DNA from: a virus
Virus record (IMG/VR): IMGVR_UViG_3300031576_000118
Span: 1 to 43,098 of that record
Direction: 5' to 3' (one strand)
DNA length: 43,098 nt
The notes beneath the pieces were generated by a model. It made no database searches. It was not told where the DNA came from and saw only the letters and a program-made list of their open reading frames with translations. Positions 1 through 43,098 of the stretch are shown one piece after another; the first letter of the stretch is position 1, and every line of letters starts with the position of its first letter. The position numbers were made by a program, and so were the translations under genes.

Positions 1-537
1 TTCCAGATACACCGGCTGATCTTCGACCCCCCAGAGGGTGACCTTGCCAGGGTGGGTGATGGCGTACTGCTCGGCGCCGGTAAACAATCCTTCTTGAAGA
101 AACAGCCGCGCGATCCGGGCATTGATCGACGGGTCTGGAAAGTCGGAGTAAAGGGCGGTATCACACAGTCCCTCCGCCCCTTCCAGAGCCACCAGCGACA
201 CCCCGAACTGCTCGTGTAGGTAACCGATCAGATCATTCAGCCGCTGCTGCGCCTCGGGCTGGGTATGAAGATCTTGGATATGGATCACGACGCCACGAGG
301 TTGCTCATCTTGAGGAGTCCAGGTTTCCTCGATTCTGCCCCAGTCGTCGGGAATGGTGATGGCATTGAAATCAAGACGAGCGAGAACAGGCGAAGAGCGG
401 GGGGCCTTGGTGTCCGACAGAGGGGGCATCGTGACGGCCCAGCCCTGAGGGGCTGGGAGGCTGGTCACAGCGAGGGCGACGGCGAGTAGCGCGTGCAGCG
501 CGCGCCACCGCTTACAAGTAGGTTGAAGCCATCTCAT
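1..537 (-). CDS. Host secreted protein of unknown function, C-terminus cut by window edge
   Basis: The reading frame is open from an ATG at 535-537 to the window edge, giving 179 residues of an incomplete protein; an in-frame TGA lies just upstream of the ATG. The N-terminus MRWLQPTCKRWRALHALLA followed by VALAVTSLPAPQGWA looks like a Sec signal peptide, so the protein is probably exported. The mature part contains a stretch VVIHIQDLHTQPEAQQRLND and a later VSLVALEGAEG. A His-rich strand followed by a Glu-containing strand is a pattern also seen in TraB/GumN/ChaN-like proteins, but the match is too weak to assign a family. It lies outside the prophage and is host DNA. No strong Shine-Dalgarno precedes the start. 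Confidence 0.6.
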   Translation of the reverse strand, partial: MRWLQPTCKRWRALHALLAVALAVTSLPAPQGWAVTMPPLSDTKAPRSSPVLARLDFNAITIPDDWGRIEETWTPQDEQPRGVVIHIQDLHTQPEAQQRLNDLIGYLHEQFGVSLVALEGAEGLCDTALYSDFPDPSINARIARLFLQEGLFTGAEQYAITHPGKVTLWGVEDQPVYLE

Positions 538-1018
538 CGAGGTTCAGCCATGACGAGAGACAAGGGTAGACTCCTCCCATCCCGCAGTCACAGGACAGGC
601 GCTTATAAGACGCTACTGTAAGTCTACCTGAGGGTTAGCGAGGCCGACAAGCAACGGGCGGCAATGGTGATACCTCTCTGAAGGGGGACAGAGAGGCGGC
701 TTGCGGTCGGCTCTACGTTGGCGCATTAGTAGGCAGTCCGAAGAGGTACTCAGACGCGTCCGACAACCGATTTCGGCTTTAATGCTGATCGGTCAAGGTA
801 TGCAGATTTTGGAGAGGGAGAGAGGCCCGGAGGCCAGATTTTTGGCCTGGAGGCGGACAAGGGGAGCGCCAACTCGGTGTAGAGAGGTATGGGCACGTCA
901 GGCGATCAATTTGAACGCCCTAACTCTTTGGGACACGCCAGATACGCGAAGCTCTGGTGACTATACGTTCACCAAGGTCTATTAGCGCCGGGAGGGTTGA
1001 TTTCGAGCTGAGGAAATG
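538..1018. other. Host intergenic region without a supported gene
   Basis: About 480 bases between the left host gene and attL. An open frame of 94 codons on the + strand (701-985) has no Shine-Dalgarno and reads as low-information sequence, so I do not call it. Reading leftwards, a TTATAA box near 600-606 could serve the left host gene, but no convincing -35 box accompanies it. A 6-bp inverted repeat (AGGCCA/TGGCCT) sits at about 828-852 without a T-tract. The base composition is less GC-rich than the prophage. Confidence 0.4.
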
Positions 1019-1039
1019 GCTGGCGGACTAGGATTCGAA
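1019..1039. other. attL: attL, left prophage attachment site
   Basis: A 21-bp sequence starting GCTGGCGGACTAGG and ending TTCGAA is repeated exactly at 42511-42531. It matches the acceptor stem and half the T arm of the tRNA-Gln gene at the right end. The two copies are direct repeats bounding integrase, repressor, replication and structural genes, so they are the products of site-specific integration. Immediately left of the core the host sequence reads ATG; on the minus strand this continues the tRNA 3' end as discriminator G plus CCA. Confidence 0.93.
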
Positions 1040-1180
1040 GCCACACAAGGCGACCCGTCCGCGATCGTGCTCAGCCCAGGGCCGTGGCGAGGGGGAGCCA
1101 CCCACCGACGAGCCGCGCTGCATTCCAACCGCTCCAACGCATCTAATCATTCCAGTCAGTCTACACGGCGGCGCGCTCGA

Positions 1181-1214
1181 CGGGCACAGTATCGCACACA
1201 GTGTCGGGCACACC
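1181..1214. repeat. Left cluster of three iterated repeats, candidate integrase arm-type sites
   Basis: Three direct copies of a CGGGCACA-like motif start at 1181, 1193 (CGCACACA) and 1205, exactly 12 bp apart. The last copy lies in GTGTCGGGCACACC. A matching cluster lies inside attR (42457-42493). Lambda-type integrases bind short iterated arm sites on both sides of the core. The symmetric placement on both prophage ends supports that role here, but binding is inferred. Confidence 0.6.
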
Positions 1215-1220
1215 CCAGCA

Positions 1221-1260
1221 GAAGAAAACGGACCCCAGCCGTCCGGTCAGCCGGGGTCCG
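1221..1260 (-). terminator. Rho-independent terminator of the late operon
   Basis: Read on the minus strand, GGACCCC pairs with GGGGTCC (7 bp, with further partial pairing of the GGCTGACC...GGCT interior) and is followed by GTTTTCTTC. It lies about 50 bases beyond the last late gene and faces the leftward transcript, so it should stop late transcription before attL and the host gene. Confidence 0.8.
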
Positions 1261-1309
1261 CGGCGTGGAGGCAGCGAGCTCCCGCCTACCGACGTGGGCG
1301 CGTCGGGTC

Positions 1310-1912
1310 TTACGGCGTGGGCGTTGGTGCGACGGGCTTCACCACGCTCAAGGCCTTCTCGGCGCCGAGCACGCCGGCGGTGCTCATGGCCAGCAGCCCG
1401 ATGACACCGGTGGCGACTTCCTGCACGCTATCCGCATGCGCGACCAGCCAGTCCTGCACCCCGGGCACCGCGAGCACCGCGGAGCCCGCCAGTGTGCCGA
1501 CGATGGTTTTCCAGGCGCGCCGTTGTGGGCTCCCATCCGGCCCGACCTCGAAGATGCCGGTGCTGATGTTCGCCGCCGTCTGCAGCACGGCTTCCGCCTT
1601 CGTGACGTCCCCGGCCCAGCCGAGGGCTGGCAGCGTGCTCGCGCCGCCCGCGAGCCGGATCTTGCGGCCGCGCCGGTTGGCGAAGTACAGCCCGGCCAGC
1701 ACGCCGACCGCCGAGCCGATCGGCCCGGAAAACGGAATCGGCAGGTCCTTGATCGGTTCCCCGACTCGTTTACCTTCTGTCAGCGGCGAGGCTTCGCCCT
1801 CGGCCAGTGGCGTGCTCAGTCCGGCGCGCGTATCCGATACGCCTTGCGGGAGTGCCGCGCACCCGCCCATCAGGAGCAGCAGCGCCACTCCCACGACCAG
1901 TTGATGCCTCAT
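1310..1912 (-). CDS. Phage lipoprotein at the end of the lysis region
   Basis: 200 residues. The start is supported by AGGAGGG eight bases upstream. The N-terminus is a lipoprotein signal: basic MRHQ, hydrophobic LVVGVALLLL, lipobox MGGC with Cys18 as the likely lipidated residue. Two further hydrophobic stretches (around GPIGSAVGVLAGLYFA, and later AVLAVPGVQDWLV with EVATGVIGLLAMSTAGVL) could contact or cross the membrane. It is the last gene of the late operon, coupled by ATGA overlap to the gene upstream and followed by the terminator. Position next to XhlA-like and holin-like genes suggests a role in lysis, for example outer-membrane disruption, but it lacks an obvious spanin layout and its function is unknown. 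Confidence 0.75.
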   Translation of the reverse strand: MRHQLVVGVALLLLMGGCAALPQGVSDTRAGLSTPLAEGEASPLTEGKRVGEPIKDLPIPFSGPIGSAVGVLAGLYFANRRGRKIRLAGGASTLPALGWAGDVTKAEAVLQTAANISTGIFEVGPDGSPQRRAWKTIVGTLAGSAVLAVPGVQDWLVAHADSVQEVATGVIGLLAMSTAGVLGAEKALSVVKPVAPTPTP

Positions 1913-2136
1913 GTCCTTCCCTCCTGTTGTTTCCGGCGGTGCTCGGCCAGGACGTCGAAGGCGGTCCGCATCGCCTTCTGCGTAGCTTCGCTCCGCTCGT
2001 TCGGCGCCTCATAGCGGCACCGGCCGTTCTCGTAGATCCACGCGCCGTGGACCTCGACTTCCAGCGCGATCTCGACGCCACCGACCGCCAGCGCCGGCCA
2101 CAGCTTGCAGCGATCCTCGGGCGGGATGCCGCTCAT
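1909..2136 (-). CDS. Small hypothetical protein in the lysis region
   Basis: 75 residues, start and stop both in 4-base ATGA overlaps with the neighbours, so it is translated as part of the coupled lysis cluster. No signal peptide or membrane segment is visible. The C-terminal half (ERSEATQKAMRTAFDVLAEH) is probably helical. I do not recognise the family. It is too short for any known endolysin catalytic domain. Confidence 0.7.
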   Translation of the reverse strand: MSGIPPEDRCKLWPALAVGGVEIALEVEVHGAWIYENGRCRYEAPNERSEATQKAMRTAFDVLAEHRRKQQEGRT

Positions 2137-2360
2137 GGGCGCGGCGTCCCCGGGCCCCCGCCGTCCCAGCTGAGGATCACCAGCGCCAGCCCGACGGCGA
2201 TGAAGCCGATGCCGGTGTTCGTGGCCATGCCGATGTCATCGCCGAACCAATGGGTGAACCAGCGGTGGTGCTGGTAGAGCTTGCCCATCAGACAGAGCGC
2301 GCCGATCGACAGCGCGAACCAGCCCAGCAGCGAGCCCGCGATCTTGCGCATGGCCGTCAT
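2133..2360 (-). CDS. Small membrane protein, holin-like
   Basis: 75 residues starting MTAMRKIAGSLLG. The ATG at 2358-2360 overlaps the upstream stop as ATGA, which decides the start over a longer in-frame extension. Two hydrophobic segments (around SLLGWFALSIGALCLMG and NTGIGFIAVGLALVIL) are joined by a charged, aromatic loop. Size, two membrane spans and position next to an XhlA-like protein fit a small holin or antiholin that permeabilises the inner membrane at lysis. Sequence alone does not prove holin function. Confidence 0.65.
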   Translation of the reverse strand: MTAMRKIAGSLLGWFALSIGALCLMGKLYQHHRWFTHWFGDDIGMATNTGIGFIAVGLALVILSWDGGGPGTPRP

Positions 2361-2581
2361 CCTCGCATCATGTTCACCAGCAGCCCGACCGACAGCGATG
2401 AGAGGAACGCGATCATCACGACCACGCTCCATGGCGGCCGGTAGCCGCGATCCAGCCGGTCGCGGATCCAGTCCAGGTCTTTTTTGATCTCGCCGAGTTG
2501 TCGACCGAACGACAACTGCGTCGTTTCCAGCACCGCGACCCGCTCGACCAGATCGTGCATGCGCTCCTCGCTGGTGGCCAT
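2357..2581 (-). CDS. XhlA-like lysis-associated protein
   Basis: 74 residues: an N-terminal predicted coiled coil (MHDLVERVAVLETTQ onward) followed by a single C-terminal membrane span (VVVMIAFLSSLSVGLLVNMM). This layout matches the XhlA family of phage-like accessory lysis proteins, which act with a holin at the membrane. It is coupled by ATGA to the holin-like gene downstream. No clear Shine-Dalgarno precedes it; it lies 7 bases after the upstream stop. Confidence 0.7.
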   Translation of the reverse strand: MATSEERMHDLVERVAVLETTQLSFGRQLGEIKKDLDWIRDRLDRGYRPPWSVVVMIAFLSSLSVGLLVNMMRG

Positions 2582-2588
2582 CGCAGGG

Positions 2589-2972
2589 TTACGTGGCGAT
2601 GTAGTCGGCGTTCTCGACGATCAGCTCGTCCTGGTGCACGAGCCGCTTGCCGTTGGCGGTGACGTCGAAGAGCAGCCGGTGCCGCTCGTAGCGGATGGCG
2701 GCGTTCGGCGTGCCGGCGACGATGGGGTTATCCGCCGGCAGCATGCTGAAGGTGACCAGCCCGCTCGTCGCGTGCATGTCGATCTGCCCGGAGAAGGCGA
2801 CGGCCTGCTCCTGCGCGTCCCGGGTGTTGATCACGGTCTGCGCGTCGTCGTCCAGGTTCTTCAGCGTGACCTTGAAACTCGTCACCTGCGCCTTCTGCAC
2901 CGCTGCGCCGTCGTCGTACTTGAGGGTGACCGTGTACTTCGCGTTGGTGCGCTCCTTCGCCAGAAACGCCAT
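2589..2972 (-). CDS. Hypothetical structural protein near tail fibres
   Basis: 127 residues with a good ribosome binding site (AGGAGG seven bases upstream). The sequence alternates hydrophobic and polar residues (KYTVTLKYDDG, VTSFKVTLKNLDD, GLVTFSMLPAD, YERHRLLFDVTANG), as expected of a beta-sandwich. No cysteines, signal peptide or membrane segment. Its position after the fibre-like genes suggests a baseplate- or fibre-associated beta domain, but the family is not recognised. Confidence 0.65.
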   Translation of the reverse strand: MAFLAKERTNAKYTVTLKYDDGAAVQKAQVTSFKVTLKNLDDDAQTVINTRDAQEQAVAFSGQIDMHATSGLVTFSMLPADNPIVAGTPNAAIRYERHRLLFDVTANGKRLVHQDELIVENADYIAT

Positions 2973-2981
2973 GCCAGCCTC

Positions 2982-3890
2982 CTAAGGATTAAACTCCGCA
3001 CCGCTGCCCCCCGCGCTCGTTCCCTGTGCGCCAGTGCCGTCCGGCTCCGCTTCCCCGGCTCCGCTTCCCCCTCCTGATGCTATCCCTGCTGTGGTGCCAT
3101 CCGCGCTGGCTGCTGCGGCCGCTTGGCCTGTGCCGCCGGACATGGCCTGATCAAGCGCACGGATGTACTTGGTCAGGGTCACGATGGCGGCGACCAGGTC
3201 ATCCGTCAGCGTGATCGTTTCGATGAGCGCGGCCTTCACGGTGGACTTGTTCACCGTGTCAATCAGCGAGACCGCTTCGCTCCGCGTGATCTGCGCGTGC
3301 TTCGTGATCACGTCGGCCGGCGTGATCGTTTCGAGCAACATCTTCTGCGCCGTCTTGGTGATCGCATCGGTCAACGTCAGCGTGTCGGCCAGCACCTTCG
3401 CCGCCTGCTTCGAGAGCGCGTCGGTCAGCGCCACCGACTCCGTGAGGGTCTTGGCGGTTAGCCGCGTCAGGTCATCGGTCAGCGTGAGGACTTCGGTGAG
3501 CGTGTGTTGAATGATCGACCTGTTCAGGGTGTCGGCCAGCGTGAGGCTGTCGCTCAACGGCTTCGTCGCGTCCTTCACCAGTACGTCGGTCAACGTCAGC
3601 GTTTCGGTGAGTTCCTTCACGAAGATTAGTTGAGTAATCAACGTGTCTGCCAGCGTTGCTGTCTCTGTCAGCGTCTTACTGGTGAGCTTGAGCAACGTGT
3701 CGGTCAACGTGATCGTTTCCGACAGCGGCTTGGTGGCGTCCCTGATCAGGGTATCGGTGAGCGTGATGGACTCCGTGAGTTCCTGGGTATAGGACGCGCC
3801 GGCAGATAACACCCGTTGCGCCCACTCTTGGGTGAGCACCCAGGCGTCCAACTCGTTCTGCGCTTGCACTTGGTCGAGATATAGCATCAC
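2982..3890 (-). CDS. Repeat-built fibre-like protein
   Basis: 302 residues. After a 37-residue leader, about 11 tandem repeats of 18-20 residues run from residue 38 to about 246, each of the form LTETITLTDTLxK followed by 5-7 variable polar residues such as DATKP or LTSKT. The regular Thr/Leu/Asp spacing suggests a repetitive fold such as a beta-stack or helical rod. The last 50 residues are Gly/Ala/Ser-rich and low complexity, with sparse acidic residues, ending SGAEFNP. It is coupled by ATGA to the gene upstream and sits among tail tip and fibre genes, so a surface-exposed fibre or adhesin is plausible. The family is not recognised. Confidence 0.75.
   Translation of the reverse strand: MMLYLDQVQAQNELDAWVLTQEWAQRVLSAGASYTQELTESITLTDTLIRDATKPLSETITLTDTLLKLTSKTLTETATLADTLITQLIFVKELTETLTLTDVLVKDATKPLSDSLTLADTLNRSIIQHTLTEVLTLTDDLTRLTAKTLTESVALTDALSKQAAKVLADTLTLTDAITKTAQKMLLETITPADVITKHAQITRSEAVSLIDTVNKSTVKAALIETITLTDDLVAAIVTLTKYIRALDQAMSGGTGQAAAAASADGTTAGIASGGGSGAGEAEPDGTGAQGTSAGGSGAEFNP
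3153..3779 (-). repeat. Tandem coding repeats of 54-60 bp in the fibre gene
   Basis: About 11 degenerate direct repeats encode the LTETxTLTDTL units. At the DNA level, strings such as GTCAACGTCAGCGT and GTCAGCGTGATCG recur on the + strand with a spacing of 54-60 bp. Repeats differ mainly at the variable end of each unit, consistent with expansion by duplication followed by divergence. Confidence 0.8.
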
Positions 3891-4519
3891 ACTTCCCCTG
3901 ACCGGATCAGTTGTTCAGGTGCGGCGGTGGCAAACGCCGATGTAACGCTCTCGCACAGGTAGTCGTCGAGGAAGTTGGCCGTCTGCTCGGATAGGTGAAT
4001 CCCGGCAAAGTTGTTGCCTACCAGGTTGTCATCCCCCGATGACACGCGCTCCACGCCGTCAATGTATCCCTTCTTCGCGGCGGCGCGGATTTCCAATTTG
4101 ATGACCCGTCCATCCCGCGCTCCGCCGTCGGTGTAGGACGCGAGTTGCGTGTTGGAGTTCGCGATGCGTTTTCGGAGCAGGAGTATATTGTCCCCGCCCC
4201 ACGCTAAGTGATAGTGATTTGCGCGGCCATCGGTATCGGTGGCGTTCATGCGCCCGACGGGCCCGCCGTTGCGCGACGCGAAGCTGGCACCAGGGGAAAC
4301 CGTGGCCGAAACGTCCATGTCGTCGTCGCCCACGTCGGTATTCTCGCGGCCGCAGATCGGGTCAGCCGCCGCCGTATCCCCGCCCCAGTCCACGGTGTCG
4401 ATTGACTGGTCGCGCAGATACAACGAGCTCCATGAGGTGCCAGTCGGAGATGGCACATGCGCGGAGAGCGCGGTGTTCGCTCCTTCCGTGAAGCTGTCCT
4501 GTGCGATAATTGCCATCAC
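3887..4519 (-). CDS. Putative beta-sandwich (LamG-like) tail protein
   Basis: 210 residues. The N-terminus IIAQDSFTEGANTALSAH resembles a recurrent opening of LamG or concanavalin-like domains found in phage and secreted proteins, where a short DxFT strand leads into a jelly-roll. Strands continue through LLLRKRIANSNTQLASY and VIKLEIRAAAKKGYIDGVE, a pattern common in carbohydrate-binding sandwiches. The start lies in an ATGA overlap with the upstream gene. Position among fibres suggests binding of a cell-surface glycan. This is a fold-level guess and no catalytic residues are identified. Confidence 0.65.
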   Translation of the reverse strand: MMAIIAQDSFTEGANTALSAHVPSPTGTSWSSLYLRDQSIDTVDWGGDTAAADPICGRENTDVGDDDMDVSATVSPGASFASRNGGPVGRMNATDTDGRANHYHLAWGGDNILLLRKRIANSNTQLASYTDGGARDGRVIKLEIRAAAKKGYIDGVERVSSGDDNLVGNNFAGIHLSEQTANFLDDYLCESVTSAFATAAPEQLIRSGEV

Positions 4520-4998
4520 GTCCTCACAATGAAATCGCGGAGCCGGACGTCCGACTTCTGCATTCGCTGAATGATCACGTCGAGCCAGTCTTCCATCGTG
4601 GCGATCTCCGGCACGGCATCCCCGTCCGTCCCGGTGCCGTCGGCTCGGGTCGCCAACTGGCGCGCGATCAGTCGGAGCGCAATTCGTCGCGCCGGTGTTA
4701 GCGTGTCAAATCGCTTACCGCGCAGTTTCGACAGGAGGGCCTCGGGCGAGGCTTCCGAATCGTCGGACACGTCAGCCGTCAGATGCACGATACCTGCGAG
4801 CGCGCCGATGGTCGCGTGGACGGCCGGCGGCGCGTCCACGTACACGATGCACCGTTGATATGTGGGGCGCGAATCGGTGGGACTGCGATTCGGGATGCAC
4901 GCAGACCAATGGGCATTGGGAATGTCGGCCACGGCCGGACGCCAATCATCACCGTCGGTGCCGGTGCCGATGATCGGGCACAGGTAGTAGCGAATCAG
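4516..4998 (-). CDS. Conserved-type phage tail-region protein, apparent CTG start
   Basis: 160 residues if begun at CTG (4996-4998). GGAGGAG lies 7 bases upstream of this CTG, the reading frame continues without a stop, and the N-terminus then reads IRYYLCPIIGTGTDGDDWR, which resembles the opening of small tail-region proteins in other phages. The first conventional start is a GTG at 4932, which has no ribosome binding site and would remove this segment. The rest is mixed alpha/beta with a helical C-terminus (MEDWLDVIIQRMQKSD). Stop overlaps the next start as ATGA. Function unknown. Confidence 0.65.
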   Translation of the reverse strand: MIRYYLCPIIGTGTDGDDWRPAVADIPNAHWSACIPNRSPTDSRPTYQRCIVYVDAPPAVHATIGALAGIVHLTADVSDDSEASPEALLSKLRGKRFDTLTPARRIALRLIARQLATRADGTGTDGDAVPEIATMEDWLDVIIQRMQKSDVRLRDFIVRT

Positions 4999-4999
4999 C

Positions 5000-5470
5000 T
5001 TACGGCTCCTCCCAGATCAGCGTGCCTTCGACCTTGCCGGCCGCACTCGACTTGAGTTTTACCCCCGCCTTCGACGCGGCGGCGACGGCGTTGTGAATGA
5101 GGACGCCGAGGCCACGCGGCACCGCCCACCGCATCCCACCCTTCTGGTTGAACCCGAAGCGGACGATGGGCTGTCCCTGGTAGGCCGTCGGCTCCGCGGA
5201 GAAGTTAACCGTCCCCGCGACCGCGGCTGCGGCGCCTTGCGCGTCCAATTCCTCAGGTGTTTGCGCCGTCCCGGTGCCCGCTGTCGTGGCGTCCAGCCGT
5301 TGCAGGCAGGCCGTGTGCGCGGTGTCCGCCGGGGCGGTGATCCCGGAGCCGGTCACGATCACTTCCTGAACTTCGGCGCGTTCCCCCGCGGCGTCGGCGT
5401 TGATGAGCAGCATCGTCTTAAACGCTGTGCTCGTGGCGAAATCCTCGAACGTCAAACTGAAACGAGGCAT
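5000..5470 (-). CDS. Hypothetical phage structural protein
   Basis: 156 residues beginning MPRFSLTFEDFATSTAFKTM. An Ala/Gly/Thr-rich middle and beta-prone segments (YQGQPIVRFGFNQKGGMRW, VEGTLIWEEP) suggest a small structural domain. It overlaps the upstream zinc-ribbon gene by 19 bases and directly precedes the CTG-started gene. Its place between fibre genes suggests a tail tip or fibre accessory. Family not recognised. Confidence 0.7.
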   Translation of the reverse strand: MPRFSLTFEDFATSTAFKTMLLINADAAGERAEVQEVIVTGSGITAPADTAHTACLQRLDATTAGTGTAQTPEELDAQGAAAAVAGTVNFSAEPTAYQGQPIVRFGFNQKGGMRWAVPRGLGVLIHNAVAAASKAGVKLKSSAAGKVEGTLIWEEP

Positions 5471-5682
5471 GAAGTCCTCCCGGCTCCACCCACCAGGGGA
5501 GCGTTATACGTTCCCTGCTGAAGCACTTGCTTGCACCGTCGGCACCGTTCGATGTAGGTCATCACGCCGTGCTTCCATCCCCCTTGCAGATCAACGTCGG
5601 TGGCGTCCTGACAGTGGTGGCACCACGGCTTCGCGGTTGGGACGAATGGATTGTGCGACGTGATCCCGAACCGCCGCGCCAT
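5452..5682 (-). CDS. Small zinc-ribbon protein
   Basis: 76 residues with two Cys pairs, WCHHCQ and RCRRCK, about 26 residues apart: the layout of a zinc ribbon. It begins one base after the upstream stop and overlaps the next gene by 19 bases. Such mini-proteins are frequent in phage late operons; their role is unknown. A C-terminal tail of about 20 residues follows the ribbon. Confidence 0.7.
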   Translation of the reverse strand: MARRFGITSHNPFVPTAKPWCHHCQDATDVDLQGGWKHGVMTYIERCRRCKQVLQQGTYNAPLVGGAGRTSCLVSV

Positions 5683-5683
5683 G

Positions 5684-6196
5684 TTAGGCCACCGCGATCT
5701 TCCACGTGATCTGCAACGAGTCGCCGTTGACTACGTTGACCGCGGCGAACACCTGCCGGGCCAGCAGCGTCCCGGCGCTGATCGAATCGAGCAGCCCGGC
5801 CTCTGTCACTGCGAAGGAGGCCGTGAACGCAAAGGTGAACACCACCTGCGCGGTGTCATTCGTCACGGTCGTTGTGATCCGCGATGTCGTCCCGGCGGCC
5901 CGGGCCCCGCCGCCCGTTGTGATCTCGGCGCCCAGCGCCGTATCGCCTGCAGCTGCCGCGACCGTGCCGGTGCCGATGGCGATGTGCTCAAAGAAGTTCG
6001 TGATGACCCCGTTGAGCAACCCCGCCGCCGCCGCCTTGCCCGCGTTGACGACAAGGTTCTTCACGTCGCGCCGGTCGATCACGCGGCCGTGGCGAATGTG
6101 CAGGACTTCAAACTCGCCCCGCAGCCTCATACCCTCGGCCAAGCCCTTACCCACGCCCTTGGTCAGCGTGTCCCGCACCCCCACCGACTCGTTCAT
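5684..6196 (-). CDS. Phage tail fibre-associated protein
   Basis: 170 residues, preceded by GGAGGG at a good distance. It has the signature of a family of tail-fibre proteins: an N-terminal HIRHGRVIDRRDVKNLVVNAG, then a FFEHIAIGTGTVAAAAGDT strand-turn motif with an LGAEI/R stretch, and a C-terminal FAVTEAGLLDS motif. In related phages such proteins occur near the tail tip and fibres. It likely forms a beta-rich knob or adaptor. Position between the long fibre and small structural genes agrees. Confidence 0.75.
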   Translation of the reverse strand: MNESVGVRDTLTKGVGKGLAEGMRLRGEFEVLHIRHGRVIDRRDVKNLVVNAGKAAAAGLLNGVITNFFEHIAIGTGTVAAAAGDTALGAEITTGGGARAAGTTSRITTTVTNDTAQVVFTFAFTASFAVTEAGLLDSISAGTLLARQVFAAVNVVNGDSLQITWKIAVA

Positions 6197-6234
6197 CTGC
6201 CCTCCTTGTGGTTCAACGTTGAACGTCTGCCCCG

Positions 6235-6417
6235 CTAGGCTGCTCCTGGTGCGGCCGCCGGTGGCTTCGGTCGTTCCGCCGTGATCACCACGGTCGTCGT
6301 GATCTGAATCTTCCCGTCGACGTGCTCATGGTAGAGGTGTTCCAGTCCCCATTTGTGCGCGAGCGCTTCGAGATCCGCCCGGATCTGCTGCACGGTCGCC
6401 CAGTCCCCGCCGGTCAT
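6235..6417 (-). CDS. Small hypothetical protein
   Basis: 60 residues. The N-terminal half (VQQIRADLEALAHKWGLEHLY) is probably a helix; the C-terminal half is a beta strand (KIQITTTVVITAE) and a Pro/Ala tail. It lies between the long fibre gene and the fibre-associated gene on the same strand. No family recognised. Conservation of the frame between two well-supported genes is the main support. Confidence 0.55.
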   Translation of the reverse strand: MTGGDWATVQQIRADLEALAHKWGLEHLYHEHVDGKIQITTTVVITAERPKPPAAAPGAA

Positions 6418-6436
6418 CGCTGCCTCCTCTGTTCGC

Positions 6437-7810
6437 TTACTTCACCAGCTTGAAGATGTGCATCTCTCCGGTGAGCGTCCCGCTTCCGGCGATGATCGTC
6501 ACGTCAGTGAGCGTCGTGCCGCCGGTGTAAATTCCGCGCTGAGCAACCGTCGTACTCATCTGGTTGCCTTCAACTTTCAACAGGGCTCGGATACCGTTTG
6601 AGTTGACGCGCGGCAGGAAAATCAGGCCGCTTACGTTGTCTGCGCTTACCAGCGGAATGCGGTCAGTCGTACCGCTCGATGCGAGCGTGGCGGTGGCCAT
6701 CGTGATCGTCGAGTAGTTTGTCGTCCCGCCGTTCATGCGCAGGCCGACCGAGCCGCCGCCGCAACCAATATTGTCTAGGACGAGCATGAACATATCCGCG
6801 TCGGTGGGCAGCGTAGCGCTGGTGACACTGGCACCGGCCATAGCTACGGTTTCTACAAACTTCCATGCGCCCGCCGCAGCTCCCGGCTTCCAAGTGCTCC
6901 CGGCGTTATCCCAGAGGATGACTTGCCCATCCGTCGGCGCCGTCGCTGCCAGCGCTTTGCCCTGCAGCTTGGCCACGGTCGGGTTCGGCAGCGTGCCGGA
7001 CAGATCGCCGCCGGCGGCCGTGGCCGTGTTCAGCAGCGTGCGCACCGCCGTGCCGTCGTGGAACTTCAGGTTCGCGCCGTTCCGGAACAGCTCGCCCGAC
7101 GCGCCCGGGTCCGCCAAGGCGTCGTCGAGCATAATCCGTCCGTCCTGCACGCGCACCCGGCCTTTCGTGGCGTGGCTCGTCGAGCGCAGCACCAGATCGT
7201 TCGCTGAGGCGGTGCCGCCGATGAACGTCTGCCCGCCGGTGCGTCCCAGCAGGAGCGCATAAATCGCGTGGTCGTCATCGCTCAGCCCGGTCAGCAAGCC
7301 GTGGTCGCTGACGCCGCCGGCCCACATGCGCGGCCGGATATCCGAGCTGATATAGCTCTTGGTCGGGTTGGCGTCCTTGACCTCGTAGTTGACGATGGAC
7401 GTGGCACCCACGCGCTGGAAGACTTCGCAGACGGGGAAGTTCTGCGACAAATCCAACGAGCTCAGCGGCGACGTGGGGCTGGCCGCTTCCGTGCCGGTGA
7501 GCCAGGCCAGCGCGTTGGAGGCGTTGAGGTAGAGCACGTCGATGCGCGGGTTCGTCGTCGGTGCGGTGGCCGTCGGGCTGTTGCCGCCGGCGAAGGTCAT
7601 GCGGCTGTTCTTGTAGTAGACGCCCTTCTGGAAGCTGAAGAGCTCCGCCGCCTGCACGGCGACGGTCATGTTCGGTGTCGCCTGCGCGCGCGGCCGCATG
7701 GGCTCGAAGTCGCCTTGGTGCAGCGCGTGCAGCCGTGCCGTAAAGTTGTCCTTGTCGAACGATCCGCTCAGCACGGACTGATCTTCAAACGCGAGTGCGG
7801 CCGTGGCCAT
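6437..7810 (-). CDS. Tail fibre protein
   Basis: 457 residues. The N-terminal region (VYYKNSRMTFAGGNSPTAT, IDVLYLNASNALAWL) resembles the phage-proximal part of fibres that attach to the tail tip. A middle stretch has the stalk motif GDLSGTLPNPTVAKLQG followed by DGQVILWDNAGSTWKPG, typical of trimeric fibres. The C-terminal 150 residues are beta-rich and could be the receptor-binding head. It lies directly downstream of the tail tip protein and ends four bases from it, as expected for a host-recognition gene. Confidence 0.85.
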   Translation of the reverse strand: MATAALAFEDQSVLSGSFDKDNFTARLHALHQGDFEPMRPRAQATPNMTVAVQAAELFSFQKGVYYKNSRMTFAGGNSPTATAPTTNPRIDVLYLNASNALAWLTGTEAASPTSPLSSLDLSQNFPVCEVFQRVGATSIVNYEVKDANPTKSYISSDIRPRMWAGGVSDHGLLTGLSDDDHAIYALLLGRTGGQTFIGGTASANDLVLRSTSHATKGRVRVQDGRIMLDDALADPGASGELFRNGANLKFHDGTAVRTLLNTATAAGGDLSGTLPNPTVAKLQGKALAATAPTDGQVILWDNAGSTWKPGAAAGAWKFVETVAMAGASVTSATLPTDADMFMLVLDNIGCGGGSVGLRMNGGTTNYSTITMATATLASSGTTDRIPLVSADNVSGLIFLPRVNSNGIRALLKVEGNQMSTTVAQRGIYTGGTTLTDVTIIAGSGTLTGEMHIFKLVK

Positions 7811-7813
7811 GCG

Positions 7814-10800
7814 TCAAGCTCCTCTCACAGTGATGTCGACGTTCCCGGCTTCGTCGACGCCGGACGTCTGGTTCCGCAGCTTCACGGTCATGCTCAGGTT
7901 CGTTTTGCCCTCCGCACGCGGCACCAGCGGCGTCGTCCCGAGGACGGTGATATTCACCGCCGGCGCGGTGGCGTAGGCTTTCGTGAAGGTGATGAGCGTC
8001 CCAGCCGCCGCGATGGCCTGATTGACGAACCGCTCCTCCTTGTCCTTGACGTCGGCCACCACACTGCACTCGTAGACCTGCACGTTCTTCGTGGTGTCGT
8101 TGGTCTGGATCAGCAGGCGCACCTTGTAGTAGCGCACGGTATAGACGCCGCCCACGAAGTTCACGAATGTGGACGGGTTGGCGTCGGTATCCGATTTCGC
8201 CCACTGCAGCGTGACCGTGCCGTTGCCCGCCAGGTACTTGAAGGCCGCGCCGAAGACGACCGACTGGATCGAGCCTAGATCCCGAACACGGCTGGTGTAG
8301 TTCTCCTGCGTCGTCTCGCGCTGCTCCGTGTCCCAGTTGAGGTCCGTCTGCAGCTGCGTGTACGTACTCGCGTAGGTATCCACGCGCAGGATCGTCTTGA
8401 TCCCGATCACCGGCCGGCGGAAGGCCGTGCTGAACAGGGCGGCGAGCTGCAGCTCGGCTCCTGCGGAGAACACGCCGTCCGCCAGCCCCTGGTCGAAGAT
8501 ATCGAAGGTGTCCACAATGTTCGACGTGCTCTGCGGATCCGCCAGAATGGAATCCGACGCGGCGTTGAGGCTCGGATTGCCGCTCGCGTCGATGGCCTTA
8601 ATGCGGAAGGTCTTGGTGCCCGCCGTGAAGTCCCGAATGCGGTGCTCAGTCGATTGGAGGCGCACTACAAAGCCCGCGCTCGCCCAGTCGGTGCCGCCCT
8701 CACGGATCTCGTACTCGTCCCGGTCGACGTCCTGGATGGCGTCCCAGGTGATCACCAGCTCATCGCCCAGCTGCTGCACGTTGAAGTTCTGCACGTCCGA
8801 TGGCGCGGCGGTCTTGCCGTCGACCGTCACGCTGGACGAGGTGGCGCCGTCGCTTTTCACGTCGTAGCGGTTGACCGTGCGCACGCGCACCGTGTAGCTG
8901 GCACCCACCTTGGCCCCCGGCAGCAGTGCTACGGTGGAGCCGGCGAGCACCACGGCCCGCTCCTGGTAGGCGCCGCCGTTTTCGCTCCATTCCAGCGCGT
9001 AGTGCTTGAGGTTGATCTTCTCGATGGGCTCCGTCCAGTTCACCTGCAAGTTGCTGATGAACGCGCCGTCGACCTGCAGGAAGCCCGTCGCGCTTACGCC
9101 CAGGCCGCTCACGTCGGCCACCGGCAAGAAGGGGTTGGGCGGCGGCGTGTAGTCCAGCGTCACCACGTTCTGCTCCAGCTGGTCGTTGAAGATGCTGCCG
9201 GTGAAGGCCTTGCCGATGATCTTCACCCGGTGATCCGGCTGCTCGAGCAAACGAAAGGCGCGGAACTTGTACGCGGTCAGACCATCGCCCAGGATGGAGT
9301 GTGTCGCCTGGAAGATGTCGCCCGGCTCGAGGGCGATGGCGTTGATGTCCGTCGTGAAGGCGATGGTGTACCAGTTGACCTTCGCATCGTTCAAGGCCTT
9401 CGTGATCTCGCGGATGCACTGGCTCTGGCGCTGCAGCCCGAGCAGGTTCACTTCGCGCGGGTTGATGCCGCGCGGGTTAACGTCCTGATCGCCGAAGTCC
9501 TCGACCTGCACGCGTGCCGGCGCGTCGTTGCCCTCCGTGCTCGGGTCGATGTACTTGCCGATCACACGGTTCGGCCGCTCCTCCTTGCTGAAGGTCTGAT
9601 AGCTGACGTCGAGCATATTGTCCTCGGTGAAGCTCTGCACCGGGCTCTCGTCCTTCTCGACCTTCAGGTGGAACACGCGCCCGTCGCTGATCAGAAATCC
9701 GCCGAAGGTGGCCAGCGTGTCCTGCAGGTTGTCCAGCCACGGCCGGAAGCTGTCGATGCCATAGACCAGCCTGGCCCGAGGCTCCGTCCCGCCCAGGCCG
9801 TTCGGCACGCTGACCTCCGCCCAGTCATAGACGTCACCGAAGCAGGTATCGCACATGCGGGTTTCCTCGAAGCCGCAGCCGCCGACTTCACGGCTTAGCG
9901 TCAGGTAGTCGCGCACGATGGCGGCTGGGTTGCCGCTGACCGTACTGCCTGACCACGTCGACGCGCTCCACGTCTTGATCTTGCGCCCGCCGTCGAGCGT
10001 GCAGGTGATGAGCGGATCCCCGCCCAGCTTGTCGCTGCCCTTGAGCGTCACGGCGATGTAGGCCCGGTGGCGCAGGCTGGTGATCCCCGAGTTGGCGAGC
10101 CGGCTGTCGATGCCCTGCGTCGCGGTGCCCACGTAGGCCGTGGCGCTGCTGCCGGAGAAGCCGCTGATCGCTTCGCCGTTGAGCTCGACGCCCGAGATCC
10201 CGCCGAGCTCGCCGACCGCGACGACGACGCAGCGCTTCTGCTCCTCGGCGCCCTGGCCGCTGTTCCAGATTTCATACGTCTGCAGGATACGGATCGAGCC
10301 GGCGCCGTAGATCAGCGGCACCGGGTACTGGTTGCTGCGGACGTTGCGCGCGCCATCGAAGCTATACCGGGGCGACGAGCTGAGGCTCTGCGCCGTGTCG
10401 AAGTTGAACGCGCGCCGCGCGCTGTTCATGGCGCCGATGCCGAAGCCAATGGACGCCGCCGTCGCCGCGACCGTGATGGCGCCGATGATCACCGCCGCCG
10501 TGCCGGTGGCCACGCCGAAGGTCACCGTGCTGCCAATGGCCGCCAGGATGGCCGTGATCAGATCGTGCCCTGGCGGCAGGTCCAGCCACGCGCCCTCGCG
10601 CCCGCGCACGGCGCCCTGCAACCACTCGGGGCGCATGCGGATGATGAGGCTGCCGGTGCGCACATCGGTGGTCAGCATCTTCCCGTAGCCGAGCCAGACG
10701 CCGATGTGCAGTCGGCCGTGCCGGTTGCGGTAGTAGACCAGGTCGTTGCGCTGCAGTTGCGTGATCGGCACCGACGTGCCAGCGTCTTTGATGGCCGTCT

Positions 10801-11077
10801 CGAAGCGCGTCACGTCCAGCTCGTCGATCGTGGCCGGCAGCGGCTGGCCGTCGTCCTCCTTGACCGCGATGCCCTGCCCCTTCAAGAAGGCGCATGCCAG
10901 CGTCCGGCAGTCCAGCCCCGTCGCCTTGTCGGTGCCGTTGAGCACCCAGGGGATGCCGATCCAGCGCTCGACGTAGCGCTGATAGACGCGTTCTGCGTCG
11001 GTGTCCTGCGTCGGTGCCGGCGGCGGTGGCACGCTTTCCGTGAGGCTTGGCGAAACGTTTTCCAGCACTTCGGTCAT
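7814..11077 (-). CDS. Tail tip protein: NlpC/P60 domain fused to gpJ-like host specificity protein
   Basis: 1087 residues, start in an ATGA overlap with the upstream gene. Residues about 30-145 match an NlpC/P60 cysteine peptidase: GLDC with Cys57 as the likely nucleophile, and HGRLHIGVWLG with His124. Residues 172-217 are a long hydrophobic, Ala/Gly-rich segment like that of lambda gpI. The rest resembles gpJ: a tail-hub core around IVRDYLTLSREVGGCGF, then fibronectin type III-like repeats (one near ISNLQVNWTEP, another near DELVITWDA). In lambda these are three proteins (K, I, J); here they are one chain. It should form the tail hub, contact the receptor and cut peptidoglycan during DNA entry. 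Confidence 0.9.
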   Translation of the reverse strand: MTEVLENVSPSLTESVPPPPAPTQDTDAERVYQRYVERWIGIPWVLNGTDKATGLDCRTLACAFLKGQGIAVKEDDGQPLPATIDELDVTRFETAIKDAGTSVPITQLQRNDLVYYRNRHGRLHIGVWLGYGKMLTTDVRTGSLIIRMRPEWLQGAVRGREGAWLDLPPGHDLITAILAAIGSTVTFGVATGTAAVIIGAITVAATAASIGFGIGAMNSARRAFNFDTAQSLSSSPRYSFDGARNVRSNQYPVPLIYGAGSIRILQTYEIWNSGQGAEEQKRCVVVAVGELGGISGVELNGEAISGFSGSSATAYVGTATQGIDSRLANSGITSLRHRAYIAVTLKGSDKLGGDPLITCTLDGGRKIKTWSASTWSGSTVSGNPAAIVRDYLTLSREVGGCGFEETRMCDTCFGDVYDWAEVSVPNGLGGTEPRARLVYGIDSFRPWLDNLQDTLATFGGFLISDGRVFHLKVEKDESPVQSFTEDNMLDVSYQTFSKEERPNRVIGKYIDPSTEGNDAPARVQVEDFGDQDVNPRGINPREVNLLGLQRQSQCIREITKALNDAKVNWYTIAFTTDINAIALEPGDIFQATHSILGDGLTAYKFRAFRLLEQPDHRVKIIGKAFTGSIFNDQLEQNVVTLDYTPPPNPFLPVADVSGLGVSATGFLQVDGAFISNLQVNWTEPIEKINLKHYALEWSENGGAYQERAVVLAGSTVALLPGAKVGASYTVRVRTVNRYDVKSDGATSSSVTVDGKTAAPSDVQNFNVQQLGDELVITWDAIQDVDRDEYEIREGGTDWASAGFVVRLQSTEHRIRDFTAGTKTFRIKAIDASGNPSLNAASDSILADPQSTSNIVDTFDIFDQGLADGVFSAGAELQLAALFSTAFRRPVIGIKTILRVDTYASTYTQLQTDLNWDTEQRETTQENYTSRVRDLGSIQSVVFGAAFKYLAGNGTVTLQWAKSDTDANPSTFVNFVGGVYTVRYYKVRLLIQTNDTTKNVQVYECSVVADVKDKEERFVNQAIAAAGTLITFTKAYATAPAVNITVLGTTPLVPRAEGKTNLSMTVKLRNQTSGVDEAGNVDITVRGA

Positions 11078-11973
11078 GGGTTGATCGTCCGCACCAGCGT
11101 GTCGAAGCCGCCGAAGTTCGCCGCGTTGCCGTTCACGGCGTCGATCTCGGTGTAGCGGTTCTTGCACTGGCTGAAGGTCTTATCGCAGTCCCGTGCGATC
11201 GTGAAGGCGTCACCCACGGCCGGGTCGTAGGGAAAAGCGACATCGGGCAAAATGATCTTCGTGCTCAGCGTCCAGTCGATGACCTTGCGCATGAGCCCCT
11301 TGTTCTGGCCGGCGGTGAATTTGATGGTGCCGATGTTGTAGTAGTCGTCCAGCCGGTTCAGCGACGTTGCTTTGATGCTGCTCTTGGTCGAGCCCGACGC
11401 GGCCGTGTCCGCCTGGCTTTGCAGCAGCGTCGCGGCGCTGACGCTCTGCGCGCAGAAGGCGCCGGCGAAGCGGTACGGACAGATGCGATCCATGATCCAG
11501 CCGGTGCGGAACATGAGCCCGCCGATCACGCCGTGCAGCTCGATTTGGCACAGGCGCTCGGTAATCGTCACCACGTCGATCATGCCGTCGATGAGCCGCA
11601 CCGCGTCCGCGGCCGCGCCGGTGGCGCCGACGAGGATGGTACGCAGGATGACGCGCTTATCGCGCATGAAGTCCGCGTTTTGGAAGAAGAACGTCTGGAA
11701 CTGCCGGTTGATATTGTCGATCTCCAGCGTCGCCTGGCGCTGCTCGTTATCCATGACGTTCGTGATCTCGCTGCGCCGCACGCCGATGGGCGTGTACGTG
11801 GTGGCGACGCCGTCGATGTTGAAGAAGCTGAAGGCCTGGTCGTGGATGGCGAAGTGGAGCGTCGACGCATCGTCGGCGGTCTGGCTCCCGAAAAAGAGAT
11901 CCAGCAGCTCGATGGGCTGCAGCCCCTTCTTGGCCAGCTCGGTATTGAATGCGCTCGTCGTTGTACGCGTCAT
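11074..11973 (-). CDS. Minor tail protein, gpL-like (DUF2163/BR0599-type)
   Basis: 299 residues. The C-terminal DCDKTFSQCKNRYTEIDAV followed by NFGGF is the hallmark of this tail family. Four cysteines in two pairs (DRICPYRFAGAFCAQ and DCDKTFSQC) parallel lambda gpL, which is reported to bind an iron-sulfur cluster; metal binding here is inferred. It sits between the DUF2460-like protein and the tail hub, matching the lambda order M-L-K/I/J, and is coupled by ATGA to the hub gene. Likely part of the tail tip complex. Confidence 0.85.
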   Translation of the reverse strand: MTRTTTSAFNTELAKKGLQPIELLDLFFGSQTADDASTLHFAIHDQAFSFFNIDGVATTYTPIGVRRSEITNVMDNEQRQATLEIDNINRQFQTFFFQNADFMRDKRVILRTILVGATGAAADAVRLIDGMIDVVTITERLCQIELHGVIGGLMFRTGWIMDRICPYRFAGAFCAQSVSAATLLQSQADTAASGSTKSSIKATSLNRLDDYYNIGTIKFTAGQNKGLMRKVIDWTLSTKIILPDVAFPYDPAVGDAFTIARDCDKTFSQCKNRYTEIDAVNGNAANFGGFDTLVRTINP

Positions 11974-12005
11974 GACGCTCCACCTTGCTCCACGCGGCTA
12001 CCGGC

Positions 12006-12362
12006 CTATTCGCAGCGCAGGCGCATCCGGCCCGGGCGCTCCGGGTCGTGCTCCCACTTCTTGTTCTCGCCGCCCGGGGCGTAGCTCGTCGCGCGCACCA
12101 TGCCGCGCTTCTCGCAGGCGGTCTGCACTTCGATGATCACGCCGGTGGTCATGGCCGCGAGCATCGTGGCCGGCGGGATGGCCTCCGTCAGCCCGAGCCC
12201 GAAGACCTGCGTCATGACCCCGAGTCCCACGCCCACGCCGGCGGCGGCCGGGGCGAGCGTTTCTGCCTGTTCCTTCGCGTCCGCGCGCGCCCCTGCCGGC
12301 ATCCCTGCCAGCAGCGCCAGCACGAGCAGTAGCGCCGTCACCAGCTTGCTCCAGATCCCCAT
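12006..12362 (-). CDS. Small exported protein inserted among tail genes
   Basis: 118 residues from an ATG preceded by AAGGAGGGG. The N-terminus is a clear Sec signal peptide: MGIWSK, hydrophobic LVTALLLVLALLAG, cleavage near AGARA-DA. A second hydrophobic, Gly-rich segment (AAAGVGVGLGVMTQVFGLGL) may be membrane-active. Two late cysteines could form a disulfide in the periplasm. Exported proteins are not part of the tail; a gene like this between DUF2460-like and gpL-like genes is a cargo gene, comparable in place to lambda accessory genes near the tail tip. Superinfection exclusion or lysogenic conversion is possible but unproven. Confidence 0.7.
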   Translation of the reverse strand: MGIWSKLVTALLLVLALLAGMPAGARADAKEQAETLAPAAAGVGVGLGVMTQVFGLGLTEAIPPATMLAAMTTGVIIEVQTACEKRGMVRATSYAPGGENKKWEHDPERPGRMRLRCE

Positions 12363-12416
12363 GGTGCCCCTCCTTGTTGGCCACGCGCCCGCGCAGCCGG
12401 CCCACACACGAAAGCG

Positions 12417-13028
12417 TCAGATCGAGTTGCGGAAGACCTCGAGGAGTTCAAAGTTGGCGTTCGCCGCCGCGTAGGCGATGAGCGCCGCGCTCGCCGGGTC
12501 CTCGCTGAAGCGCATAATCCGATAGACGTCCACGTCCACGGTAATCACGACGCCGTTGGCGGGTGCGACGGAGAACGTCACCGTCGAGAGCTTGGTGCTG
12601 TCGTTGTTCGCCAGCGTGAAGCCGCTGGCCTGCAGCACGCCGTCCTTGTAGACCTTGTTCCGGTTCCCAGTGCCGGTGAACAGCCGGTAGTAGTACGGCG
12701 GCGTGGCGCTGTTGCCGAGGTTGAAGACCGTCGTGCTGCCGTTGCCGGTGCCGCACGCCAGCCCAGTGATCAGCCGGCCCTGGTTCACCGGCGGCAAGAA
12801 GCTGAAGACGTCGAAGGCGCCGCCCCGGGCTTCGTAGAAGTCCAGCAGCGCCTTGAGCTCCGTGTCGTTAAGCGTCTTGCTCTCGATGCGGAAGCGGCGC
12901 TTTGGGGAGGTCCACTTCTTCTTGCGCTGCTCGGCGCCGCCGTCGAAGGGCGTCACCAGGACGTTGTGCATGACCTGCAGCTCGACCGGGAAGCTCGGGT
13001 CCACCGGCAAGACGTCAGCGACGGCCAT
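12417..13028 (-). CDS. Minor tail protein, DUF2460-like / gpM position
   Basis: 203 residues. The N-terminal half (FPVELQVMHNVLVTPFDGG, then RKKKWTSPKRRFRIESKT and FYEARGGAFDVFSFLPP) has the features of the DUF2460 tail proteins: a strand with FPV, a basic patch and a helix before an aromatic FxF motif. The C-terminal half has a TVFNLGNSATPPYYYRLF and VYKDGVLQASGF pattern typical of a beta adaptor. It follows the tape measure, as lambda gpM does, and likely initiates the tail tip. Confidence 0.8.
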   Translation of the reverse strand: MAVADVLPVDPSFPVELQVMHNVLVTPFDGGAEQRKKKWTSPKRRFRIESKTLNDTELKALLDFYEARGGAFDVFSFLPPVNQGRLITGLACGTGNGSTTVFNLGNSATPPYYYRLFTGTGNRNKVYKDGVLQASGFTLANNDSTKLSTVTFSVAPANGVVITVDVDVYRIMRFSEDPASAALIAYAAANANFELLEVFRNSI

Positions 13029-13029
13029 G

Positions 13030-14490
13030 TCAGGCCAGCGAGAGTGATCCGCGCATGGGGCCGCTGTTGCGCCGCAGCGAGCGCTGGATCATGGCCTCGA
13101 CCATGTCGGCGTTCTGCTGCATCTGTGAGCGGAAGCTGTTGGCGTCGGTGGCGTTGATAAACCACTGGTTGATGATCGGCGCCTGCTCGCCCTGCAGCTC
13201 GCCGGTGCGGTTGAGCGTATCGAGTGCGCCCGCGTGACGCTGGGCGACGGCGCGGCGCACGACGAACTCGCCGCTCTCTAGGATGGCCGGCACTTCGCCG
13301 CCGGACTGGAAGCGCGGGATGCGCCCGCCACCATGCACCGTCTGGATCCCCGGTGGCGCAATCGGGATGGCCGCGGCCGGGTTCTTCGTGAAGATGCCGA
13401 GCACGGCCTTGAAGATCGTGATTACGGTGATGAGTGCTAGGAAGCGCGCGATCATGGTGGCGGTCATCTCCAAGATGGCCCGGCCGAAGTTCGCAAAGGC
13501 ATCCTTCGCCTTGCCGCCGTCGACGATGATGGTGCGGTAGACGGACGTCAGGCGTGCTTCCAAGTCCGTGGCGCCGCCGGTCAGGATTTCGCTCGCGCGC
13601 TTGCCCGCGTCGGTGAAGCTCGTCCAGAAGACGTCCCACTCGGCCTTCATGCGGTCGAGAAAAGCCTTCGTCGCGTCGGCCGTCTGCCGGCCGGCGTTGA
13701 CGTAGTCGTCGAGGAAGCGCTTGGCGCCCTTGCCGAAGCTCTCGACGGGCCCGCCGCCTTGCTGGAAGACCTCGTTGTTCTTCTGCACGAAGGCTTCCAG
13801 ATCTGCGATCGCGGCCTTCGCGTCGCCGCCGGTCAGGATGGCCCACGCCGCCTTGATGCCGCGTGTCAGCGCGCCGAAGCTGAGGACCAGCCGATCGATG
13901 AGCCGCGTCACGAAGGTGAAGGTCTGCGGCCAGGCGTTGAGCGCGCTGATGAAGCCGATGGCCGCCAGCACGGTGACCGCGATGATCGGATGCGCGAAGG
14001 CGAACGCCAGCCCGAACTTGAACACGGCGTTAGCCGTCGACAGGAGCGCGGCCGTCAGCTTGCCGACCGTGCCGACGACCAGGGCGAGCAGCCCGCCCAG
14101 GAAGACCCAACGGATGATCTGGTCGCGCAGGTGCGGGTCCATGCTCTCAAGCGCTTCCCGCAGGCGCTGAAAGGCGAAGGCTGCCTGCTGCAGCACCGGC
14201 AGGGCGGCTTCGGCGATGGTGCTCTGTAGCTGGACAAACTGCACCTGCAGGCCCGCGACGGCGTCGCGCACGGCCGGCACGCGCTGCGCCGCCTCCCGGA
14301 AGGCCAGCGCGAACGCGCCGGTCACCACGGCGCCGACCTGCAGCATGTTCCGGCTCATCTGCCGCAGCTCCTGGCTCGCGTTGCGCATCTGTTCCTGAAA
14401 CGTCTTGACCGCCGCGGCCGCTTCCCGTAGCTGCTTGGAGGCCAAGTCCCGCAGCCGGAGGATGATGTTCAGCTCAGCGTTTGTGGGCAT
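13030..14490 (-). CDS. Tape measure protein, short
   Basis: 486 residues. An N-terminal helical segment (AELNIILRLRDLASKQLREA) is followed by long amphipathic helices and several hydrophobic stretches (LGGLLALVVGTVGKLTAALL, PIIAVTVLAAIGFISAL, MIARFLALITVITIFKAVL). The C-terminus has the motif FQSGGEVPAILESGEFVVRR, which is typical of tape measure proteins. It follows the tail chaperone frameshift pair, overlapping it by 17 bases. At 486 residues it is short; since length sets tail length, a short tail (on the order of 70 nm if 1.5 Å per residue holds) is predicted. Confidence 0.9.
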   Translation of the reverse strand: MPTNAELNIILRLRDLASKQLREAAAAVKTFQEQMRNASQELRQMSRNMLQVGAVVTGAFALAFREAAQRVPAVRDAVAGLQVQFVQLQSTIAEAALPVLQQAAFAFQRLREALESMDPHLRDQIIRWVFLGGLLALVVGTVGKLTAALLSTANAVFKFGLAFAFAHPIIAVTVLAAIGFISALNAWPQTFTFVTRLIDRLVLSFGALTRGIKAAWAILTGGDAKAAIADLEAFVQKNNEVFQQGGGPVESFGKGAKRFLDDYVNAGRQTADATKAFLDRMKAEWDVFWTSFTDAGKRASEILTGGATDLEARLTSVYRTIIVDGGKAKDAFANFGRAILEMTATMIARFLALITVITIFKAVLGIFTKNPAAAIPIAPPGIQTVHGGGRIPRFQSGGEVPAILESGEFVVRRAVAQRHAGALDTLNRTGELQGEQAPIINQWFINATDANSFRSQMQQNADMVEAMIQRSLRRNSGPMRGSLSLA

Positions 14491-15273
14491 GCCGTTGGCG
14501 CTCCTGTTCTTCGTCGGCCATGGTCTGGATCTCCGCGTCGATCACGGTGAAGGCGTCGAGCAGCTTGGCCGACTGATCGAGCCAGCCGCCGGCGCGCGGC
14601 AAGAAGCCCTGCTGGTAGAAGCCGTAGGCGCGGAGATAGGCGAGACTCTGGGAGGTGATGAGCTGCATCGGGCAGCGCTGAAAGCGCTCGCCCCCGACTT
14701 GCCAACGCCCCGGCACCGTGCTCTCTCGGTCGCATCCGCGATCCTCTCGAATGGCTGGATCCGCGCACGCACGCGGGCAGTCCAGCTGCCACGTCGGCAG
14801 CCGAACTGCGATCGTCAGTTTTTTGCTTCGCCCTCGCTGAGCACGTTGTCCAGCGCGATCTGCTTAGCCAGCTCACCGATGACCTTGACCGGGATCATCT
14901 GGATGATGTCGTCGCTGGCGAGGTGGTACGCACGGCCCTTCACGATGCGCTCGACCGTCTTGAACGGCACGGCCTTCTTCGTCTGCGGGTGGAGCAGGTT
15001 CTTCACGTCCTTCAGCCCGAAGCGCACGACCTCCAGCGCCCGGCCGGCGAGGTTGATCTGCGAGCTCGCCTGCAGGCTGGGCCCACCGTCGGTGTAGTCC
15101 AGCCGCGTCATGCTGTCGTCGACGTGCGCACGCGCAATCGGGTCCAGCACGCCCAGCTCGAAGACCGTGGCGTCCGGGTCGTCCACGGCACGGCGCTGCC
15201 CGGTCACGGTGTCCTTGTCCAACTCCGAGACGTACTTACGCGTCTCGCTCAGATCGATGCCCACCAGTGCCAT
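14474..15273 (-). CDS. Tail assembly chaperone G-T fusion made by programmed -1 frameshift
   Basis: Join of 15273..14818 and 14818..14474, base 14818 being read twice; about 266 residues. The first 152 residues are the G protein. At its end the codons GCA AAA AAC TGA contain A AAA AAC, a canonical -1 slippery heptamer. Slipping back one base yields CTG ACG ATC and continues open for 114 codons to 14474. This second part is cysteine-rich (LDCPRACADP, RGCDRES, QRCP) and ends in a helical tail. Position between tail tube and tape measure matches lambda G/G-T, which bind the tape measure and the tube protein during tail assembly. The second part cannot be read from the same region with a standard start except an internal GTG at 14716. 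Confidence 0.85.
14777..14824 (-). promoter_or_regulatory. Programmed -1 frameshift signal
   Basis: On the minus strand: slippery A AAA AAC at 14824-14818; spacer TGACGATC (8 bases); then a 14-bp stem, GCAGTTCGGCTGCC (14809-14796), loop GACGT, and GGCAGCTGGACTGC (14790-14777), with two G-U pairs. The spacer length fits known stimulators. A GAGGG, able to act as an internal Shine-Dalgarno stimulator, lies about 6 bases upstream of the heptamer. The zero-frame stop TGA follows the heptamer directly. Confidence 0.88.
14815..15273 (-). CDS. Tail assembly chaperone G
   Basis: 152 residues beginning MALVGIDLSETRKYVSELDKD, preceded by an AGGAGG at a good distance. This opening and the DDPDATVFELGVLDPIARAH segment are typical of the G-type tail chaperones in this phage group. 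It ends KN-stop within the frameshift signal; most ribosomes should stop here, and a minority make the G-T fusion. Immediately downstream of the tail tube gene. Confidence 0.82.
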   Translation of the reverse strand: MALVGIDLSETRKYVSELDKDTVTGQRRAVDDPDATVFELGVLDPIARAHVDDSMTRLDYTDGGPSLQASSQINLAGRALEVVRFGLKDVKNLLHPQTKKAVPFKTVERIVKGRAYHLASDDIIQMIPVKVIGELAKQIALDNVLSEGEAKN

Positions 15274-15307
15274 CGCTGCCTCCTCTGCGGCCGTCGGCCG
15301 CGCTGCC

Positions 15308-16246
15308 TCAGTTGAACGTCAGGGTGATCTCGTCGTCCCCGGCGTTCTTGCCCAGTGCGATTTCGTGTTCGTAGATCAGCAGGCCGTTGCGATCGCCATG
15401 CCCCACCTGCCGGTACGTGGCCTTCGGCGCGTCGATGATCAGCCGGTTGCCCGCCGCGCTGCCCACGGTGGCCTGCAGCGCCCGCGCCGTGCCCGCGATC
15501 CAGTCGGTGAACGGGTCGTAGGTGCCGAGTGCTTCCTGTTCCGGGTCAAAGCTTCCGATCGGCGTGCGATCCGTCACCTGGAAGCCCGCGATGCCGGAGG
15601 CCGCGTTGATGCTGTCGCGCTTGGCGATCTGGTTCTGCAGGTTCAGCTGCAGTCGGCGTACCTTCAGCGACGTGATGGCGTTCCAGGTGAAGTTGGCCGA
15701 GAGCACCACCGGCGGCAGCGGCGTGTCGAAGGTGCCCGTCGGCGCCGTGACCGTCGTCGGCGTGAGGTAGACGCCCATCATGGTGAAGCGCAGCATGCCG
15801 TGCTGCCCGGCCGTCAGGTCGATCTCAACGCTGCCCACGCAGCCGCTGATGATGTGCCGCCGGCCGGCGAGGAAGGCGTAGATCGTCACGGACTTGAGGC
15901 TCGCCGTCGCGGAGACGGGCGTGTAGACGGCGCTTACCGCGACGTTGATGGTCTCGGCCATGGCGCAGGCCTGCAGCGCCGCCCCGATGCCGCGTGGCGC
16001 CGAGCCCGCGGCACCCTGCCCGCGGATCTCCACGCCGAAGCTGACTTCGCACCAGCGCTGCCCGACGGCCCCGGGCAGAATGCCCATCGAGGTGGACGTC
16101 GGCCGGCGCTCCAAGATATCCGCCAGCGAGCGGATTTCCGGGTCCACGGCCAGGAGGGCATCGCTCGCCGCCGCCGGCGTCGGGTCCGTCCCGTAGGTCG
16201 TTTCCAGTTTCACCAGTAGCAGCTGCCGCGATCGTGGCTCCGCCAT
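15308..16246 (-). CDS. Major tail tube protein
   Basis: 312 residues with AGGAGGA before the ATG. The opening RSRQLLLVKLETTYGTDPTP is typical of siphovirus tail tube subunits, and the chain is predominantly beta (e.g. SVTIYAFLAGRRHIISGCVG, HGMLRFTMMGVYL). It lies between the tail terminator and the tail chaperones, the standard tube location. It should assemble as stacked rings around the tape measure. Confidence 0.87.
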   Translation of the reverse strand: MAEPRSRQLLLVKLETTYGTDPTPAAASDALLAVDPEIRSLADILERRPTSTSMGILPGAVGQRWCEVSFGVEIRGQGAAGSAPRGIGAALQACAMAETINVAVSAVYTPVSATASLKSVTIYAFLAGRRHIISGCVGSVEIDLTAGQHGMLRFTMMGVYLTPTTVTAPTGTFDTPLPPVVLSANFTWNAITSLKVRRLQLNLQNQIAKRDSINAASGIAGFQVTDRTPIGSFDPEQEALGTYDPFTDWIAGTARALQATVGSAAGNRLIIDAPKATYRQVGHGDRNGLLIYEHEIALGKNAGDDEITLTFN

Positions 16247-16258
16247 CGCATCCTCCTC

Positions 16259-16720
16259 CTAAGTCCGCGCCGAGAACGACGTCCGGAAGCGGACGTCGAG
16301 GTCCATGAAGACGCCGCGCAGCGGAAAGGCTGAGCTGGCGTCGGAGATCGCAAACTCACTCTGCGTAAAATCGAACGTTGCGGCCTTGCCGTTCAGCGAC
16401 GGCCAGACGGCGGCGAGGGCTTTCTTGATGTCGTTCTCGATGTCCAGCACACCCTTGTAGTTCGCGTCGCCGGTCAGCTGGCCCTCGATGTCCCAGTTCT
16501 TCGTGTACGCGACGATGGTCACGCGCAGCAGCCCGTCGGCGAAGTCGCTCATCAGCTCCTCCTCGCCGAGCTGCGCGGGCTCGATCATAATGATCGGATA
16601 GTCCGTGTCCGGGACGGCTTCGCGCAGGCCCAGCACGACGCGCTTGACGTAGCCGGCCAGCGTCGCGTCGGCGGTGAGGACGGATTTCACTTCCGTCAGC
16701 ACGTCCTTCGGCGTGCTCAT
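16259..16720 (-). CDS. Tail terminator / completion protein
   Basis: 153 residues: helical N-terminus (DVLTEVKSVLTADATLAGYV), then a beta pattern PIIMIEPAQLGEEE, LLRVTIVAYTKNWD and a C-terminal FMDLDVRFRTSF strand. This alpha/beta arrangement and the location just before the tube gene match gpU-like tail terminators, which cap the tube. It overlaps the upstream HK97 gp10-like gene by 4 bases (ATGA). Confidence 0.8.
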   Translation of the reverse strand: MSTPKDVLTEVKSVLTADATLAGYVKRVVLGLREAVPDTDYPIIMIEPAQLGEEELMSDFADGLLRVTIVAYTKNWDIEGQLTGDANYKGVLDIENDIKKALAAVWPSLNGKAATFDFTQSEFAISDASSAFPLRGVFMDLDVRFRTSFSART

Positions 16721-17313
16721 GCCTGCTCCAGCGCGTGCTGGACGCGGGCCCCGAAGCCTTGCAGAATGGCCTTGCGGCTCTCGGCCAGCGAGATGCGCAT
16801 GTAGCGCTTCTCGCGGATCCGCACCATGTCGACGAGCGCGAAGACGGCCACCGGCCGGCCTGCACCGCGCACGCCGAAGATCGCCCGGCCCCGGAAAAAT
16901 GTCCGCGTGAAGCCGCCGATGCCCGGGTTGCTGATCAGCTCGCGCGCCGTGTAGCGGGCGACGCCGGACGGCGTGAGGGCGGGGCCCAGCGGAATCGTCA
17001 GGTGCTTCGCACGCTTCGGCCGGATGGTGCCGCCGTACTCGTGGATCCGCGCGTACTTGACGTTCGTGCCGATCTTCGCGGTGATCTCGCCGTCGGCCTC
17101 CTCGATGCGATGCGCGATCGAGCTGCGCAGCCGGCCCGAGCGCACGTTGAGCAGCCGCCCGGTGAGGTTTTCCTTGATGCGTCGCTTGACGATGAGCGCG
17201 GCGGCCGTCAAGCCTTCGCGCGCGACGCGGATCCGCAACAGCACCGGCAGCTTGACGAACTTCTTGGCCAGTGCCTGGTCACCCAGGAGGCTCAGCTCGG
17301 CGTCGTCGGGCAT
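16717..17313 (-). CDS. Head-tail joining protein, HK97 gp10-like
   Basis: 198 residues from the ATG that overlaps the upstream stop as TGATG (17311-17313); the longer in-frame extension is a shadow. Core motifs SGRLRSSIAHRIEEADGEIT and ARIHEYGGTIRPKRAKHLTI are the signature of the HK97 gp10 neck family: a strand-rich fold around a conserved YGG. It should join the portal-connector complex to the tail. Confidence 0.87.
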   Translation of the reverse strand: MPDDAELSLLGDQALAKKFVKLPVLLRIRVAREGLTAAALIVKRRIKENLTGRLLNVRSGRLRSSIAHRIEEADGEITAKIGTNVKYARIHEYGGTIRPKRAKHLTIPLGPALTPSGVARYTARELISNPGIGGFTRTFFRGRAIFGVRGAGRPVAVFALVDMVRIREKRYMRISLAESRKAILQGFGARVQHALEQA

Positions 17314-17564
17314 CAGCACGTCCTCCAGACGCCGCGCTCCAGGTAGCCATGCCAGCCCTGCTCGTCGTGCACGCCCTCGAAGAGGATTGAGGGCGAGACC
17401 GTGATGGTCCCGTCCTCGTGCTCGACGACGTCGTGGTGCGGGATGCCGCCGGCGTGGTGCCCCGGAGGACGGACGAACCACTTGCCCTCGGCATCCTTGC
17501 CGTAGTCGCCCTCGGCCAATGAGAGCTGTCCCTGCTCGTTCAGGTGGACCCGGCGTCCCTGCAT
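17313..17564 (-). CDS. Small hypothetical protein between connector genes
   Basis: 83 residues starting MQGRRVHLNEQGQLSLAEGD. Start and stop both overlap the neighbours as TGATG. His and Trp-rich (PPGHHAGGIPHHDVVEHED, GWHGYLERGVW) with likely beta strands. Its place between connector and gp10-like genes is where other siphophages carry a stopper protein, so a neck role is possible, but no family is recognised. Confidence 0.7.
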   Translation of the reverse strand: MQGRRVHLNEQGQLSLAEGDYGKDAEGKWFVRPPGHHAGGIPHHDVVEHEDGTITVSPSILFEGVHDEQGWHGYLERGVWRTC

Positions 17565-18118
17565 CAGCGCACCAGCGTTTTGGTGTAGCGCGCAATCGTG
17601 TCGTCCGCCTCGCGGCGCATGTCGCGCAGCCGGTTCGCTTGCGGGATCTCGGTGAGGATGTTCAGCTGGCCGTGCTGCTCGATGAACTCGGCGGCGCAGA
17701 GCTTCAGGCACGCCAACTCCAGGTCCTGCGGAATGACCTTGTAGCCGCCGACGTAGACGACCTTAATGTTCTGCAGCCCCTTCGCAAAGACCAGGCCGTC
17801 GAGCGTGATGATGCCGGCGGTGAGATCCACGACGTAGTCCGCCGCAGCGATGAGCGTGCTGGCGCCGTAGGCGCGGTCCGGGTCGTCGTGCAGAGTGGTC
17901 ACGCTGGCGACGGGGAACTCGCGTAGCACGAGGTTGATCTGGCTCCCGTCGCCGTCGTGGTACTCGGTGAGCGTCGCCTGATCGAAGTTGCGATGGGCGG
18001 TGTCACGGATCTGCGCGCTGATGCGCTCGATGGTTTCCGCGAACAGCACGTCCTTCGTGGTGTCCGTCGACACCAGCTGCAGGTGCGACTTGAGCCGGGC
18101 GAGCGTGGTGAGCGCCAT
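17564..18118 (-). CDS. Head-tail connector, gp6-like
   Basis: 184 residues. The N-terminal helix (LTTLARLKSHLQLVSTDTTK) followed by helices with RISAQIRDTAHRNF, and the strands FPVASVTTLHDDPDRAYG and IKVVYVGGYKVIPQDLELAC, match the HK97 gp6-like connector family, which docks under the portal as a ring. C-terminal helical tail is basic. Location directly downstream of capsid genes agrees. Confidence 0.87.
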   Translation of the reverse strand: MALTTLARLKSHLQLVSTDTTKDVLFAETIERISAQIRDTAHRNFDQATLTEYHDGDGSQINLVLREFPVASVTTLHDDPDRAYGASTLIAAADYVVDLTAGIITLDGLVFAKGLQNIKVVYVGGYKVIPQDLELACLKLCAAEFIEQHGQLNILTEIPQANRLRDMRREADDTIARYTKTLVR

Positions 18119-18121
18119 GGC

Positions 18122-18349
18122 TCAGTTCTTGTTCGGGTAGCCCCGGGCCTGCTTGTCGCGCGGGGCACGCGCGGCCTTCGCGTCGGCCACCGATCGCTCG
18201 GCGCCCTCCGGCGCCTTGTCGTCCGGATGCTCCGGACAGAAAGGCATCGGCTGGCCGGCCACAGTCACCCGCCCGTAGGTCAAGGTGCTGCAGCCGGCTA
18301 GGACGCAGTTGCCGACGTCGTCGGGGTCAGTCGTCCGGATCAGTGTCAT
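18122..18349 (-). CDS. Small Cys-rich protein, putative zinc-binding
   Basis: 75 residues; start chosen at an ATG with GGGAGGG just upstream. Contains CVLAGC and FCPEH, a possible Cys-Cys-Cys-His zinc site, followed by a charged helix with KAARAPRDKQARG. Between connector and head decoration genes. Function unknown; similar mini zinc proteins occur in phage head operons. Confidence 0.7.
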   Translation of the reverse strand: MTLIRTTDPDDVGNCVLAGCSTLTYGRVTVAGQPMPFCPEHPDDKAPEGAERSVADAKAARAPRDKQARGYPNKN

Positions 18350-18363
18350 GTTCCCTCCCGCGC

Positions 18364-18738
18364 TCACGGGCGCCCCGTCGCCAGAACGCTGAACGTGAAG
18401 CTCGGCGTGGTGCCACCGATCGTCCAGCTGGCCCGGATGTAGCCGTGGATCCCGGTGAAGACCTTGGCCTCTTTGCTGACTGCGGTCTTTTGCGTGAAGG
18501 CCGTCCCGAGGTCGTGCCAGATGCTTCCGTCCGGCGAGTGCTGGATCTTCACGTCGAGCGTGGGCGTGGTGCCGCTGGCCGCACTGACGTCGAGACTGAC
18601 GATCAGCTCGCGGCCGACGGGACACTCGACCGTGGCACCGTCCGCCGTCGTGGTCCGAGCGGCCGAGGCCACCAGCTCGTAGCCCTTCGGGTTGACCGCA
18701 TCCTGTATGGAGATCGGGTCAAGTTGGTTAGTCGCCAT
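18364..18738 (-). CDS. Putative head decoration or fibre protein
   Basis: 124 residues starting MATNQLDPISIQDAVNPKGY. Strong beta character (RELIVSLDVSAAS, TPTLDVKIQHSPDG, SFTFSVLATG) with a sequence of the type VKIQHSPDGSIWHDLGTAF, often seen in Ig-like or discoidin-like surface domains. Directly downstream of the major capsid gene, behind a terminator-like hairpin, as expected for a decoration protein, but no family is recognised. Confidence 0.65.
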   Translation of the reverse strand: MATNQLDPISIQDAVNPKGYELVASAARTTTADGATVECPVGRELIVSLDVSAASGTTPTLDVKIQHSPDGSIWHDLGTAFTQKTAVSKEAKVFTGIHGYIRASWTIGGTTPSFTFSVLATGRP

Positions 18739-18761
18739 GCGTCATCCTTTCTCCGAGCGCG

Positions 18762-18803
18762 AAAAAACAGGCTGGAGCCGGAGCGCCACCATGACGCTCC
18801 GGC
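18762..18803 (-). terminator. Terminator-like hairpin after the capsid gene
   Basis: Read leftwards, GCCGGAGCG pairs with CGCTCCGGC (9 bp, loop about 9), and a TTTTTT run follows 9 bases later. The gap between stem and T-run is longer than usual, so termination may be partial. A leaky terminator after the capsid gene would raise capsid message relative to downstream tail genes. Confidence 0.5.
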
Positions 18804-18817
18804 CCCGCCCGTTAGGC

Positions 18818-20254
18818 TCAGATGTTGATGCCGACCGCCGTGTGCGTCTCGGCGGTGCCGAGCAGGCGCTGGAAGTCCCCGCGCCAAGTGCCGACGATGA
18901 TCAGCTGGTCGGTTTCGATGTCCTCCTTCGTCTTGAGCGTCGGAGAACGCCGCACGCCGTGGCCCCAGGCCCGGCGGTTCACGATCGCCATCGTCGACTT
19001 CGTGTTGCCCGTGGCTCCGTTGACGCCGGTGGCATCGACGTCGTCCCGCATCTCCTCGGAGACGATGACGGGCGCGCCGTCGAGCTTCGCCAGCTCGCCG
19101 GTGACCACGGTGGCCAGCGGCCCGTACTTGTCGACGGTGACCACTTCGGCCAGGCTGAGTAGCTTCGTCAACAGCACCTTGGAGCTCACGACCCACGCCA
19201 GGTCCCGCGGGTTCGCGCCGTACTTGGTCAGCTTGCTGCGCAGCGTCCGCAGCCCGGCGATGTTGAACGTCGACAGGTCGGTCGTCAGCGTGTTTGCCAG
19301 GGCGTGCTTGCGCAGCCCGATCCAGGCTTTCGCCGCCAGGTCCGCCGCGCCCGCTTGGGTGTCGGTGTCCTGGTGCGTGGCCGTGGTGTCGCCGTTGATG
19401 TCCGCGTCCTCGAGGGCGTAGGCCAGCCCTTCGACCAGCTCATCGCGCAGCAGCGGCGCCATGGCGATGATGCTGTCCTCGTCGAGCTCCAGCGACCAGA
19501 GCACGCGCGCGCCGAGCTTCCGGGCGTCGAACTGCACGTTCCGGGTGCCAGGCGTCACGGCCGTGATCTTCGTGGCCGAGTCCGCCGTGGACTCCGCCAG
19601 GAGCTTCGCCTTCGACCGTGCGAAGGCGCGGCCGGGGATCTTGAACGGATCCGTCGGCATCTGGATTTCGACGAAGAGCGACGCGACCTGCGCCGTGATG
19701 CGGACGCGGTCGATCAGATCCCGCGAGAAGCCGGTGGGCACGAACTCCACGCCCTCCGCCGTGGTGGTGCTGTCGAGCGCCTTGGCCAGCTGGCTCTGCT
19801 GCTCGATCCAGGAGGCGAACTTGCGCTTGCCCTCCTCGCTGAAGATGTGCCGCTGGACGAGCCCGGCGAACTGCTCCTCGTCATGCACCTCAAAGCCGTG
19901 CCCGCCGCGGCTCTTGTGCTCGAGCACCATGGCCGCAATGATCATGTAGTCGTTGAGCTTGTGCAGCTCCTCGACCTCATGCGTGAACAGCGGGTTCTCC
20001 GCGCGCGGGACCGCCCAGCCGTGCGGCCGCGCGTACTTCGGCGTGACACCGTGGATCAGGAACTTCATGTCCCGACCGGCGACCACGCTCATCTCGAACT
20101 GCCCGGTCCGGGCGGCCGGCTTGCGCGTGAGCGCCAGCGCCTTCTCGAGCTCCGGCTTGAAGAGCTCCACCAGGTGTGCCGGATCCTGGCCCTTCTTCAC
20201 TTCCGCCTGCAGCTCGTTGACCATCTTCATGAGCTGCTTCAGCTGTTCGTCCAT
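18818..20254 (-). CDS. Major capsid protein, HK97 fold
   Basis: 478 residues, AGGAGG upstream. The first ~120 residues are a charged helical region (MDEQLKQLMKMVNELQAEVK) typical of the scaffold-like delta domain. The core shows HK97 capsid features: FVPTGFSRDLIDRVRITAQV, VQFDARKLGARVLWSLELD, then ADLAAKAWIGLRKHALANTL and NPRDLAWVVSSKVL. The C-terminus ends LIIVGTWRGDFQRLLGTAETH. It lies directly after the prohead protease, which probably removes the N-terminal region during maturation. Confidence 0.92.
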   Translation of the reverse strand: MDEQLKQLMKMVNELQAEVKKGQDPAHLVELFKPELEKALALTRKPAARTGQFEMSVVAGRDMKFLIHGVTPKYARPHGWAVPRAENPLFTHEVEELHKLNDYMIIAAMVLEHKSRGGHGFEVHDEEQFAGLVQRHIFSEEGKRKFASWIEQQSQLAKALDSTTTAEGVEFVPTGFSRDLIDRVRITAQVASLFVEIQMPTDPFKIPGRAFARSKAKLLAESTADSATKITAVTPGTRNVQFDARKLGARVLWSLELDEDSIIAMAPLLRDELVEGLAYALEDADINGDTTATHQDTDTQAGAADLAAKAWIGLRKHALANTLTTDLSTFNIAGLRTLRSKLTKYGANPRDLAWVVSSKVLLTKLLSLAEVVTVDKYGPLATVVTGELAKLDGAPVIVSEEMRDDVDATGVNGATGNTKSTMAIVNRRAWGHGVRRSPTLKTKEDIETDQLIIVGTWRGDFQRLLGTAETHTAVGINI

Positions 20255-20288
20255 CCCTTGCCCCTCCTCCTGTTGTGGTGCCTGCCGC

Positions 20289-21245
20289 TCAGGCCGACGC
20301 GGCCTGTCGCACGGCCTCGCCGACCCCGCTGGCGATGGCCTGATTCCGTTTCACGACCAGCTCGCTCGTCGCCGCCATGGCGCCGAGGATTTCCGTCAGT
20401 TGCAGACCTTCGGCTTCGTGGCCGTCGACGATCTCAACGGCGACCTTGAGGCCGTAGGCCTGTGCCAGCTTCAGGTGATGCAGCTGCTTCACCTTGCGCT
20501 CCGGCTCCGTCAGCGTCGGCGCGGCCGCGACGGCGTCCAGCACTTCGCGCTCCTCGGGCGTGCTCGCCGGTGGCTCGATGTGCGCCTTGTCCTCGCCGGT
20601 CAGGTAGATCGTCACCGTCCGTCCGGTGTCCGGGCCCAGCAGCTTCTCGATCTGCTCGGCTTCCTCGGGCTTGAGCAGTCCCTTCTGCGTGGCCAGCTGC
20701 AGCGCCTCCGGGTTGCTCGGCACCGGCACGCTGCTGATCTCCAACAGCTCCTGGCGCTTAAACTCGAAGCCGATGAACCGCCCGTCGATGCCGCGCCGCT
20801 CCGCCGCCTCGAGCGGCCGGAAGCCGACGCTCTCGGCGTTGACGCCAGCGAGGTGCGCCTTGAAGGCCAGCATCGCCAGCGGGAAGTCGTCGGCCATGAA
20901 AAAGTCCACGTCGTTGATCAGCTTGCCGTTGCTGACCTCGACGCGCACCGTCTTGCCGATGGGCGGGTTGTCCTGGCGCATGTTGTGCGCCCAGAGATGC
21001 ACGGGGTTCTTGAGGAAGTTCTCCAGCTCCCAGCCGTCGACGCGGATGATATCACCGTCCCGATCCTCGACTTCGGTGGACGCGATGAAGCGCAGCACGC
21101 GCGACTTTTCATCCCCGACGCGCCGCACTTCCGGCGCGATGGCCATGCGCAGCAGCGGCAGCTCGCCGGCGACGCTCCGCACCAGTCCGGCCTGATACGC
21201 CAGCGCGAGCCCGGCCTCGCTCGGTTTCCGAAACGCCAGTTTCAT
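20289..21245 (-). CDS. Prohead protease, HK97 type (S78 family)
   Basis: 318 residues; the ATG at 21243-21245 overlaps the portal stop as ATGA and decides the start. Catalytic motifs are visible: FLKNPVHLWAHNM with His87, and LLEISSVPVPSNPEAL with Ser171 or Ser172. RDGDIIRVDGWELENF is the family's strand-helix lead-in. The C-terminal third (VKQLHHLKLAQAYGLKVAVE) is helical. It cleaves capsid precursor inside the prohead. Confidence 0.9.
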   Translation of the reverse strand: MKLAFRKPSEAGLALAYQAGLVRSVAGELPLLRMAIAPEVRRVGDEKSRVLRFIASTEVEDRDGDIIRVDGWELENFLKNPVHLWAHNMRQDNPPIGKTVRVEVSNGKLINDVDFFMADDFPLAMLAFKAHLAGVNAESVGFRPLEAAERRGIDGRFIGFEFKRQELLEISSVPVPSNPEALQLATQKGLLKPEEAEQIEKLLGPDTGRTVTIYLTGEDKAHIEPPASTPEEREVLDAVAAAPTLTEPERKVKQLHHLKLAQAYGLKVAVEIVDGHEAEGLQLTEILGAMAATSELVVKRNQAIASGVGEAVRQAASA

Positions 21246-23446
21246 CGCAGCACCTCCAGCACCACACAGCGACAGTTGACCGTCTCCTCCGGCGGCGCCG
21301 ACTGATCGCCGGGGTACTGCATCCCGATGCCTCCGATATCGAACGGCTGGTTCAGCGCCACGGCCCGGCCGCCGCGCAGCGGATCCGTGGCCTTGTCCGC
21401 GGCCTGGTGGCTCTCGCGCACCGTTTCGTCCCTGGCGCTCAACCACTGTTTGCCGGCGACGACGCCGCTCTGCTCCATGGCGCGCAGCTGCCCGAAGTTC
21501 GACGCCCCGATGATTTCCGTGCGCGCGATCCGCAAGCTGCGCACCGTCGCGGCCTCTTGAAAAACCTCTTCGATGCGGCGCTGAATCTCGTTCACCGAGT
21601 CGCCGGCCGCTTGGCCTTCGACCACGGCCTGCCGGATGGCCTCGCGCGTGGTGCGCGTGATGTCGACGACGAGCCGGGCGCCCTGCTGCTCGAGGAAGCG
21701 CAGCACCGTCGGGTCGTGCAGGTTGAAGTCGAACAGTCCGTCGTCCTTCGCTTTCGGCCGGCCCGGCTGGGCCCGGCGGCGCGCGCGGATGCGGTCCATG
21801 GTGCGCTGGCCCCGGCGCTGCACGGCTAGCGTCAGGTGCTTGTGTGCGATAGTTTTCAGTTCCTCGCCGGCGTCGGCTTCGGTGCCCAGGATTTCCTCGA
21901 TGCGGAGGTACTGCTTCATGGCGAGCACGCCGTTGGCGCTCAGCTGCACGGCGTCTTGGAGCACGCTGTCATGCAGCCGGCGCACGACGTCCTCGCGCTG
22001 CCGCACGAAGTAGCTGCGCATGGCGCTGGCCATGCCGCTCTCGAGGCGCGCGACGTCCTCTTGGAAGTCCCGCCAGATCCCGCCCTTGCGGATGGGCGCC
22101 TTGCCCTTCGGCTCGTCGTCCTCCGGGTCCGCGTTCGGATCCTCGCCGGGCCCGCCGAGGCTGGACTGGCCGGCCTGCTCGATGGGCGTCAGGCCGAACT
22201 CCAGGTAGTGCACGTCCATGGCCGGGTTGTCGACTTCCTGGTAGCCCAGCTCTTGCCGCGCTTCGTTCGGGGTCAGCAGCGCGTTGCGCACCTTCTTGAT
22301 GGCGCGCTCGGTCTTGGCGTCCTCGTCCTCCTTCAGCGCCTCGATGCCCGAGGTGTCATAGCGGAGCTTGATGCCGTCGCCGAAGTCGGCGGTGAGCTTT
22401 TCGTTGAGCTCGTCCTCGACGAAGCGCAGCCGGGGCAGCATGGTGACTTCCCAGAAGATGGCCTGCTGCTCTTTGCTGTTGGCGTAGTTGGCGAACTCGA
22501 AGATGCCGACCATGACGGGCGGCATGTCGAAGGCGGCCAGGATTTCCTCGCGGCTCATCTTGCGCGCGTCGATGAACTGCGCGTCGCGCTGGCGCATACC
22601 GATCTGCAGCCACTCCCACTCGCCCTCCAGCCACGCGATGCGGTGCGCGTTGGCCGCACCCTTGAAGAGCCGGTCAAACTCCTTTTTCACGCGCTCGACG
22701 TCGCCTTCCTTCACGGCAGTCTTGTTGCGCATGATGCCTTCGGGGGTCGCGTTATTCTTGAAGAAGCTGCGGTTGTACCCGATGGCGTACTGGTCCGTCT
22801 CGACGGCCAAGGCCGCGGCTTCCAGCGTGCTCAGGCCGTAGTAGTCGTCGGTGGGGTTGATGGTGCGCAGGTGGGCGACCTGCCCGGCCTCGAAGGCCAG
22901 CCGCCGGCCATTCACCGCGTACAGGTAGCCGTCGATGAAGTTCTTCGGATGCGGCACGATCGTCATGCGGTCCGGCCGCAGCGGGTAGAGCTCAATGGGC
23001 GGGCCCGTCTGGCCGCGCCGCACCTTCTCCAGGTACGCGTTGCCGAAGATTTCCAGGTTGGCGTAGAGCGTCTCGAAGAAGAACCGCGGCCCCATGTAGG
23101 GGTTGATGCTGTCGAGCAGCGTCTTGAGCGGATGATCCTCGACGTCCTCCTCCGTGCCGTCCCGGTGCACGCGTACGACCTTCAGCGGGACGGAGGCGGC
23201 GGACTTGGCGATGCGCTTGACGCAGGCGTAGACCCAGACCTCGCGCTTGAAGACCCGGGCGAAGTCCGCGAAGGTGGCGACGCTCTCCGGGCGCGGGACG
23301 CCCTGCGTGCGCTGCCAGGTGTTGAAGATGAGCGGGAAGGTGTCGCTCTGCTTGAGGAGCGTGTCGACCTGGGTGCGCAGCGCCGAGGAGACTACCGGCC
23401 GCGGCTGGCCCCAGCGGAGCATCGGCAGCAGATCCGTGAGCGCCAT
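21242..23446 (-). CDS. Portal protein fused to a MuF head-morphogenesis domain
   Basis: 734 residues from ATG at 23446, two bases after the terminase stop; the longer ORF extension is a shadow. Residues 1 to about 430 match the HK97-type portal family (REVWVYACVKRIAKSAASVP, NPYMGPRFFFETLYANLEIF, MSREEILAAFDMPPVMVGI). Residues about 640-734 match the phage Mu gpF head-morphogenesis family: RSLRIARTEIIGASNF, KQWLSARDETVRESHQ, ending in the typical ETVNCRCVV. A helical linker joins them. In most phages these are separate genes; the fused protein would place MuF inside the capsid with the dodecameric portal. Confidence 0.9.
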   Translation of the reverse strand: MALTDLLPMLRWGQPRPVVSSALRTQVDTLLKQSDTFPLIFNTWQRTQGVPRPESVATFADFARVFKREVWVYACVKRIAKSAASVPLKVVRVHRDGTEEDVEDHPLKTLLDSINPYMGPRFFFETLYANLEIFGNAYLEKVRRGQTGPPIELYPLRPDRMTIVPHPKNFIDGYLYAVNGRRLAFEAGQVAHLRTINPTDDYYGLSTLEAAALAVETDQYAIGYNRSFFKNNATPEGIMRNKTAVKEGDVERVKKEFDRLFKGAANAHRIAWLEGEWEWLQIGMRQRDAQFIDARKMSREEILAAFDMPPVMVGIFEFANYANSKEQQAIFWEVTMLPRLRFVEDELNEKLTADFGDGIKLRYDTSGIEALKEDEDAKTERAIKKVRNALLTPNEARQELGYQEVDNPAMDVHYLEFGLTPIEQAGQSSLGGPGEDPNADPEDDEPKGKAPIRKGGIWRDFQEDVARLESGMASAMRSYFVRQREDVVRRLHDSVLQDAVQLSANGVLAMKQYLRIEEILGTEADAGEELKTIAHKHLTLAVQRRGQRTMDRIRARRRAQPGRPKAKDDGLFDFNLHDPTVLRFLEQQGARLVVDITRTTREAIRQAVVEGQAAGDSVNEIQRRIEEVFQEAATVRSLRIARTEIIGASNFGQLRAMEQSGVVAGKQWLSARDETVRESHQAADKATDPLRGGRAVALNQPFDIGGIGMQYPGDQSAPPEETVNCRCVVLEVLR

Positions 23447-23447
23447 G

Positions 23448-24956
23448 TCAGTCCTCGTCGCTGCGCGGCGCGGGTTTCGTATCGAACACCCGCAGCTGGG
23501 TGCGGGTTTCCCCCCGGGCGGCGCGGATGGCAAAGCCCAGGGCGTCCACGTCGTCATCGATGTCGGAGCCCTTGCCATCGAAGTTGATCAAGTGCTCGAC
23601 CAGGGCCGCCACGCGCGGGTTGCCCCGCTTGAACTTCAGCGTCCCGTTCTCGATCAGGTGCGAGAACTCGCTGACGCGCACGACCTTGTCCGTGGAGGTT
23701 TTGAAGCCATGCACGGGCGGGTTGGTCCGGTCCTCCCGGCCTTGCTCCTCGATCGCCTGCTTCACGGCCTCGCCGGCGGCGTTCTCCTCGATCTGGATGT
23801 CCCGGTAGCCCACGGCGGCGTGGCGGGCGGAGACATGCTTCGAGAAGCCGCGCACCGTCAGCCGCTCGAGCAAGACCTCGTCCACATAGAGATACCCGGG
23901 CGCGTCCCGACAGACATCCAGTAGCGACATGTGATCCGCCGAGGTCTTCAAGCTGGTCGCCGTGTCGATCCCGCCGAAGCGCTCGCAGCCGGGCGGCAGC
24001 TCCGTGAACCACTGGAACCAATCGCGCTTGATGAGCTGGCCTTCCTGGACCCGGGGCTGGCCGCGAAACAGCGCCTCCCAGACCCGCGGCGGCACCTCCG
24101 CCTTGATCTCCAGCACCGCCTGCAGGGTATAGCGCTCCGGCCAGAGCGGCTCGCCCGGGGCGCGGCCCATGAGATCCTGCTCCTCGGCTAGCACGGGGAG
24201 ATTGACGACCGTCCAGCCGCCTTGCTTCAGCAGCCGCCCGGCCAGATCGTCGTCATGCCAGCGCGTCATGATCAGGACCATGGCCGCGTCGGGCTCCAAC
24301 CGGGTCCGCGCCACCGCGCCGTACCACTCCCACACGGCCTCCCGGTGGGCGGCGCTGTCGGCCTCGGCCTGGTCCTTGATCGGGTCGTCGATGATGAACA
24401 CGTTGGCCCCGTGGCCGGTGATCGCCCCGCCCAGCCCCGCGCTGATGAACCCGCCGCGCTGCCCCTGCAGGTTCCAGTGCTCCACACTCATGCTGTCGGC
24501 GGCCAGCCGCACGTCGAAGAGCTCCTGGTAGCGCGTGTCGGCCAGCAGGTTGCGGGTGCGCCGGCTGAAGGTGTTGCTCAGGGCCGCGGCGTAGCTGGTG
24601 TGGATGATGCGCCGGTCCGGATGCCGGCCGAGGTACCAGGCCGGGAACTTCACCGAGGTCAGCTCGCTCTTGCCGTAGCGGGGCGGCACGAAGATCATCA
24701 GCTTGCGGATCGCGCCGCGCTCCACGGCTTCGAGCTTGCCCGCAATGGCCGCCAGATGCCGGGCGGGAAAGTAGCTGGGATCGACGTACCGCGCGAAGTC
24801 CATCAGGTGCGTCTGGGCCAGCGTGCGCCGATCGGCCTGCGTGATGGACTGCTCGAGCAAATCTGCGATCAGCAGCTTCTGCTCGTCCGGCAAGCCCAGC
24901 AGCCGGTCCGCGACCTGGACCAGCGCCTCCGGAGGCGCCTCAGTTGCGACGGACAT
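23448..24956 (-). CDS. terL: Terminase large subunit
   Basis: 502 residues. ATPase: Walker A PPRYGKSE (91-98), Walker B VFIIDD (186-191), and a motif-III-like TRWHDDD about 40 residues later. Nuclease: Asp331 in GGIDTATS and a C-terminal IDDDVDAL. Start at an ATG with GGGAG 8 bases upstream. It packages DNA into the prohead by ATP hydrolysis and cuts the concatemer. Overlaps the small subunit gene by 17 bases. Confidence 0.93.
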   Translation of the reverse strand: MSVATEAPPEALVQVADRLLGLPDEQKLLIADLLEQSITQADRRTLAQTHLMDFARYVDPSYFPARHLAAIAGKLEAVERGAIRKLMIFVPPRYGKSELTSVKFPAWYLGRHPDRRIIHTSYAAALSNTFSRRTRNLLADTRYQELFDVRLAADSMSVEHWNLQGQRGGFISAGLGGAITGHGANVFIIDDPIKDQAEADSAAHREAVWEWYGAVARTRLEPDAAMVLIMTRWHDDDLAGRLLKQGGWTVVNLPVLAEEQDLMGRAPGEPLWPERYTLQAVLEIKAEVPPRVWEALFRGQPRVQEGQLIKRDWFQWFTELPPGCERFGGIDTATSLKTSADHMSLLDVCRDAPGYLYVDEVLLERLTVRGFSKHVSARHAAVGYRDIQIEENAAGEAVKQAIEEQGREDRTNPPVHGFKTSTDKVVRVSEFSHLIENGTLKFKRGNPRVAALVEHLINFDGKGSDIDDDVDALGFAIRAARGETRTQLRVFDTKPAPRSDED

Positions 24957-25506
24957 TGACCGACTCCCGGAGAATGGCTGAGATCTGCCGGATGTCTTCC
25001 GGCGTGGAGTGCTCGACGAGCGTCTTCAGCGTCGCCTGCAGATTGACGTCCACCTGCACCGGCTCCTTGTGGAGTTTGCCGAGCGATTGCAGCACCTCGG
25101 GGAGCTCCTTCGTGATGCGCCAGGCGGTAGCGATGTCGCCTTTGGCGAGCGCCTTTTGCCGCAGCCCCTCCGCCATGGCGACCGTCTCATCCGCGACCCG
25201 GTCGACTGTGTACTCCTTCACCAGGCCCGCGTTGCGCGATTTCAAGACGCGGATGTCGCGCTTCACCGTGCGGTGGCTGCACTTGAGCAGATCCGCGATC
25301 TTCGCCTGCCCCCAGCCTTCCCACCGGAGCATGTCCACGATCGTCAGGCGCTCGGGCCGATGTAAGTGCTTGGGGTTCAGGTCGCTCCGCTTGATGCGGT
25401 CAACCAGCTCCAGGGCGGGTTTCTGGGACAGCAGGGACGGGTGATGTCCCCATCGCCGGGACGACTTGGCGGCTTGCTGGGCGGCGGCCACCTGGGTGTC
25501 AGCCAT
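24940..25506 (-). CDS. Terminase small subunit, putative
   Basis: 188 residues from the ATG at 25506, which lies inside the methyltransferase stop region. Contains a helix-turn-helix (WGQAKIADLLKCSHRTVKRD), as small terminases use for binding the packaging site, followed by a helical region with AWRITKELPEVLQSLGKL and EDIRQISAILRES. Position directly upstream of terL gives the assignment; sequence alone would say only HTH protein. Confidence 0.82.
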   Translation of the reverse strand: MADTQVAAAQQAAKSSRRWGHHPSLLSQKPALELVDRIKRSDLNPKHLHRPERLTIVDMLRWEGWGQAKIADLLKCSHRTVKRDIRVLKSRNAGLVKEYTVDRVADETVAMAEGLRQKALAKGDIATAWRITKELPEVLQSLGKLHKEPVQVDVNLQATLKTLVEHSTPEDIRQISAILRESVNVRRN

Positions 25507-26797
25507 GCACGGCCTCCGGATGCGCCGCCAGCTCCGGCTTGCCGACGAACCGCGCGTAGCGGTCCCGAATGACGTCACAGAACACCGGCTGCAGCTCCAT
25601 CGCAAAGCAGCGCCGGCGCAGCCGTTCGGCCGCGATCAACTGTGAGCCGGATCCGGCGAACGGCTCATAGCAAATGTCGCCGGTCCGGGTGTGCACGCGC
25701 ATGGGGATCTCGAAGAGCCCCACCGGCTTCTGCGTGGGGTGCAGCGCGGCGCTGTTGCGCTGCCGGCCTTCCCAGTCCAGTGGCCAGAGGTCCGTGTAGA
25801 AGTCCGGGCTGGTCGGGTCCCCGGGCCGGTCATAGCCCACGGCCCACACCGTGGAAATCTTGTGGATGCGGCTGTTGAAGCCCGGCTTGAACCCCTGACG
25901 CCAGCCGAAGAGCGCCAGCTCGTGCCGCCAGGCGTAGTACGAGAAGGTGATGAGCGCCGCGGGTTTGGCCCACACGATCGTCTGATGGGGAATGATGCCG
26001 AGCTCGGTAAAGAGCGCGATCATCACCGCGTACCAGCGGTGCGCCATCCAGCAGTAGACCGCGGCATCGTCCCGCGTCACGCGCAGCCCCTGCGTCAGCA
26101 GCGCGCGAAAGAACGTCGCGCCCTCGTTCGCCGGCAGCTCGTGGTAGAGCGCGGACCAGTCCTTCCCACCGCCCGGCCGATCGGCCCCCGTGTAGTCGAC
26201 CACGTAGGGCGGATCCGTCGCCATCAGCGCGGCGCGCTGGCCGTCCATCAGCCGGTCGACGTCCTCGGCCTTGGTCGCATCACCGCACAGCAGCCGGTGC
26301 GGGCCCAGCACGTACAGCTCGCCGGGCTTCGAGACGGCCACGGGCGGGACTGGCGGCGCCTCATCCGGGGCGACGGTCCGCGGGGCGCCGAGCAGGCCTT
26401 CCGTCAAGAGGGCATCCAGCTCCTTCGGTTCAATGCCCAGGCTGGACAGATCCCGGCCGGCCTGGTCCAGCTCGAAGACCCGCGCCGCCAACTGGTCCGG
26501 CACGTAGGCGCCGTAGGCGTTGTTGTCCTTGAGGTTGCGCTCGCGCTCCTGGTCCAGCGGAATCTGATCGACCAGGCACGGCACGGTCGCCCAGCCCAGC
26601 TGCCGGGCCGCCTCCAGCCGCATGGCGCCGGCGTAGACGACGCGCCGGCTGTCCGGACGGAGATTCACGAGACAGGGGCGGTGCCGGAAGAAGCTCGGGT
26701 CCGCGGTGAGGGAGCGCTTCAGGGCGTCCATCTGCGCCGGGGTGATCGTGCGGGGGTTGTAGTCGACGAGCTGCAGCTGGCTGAGTGGCAAGTCCAC
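25499..26797 (-). CDS. ParB-like domain fused to DNA adenine/cytosine-N4 methyltransferase
   Basis: 432 residues. Residues 1 to about 110 match the ParB-like nuclease domain (LSQLQLVDYNPRTITPAQM, VYAGAMRLEAARQLG). The rest is a beta-class amino-methyltransferase: DPPYVVDY (motif IV, about residue 198) precedes FAGSGSQLIAAE (motif I, about 390). ALHPTQKPVGLFE is typical. It likely methylates phage DNA, protecting it from restriction. Start is a GTG without clear ribosome binding site, so the true start is uncertain. First gene of the late operon. Confidence 0.87.
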   Translation of the reverse strand: MDLPLSQLQLVDYNPRTITPAQMDALKRSLTADPSFFRHRPCLVNLRPDSRRVVYAGAMRLEAARQLGWATVPCLVDQIPLDQERERNLKDNNAYGAYVPDQLAARVFELDQAGRDLSSLGIEPKELDALLTEGLLGAPRTVAPDEAPPVPPVAVSKPGELYVLGPHRLLCGDATKAEDVDRLMDGQRAALMATDPPYVVDYTGADRPGGGKDWSALYHELPANEGATFFRALLTQGLRVTRDDAAVYCWMAHRWYAVMIALFTELGIIPHQTIVWAKPAALITFSYYAWRHELALFGWRQGFKPGFNSRIHKISTVWAVGYDRPGDPTSPDFYTDLWPLDWEGRQRNSAALHPTQKPVGLFEIPMRVHTRTGDICYEPFAGSGSQLIAAERLRRRCFAMELQPVFCDVIRDRYARFVGKPELAAHPEAVHG

Positions 26798-26853
26798 AAC
26801 GTGCGGCGTGTCCAGGGCGTGCTCATATCGCAGCCTCGATCTGCAGCTGTGGC

Positions 26854-26883
26854 TGGACGGCGACTCCGCCAGCGTGCTATCGT
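26854..26883 (+). promoter_or_regulatory. Candidate promoter of the tRNA-like RNA
   Basis: TGGACG (26854-26859), 18 bases, then an extended -10 TGCTATCGT (TG at 26875-26876, hexamer 26878-26883). The sequence GTGCTA recurs before the -10 of the second + strand RNA at 38103-38111. Start of transcription would be near 26890. Agreement with the sigma-70 consensus is only moderate. Confidence 0.4.
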
Positions 26884-26889
26884 GGTCTC

Positions 26890-26979
26890 CGCCTGAAGCC
26901 GTAGCTCAAGCAGAGCATCACGGGCCTCGATCCCGTGACGATGGCTGGGTGCACCCGCCCGGCTTCGGGCTTTCTGTTT
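26890..26979 (+). ncRNA. tRNA-like RNA with overlapping terminator
   Basis: From 26895: GAAGCCG (26895-26901) pairs perfectly with CGGCTTC (26960-26966) as a 7-bp acceptor-like stem; TA; GCTC/GAGC D-like stem with loop AAGCA; A; a 7-bp stem TCACGGG/CCCGTGA with 7-base loop CCTCGAT; CGAT; then a hairpin GGC-T-GGG/CCCGCC with TGCA loop (26943-26959). The D arm TAGCTC...GAGCA is canonical, but the anticodon loop lacks U33 and the T loop is not TTCRA, so it is not an ordinary tRNA. The 3' acceptor strand lies inside GCCCG-GCTT-CGGGC (26957-26970) followed by TTTCTGTTT, a terminator; the two folds exclude each other. It lies on the strand opposite to both operons. Confidence 0.6.
26957..26979 (+). 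terminator. Terminator of the tRNA-like RNA
   Basis: GCCCG (26957-26961), loop GCTT, CGGGC (26966-26970), then TTTCTGTTT. Five GC pairs with a tetraloop and T-rich tail on the + strand. It shares seven bases with the acceptor-like stem of the RNA it ends. Confidence 0.6.
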
Positions 26980-27000
26980 CCCAACCCTTGCGACGGCACA

Positions 27001-27047
27001 AAGCAAAAGCGGCCGTCCCGCTGGTCTGCACCAACGGAACAGCCGCC
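27001..27047 (-). terminator. Terminator of the early operon
   Basis: Read leftwards: GCGGCTGTTCC (27047-27037), loop of 16, GGGACGGCCGC (27020-27010): 11 bp with two G-U pairs, followed by TTTTGCTTT. It lies about 120 bases beyond the last early gene and ahead of the late operon, so it should separate early from late transcription. An antiterminator would be needed if the late genes were read from the early promoter. Confidence 0.75.
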
Positions 27048-27164
27048 GTAGTCTGGTCTGGCCCGCGCGTCCTGCGCGGCGAGCGGGTGACCGCTCAAGC
27101 TGCCCTGCCCCGCCGCCGCTCTAACGGACCGGCGAGGTGGGTCGTGCCATGTCCTACTGTGACT

Positions 27165-27371
27165 TTACGGAGCCGCGGGCGCGGACGTCAAGGTCGGCTC
27201 CACGAAAAAGACATACTCCCGGCCCGCCTCCACGATGACCTTGCGACGGCTCCCCGCAATCACCGTCGAGGACAAGCTCAACTGCCCGTGGCCGTGCCGC
27301 ACGATCTCCCGCGCACTTTCGAGCAACTTCCGCTCCCAATCTGCCAACATGCCCCCTGGCGGATCACCCAT
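27165..27371 (-). CDS. Small hypothetical protein, end of early operon
   Basis: 68 residues starting MGDPPGGMLADWERKLLE; the ATG lies in the last codons of the upstream gene (8-base overlap), like the terminase small subunit. Helical N-terminus, then a beta pattern (QLSLSSTVIAGSRRKVIVEAG, YVFFVEP). Unrecognised. Last gene before the early terminator. Confidence 0.65.
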   Translation of the reverse strand: MGDPPGGMLADWERKLLESAREIVRHGHGQLSLSSTVIAGSRRKVIVEAGREYVFFVEPTLTSAPAAP

Positions 27372-27750
27372 GCCGGCAGACGCCCCGGGTCGCGGTGCCA
27401 TGCTTCGGACAGCCAGGCCAAGGTTTGCGCGTCGGATGACATCCGTGCAGCCGGCAGTTACAGTTGCGCCGCTTCGCGTGCGCTGCGACGTTAAGCAAGT
27501 GCCGCCGGCCGCCCACGATCTGCGGATCCAAGTCGATGGCCTGGCTCTCCGTGATGAGCTCCTGCAGCCCGTTCAGGCGATGAATCGGACACTCCGGATG
27601 AATCTCTCGATACCCGTCCGCCGGTCGCGGACACCGGCACAGGTAGCGGGCCAGGACATGCAGCAGCCGGTGCAGCGCGTGGTTCTCGCGGTAGACACGC
27701 TCGGCTTCGCCCGCGCACTGGCGCAGCAGGTCCGGCACCGTGGCGCTCAT
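27364..27750 (-). CDS. Multi-cysteine, probably zinc-binding protein
   Basis: 128 residues. Two Cys/His clusters: YLCRCPRPADGYREIHPECP and CNCRLHGCHPTRKPWPGCPK. Together about eight Cys plus His, enough for two zinc sites. N-terminal helix (LLRQCAGEAERVYRENHALH). Start in ATGA overlap with the upstream gene. Function unknown; nucleic-acid binding is a reasonable guess. Confidence 0.72.
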   Translation of the reverse strand: MSATVPDLLRQCAGEAERVYRENHALHRLLHVLARYLCRCPRPADGYREIHPECPIHRLNGLQELITESQAIDLDPQIVGGRRHLLNVAAHAKRRNCNCRLHGCHPTRKPWPGCPKHGTATRGVCRHG

Positions 27751-28136
27751 CGCAGGCGCGCCCGCGCGGCCGTCGTCAAGTGCTCGGTCAGTTCCGGATA
27801 CGCCGGGCCCAACTCCGTCTGGATGGCATCGATCGCCGCCTCGAGGCCATCCCGGTACCCATCATCCCCCTCTCGGCGCTTGGCCTCGAACAGCCGCTGC
27901 AGGTGGTGATGCAGCGCCCGCGCGTTCCGCTCGCTGAGGCGCTCGATGGTCACGCCGATCGGCAGACAGACCACGAGGCCACGGAACTGCAGCTGCCGCT
28001 GCAGATCACGCTCCAGCTCCTCTAGAAACTCGGGGCTCGGCATGACGTCGCAGGAGAGGATGATCAGGTTATTCCCCGCAATCTGCAGGCCTTCGATGCG
28101 TTCCACGATCGCGGAGAGCGGCACCGGCTGGCTCAT
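27747..28136 (-). CDS. Hypothetical protein coupled to the lyase-like gene
   Basis: 129 residues from ATG at 28134-28136, overlapping the lyase stop as ATGA. Alternating strands and helices (NNLIILSCDVMP, FLEELERDLQRQLQF, GLVVCLPIGVTIERL) followed by a helix-rich half with ERNARALHHHLQRLFEAK. No family recognised. Coupled translation links its dosage to the upstream lipoprotein gene. Confidence 0.68.
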   Translation of the reverse strand: MSQPVPLSAIVERIEGLQIAGNNLIILSCDVMPSPEFLEELERDLQRQLQFRGLVVCLPIGVTIERLSERNARALHHHLQRLFEAKRREGDDGYRDGLEAAIDAIQTELGPAYPELTEHLTTAARARLR

Positions 28137-30328
28137 GGCTGTTGAATAGTCACCGTGTCCTTCCCGGGCCCCACCAGCCCCAGCAGCCCGTCCTTCCACA
28201 CCGGCCGGCTGTTCTTATCCGCCGGCAGGCTGAGTGCCGCCATGCGCTCCGTAGTGATGCGCAGCGTGACCGCCGGTGCGCCCGGCCGCTCGATCGTCAG
28301 TAGCGGGGCTTCCCAGCGCGTCGTGACGCTGCCGCCCTCGCCGGCGTAGAGTACGGCGATCATGAGCGTGAACGGCTGAACCGATTGCGGTGTGGCGATC
28401 AGTCGCTGGCTGTTCTGCTCGCCGGGCTTGAAAGTGCCCGACAAGTCCGCGTCACTCCGAAGGCTCCAGGTGACCGCCGGGGTCACCATGCGCGCCCGCA
28501 CGGTCTGCCCGCCGGCGGTCCACTTGGCGTCCTGGCCGTCGATCGTCGGCGTGGTGGCCGCGTGCAGCACCCACTGGATCGGTGGCTTGCCGGTGATCCG
28601 CGCCCGGGCGGGCGCTTCATAGCGCTCCACGTCCGTCACCGGGTCCGCGTCGATGCGGTCGATGACCACGATGGCATCGCCCTTCTCCGAGGGCAGATAG
28701 ACTAGAGCTCGCGTCCATTCGCGCACAGCGCGCTTGGGCGGCTTATAGTAGTCCTTCTTGCATGAGGAGTGCCCGGCCGTCGCGCCGATGGCGATGGCGT
28801 AGTTGGCGCCGACTTCCAGGTGCCGCGGGCCTCGGGCTTCGCACATCGACGAGAGCCCCGAGAGCAGCAGGCTGTTGTGGTGCTCGCCCTCGCTCGCGCC
28901 GTAGCCCACCGGGTGCGTGATGACCCACGCGCCCTTGCGGTAGAGCTGCACGTTGCCGAAGAAACTCCCCGCGTGGTGCACGCCGGTATAGGGCTGCACC
29001 TGCGCCGCGAAGAGGCTCTGCGCCGTGCGCGCGTAGAGCAGCCCCATGCCGGCGGCCGCGTGCCCGGGCCCAAGCTGCGCTTGCCAGTCCGTCGCGCGCG
29101 GCAGGTACGGATTGCCGAAAGCGACCTGCCAGGGGCTCAGCTCGCGCGCGAGATCCTGGTTGCCGCTCATGGCCATGGCGAAGCCCTGGAACACTGGCTC
29201 CGGGTGCAGTCCGCCCAGCACATGCAGCAGCCGCAGCCGGCGATCCTCCTCGAGGCTCCGAGCGTTCTCAACGTCGCCCCATTGGATAGCCCGCTTCAAA
29301 TCCGGCGTGACTTCGTGCGCCTGCGCCTTCCGAATCTCACCGGGCAGTCCGCCCAAGTCCATGCCGGAGCCAGCGGCCCCCACGAGCAGCAGCCGCAGCG
29401 TGCCCATGTTGTAGCTGGAGCTCTCGATCCACGCGCCGCCCTTGGCCTTGCCGACGTAGCGCTCGACCGCCGTTTTCAGCTTCTTCACGTCGTCCCGATC
29501 GCTGAAGCCCTCAGCCCTCGCGTTGTCGCCCGCGCTGGCCTTCATCCAGAGCGTCATGCCGAAGTAGTGCCCGGTGGTCTCGTCGCTGTCCGCCGTCGAC
29601 GTGCCCCAGGCCACGCCGATCACCTTGCCGAGGCACAGATCCGTCCAGTAGTTCAGGCTCTTGATCCATGACGCGCGCTGTTCGGCGGTGAGCGCCGGCC
29701 GCAGCCAGTCGTACATGATGGCGAAATCGCTGAACTGCTCCCGCGTGAAGTTCCTCGAGCTGTCGGGCTTGCCGCCGTTGAGCTTCTTCTTCGCCTGCGC
29801 CCAGGCCTTCGCGGCATAGCGCGCGTCGCCGGTCATCTGGTAGGCGACCGTCGCCCACTGCCCCAGGTCCGCGTAGCGCGCGGTGGTGGTCCCGGACAGC
29901 TCCGCGTTGGCCTTGAGCTGCTTCCACCACGGGTGATTCTCCGCGACCATACGCTTCCAGACGCCCTGCCGCTCCGTCGTCCAGAGCAGCCGCGGCGTGC
30001 GGCCGGTCGGGGAGCTCGACGCGCTCGGGGTGGCCACCGTCACGACGTCCGGCGCGCCGAGCGGTTCCTCCGCCGCCGGCGGCACGTCCACGGTCGGTGG
30101 CTCAGGCGCTGGCGCAGGCTCTGGTGCAGGTGCCGGTGCAGGTTCAGGGGATGGCATCGGCTCCGTGATCAACACCGGCGCAGGGGATGGACTCGGCGCC
30201 GGCGCATCGATCACGACCGCCGGCGCCTCACCGACGGGTGTTGCGGCGATCGGCGGCTCGTTCGTGCCGGCTGTGCAGCCGACCGCGAGCAGCGCGAATA
30301 CTACACTGTAATAAAGCGGATTCCGCAT
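28133..30328 (-). CDS. Lipoprotein resembling heparinase II/III-type polysaccharide lyases
   Basis: 731 residues from an ATG with AGGAGGG 6 bases upstream. Lipobox LAVGC gives lipidated Cys18. Residues about 35-100 are a Pro/Ala/Glu linker (PAPAPEPAPAPEPP). Then an alpha/alpha-toroid-like part (TPRLLWTTERQGVWKRMVAE, YAAKAWAQAKKKLNGG, FAIMYDWLRPALTAEQRA, with a Tyr-rich GKAKGGAWIESSSYNMGTL) and a C-terminal beta part with GAWVITHPVGYGASEGEHHN, IVVIDRIDAD. This two-domain layout is that of heparinase II/III and alginate-lyase-like families, which cleave acidic polysaccharides by beta-elimination. Candidate catalytic residues are Tyr or His in the GEHHN region. A surface or periplasmic lipoprotein with this fold in an early operon is unusual. 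Enzyme activity and substrate are not shown. Confidence 0.72.
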   Translation of the reverse strand: MRNPLYYSVVFALLAVGCTAGTNEPPIAATPVGEAPAVVIDAPAPSPSPAPVLITEPMPSPEPAPAPAPEPAPAPEPPTVDVPPAAEEPLGAPDVVTVATPSASSSPTGRTPRLLWTTERQGVWKRMVAENHPWWKQLKANAELSGTTTARYADLGQWATVAYQMTGDARYAAKAWAQAKKKLNGGKPDSSRNFTREQFSDFAIMYDWLRPALTAEQRASWIKSLNYWTDLCLGKVIGVAWGTSTADSDETTGHYFGMTLWMKASAGDNARAEGFSDRDDVKKLKTAVERYVGKAKGGAWIESSSYNMGTLRLLLVGAAGSGMDLGGLPGEIRKAQAHEVTPDLKRAIQWGDVENARSLEEDRRLRLLHVLGGLHPEPVFQGFAMAMSGNQDLARELSPWQVAFGNPYLPRATDWQAQLGPGHAAAGMGLLYARTAQSLFAAQVQPYTGVHHAGSFFGNVQLYRKGAWVITHPVGYGASEGEHHNSLLLSGLSSMCEARGPRHLEVGANYAIAIGATAGHSSCKKDYYKPPKRAVREWTRALVYLPSEKGDAIVVIDRIDADPVTDVERYEAPARARITGKPPIQWVLHAATTPTIDGQDAKWTAGGQTVRARMVTPAVTWSLRSDADLSGTFKPGEQNSQRLIATPQSVQPFTLMIAVLYAGEGGSVTTRWEAPLLTIERPGAPAVTLRITTERMAALSLPADKNSRPVWKDGLLGLVGPGKDTVTIQQP

Positions 30329-30342
30329 CGTGCCCTCCTGGT

Positions 30343-30459
30343 TTATCCTTCCGGCTTGACGCACCACTCGCAGTCCTCGTTGAGGCACCGCAGCATCCCG
30401 ACGCGCCACAGCCACATGCCGTGCTGCATGCGCGCCCACCACCTACGGATCCGCTTCAT
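30343..30459 (-). CDS. Mini-protein with Cys pair
   Basis: 38 residues beginning MKRIRRWWARMQHGMWLWR and ending in RCLNEDCEWCVKPEG. The amino end is basic and Trp-rich, the C-terminus has C-x4-C-x2-C. Weak ribosome binding site (AGGGC). Lies 16 bases after the nuclease stop and 15 before the lyase start. Short and unrecognised; could be spurious. Confidence 0.4.
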   Translation of the reverse strand: MKRIRRWWARMQHGMWLWRVGMLRCLNEDCEWCVKPEG

Positions 30460-30474
30460 GTGCCCTGGCGCCTG

Positions 30475-30921
30475 TCACCGCAGGCGCTCGATCTCCACGT
30501 TCAGCTGCGCGGCGCTGTGGACGACCAGCGCCACGCCGCCGGCGTCACGCACTTGGTTGAGGAACCGCCACTGATCCTCGTTCGGCTGCTGCCCCAGCGT
30601 CTTGACCTCGACGGCGAGAAACCGACCGCCGGGCAGGAGGCCGAGAATGTCGCTCATGCCCTTGGCCCCCATTTGGATCGGCCGCGGGCCCAGCATGATG
30701 ATCCCTGTGTTGACCCGCCACGCCGTTATGCGTCGCAGCGTCAGGAGCTGCAGGCACGCGCGCTGGATCCGCGTTTCCTCGTTCGGCTTTCGCGTTCGTC
30801 GGGCCTGCATCTTGAGCCGCAGCAGCGCCTCGTCCTGGCTGACCGGTACCGCCTGCAGGTTGTGGACGTGCCGCGGCGGGCTGATCCTCGAAGTTGAAGG
30901 TGTATTGATCGTCCGGCTCAT
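30475..30921 (-). CDS. VRR-NUC domain nuclease
   Basis: 148 residues if begun at the ATG at 30921. The core from about residue 50 has the VRR-NUC signature: NEETRIQRACLQLL, ITAWRVNTG, GMSDILGLLPGGRFLAVEVK (Asp and Glu-x-Lys metal-binding set), and QWRFLNQVRDAGGVALVV. Related enzymes resolve branched DNA or cut flaps; a role in phage recombination or replication is likely. The first ~45 residues overlap the previous gene in another frame and look non-conserved; an ATG at MQARRTRKPNEE could be the true start. Confidence 0.8.
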   Translation of the reverse strand: MSRTINTPSTSRISPPRHVHNLQAVPVSQDEALLRLKMQARRTRKPNEETRIQRACLQLLTLRRITAWRVNTGIIMLGPRPIQMGAKGMSDILGLLPGGRFLAVEVKTLGQQPNEDQWRFLNQVRDAGGVALVVHSAAQLNVEIERLR

Positions 30922-31159
30922 AGACCAGGTCGTGCAGCCGCCGCTTGAGCGCCTTGATCCGATCGTTGCACCCCGCCGCCAGGCTGGACTTGCGCTCCTC
31001 CTCGGTCTCGATCTCGATGTGGAGCTCCTTGATCTCCCCGAGCTTGTGCGCCTGCCGCTGCTCGGTGCTCACCAATGCCGGCGGGACCCGGGTCCGCATC
31101 CCCTCCGCGACCCGGTCGACCACCGTCTTGCGCGTGCCCTTCCGTGCCCGCTTGCCCAT
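30545..31159 (-). CDS. Helical phage protein, long overlap with the nuclease gene
   Basis: Start ATG at 31159 with AGGAGGG 8 bases upstream. About the first 95 residues look genuine: MGKRARKGTRKTVVDRVAEG, then a long charged helix (HIEIETEEERKSSLAAG) and KALKRRLHDLVYEPDDQYTF. The remainder (to 204 residues) is Pro/Ala/Gly-rich and overlaps the nuclease by 377 bases, as expected for a frame that runs on without stops in GC-rich DNA. Either the C-terminus is real and unusual, or a stop has been lost. Function unknown; could be a Gam-like or accessory protein. Confidence 0.55.
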   Translation of the reverse strand: MGKRARKGTRKTVVDRVAEGMRTRVPPALVSTEQRQAHKLGEIKELHIEIETEEERKSSLAAGCNDRIKALKRRLHDLVYEPDDQYTFNFEDQPAAARPQPAGGTGQPGRGAAAAQDAGPTNAKAERGNADPARVPAAPDAATHNGVAGQHRDHHAGPAADPNGGQGHERHSRPPARRSVSRRRGQDAGAAAERGSVAVPQPSA

Positions 31160-31397
31160 GCCCGCGTCCCTCCTGTTGTCGTGCATCCCGCACCGCCAGT
31201 CCCTGAATCGCCGCCGCGACCGTGCCGAGGTGCTTGAGCGTCTGCTTCGCGTGATCCGGCAGGTCTTGCATGATCAGCACGACGGCCGTCAGATCCTCTT
31301 GCCGCGCCTGCCGCAGCCCACGGAAGAACGCGGCCCGCGTGGCCACCGACGCCGCCGTGCGCGCGTCCTGGATCGCGCACCATGGCCAGATCCTCAT
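30918..31397 (-). CDS. Hypothetical protein, C-terminal half doubtful
   Basis: Start ATG at 31395-31397 in ATGA overlap with the upstream gene. The first ~75 residues look real: MRIWPWCAIQDARTAASVAT, RAAFFRGLRQARQEDLTAVV, then LPDHAKQTLKHLGTVAAAIQ. From about residue 80 the frame overlaps the next gene by some 240 bases and becomes Gly/Ala/Arg-rich. Its stop nevertheless overlaps the nuclease ATG as ATGA. The N-terminal half is alpha-helical. Not recognised. Confidence 0.55.
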   Translation of the reverse strand: MRIWPWCAIQDARTAASVATRAAFFRGLRQARQEDLTAVVLIMQDLPDHAKQTLKHLGTVAAAIQGLAVRDARQQEGRGHGQAGTEGHAQDGGRPGRGGDADPGPAGIGEHRAAAGAQARGDQGAPHRDRDRGGAQVQPGGGVQRSDQGAQAAAARPGL

Positions 31398-31639
31398 GCT
31401 CGCACGCCCTCCCGCGTTTTCTGTCTCGAACGCCAGTTGTTCCGCCGGCAGCGCCGGCATTGCAAGATGTTCCGCTCCCAGATGCAGTCGTGCGCCTGGC
31501 CTATCGCGTGCTGTGCGGCGTCCAGAATCCCTGACATGCTCATCCATCCTCGGTAATAGAGCTCTGCCCAGCTGACCACGCGGACGTCCGACGGCCAACG
31601 CCGCGCCAGCAGCCGGCACCACCAGGCGTGCCGGATCAT
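31394..31639 (-). CDS. Small hypothetical protein with C-terminal cysteines
   Basis: 81 residues starting MIRHAWWCRLLARRWPSD; the ATG overlaps the upstream stop as TGATG (a TTG three bases earlier is an alternative). C-terminus has DCIWERNILQCRRCRR, a possible metal site, then a basic tail. Unrecognised; part of a run of small coupled early genes. Confidence 0.6.
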   Translation of the reverse strand: MIRHAWWCRLLARRWPSDVRVVSWAELYYRGWMSMSGILDAAQHAIGQAHDCIWERNILQCRRCRRNNWRSRQKTREGVRA

Positions 31640-31824
31640 CAATGCGTGCTCCCCTGCGGCCCATAGCCCGACCGCTTGCCGCGGCGCACGCCGCGCGACT
31701 CCTCCACGCGTTGCTGGCGCTCATACCGTCGGCGGCACTTGTCGTTGCAGAACAACCCGTCCTCGTTGCCCGCGCAGGCGCGCCCGCATGCCCAGCAGAA
31801 GCCGGTGCGCTCAAGCGTGTTCAT
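31639..31824 (-). CDS. Small zinc-finger protein
   Basis: 61 residues. FCWACGRACAGNEDGLFCND followed by KCRRRYERQQ matches a treble-clef type zinc finger with CxxC...CxxxC. C-terminal basic tail. Start in ATGA overlap with the gene upstream, stop in TGATG overlap with the next. Likely binds nucleic acid; role unknown. Confidence 0.72.
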   Translation of the reverse strand: MNTLERTGFCWACGRACAGNEDGLFCNDKCRRRYERQQRVEESRGVRRGKRSGYGPQGSTH

Positions 31825-32006
31825 GGCAGCCGCCCTACGAGCTTGTCAAGCCGCTCGAGCGCATCGGCCAGATCCCGCATCGCCGGCGTGATCGGCGGGT
31901 CCTGCTGCTGGGCGAAGTAGACCCGCTTCGCTGTGCGCGCCGCCTTCCGCAGCCCGTCGATGGCGCCCATGACCTCATTCACCTTGAACGTCCCGCAACC
32001 CTTCAT
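31821..32006 (-). CDS. Small hypothetical helical protein
   Basis: 61 residues from the ATG at 32004-32006, which is preceded by GGAGGT and overlaps the upstream stop as ATGA; a GTG at 32021 is a weaker alternative. Helical: NEVMGAIDGLRKAARTAKRV and MRDLADALERLDKLVGRL. No family recognised. Confidence 0.62.
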   Translation of the reverse strand: MKGCGTFKVNEVMGAIDGLRKAARTAKRVYFAQQQDPPITPAMRDLADALERLDKLVGRLP

Positions 32007-32281
32007 GTCGTCCACCTCCACAAGATCGCCTCATGTGGTCGTCGCTGTTTCCTGACCACCCAGCGCTTGCGGTGCATGATTCGCAGCGCCGAGCGGATCT
32101 CGCCAACCGAGCGCCGCTCGACCTTCGGCCGGACCCGCAGCGACATGAACAACCCCGCCGCGGTCATCCCCTCGATGCCGGGCTCGGTCAGCAGATCCTG
32201 CAGCAAGATCATCGTGCCGGTCCGGCGACCGCCATACCGTCCGACCAGCTGCGCGAGGAGGCCGCGCCGGCGCCGTGGCAT
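32003..32281 (-). CDS. Winged-helix-like DNA-binding protein
   Basis: 92 residues from the ATG overlapping the upstream stop as TGATG. Helical core then a wing: GMTAAGLFMSLRVRPKVERR, SVGEIRSALRIMHRKRWVVR, EAILWRWTT. Strongly basic. The pattern (helix, helix-turn-helix, two strands) suggests a winged helix as in phage regulators or replication accessory factors. Confidence 0.62.
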   Translation of the reverse strand: MPRRRRGLLAQLVGRYGGRRTGTMILLQDLLTEPGIEGMTAAGLFMSLRVRPKVERRSVGEIRSALRIMHRKRWVVRKQRRPHEAILWRWTT

Positions 32282-32511
32282 CAATTCCTCACGCAACTGA
32301 GGATCCGCGCCCCGTCCGGCCGGACGCGGGTTCTGAAATTGCCTTGGGCGTACACGGGGCCCGGCCGATAGCTCTGCGGGTAGCCGATGGCCGTAAGATA
32401 GACATTCGGCTGCATCAGGACGATGCCGCAGAGCGAGCACGTTTGCGCCGCGCCCTGGCTGGCGGCCCCGGCCAGGTGCTCAATAAAGACCTCCGCCGCC
32501 AGGACGGTCAT
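32281..32511 (-). CDS. Small hypothetical protein with CxxC
   Basis: 76 residues starting MTVLAAEVFIEHLAGAA; the ATG overlaps the upstream stop as ATGA. Contains TCSLCG and a second region YPQSYRPGPVYAQGNF. Last residues ILSCVRN. Possibly a zinc-binding miniprotein. Unknown. Confidence 0.6.
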   Translation of the reverse strand: MTVLAAEVFIEHLAGAASQGAAQTCSLCGIVLMQPNVYLTAIGYPQSYRPGPVYAQGNFRTRVRPDGARILSCVRN

Positions 32512-32951
32512 CGCTGATCCTCCAGCTGCAGGAACTGGTCCGCCGCGACCTTCTCGTACAGGGTGCGCCCGCCCTGCAGCGCGAGGTACGGCAGGAACAC
32601 CTCCTCGATCTGCACCATGCCGGTCTCGACGAGGGCCATCTGGGCCTGCACCCATCGGAGCATCTGCCGCCACGCCACGCGCGGCGCGCGGGCCTGGTCG
32701 AGGGCTTCGCTGCGCCGCCGGTAGGCCGGCGCCCGGCGAGACTGCAGGGTCTTGAAGACCGCCTCCGTCCGGCACGGGAGCTTGAACGGGACCGGCCGCC
32801 CGCCGATCTGCATTTCAAACATGACCGCCGCGACCTGGCCGGCTGCGTACTTGCTGGCGATCCCGGTCGCGCCTTTGTCGACGAGGAGCCGCGTGATCTC
32901 GGCGATGGTGCGCTCCGGCGGGATCTCGGTGGTCTCCATGTAGAGACTCAT
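32508..32951 (-). CDS. Conserved-type phage early protein of unknown function
   Basis: 147 residues. METTEIPPERTIAEITRLLV, then a strand segment FEMQIGGRPVPFKLPCRTEA, a basic region and RVAWRQMLRWVQAQMALVET followed by GMVQIEEVFLPYLALQGGRT. I have the impression that proteins with this pattern (IPPExTIxEI ... RVAWRxxLRWVxAQ ... EVFLPY) occur in many phages, but their function is not known to me. Coupled to both neighbours. Confidence 0.72.
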   Translation of the reverse strand: MSLYMETTEIPPERTIAEITRLLVDKGATGIASKYAAGQVAAVMFEMQIGGRPVPFKLPCRTEAVFKTLQSRRAPAYRRRSEALDQARAPRVAWRQMLRWVQAQMALVETGMVQIEEVFLPYLALQGGRTLYEKVAADQFLQLEDQR

Positions 32952-33154
32952 CGCGCGGCCTCAAGGAGGACCAGGGCCGCGGGCGTGCCAGGCCGCGGCG
33001 TGGCGGTCAGCAGCCGCGCCTGATCGGGCACGTTCCCCAGCGAGCGCACGCTGACATGCAGCAGCGCCCGCAAGGCGATCGCGGGCTCGATGGTGCCCCC
33101 GGCCTGCGCCTCCAGGATCCTGTGCGCCGCCCGGATCCCTTCGTCGTGGGTCAT
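32948..33154 (-). CDS. Small hypothetical helical protein
   Basis: 68 residues from ATG at 33152-33154, in ATGA overlap with the ParB-like stop. IRAAHRILEAQAGG, LRALLHVSVRSLGNVPDQ: helical. The stop overlaps the next gene as ATGA. No family recognised. Confidence 0.6.
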   Translation of the reverse strand: MTHDEGIRAAHRILEAQAGGTIEPAIALRALLHVSVRSLGNVPDQARLLTATPRPGTPAALVLLEAAR

Positions 33155-34647
33155 CGCGCTCGCGCGGGCTGCTTCGCCTTCGCCGCCGTGGCCGGCGCCT
33201 TTGCAGACGTCTGCACCGGCTGCTCGACGGGCGCCGCCTGGTCCAAGATCTTCTGGACATCGATGCCGAGCGCCTTGGCGCGCTTCGGGAACTCGCGCGG
33301 GCCGGACCATCCATGCACGCCATGCGCTAGGACCATGAAGGCGGCGTGCCGCAGCACGTCCTCGGCGGTCGCGCCGACCGGCACATAACTCGCGGCGGCG
33401 GCTGACGTCAAGCCGCCGTAATTGGGCGCGCACTCCCGGATGACGAGCTGCGCGAGCAACCCGCTGGCTTTCGTCGGCGCTTTCTTGACGGCCACAGCCA
33501 CGGCCTTGAGGATCGCCGGCATCGCTGTCTTCCACCGCGCTCGCTCGGCTTCCTGACGGGCTTCCTCGGCCTTGCGGCGCACCTGCTCGTGCTCATAGCG
33601 CTGCGCGGCCGTGCCGCCGTCCTTCGCCACCGCCGTCGCCGAGTACTTGGCCCGCTGGGCGCGCTCCTTCTGCCACTGGCCCCAGTGAATCTTGCACTTC
33701 TCCTTGTTGATGCAGACCCGGAACGCCTGGCCGCGGCCTTCGCCGACCACGACGACGCCGATCACGGAGCGCTCGCAGAGCTTGGACCCCTGCTTGCCGT
33801 CGGCGCGCTCCCACGAAGTCGGCACGATGGTCCGCCGGCTCGGGTCCCGGGCGTCGCGCTCGATGAGGTGTTCCTGCGTGATATGCACGACTTTCTCGGC
33901 TTCCTTCTGCGCCGACTTCATCGTGCTCACGGTCTCGGGAAACAGGAAGGCGTCGGCCCTCTCCGCATCGAAGCGGACGTGCTCGGTGATCCACTCCTCC
34001 AGCTCGCGGACGCTCACGGCCTTGTACCCGGAGAGCGGGTCCTTCCCGTCCCGCGCCTCGTCGAACATGGTGCTGGCGTCCTGCCACAAGCCGCCGTCCT
34101 GCCCGCGGGCCGGATGGCCGAAGGCGCGCTGCTGATCCGGCGGTGTTAGCCGCGCCAGCAGGATCGCGTGACCGGCCGTGATCCTGCCATCGAGGAACAC
34201 CGTGCGGATCGGCTCGATGAGATTCAGCAGCTTGATGCGGTCGTAGATGTACTTCACCGATCGGCCCACCCGCTCGGCGATCTTCGCGGCATCGTAGCCC
34301 GGCATCTTCAAGAGCTGCCGGTACCCTTCGGCTTCCTCGAGCTGATGCAGATCCTGCCGCTGCAGGTTCTCGATCACCTGGATCTCGAGCGCGTCCTTGT
34401 CGCTCAGCTCTCGGACCGTGGCGGGCACGGCCGTTAACCCCGCCGCCTTCGCCGCGCGGAAGCGCCGCTCGCCGGCGACGATCTCGAAGTGCCCGTTGCC
34501 CGCGACCGGCCGGACCAGGATCGGCTGCAGCACGCCGTGCTGCTTGACGCTCTTGGTCAGTTCAATCAACGCCGGCCCGTCAAACTGCTTCCGCGGGTTG
34601 GTCTTTGACGGCACCAACTTCCCGATGTCCACCGAATATGTGCTCAT
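33151..34647 (-). CDS. ParB-like protein
   Basis: 498 residues from the second of two ATGs (34645-34647), which has GAGGG upstream. N-terminal ParB domain: VDIGKLVPSKTNPRKQF, HGVLQPILVRPVAG, IVAGERRFRAAKAAGLT, ALEIQVIENLQRQDLHQLEE. HTH at about 120-150 (YDAAKIAERVGRSVKYIYD). A long C-terminal extension with charged helices (EQVRRKAEEARQEAERARW) differs from plasmid ParB. Because no ParA is present and the element integrates, a role in partition is doubtful; phage ParB-like proteins may regulate replication or transcription or nick DNA. Confidence 0.87.
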   Translation of the reverse strand: MSTYSVDIGKLVPSKTNPRKQFDGPALIELTKSVKQHGVLQPILVRPVAGNGHFEIVAGERRFRAAKAAGLTAVPATVRELSDKDALEIQVIENLQRQDLHQLEEAEGYRQLLKMPGYDAAKIAERVGRSVKYIYDRIKLLNLIEPIRTVFLDGRITAGHAILLARLTPPDQQRAFGHPARGQDGGLWQDASTMFDEARDGKDPLSGYKAVSVRELEEWITEHVRFDAERADAFLFPETVSTMKSAQKEAEKVVHITQEHLIERDARDPSRRTIVPTSWERADGKQGSKLCERSVIGVVVVGEGRGQAFRVCINKEKCKIHWGQWQKERAQRAKYSATAVAKDGGTAAQRYEHEQVRRKAEEARQEAERARWKTAMPAILKAVAVAVKKAPTKASGLLAQLVIRECAPNYGGLTSAAAASYVPVGATAEDVLRHAAFMVLAHGVHGWSGPREFPKRAKALGIDVQKILDQAAPVEQPVQTSAKAPATAAKAKQPARAR

Positions 34648-34688
34648 GCTGCCCTCGCCCATGTTGGCGGCCCGCCCAGGCCGCGCCC

Positions 34689-35153
34689 TCAGAGAAACAA
34701 CTGCAACTGCGCCTCGTGCGGCGCCAACTCACACCAGTTCTTCGCCTCGGCCAGCACCTGCGCCCGCGACAGCTGCTGCGGATCCACGTCCCAGGGGAAG
34801 AGCCGGGCGTTCTGCTCGCCCGGCGGATCCGGGAGACGATCGTTGCGGTACGTCCAGACGTACTTCGGGATGGTCGTGCGGCCAGCCAGCCAGGCATAGC
34901 CGGTGGGGGTGATCGTCCAGGTGTCGTCCGCCGGGCCGGCATGCGCGATCAGGCCGAAGACCTGCAGCCGGGCGAAATCGCTGTACGTGCCGTGCGGCAG
35001 GTCCGGGATCTCCGCAATTTTCATGGGTGCCCCGCCGCGGTCGTGGAGGACGCGCGCCAGGCGGTAGAGCGCGCGCAGCTGCGCCAGCCGGACGCTGCGG
35101 CGGTAGAGGAGCTTCTTGGCCCCGCAGGCCGGGCACGCCTCGAAGTGCTTCAT
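34689..35153 (-). CDS. Zinc-finger/winged-helix protein
   Basis: 154 residues. N-terminal zinc knuckle FEACPACGAKK, then helices LAQLRALYRLARVLHD and a winged-helix-like segment (KIAEIPDLPHGTYSDFARLQ, FGLIAHAGPADDTWTITPTG). C-terminal Trp-rich part, ending in APHEAQLQLFL. Looks like a DNA-binding regulator or replication accessory. Stop is followed by ParB-like gene after about 40 bases. Confidence 0.68.
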   Translation of the reverse strand: MKHFEACPACGAKKLLYRRSVRLAQLRALYRLARVLHDRGGAPMKIAEIPDLPHGTYSDFARLQVFGLIAHAGPADDTWTITPTGYAWLAGRTTIPKYVWTYRNDRLPDPPGEQNARLFPWDVDPQQLSRAQVLAEAKNWCELAPHEAQLQLFL

Positions 35154-35647
35154 GGCTGCTGTTCCACCGTCACGCGAATCACGCCCTCGCGCGGATCCGC
35201 CAGCTGCGCGAACGCGCGCCGATTCAAATCGATCAACCGTCCGAGTCGACGCGCCGGTCCCCGGTCCAGGACACGCGCCTCAATGCAACGACTCACCCTC
35301 TTGTCAGAGAGCAAGTGGCCGGGGCTGTCTACGCGGCAGACCCGGACGGTTGACCCCAGCGGCACATCCCACATCGCCGCGAACAAGACCCGGCGCTGCT
35401 CCAGCTCGTACAGGCTTGTCCCGGAAGCCGTTGGGCAACGCGGGTCTGGGTTGTACCGGCAGCACTCCGTGGAGTACCACGACGCCGCACCCTCCTCGGC
35501 ACTGGCCACCGCCACGCCCAGGAATAAGCCCAGGAAGAACGCGATCCCCAACGCGACGAAGAAGGCCTGGCGGGCCAGCTGGCGATGGCGCAGGCACGGC
35601 GACAGGCAGCCGTTGACCATCTGTTCGAAGTCTCGGATGGCGTCCAT
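35150..35647 (-). CDS. RlpA-like double-psi beta-barrel protein, membrane-anchored or secreted
   Basis: 165 residues; ATG at 35645-35647 overlaps the replication gene stop as TGATG. One hydrophobic segment at about 27-48 (QAFFVALGIAFFLGLFLG) ending at ASA-EE looks like a signal-anchor or signal peptide. The rest matches a RlpA/expansin-like DPBB: EEGAASWYSTE, ASGTSLYELEQ, PLGSTVRVC, EARVLDRGPARRLGRLIDLN, then AFAQL and VIRVTVE. A family Asp lies in LDRGP. RlpA proteins cleave naked glycan strands of peptidoglycan. Four Cys (incl. RVCRV, RCIEA) could form disulfides. In an early operon without a recognisable endolysin, this could be a lytic enzyme or a wall modifier. Confidence 0.78.
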   Translation of the reverse strand: MDAIRDFEQMVNGCLSPCLRHRQLARQAFFVALGIAFFLGLFLGVAVASAEEGAASWYSTECCRYNPDPRCPTASGTSLYELEQRRVLFAAMWDVPLGSTVRVCRVDSPGHLLSDKRVSRCIEARVLDRGPARRLGRLIDLNRRAFAQLADPREGVIRVTVEQQP

Positions 35648-36441
35648 CACCCCGCCCGACCGATCGGCGCGGTCAGCTCGCGGATCCGTGCCTGATTGAC
35701 CAGCGCCTCCGGCGTGATCGCCGCTGTCGGCTCCGTCCGCGGCTCCGGATCGTCTTCCCACAGTTTTTGATTGAGCCAGGTCTTCGGATGTGGGATGAAC
35801 TTGCCGAACTCGCGCTTCCAGTCCGCGCTCTCCTTCTGCCGGGCCAACGCCTTCATGATCCATGCCAGCAGGTGCGCGTCGGGCTTGATGCGCTCCCAGG
35901 ACTTGCAGGCTTCGGCCTTGCCGACTTTGCGTGGGTAGGCCTTCCAAAACAGATCGAACTCGGATGTACAAGAACTTCCCTTCTCTTCTCTTCTCTTCCC
36001 TTCAGTCGAACGCGTTGATACTGGTTCATACGTGTCAGAACAGGTGCGAACTTGCCCACACCACGCCTTGTAGTCAGCCTCAGGTGGCACCGGGAAGTCG
36101 CTGTCCTCGCGCATGTTGCCGACGATCTTCTGGTATTCTTCGCGCGCATCGTCGGGCACCTGCAAGTAATGGGTGCTCTGGACGCTCCAGCGGAAGAGCA
36201 ATCCGGCCTCGTGCAGCTCACTCAGCCAGGTTTCGACCTTGGCGACCGTCACGGTCTTAAGCTTCGGGAAGACCATGCCCTTGATGACGTCGGCGTCGCC
36301 TTCCATGCGGCCGAGGTTGTCTTGGCAGGGGATGAGCCAGGTGTAGAGCAGCATGGGCCAGGGCCCGGAGAGGGCGTTGACGCGGCGGCTGTGGGAAATC
36401 TTCCAGTAGAGCATCCGTCCGCGGACGTTGCGGCTCCCCAT
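35647..36441 (-). CDS. Replication initiation protein, gpO/DnaD-like
   Basis: 264 residues. N-terminus WKISHSRRVNALSGPWPMLL and the winged region ending LFRWSVQSTHYLQVPDD resemble the N-terminal winged helix of phage replication initiators. The C-terminal half EFDLFWKAYPRKVGKAEACK, then WKREFGKFIPHPKTWLNQKL is typical of primosomal/replisome-organiser proteins. In lambda the origin lies within gene O; a 29-bp mirror repeat lies in the corresponding gene here. Helicase loader was not identified, so host proteins may be recruited by this protein. Confidence 0.82.
   Translation of the reverse strand: MGSRNVRGRMLYWKISHSRRVNALSGPWPMLLYTWLIPCQDNLGRMEGDADVIKGMVFPKLKTVTVAKVETWLSELHEAGLLFRWSVQSTHYLQVPDDAREEYQKIVGNMREDSDFPVPPEADYKAWCGQVRTCSDTYEPVSTRSTEGKRREEKGSSCTSEFDLFWKAYPRKVGKAEACKSWERIKPDAHLLAWIMKALARQKESADWKREFGKFIPHPKTWLNQKLWEDDPEPRTEPTAAITPEALVNQARIRELTAPIGRAG
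35975..36003. repeat. Perfect mirror repeat, homopurine-homopyrimidine tract
   Basis: Twenty-nine bases on the + strand, all C or T, of the form CTTCCC-TTCTC-TTCTCTT-CTCTT-CCCTTC, reading identically in both directions on the same strand (A flanks at both ends extend it to 31). Such mirror-symmetric purine tracts can fold into an intramolecular triplex (H-DNA) under superhelical stress. It lies within the replication initiator gene and encodes GKRREEKG. Possible origin element; not proven. Confidence 0.85.
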
Positions 36442-36460
36442 TACCGCCGCGCGCTTTCGC

Positions 36461-36745
36461 TCATGATGGCGAGACCGTGTAGTAGGGCTTCAAGCGCTTG
36501 CGGATGAATGCGGCAAGGTTCGCGCAGTCCCCGCGCTTCTTCAACGGCAGGTCGTGCCAGCGGTTGTGCGTCGGGTAGACGTCGAGCACCAGGTTGATGC
36601 GGAACTGGTACGGCGTGAGTTCCTTCACGAGGTAGCCTTTGCTGCGCAGCGCCAAGATCTCGGCGGTCCGGACCGGGAGGCGCAACAGGCGCGCCGCGCT
36701 GAGCGCCTCCCGGTACCCATCCCACACCTCGCCCATATCGCCCAT
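36461..36745 (-). CDS. Hypothetical early protein
   Basis: 94 residues starting MGDMGEVWDGYREALSAARL. LPVRTAEILALRSKGYLVKE, FRINLVLDVYPTHNRWHDLP, then KRGDCANLAAFIRKRLKPYY. Mixed alpha/beta. It follows the zinc-ribbon gene and precedes the replication initiator. No family recognised. Ribosome binding site is weak. Confidence 0.66.
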   Translation of the reverse strand: MGDMGEVWDGYREALSAARLLRLPVRTAEILALRSKGYLVKELTPYQFRINLVLDVYPTHNRWHDLPLKKRGDCANLAAFIRKRLKPYYTVSPS

Positions 36746-36756
36746 GTGCCGACTCG

Positions 36757-37094
36757 CTAGGACGCGGTTGATTTCTCCGCGGCGGGCTTATACGATTCCC
36801 AAATTACCTTTCCTTCGTCATCCTTTCTGAGGAAGAAGGCGCCCTCCTCCTTCGTCTTGCCGAAGGTCGCCTGGGCCTTGCAGGACGCGCAGCAGATTTT
36901 CACGTACTCGTACTTGTCCTTCTCGGTGATGTATGCCCGAAGATAGAGGATCTGCTCTCGCAGAGCCCGCATTTGTAGACGTCCGAGAAGCCCAGGTGCT
37001 GCGACTCGGTGATCACTTCGTGCAGGTTCTCGCCCATAAAGGTGAAGTCATAGACCTGCTTGCCGATCTGTTTGCGGACCGTCAGGTGCATCAT
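36757..37094 (-). pseudogene. Zinc-ribbon protein split by a frameshift
   Basis: Two frames together form one protein: MMHLTVRKQIGKQVYDFTFM, then GENLHEVITESQHLGFSDVY and KCGLCE (start 37094, frame runs to 36900), and in the -1 frame QILYLRAYITEKDKYEYVKI, then CCASCKAQATFGKTKEEGAF. Joined at about 36951-36960 they give CGLCES-QILYLRAY...CCASC, a complete CxxC...CxxC zinc ribbon with flanking strands that I recognise as a common phage early protein pattern. One missing base explains it. No slippery heptamer is present, so a mutation or assembly error is more likely than programmed frameshifting. An ATG at 36972 could allow separate translation of the second part. Confidence 0.72.
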
Positions 37095-38071
37095 GCTGCG
37101 ACCCTCCGCTTCGTCGTCGTGCGCGGCGCGGCCGGCTTACGCGAGCTGGTCATGTCTTCGGCGGCCGCGAGAGCCTCCCTCTCGGCCTCAGGCACGTCCC
37201 CGTTGCCGGCTCCATTCGTCTCGCTCGGGCTCGTCTGGGCCGCAGCTGCAGGCTCAGGAGGTGCAAGCTTGAGCAGCAGCGGGTAGTCCTTCTGCAGCGG
37301 CTCGACGCCCTGGGTTTCCTTCTTCCAGATTTCCTTCGCGGCCAGGAAGAGCGGGAACTGGTGCTCGACCTCGGTCAGGATGAAGCCCCGCTTGTTACGC
37401 TTGTACCCGAGGCGCAAGACGGCCAAGCGGATCGTCCGCGACGCCATGGCCGGCCGCTCAGCCACGAAGGCCTCTTTGTAGCCCGACAGTTGGATCTCCA
37501 TGTTCGGCCAGACGTACTGGCCGGTCTTGAAGTCCAAGATCCAGAGCTCCCAGGCTTGGGTCTCCGTGTTGAAAATCTCGCACAGCAGGTCGATTGTGCC
37601 GGCGTAGCCGTGCACATCGTTCCAGACGACGAACTCGCGGTTGATGACGCGCGGGTAGAACCCGGTCCCCTTCTTGACCGATTCGTACCAGGCCACGAAG
37701 GACATGAGGCAGTTGTACTCGTCGAGGCTGAGCTCCTCCGGACCGCGCGTGGTGTTGTTGATGTAGGAGGCCCCCATCGCGATCGGCTTGCCGTCCAGGA
37801 GCTCGAGGATGGCCTGGTGGACCTTCGAGCCGCGGTCCCCGGCCTCGTTCTTGATGGCCTCGGCCTCGTCCCAGCCCTTTTCGGCGAGCCACTTGTAGAA
37901 CGGGACGCCCTTCGGATAGAACCCGGTGATCCAGGTCACCGACGGCACGTACTCGAAGCTCTCGGGGAGCCCGGTGGCCTCAACAACCTTCGGGCGCGCG
38001 TACCAGCGCTCGTCGATCGTGGTGACCTGCAACCACTGGCCGTCCTTCACCGTGCGGATCTCTTTCTTCAT
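37091..38071 (-). CDS. PD-(D/E)XK exonuclease, Cas4/RecB-like family
   Basis: 326 residues with AAGGGGG upstream of the ATG. Nuclease motifs: GSKVH with His85, GTIDLLCE with Asp161, WILDFKTG with Asp180 and Lys182, and QLSGY with Gln194 and Tyr198: the order of the RecB-type PD-(D/E)XK family. C-terminal ~60 residues are low complexity (PPEPAAAAQTSPSETNG) and basic at the end. It probably resects double-strand ends for phage recombination. Coupled by ATGA to the zinc-ribbon gene. Confidence 0.85.
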   Translation of the reverse strand: MKKEIRTVKDGQWLQVTTIDERWYARPKVVEATGLPESFEYVPSVTWITGFYPKGVPFYKWLAEKGWDEAEAIKNEAGDRGSKVHQAILELLDGKPIAMGASYINNTTRGPEELSLDEYNCLMSFVAWYESVKKGTGFYPRVINREFVVWNDVHGYAGTIDLLCEIFNTETQAWELWILDFKTGQYVWPNMEIQLSGYKEAFVAERPAMASRTIRLAVLRLGYKRNKRGFILTEVEHQFPLFLAAKEIWKKETQGVEPLQKDYPLLLKLAPPEPAAAAQTSPSETNGAGNGDVPEAEREALAAAEDMTSSRKPAAPRTTTKRRVAA

Positions 38072-38083
38072 CGCAGTTCCCCC

Positions 38084-38111
38084 TTGCCTTTCCCGATCGC
38101 CGTGCTACACT
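38084..38111 (+). promoter_or_regulatory. Candidate promoter of an antisense RNA
   Basis: TTGCCT (38084-38089), 16 bases, then extended -10 TGCTACACT (hexamer TACACT at 38106-38111). The GTGCTA context is shared with the promoter before the tRNA-like RNA. Predicted start near 38118, facing away from the exonuclease gene. Confidence 0.5.
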
Positions 38112-38117
38112 GCCCCT

Positions 38118-38178
38118 GGGTCGATCCACCGGCCCAGGTTCTGCCGCCCTGACGCAGCAACGTCAGGGCGTTTTCTTT
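38118..38178 (+). ncRNA. Short + strand antisense RNA candidate
   Basis: Downstream of the promoter, CCTGGG (38115-38120) pairs with CCCAGG (38133-38138). A second hairpin, CGCCCTGACG/CGTCAGGGCG (38145-38154 / 38161-38170), with loop CAGCAA is followed by TTTTCTTT: a strong terminator. The product would be about 60 bases, made against the gap between two leftward early genes. Position and size recall the lambda OOP antisense RNA. The function is inferred. Confidence 0.6.
38145..38178 (+). terminator. Terminator of the antisense RNA
   Basis: A perfect 10-bp stem CGCCCTGACG/CGTCAGGGCG with loop CAGCAA and TTTTCTTT tail. The T-tract follows only on the + strand, so it acts on rightward transcripts; leftward early mRNA should read through. 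Confidence 0.85.
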
Positions 38179-38297
38179 CAGGGAAACGAGGCTGGCGGCT
38201 CGCGCTTCGCCGCCGCGCACCCTGCACAACTGCACGCACAGTCCAGGCTCCCCAGGCAGTCGTCCTTCCCGCAGTGCTGCGGGATCACGTCGTTCAT
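38178..38297 (-). CDS. Cysteine-rich mini-protein
   Basis: 39 residues beginning MNDVIPQHCGKDDCLGSLD and continuing CACSCAGCAAAKRE. Six Cys in C-x4-C-x5-C-x-C-x-C-x2-C (about 15% Cys). The ATG (38295-38297) overlaps the upstream stop as ATGA, which is the main support. Probably binds zinc. The antisense RNA ends exactly at its stop. Confidence 0.6.
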   Translation of the reverse strand: MNDVIPQHCGKDDCLGSLDCACSCAGCAAAKREPPASFP

Positions 38298-38500
38298 TTC
38301 GTGTAGTACTCCTTGCACGCTCGGAAGACCTCCGGCCAGGTGAGCTCGAAGGACTCACCGGTGTCGTTGCCTTCGTGGTCGGTCGTGTCGAAACAGACGG
38401 ACTCAGTGTTCCCAGTGATGCGCGTGTTGATGCGCGGGTCCTCGTGGGGCACGTTGAGGTCGATGAGCCAGGGACCTTTTGGTCCAATCGGTGCGGTCAT
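38294..38500 (-). CDS. Small hypothetical early protein
   Basis: 68 residues; GGAG 8 bases upstream of the ATG. Sequence GPWLIDLNVPHEDPRINTRI, then VCFDTTDHEGNDTGESFELT and WPEVFRACKEYYTK. Acidic, probably beta. Not recognised. Confidence 0.62.
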   Translation of the reverse strand: MTAPIGPKGPWLIDLNVPHEDPRINTRITGNTESVCFDTTDHEGNDTGESFELTWPEVFRACKEYYTK

Positions 38501-38513
38501 CCCCGCAACTCCA

Positions 38514-38723
38514 TCACCGCTGCAGCCATCGATGCATCCGTCCGACGGGAAACAGCACCCGCTTCCCGGCCTTGATGGAGGGCAGCTCGCCGGTCTGCGC
38601 GTAGAGATAGACGGTGGAGAGCGGCAGCTGGAACTTCTGCGCCACCTGCTTGGCCGTGTACGTCAAGACCGGCTCCTCGGTCGCTGGTTGTGAAATGTCA
38701 CGATTCGGCAGATTCGTCGTCAT
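38514..38723 (-). CDS. AlpA/MerR-type helix-turn-helix protein, possible excisionase
   Basis: 69 residues from ATG at 38721-38723. The second half is a small winged HTH: YTAKQVAQKFQLPLSTVYLY, then AQTGELPSIKAGKRVLFPVG and RMHRWLQR, matching the helix-turn-helix domain of DNA-binding excisionases and AlpA-like regulators. It overlaps the upstream gene by 26 bases. Position in the early operon fits an excisionase or regulator. Confidence 0.75.
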   Translation of the reverse strand: MTTNLPNRDISQPATEEPVLTYTAKQVAQKFQLPLSTVYLYAQTGELPSIKAGKRVLFPVGRMHRWLQR

Positions 38724-38898
38724 CTGTGAACTCTTCGAGGTAGGCACCCGTGGTAAAGTTATCGGCGTGGAGTCCCTTGGCGATGAGGTACAGGCAGGTC
38801 TCATTGAAGGAGCGGAGGTGTTTTTTCGCATGGGACTTGACGAACTTTTTCAGTTTCCACGGCAATCTGATGTAGGTTTGTTCGGTACGCTTGTCCAT
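38698..38898 (-). CDS. Ribbon-helix-helix DNA-binding protein
   Basis: 66 residues starting MDKRTEQTYIRLPWKLKKFV; ATG overlaps the upstream stop as TGATG. The RTEQTYIRLPW strand, then KKFVKSHAKKHLRSFNETCL is the Arc/CopG ribbon-helix-helix pattern. C-terminal acidic tail (LEEFTDDDESAES). Probably a transcription regulator acting as a dimer. Confidence 0.72.
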   Translation of the reverse strand: MDKRTEQTYIRLPWKLKKFVKSHAKKHLRSFNETCLYLIAKGLHADNFTTGAYLEEFTDDDESAES

Positions 38899-39092
38899 CA
38901 CCGCAGACGAGGATGCTGCCGGCTCCAGGCCTGCCAGCGGCAGCGTGGGCTGCAAAACTGCGCCCGTGTGGTTTTTGCAAGAAAGGATTGCTGACAGTGC
39001 GCGCAGATGGCCCGGCGTTGCGTTGTAGCTGGCCTAGATTGCGTTGCAACGCTTAATTCGGGGCGGTATACTGCGGGTCGGTTAGCGGCCAT
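38898..39092 (-). CDS. Small zinc-finger protein
   Basis: 64 residues from the ATG inside the end of the Cro-like gene (11-base overlap). Cys pattern ICAHCQQSFLAKTTRAQFCS with PRCRW suggests a treble-clef zinc finger. N-terminus basic, unstructured. Function unknown. Confidence 0.65.
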   Translation of the reverse strand: MAANRPAVYRPELSVATQSRPATTQRRAICAHCQQSFLAKTTRAQFCSPRCRWQAWSRQHPRLR

Positions 39093-39312
39093 CGTAGAAG
39101 TCCCCCACACTGACGTTTAGGGCCTTTGCCAAAATGGGCAGGTCTTCTGCGTCAGGGGGGTTTTCGCCACGCTCCCAATTGCCGAGCGTATCTGAGCCTT
39201 TGGTGAAGCCCATGCCTCTGAGGCGCGTAAAGAGGTCGTCGCGGGTGAGGTCCTGTTGTTCCCGTAGCTCTCGGATCAGCGTGTAGTTGAACGTGGCCGG
39301 CTTCGAGCTCAT
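39082..39312 (-). CDS. Cro-like helix-turn-helix regulator
   Basis: 76 residues. HTH of the XRE/Cro type: YTLIRELREQQDLTRDDLFT, then GSDTLGNWERGENPPDAEDL and PILAKALNVSVGDFYDGR. It diverges from the repressor gene across a 47-base switch region. Its promoter is predicted to start the message at or near the ATG, so the mRNA is probably leaderless. Likely represses the repressor promoter and autoregulates, committing to lytic growth. Confidence 0.85.
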   Translation of the reverse strand: MSSKPATFNYTLIRELREQQDLTRDDLFTRLRGMGFTKGSDTLGNWERGENPPDAEDLPILAKALNVSVGDFYDGR

Positions 39313-39318
39313 ACCGGT

Positions 39319-39347
39319 AAAATACTACTGTAGTATTATTTTGTCAA
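39319..39347 (-). promoter_or_regulatory. Early leftward promoter with palindromic operator
   Basis: On the minus strand TTGACA (39347-39342), 17-bp spacer, TATTTT (39324-39319). The spacer holds the operator AATACTAC-T-GTAGTATT (39321-39337), an exact 8-1-8 palindrome overlapping the -10. Repressor binding here should block RNA polymerase. Six bases separate the -10 from the ATG of the Cro-like gene. Confidence 0.87.
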
Positions 39348-39359
39348 GGACTTTTTTAC

Positions 39360-40025
39360 ATGACAAGAAAACAACGCATCCAGCGCTACATTATCGGCGA
39401 GCGACTCCGGCAACTAAGGGGTGCTCGTCGTCGGGAAGAGCTGGCCACGAAGTTGACGGTGTCGGTGGACACGATTGCCCGGTGGGAGCTGGGCGACCCT
39501 GTCAAAGAACCGGACTGTCACCGGCTCGCCAAAGCCCTGGGGGTGTCCCTTGAGGAATTGATCGGTGCCGATCGTGTCAGCGAGCCTAGCGGTTCCTATC
39601 TGCCTCCCGGCGCCGAACCCCTCCCAACTCGCTACGTCAAGGTTCCCCTGCTCGGCACCTGCCCCGCCTCGGCCAAGCAGATCATCAACGACGAGGTGGT
39701 GGACTGGGAGTATCTACCCCGCGAGCTCGTGCGCGGCCAGCGGGTCTACTTACTGAAGATCAAGGGGGACTCAATGAACCGGGCGGGGATCGATGACGGT
39801 GATCGCGTGGTCGTGTACGCGGACCAGCAGCCGGAGAACGGCGAGATCACCGTGGCGCTGGTGGATGGGGAATGCACAATCAAACGGTGGTTTCGGTCAG
39901 ACTATCACATCACGCTGACGCCGGACTCGACCAATCCGAAGCACCAGCCACAGACGTTCACGAAGGCCAATGAGGTCCTGGTGCGCGGGGTGGTCCGGGC
40001 CGTGTGGATGAAGCGGCTCAAATGA
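39360..40025 (+). CDS. Phage repressor, HTH plus S24 LexA-like peptidase
   Basis: 221 residues, AAGGA nine bases upstream. HTH at about 11-70: GERLRQLRGARRREELATKL, TVSVDTIARWELGD. C-terminal S24 domain: GDSMNRAGIDDGD with Ser138 and CTIKRW with Lys175 form the self-cleavage dyad. The site expected between Ala and Gly in the LexA family reads LLGTCPASAK, so cleavage would be Ala103-Ser104, an atypical site. It maintains lysogeny by binding the operator; after DNA damage, RecA-stimulated self-cleavage would induce the phage. Its own promoter has no good -35, suggesting weak expression or self-activation. Confidence 0.88.
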   Translation: MTRKQRIQRYIIGERLRQLRGARRREELATKLTVSVDTIARWELGDPVKEPDCHRLAKALGVSLEELIGADRVSEPSGSYLPPGAEPLPTRYVKVPLLGTCPASAKQIINDEVVDWEYLPRELVRGQRVYLLKIKGDSMNRAGIDDGDRVVVYADQQPENGEITVALVDGECTIKRWFRSDYHITLTPDSTNPKHQPQTFTKANEVLVRGVVRAVWMKRLK

Positions 40026-40576
40026 AGAGGACCTTGACGCAGGCAGGTATTTGGTTCGCGCTCCTGTGTTGTGTCGGAGTCGTCGGGTGCGGGCTGGTCA
40101 GTTATACCTATAAAATCAGCTACCTCCCGAACTCGACGCCACCGCAACAACCGATCTGGAACGTCGAGTATAATGTGGCCTTCAGCCCTGGCGGGATCGG
40201 CGTCTACATCAAAAACAATGGGACCGAGCCGGTCAACATCTACTGGGATGAGTGCGCCTATATAGATCCGAATAGCGTGTCGCACCGCGTCCTCACTGGT
40301 CAGTCGCGTCTGATCACGAGCAGCCTCGCGCAGCCACCCACGCCGATTGCGCCCGGATCGTCGATACAAGAAGGCCTGATCCCTGCGGATTATATCAGCG
40401 GCAGCATCGTCCGGCCTTTGTTCCCCGCCAACCCAGGAGGAGAATGGTGGTCCGGCTATAAATCGTCTGCAAAAACCCTGATCAATAAAGAAATCGGATT
40501 GCTCATCGTAGCGGAGCGAAATGGGGAGAAGCGCAAGTGGACTTACAGGGCCCGAATCGACGACGTCACACCGTAA
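40022..40576 (+). CDS. Lipoprotein co-transcribed with the repressor
   Basis: 184 residues; the ATG overlaps the repressor stop as ATGA. MKRT, hydrophobic LTQAGIWFALLCC, lipobox VVGC: Cys23 is lipidated. Mature part beta-rich: NVEYNVAFSPGGIGVYIKNN, VNIYWDECAYIDPNSVSH, then PTPIAPGSSIQEGLIPADYI. It should be made in the lysogen, from the same message as the repressor. A surface or periplasmic lipoprotein there fits superinfection exclusion, but no family is recognised. Confidence 0.75.
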   Translation: MKRTLTQAGIWFALLCCVGVVGCGLVSYTYKISYLPNSTPPQQPIWNVEYNVAFSPGGIGVYIKNNGTEPVNIYWDECAYIDPNSVSHRVLTGQSRLITSSLAQPPTPIAPGSSIQEGLIPADYISGSIVRPLFPANPGGEWWSGYKSSAKTLINKEIGLLIVAERNGEKRKWTYRARIDDVTP

Positions 40577-40830
40577 TTCGCGATCAGCGAATCCAGATCG
40601 ATGGCCTCGATGAACCCGACCGACTAGAGGAGCTTATCACCTTCATCAAGAAGGAGGCAGCCACCAAACGCCTCCTTACCCGTATCGTTGTCCCGCGCCA
40701 GGGTCCTGGCGTGGCGATCGAGCTCCGGATGCCGATCCCTGAGATCGTCGAGCTGACTTGGCGCGATTATCGCATTCGCGCTACAGGTTTCGAGGGGGAG
40801 CTTTATATCGTTTGCCGAAAGTACACCTGA
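40537..40830 (+). CDS. Small soluble protein of the lysogeny operon
   Basis: 97 residues; starts at a GTG inside the lipoprotein gene (40-base overlap). DQRIQIDGLDEPDRLEELIT, FIKKEAATKRLLTRIVVPRQ, VAIELRMPIPEIVELTWRDY, ELYIVCRKYT: alpha/beta, no signal or membrane segment. Function unknown. Its start is uncertain; part of the overlap might be shadow. Confidence 0.6.
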   Translation: MDLQGPNRRRHTVIRDQRIQIDGLDEPDRLEELITFIKKEAATKRLLTRIVVPRQGPGVAIELRMPIPEIVELTWRDYRIRATGFEGELYIVCRKYT

Positions 40831-41441
40831 TGGACTGGACGTGGTTTGCCATCGTTGTGACGCTTGGTCTGGCCGCCCTGGTGATGTTTTGGCGGCCGCT
40901 CGTCGCGATGCTTGGGCGCGTCCGTGCGATCGGTGGCGGCCGTGTGCTCATCGATCCCGCCAATCAAGTGGCTCCGCCGCCTCCGGATCCGCAGGCCGAA
41001 GCCGAAGCTATCATGCGGTTGCTCGATGACCCGGTGCTAGTCGAGACCGAAACGGCGCTGCGCCAGGAGCTCCGACAGCGGAACCTGCTGGGGCCAGAGT
41101 CGATCCAGGTGCTCATCCGGCTCGTGGCGCGCCAACAGGTGAACCTGCAGTTCAATGACATCTACCATCGGATTTTCGGGAGCCAACTGCGTGCGTTGCA
41201 TCACCTCAACACGAACCCAGGACCACAGGAACGACTAGCTATCGAGTTTTTCCACACGCAGGCGGCAATGGCATCGCCGCAGTTTTATCGGCACTTCAGC
41301 TTCGAGACCTGGCTCTCATTTCTCCGTACGCAGGGTCTGATCGTATCGCATCCGAATGAACGCATCGAGTTGAGTGTGCGCGGCCGCTCCTTCCTCACAT
41401 ACCTCGTCCAGAACGGGGCGAGCCTCGATCGCGTGTTCTGA
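40830..41441 (+). CDS. Membrane-anchored protein of the lysogeny operon
   Basis: 203 residues; ATG overlaps the upstream stop as TGATG. Single N-terminal span (WFAIVVTLGLAALVMFW), a Pro-rich linker (NQVAPPPPDPQAE) and helical cytoplasmic or periplasmic part (PVLVETETALRQELRQRNLL, VNLQFNDIYHRIFGSQLRAL). C-terminus FYRHFSFETWLSFLRTQGLI with RIELSVRGRSFLTYLVQNGA resembles a winged helix. Ends 7 bases before the integrase gene. Unknown; could act as a membrane-bound sensor or exclusion factor. Confidence 0.7.
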   Translation: MDWTWFAIVVTLGLAALVMFWRPLVAMLGRVRAIGGGRVLIDPANQVAPPPPDPQAEAEAIMRLLDDPVLVETETALRQELRQRNLLGPESIQVLIRLVARQQVNLQFNDIYHRIFGSQLRALHHLNTNPGPQERLAIEFFHTQAAMASPQFYRHFSFETWLSFLRTQGLIVSHPNERIELSVRGRSFLTYLVQNGASLDRVF

Positions 41442-41448
41442 ATCATAA

Positions 41449-42453
41449 ATGTCCCACCTGTATCGCCGCGGTGACTTGTACTGGTACGCCACCTACGTCG
41501 CCGGCCGCAAGGTGCGCCGGCCATTGGGCACCCGGAACAAGCGGCTGGCGCAGGCGCGCAAGGCCGAGCTCGATCTGCAGTACGCGCGGGCCCATCCGCT
41601 CGCGCCGCACCGCGGCTACGACATCACCTTCGAGGACGCGACCGTCCGCTACCTTGCGGCCACCGCGCGCCAGCACACCCCGATGTGGCACTACGTCCTT
41701 GAGCGCCGCCTGCGCCATCTCACCGCCATCCTGGGGTCTGTCAAACTGGCCGACCTCGGCCCGGAGCAGCTCGGGACCGCGCTGAATCGCCTCACGACGC
41801 AGCGCAAGCTGCACGCCGGCACGCAGGCCGCGTACTTTGCCATGCTCCGCAGCCTCAGCCGCTGGGCCGTCACGAACGGGTTGCTGATCACCGACATCAC
41901 CCAGGGCGTGGCCAAGCCCCGGCCGAAGGACACGGAGCGGATCTGGTTGAGCAAGGCGCAGCGGGACGCGCTGTTGACCCTGGCGAAGCCTAGCCCGCAA
42001 TATCCCCTGGTGCTCGCGGCGCTCTATACGGGGGCCCGCTGGCGGGAGCTGGTGACGCTGGAGTGGACGAGCATCGACTTCGAACGCCGGACGGTCACGA
42101 TTCAGCCCCAGCACGCCAAATCCGGCCGGGCCCGGGTCATTCCCCTGCACCCCGCGCTCGAGGCCGTCCTGCGGCCGCTGAAGCGCCCGAGCGGCGCGAT
42201 CTTCGGCCTGCCGACCCGCATCGCCTACGCGGAGGGCTTGCGGGAGGTGCGGCGCTGGTTCCGGACGATCAAGCTCAAGGGCGACCGGCTGGGCTACCAC
42301 GTCTTCCGGCACACCTTCGTGAGCCTGCTGCTGCAGGAAGGCGCCTCACTCTGGGACGTCGCCGGCTGGGCCGGCCACTCGGACGCCCGGGTCACGCAGA
42401 AGCGCTACGCCCACCGGCTGCCCGCCTACAATCCGGCCATCGAGCGCTTGTAG
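41449..42453 (+). CDS. int: Tyrosine integrase
   Basis: 334 residues. N-terminal arm-binding part (HLYRRGDLYWYATYVAGRKV), core-binding helices (about 65-155), and catalytic domain with Arg197 (GARWRE), Lys224 (QHAK), His284-x-x-Arg287 (YHVFRH), His310 (WAGHSD) and Tyr320 (QKRYAH). All six catalytic positions are present. Adjacent to attR, as usual for tRNA-integrating phages. It recombines attP with attB in the tRNA-Gln gene. Confidence 0.93.
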   Translation: MSHLYRRGDLYWYATYVAGRKVRRPLGTRNKRLAQARKAELDLQYARAHPLAPHRGYDITFEDATVRYLAATARQHTPMWHYVLERRLRHLTAILGSVKLADLGPEQLGTALNRLTTQRKLHAGTQAAYFAMLRSLSRWAVTNGLLITDITQGVAKPRPKDTERIWLSKAQRDALLTLAKPSPQYPLVLAALYTGARWRELVTLEWTSIDFERRTVTIQPQHAKSGRARVIPLHPALEAVLRPLKRPSGAIFGLPTRIAYAEGLREVRRWFRTIKLKGDRLGYHVFRHTFVSLLLQEGASLWDVAGWAGHSDARVTQKRYAHRLPAYNPAIERL

Positions 42454-42456
42454 GCC

Positions 42457-42493
42457 GTGTCGGGCACAGCGCTCGGGCACACCGTCGGCACAT
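42457..42493. repeat. Right cluster of three iterated repeats, candidate arm-type sites
   Basis: CGGGCACA at 42461 (within GTGTCGGGCACA, matching the left cluster at 1201), CGGGCACA at 42474, and CGGCACA at 42486: spacings of 13 and 12 bp. They lie between the integrase stop and attR, about 20-50 bases from the core. Candidate binding sites for the integrase N-terminal domain. Confidence 0.6.
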
Positions 42494-42510
42494 TACAGTC
42501 GGGGAAGAAC

Positions 42511-42531
42511 GCTGGCGGACTAGGATTCGAA
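42511..42531. other. attR: attR, right prophage attachment site
   Basis: Exact 21-bp copy of attL, lying inside the 3' end of tRNA-Gln. The left neighbour is prophage (AAGAAC), so on the minus strand the tRNA end now reads TCCGCCAGC followed by GT. Host sequence starts to the right of the core. Confidence 0.93.
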
Positions 42532-42582
42532 CCTAGACAAGCAGATCCAGAATCTGCTGTGCTACCGTTACACCATCCGCCA
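42512..42582 (-). tRNA. tRNA-Gln (CTG)
   Basis: 71 bases without CCA. Acceptor TGGCGGA pairs with TCCGCCA; discriminator G. D stem GTG/CAC, anticodon stem GCAGA/TCTGC with loop TTCTGGA giving anticodon CTG; T stem CTAGG/CCTAG with loop TTCGAAT. All arms complete. The 3' half is supplied by the phage attachment core. At attL the original gene shows G-CCA; after integration the end reads G-CGT, so CCA must be added after transcription. Confidence 0.95.
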
Positions 42583-42596
42583 GTGAAAGGGGGATG

Positions 42597-43079
42597 CTAG
42601 AAGAACGGGTCGTCGTCGCGCGGGTCAAACTCGACAGCTTCGTCGCGCTCTGAAACCGGCTCGGGGATCTCCCGCGGCATCACCGGCGGCTCGAGGGCCT
42701 CGGCGATCTTCTTCAGCTCGGCTTCGCAGGCCGGAAACTTCACGACGCGGCTCTGGCCGTCCACATTGAACTGGTACTCGGCGCCATAGTCCACGACGAC
42801 GGACGCGGGGCAGTCTTTCTTCATGATGCCCGAGCGCCTGATCGCGCCCAGCACCCGCTCCACGGCCATCGGACCCACCTGCTCCTTGGAGTTGAACTGG
42901 CCCGTCTTGACCAGCCGGCCCGTGGCGAAGAGCTCAGTCGTCTGCCGGCAGACCGCGTTCGTCGGGCACGGGCCCCAGACTTCCTCTTTCTTGAGGATCA
43001 GGGCCTCTGCGGCGGCTGCCGGCGATGCGCCCAGTAGCACCAGCATGACCGCGACGATGCCCTGGCGTCCGATGCGCAT
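42597..43079 (-). CDS. Host exported protein of unknown function
   Basis: 160 residues. Sec signal peptide MRIGRQGIVAVMLVLLGASP with cleavage near AAAA-EA. Mature part has four Cys (GPCPTNAVC, DCP, ACEAE), alternating beta strands (ASVVVDYGAEYQFNVDGQSR, VVKFP) and an acidic tail ending DPRDDDPFF. A domain with SxxxVVDYG...FxVDG is not one I recognise. It lies outside the prophage, right of the tRNA. An extended -10 is only 3 bases upstream of the ATG, so the mRNA may be leaderless. Confidence 0.75.
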   Translation of the reverse strand: MRIGRQGIVAVMLVLLGASPAAAAEALILKKEEVWGPCPTNAVCRQTTELFATGRLVKTGQFNSKEQVGPMAVERVLGAIRRSGIMKKDCPASVVVDYGAEYQFNVDGQSRVVKFPACEAELKKIAEALEPPVMPREIPEPVSERDEAVEFDPRDDDPFF

Positions 43080-43082
43080 GGG

Positions 43083-43091
43083 ATTATATCA
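43083..43091 (-). promoter_or_regulatory. Extended -10 promoter of the right host gene
   Basis: TGATATAAT on the minus strand (43091-43083), a full extended -10. The start codon follows after CCC. The -35 region lies beyond the window edge. Spacing implies transcription begins within or next to the ATG, i.e. a leaderless message. Confidence 0.6.
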
Positions 43092-43098
43092 CACCCTC

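Follow-up and report, generated by a model that had tools for sequence, protein, structure and literature searches.

An integrated prophage has a tRNA-like RNA element on its plus strand, where two minus-strand operons leave a gap between them, and the structure of the element is real, beyond chance. The element looks from its sequence like an autonomous RNA gene of about 89 nt, predicted to run from about 26890 to 26979, whose product probably acts as a regulatory RNA or a tRNA decoy. Its architecture, its rarity relative to shuffled sequences, its terminator and a promoter-like site upstream of it are all shown by computation. As an explanation, we tentatively favour, although at somewhat less than an even chance for the joint reading, an autonomous tRNA-derived small RNA (sRNA) of the prophage that controls the late operon as an antisense RNA in cis.

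The cloverleaf at 26891-26970 (+) comprises 28 pairs in a single structure (Table 1). A preliminary description had reported a cloverleaf-like element on this strand, and every part that it described was found in the sequence, namely the canonical D-arm TAGCTC...GAGCA, the 7-bp anticodon-like stem (TCACGGG/CCCGTGA) and the bulged T-arm-like hairpin, together with the lack of U33 (the loop reads CCTCGAT) and of TTCRA. The perfect 7-bp acceptor that it gave (GAAGCCG, 26895-26901, with CGGCTTC, 26960-26966) is also present, but four further pairs had been missed, and the closing stem GCCTGAAGCCG/CGGCTTCGGGC is in fact 11 bp long, including one U-G pair. The letters CGAT separate the second arm from the bulged T-like arm. 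In addition, there are two copies of the 9-mer GCCTCGATC at a distance of 91 bases (26833-26841 and 26924-26932), each framing a 7-nt hairpin loop, CCTCGAT.

Table 1. Positions of the tRNA-like element, its signals and the neighbouring prophage features.
Feature	Position	Strand	Remarks
5' strand of acceptor-like stem, GCCTGAAGCCG	26891-26901	+	11 bp
3' strand of acceptor-like stem, CGGCTTCGGGC	26960-26970	+	
tRNA-type D-arm, TA-GCTC-AAGCA-GAGC-A	26902-26917	+	5-nt loop without G18G19
Second arm, TCACGGG-CCTCGAT-CCCGTGA	26918-26938	+	7-bp stem, 7-nt loop, C at position 33
Bulged T-like arm, GGC-T-GGG-TGCA-CCC-GCC	26943-26959	+	4-nt loop
Intrinsic terminator, GCCCG-GCTT-CGGGC hairpin (26957-26970) and tail TTTCTGTTT (26971-26979)	26957-26979	+	hairpin -9.7 kcal/mol
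Putative promoter, TGGACG-18-TATCGT	26854-26883	+	TG extended -10 (TGC, 26875-26877)
ParB-like/DNA methyltransferase	25499-26797	-	opens the late operon
Intrinsic terminator of the upstream minus-strand operon	27008-27047	-	18 pairs, TTTGCTTTGT tail; faces the plus-strand terminator
Candidate promoter, TTGACG-18-TAAAGT	27162-27191	-	upstream of the 27008-27047 terminator
CI-like repressor	39360-40025		
Integrase	41449-42453		adjoins the 42511-42541 repeat

The element folds at a minimum free energy (MFE) of -43.7 kcal/mol (z-score -4.04), and none of 200 shuffles was as stable. The sequence is GC-rich and raw energy is not unique to the element, as 11 of 2,152 segments of 80 nt fold as well or better; therefore, the evidence lies in the architecture and not in the energy. 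The architecture was searched for with a descriptor limited to Watson-Crick pairs (a 7-bp acceptor, a 4-bp D stem and a 7-bp arm with a 7-nt loop), which matched only this element in the window, that is, in the whole 43,098-nt stretch of DNA analysed here. Whole-window dinucleotide shuffles gave three matches in 542 (0.0055 per shuffle), and the canonical TA-GCTC...GAGC-A letters, which are not part of the descriptor, come on top of this. A descriptor without such constraints that tolerated G-U pairs was set aside as too permissive (0.42 chance matches per shuffle) and replaced by the Watson-Crick-only version.

The element has the 7-bp acceptor and the TAGCTC/GAGCA D-arm of a tRNA cloverleaf. 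However, the features of a functional tRNA are absent: its loops, CCTCGAT, TGCA and AAGCA, provide no U33, TTCRA or G18G19, and it carries no CCA, the 3' side reading GGGCTTTC. ARAGORN called only a tRNA-Gln in the window and not the element, and the Rfam tRNA model returned nothing in the element region even at E<=10. A functional tRNA is thus ruled out by both programs and by the missing U33, elbow loops and CCA. Real phage tRNAs with TAGCTCAATGGCAGAGC and real phage tRNAs with TGCAAAT T-loops exist, from which the element differs by short loop deletions; it can be read as a tRNA minus a few bases in each elbow loop, which would be its putative derivation.

The element has its own terminator on the same strand, as would an autonomous small RNA. 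The base of the acceptor stem (26970) directly abuts the T-rich tail TTTCTGTTT, and the 3' acceptor strand CGGCTTC overlaps the GCCCG/CGGGC terminator, with bases common to both hairpins, as had been described. An acceptor stem that doubles as the terminator base is a layout unreported by tRNA finders. Upstream, the promoter-like site predicts a start at about 26890-26891, which is the stem base. Only two extended -10 promoter-like sites, of which this is one, passed the chosen threshold in a scan of the 43-kb plus strand; the threshold was set after the region had been seen, and the match of the site to the consensus is weak (8/12). The site is therefore support, not proof, for a putative gene of its own.

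The record (IMGVR_UViG_3300031576_000118) is an integrated lambda-type prophage with short host flanks. A 31-nt direct repeat of the tRNA-Gln 3' end, 90% identical between its copies (1019-1049 and 42511-42541), represents the attachment sites in tRNA-Gln, which is why the record is taken as an integrated prophage. The best genome match of this tRNA-Gln has 88% identity; Methylobacterium was considered as the prophage host and rejected, the tRNA-Gln identity being 75%. The minus strand holds nearly all phage genes other than those of the integrase and the repressor, and the late operon runs from the methyltransferase to an HTH protein, TerL and the portal. The tRNA-like element occupies the space that separates the end of a minus-strand operon from the first late gene, which agrees with its earlier placement opposite both operons at their junction. 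In lambda, pR'-tR' is the late-control layout, a promoter followed by a terminator, and a similar layout is seen at 27008-27191 (-), where a strong terminator comes about 110 nt after a promoter-like site. The same strand encodes a 769-aa protein (28133-30442) with a lipobox-like VGCTAG near its start, which matched nothing in Pfam, PHROG or NCBIfam and had no viral-contig relative by pattern search; it is likely a moron or lysogenic-conversion gene.

In the antisense scheme that we infer, which takes in transcription, tRNA ancestry and antisense action, the RNA would start at about 26890 and stop about 89 nt later at the T-rich tail ending at 26979. It would have kept the tRNA D-arm signature and the cloverleaf, lost U33 and CCA and lengthened its stems. 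With the D and T loops shortened, the tRNA elbow could not form, and with the acceptor-like stem doubling as the terminator base, tRNA processing would be unneeded. The product would be a stable, structured RNA antisense to the leader of the methyltransferase-terminase operon, in contact with that leader via its loops or acting by convergent transcription, and the late genes would probably be kept quiet in the lysogen. The RNA would be fully complementary to any late-operon leader that crosses 26979-26890, and late transcription from the 27191-27162 site past the 27047-27008 terminator would cross the element. In addition, the 7-nt loop CCTCGAT recurs at 26834, so that the late mRNA would present the complementary AUCGAGG near its start; on this basis, the two loops could make contact close to where the methyltransferase message begins, the repeat being a post hoc observation.

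The reverse strand of the element folds equally well (-45.0 kcal/mol), as is expected of an antisense pair, and this predicted stability suggests an antisense role, as do the back-to-back terminators of the element and the minus-strand operon and the place of the element opposite the late leader. On the other side, an antisense RNA does not need a tRNA signature, and the late leader may not span the element because no late promoter was identified with confidence.

The preliminary description had seen in the RNA a possible sensor that terminates or reads on according to which of two mutually exclusive folds forms; a ligand or protein would pick the cloverleaf or the terminator and thereby control read-through. 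The terminator hairpin does take up bases of the 3' acceptor strand, and enforcing the terminator leaves a tidy alternative fold in which AGCCGT pairs with ATGGCT. However, with the terminator hairpin enforced the RNA folds at -35.1 kcal/mol compared with -44.9 kcal/mol, which favours the cloverleaf by 9.8 kcal/mol, and the cloverleaf closing stem and the terminator hairpin both end on base 26970, with one T-rich tail after it for either fold. Moreover, no plus-strand gene into which read-through could lead was identified downstream within 12 kb by approximate gene calling. Two comparable folds, one of them reading into a downstream gene, were thus not what was found. Of the proposed exclusivity, the shared bases hold, but the distinct terminating and reading outcomes are not supported, and a sensor or read-through switch appears highly improbable. 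Because the closing stem is 11 bp long and ends at 26970 before the tail, it is itself positioned like a terminator stem, and in modelled folding of the growing chain the intermediates are replaced by the cloverleaf once the last bases emerge. An ordinary sRNA that terminates and then refolds would suit these predicted folds without a sensor. The plus-strand cloverleaf could alternatively be incidental to a DNA-level or minus-strand feature, such as a cos/pac packaging site or a structured late leader. The position just upstream of the methyltransferase-terminase operon, the palindrome GGGTGCACCC within the element and the equally good folding of the minus strand would all fit such a feature, but the D-arm letters and the T-rich tail are in the right sense on the plus strand only, and a nested cloverleaf is unexpected for a DNA site; we consider this explanation very unlikely.

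An RNA that occupies a tRNA-handling enzyme, with the effect of protecting tRNAs or modulating the host, ranks second among the explanations, although we regard such a tRNA mimic or decoy as somewhat unlikely. The enzyme could be a processing enzyme, an anticodon nuclease, a modification enzyme or a Ro60-like protein. The canonical D-arm letters and the cloverleaf speak for mimicry, as do the sole 21-nt match among 84,980 genomes, which falls in a tRNA module resembling a Y RNA and next to a Ro60 gene, and the Ro60-linked Y-like modules with the same 5-nt D-loop pattern in phage contigs. Many tRNA-binding proteins, however, read the elbow (D and T loops), U33, TTCRA and CCA, which are missing here; the prophage has no detectable Ro60, and no homologues of the element were found. 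The more specific form, in which an elbow-less mimic whose acceptor stem is its terminator binds a host tRNA-handling or Ro60-like protein and might, for instance, inhibit an anticodon nuclease or another tRNA-targeting defence, is in our view unlikely. The tRNA-like, terminated RNA of the preliminary description stands, its role as a tRNA mimic is possible and its role as a sensor is not upheld. A phage-borne tRNA gene now decaying into a pseudogene would account for the short loop deletions that set the D-arm and the T-arm apart from those of real tRNAs, and tRNA genes are common in phages. Nevertheless, the stems show perfect pairing and are extended (11-bp acceptor, 7-bp second arm) instead of eroding, there is no CCA, and the gene is solitary, its own terminator lying at the base of the stem. 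Because no stem is broken and the stems exceed those of a tRNA in length, mere decay is disfavoured, and we judge it distinctly unlikely.

The lead to Y RNAs came from an exact 21-nt stretch, CCGTAGCTCAAGCAGAGCATC, for which the 84,980 genomes gave a single match, that of Methylobacterium sp. 2A (L281), where it belongs to a permuted Y-RNA-like tRNA module upstream of a Ro60 gene (TROVE and vWA domains). The element shares with YrlA-type Y RNAs a tRNA-like module with the D-arm TAGCTC-AANNA-GAGCA, and 21 nt are identical to L281. However, Y RNAs (Rfam consensus and the L281 and L163 folds) carry a T-arm, an acceptor hairpin and a D-arm inside an outer stem, whereas the element has the arm order of a plain tRNA and ends in its acceptor stem. 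The YrlA model (RF02553) reached only 16.7 bits (E=1; gathering score 69), on the opposite strand. No Ro60/TROVE partner was found among the window ORFs scanned, and the Methylobacterium Ro60 gave no tblastn match to the window at E<=1. The element was therefore rejected as a bacterial Y RNA on three grounds: no RF02553 match on its own strand, no Ro60 found and an unpermuted order. What the two have in common, judging from sequence, is the tRNA-mimic D-arm.

Some jumbo phages are known to encode TROVE proteins (PMC7824862). Two viral contigs found here with a D-arm pattern that matches the element (5-nt D-loop) carry Ro60 genes as well. In one phage contig (L163:8400-9982), a Ro60/TROVE gene (8540-9982) is directly preceded by a permuted Y-RNA-like module with its own terminator-like hairpin, and this module matched nothing in Rfam at gathering score; in the other (L102:9177-11314), a Y-like D-arm lies upstream of a Ro60 gene (TROVE and vWA). 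In Methylobacterium sp. 2A (L281:3300-4000), several tRNA-like fragments, none of which was called by ARAGORN or Rfam, lie in a row upstream of the Ro60 gene and are an apparent Y RNA array.

No homologue of the element was found by blastn against phages and plasmids, or with exact and degenerate D-arm and second-arm patterns in IMG/VR and 84,980 genomes, in which the records nearest to the window may be absent. The first D-arm pattern run on IMG/VR covered a sample, with no homologue among the matches listed. Pattern matches were limited to chance matches in coding sequence, to tRNA-like RNAs of other kinds and to the Y-RNA-like module of Methylobacterium. A covariance model built from the single sequence returned nothing above 29.2 bits except the window itself in about 1.9 Mb of loci and 249 Pseudomonadota genomes. 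The one genome match at that score (L290) was dismissed as a homologue, having neither the TAGCTC..GAGC D-arm nor a tRNA call, and was taken for chance. The nearest phages are 57% identical in TerL and 46% in the methyltransferase, and the regions upstream of their methyltransferases showed no recognisable tRNA-like element; antisense terminators occur near the methyltransferase in 6 of 44 cases, and none is tRNA-like where checked.

Five phage cloverleafs with 5-nt D-loops (L173, L176, L134, L122 and L196) score 18-28 bits to the single-sequence model. They share with the element an acceptor, the TAGCTC-5-GAGCA D-arm and further arms, and most are uncalled by ARAGORN. Some have a CCA 3' end, but none has a 7-bp second arm or a terminator fused to the acceptor, and the likeness is one of architecture, not established homology. 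Four of them (L173:14-82, L176:9289-9353, L134:6561-6640 and L122:4182-4257) are ARAGORN-negative cloverleafs with odd T-loops in phage contigs, and that of L173 lies 54 nt upstream of terL.

Several known systems resemble the element in part. Temperate phages make OOP-type antisense RNAs, as in lambda, which are short, terminated and transcribed from the strand opposite a phage operon; the element would share this arrangement, but OOP is not tRNA-like. ColE1 RNAI, an antisense RNA of about 100 nt that lies opposite its target RNA and controls plasmid primer formation, is, like the element, a multi-hairpin RNA with 7-nt loops, but the Rfam scan gave no match to the RNAI family and no sequence relation to it was seen. 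The resemblance of RNAI loops to tRNA cloverleaf loops has been noted previously (cited in PMC4555960). The pseudo-tRNA tRNAOther of Bacillus cereus is a tRNA-like small RNA from a mobile or island locus that affects gene expression outside translation (PMC3399842). The element is similar in being a tRNA-like small RNA on such a locus; however, tRNAOther keeps a Trp anticodon and can be weakly aminoacylated (PMC3399842), whereas the element lacks U33, the elbow and CCA and has a built-in terminator. Should the element be expressed, the prophage would have a small RNA that uses the tRNA shape minus the parts needed in translation, a compact test case for the re-use of tRNA-derived RNAs, whether in regulation or as decoys for enzymes that target tRNA. 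The element is an orphan prophage sRNA that belongs to a known broad kind, the tRNA-like RNAs outside translation, of which it is an unusual variant.
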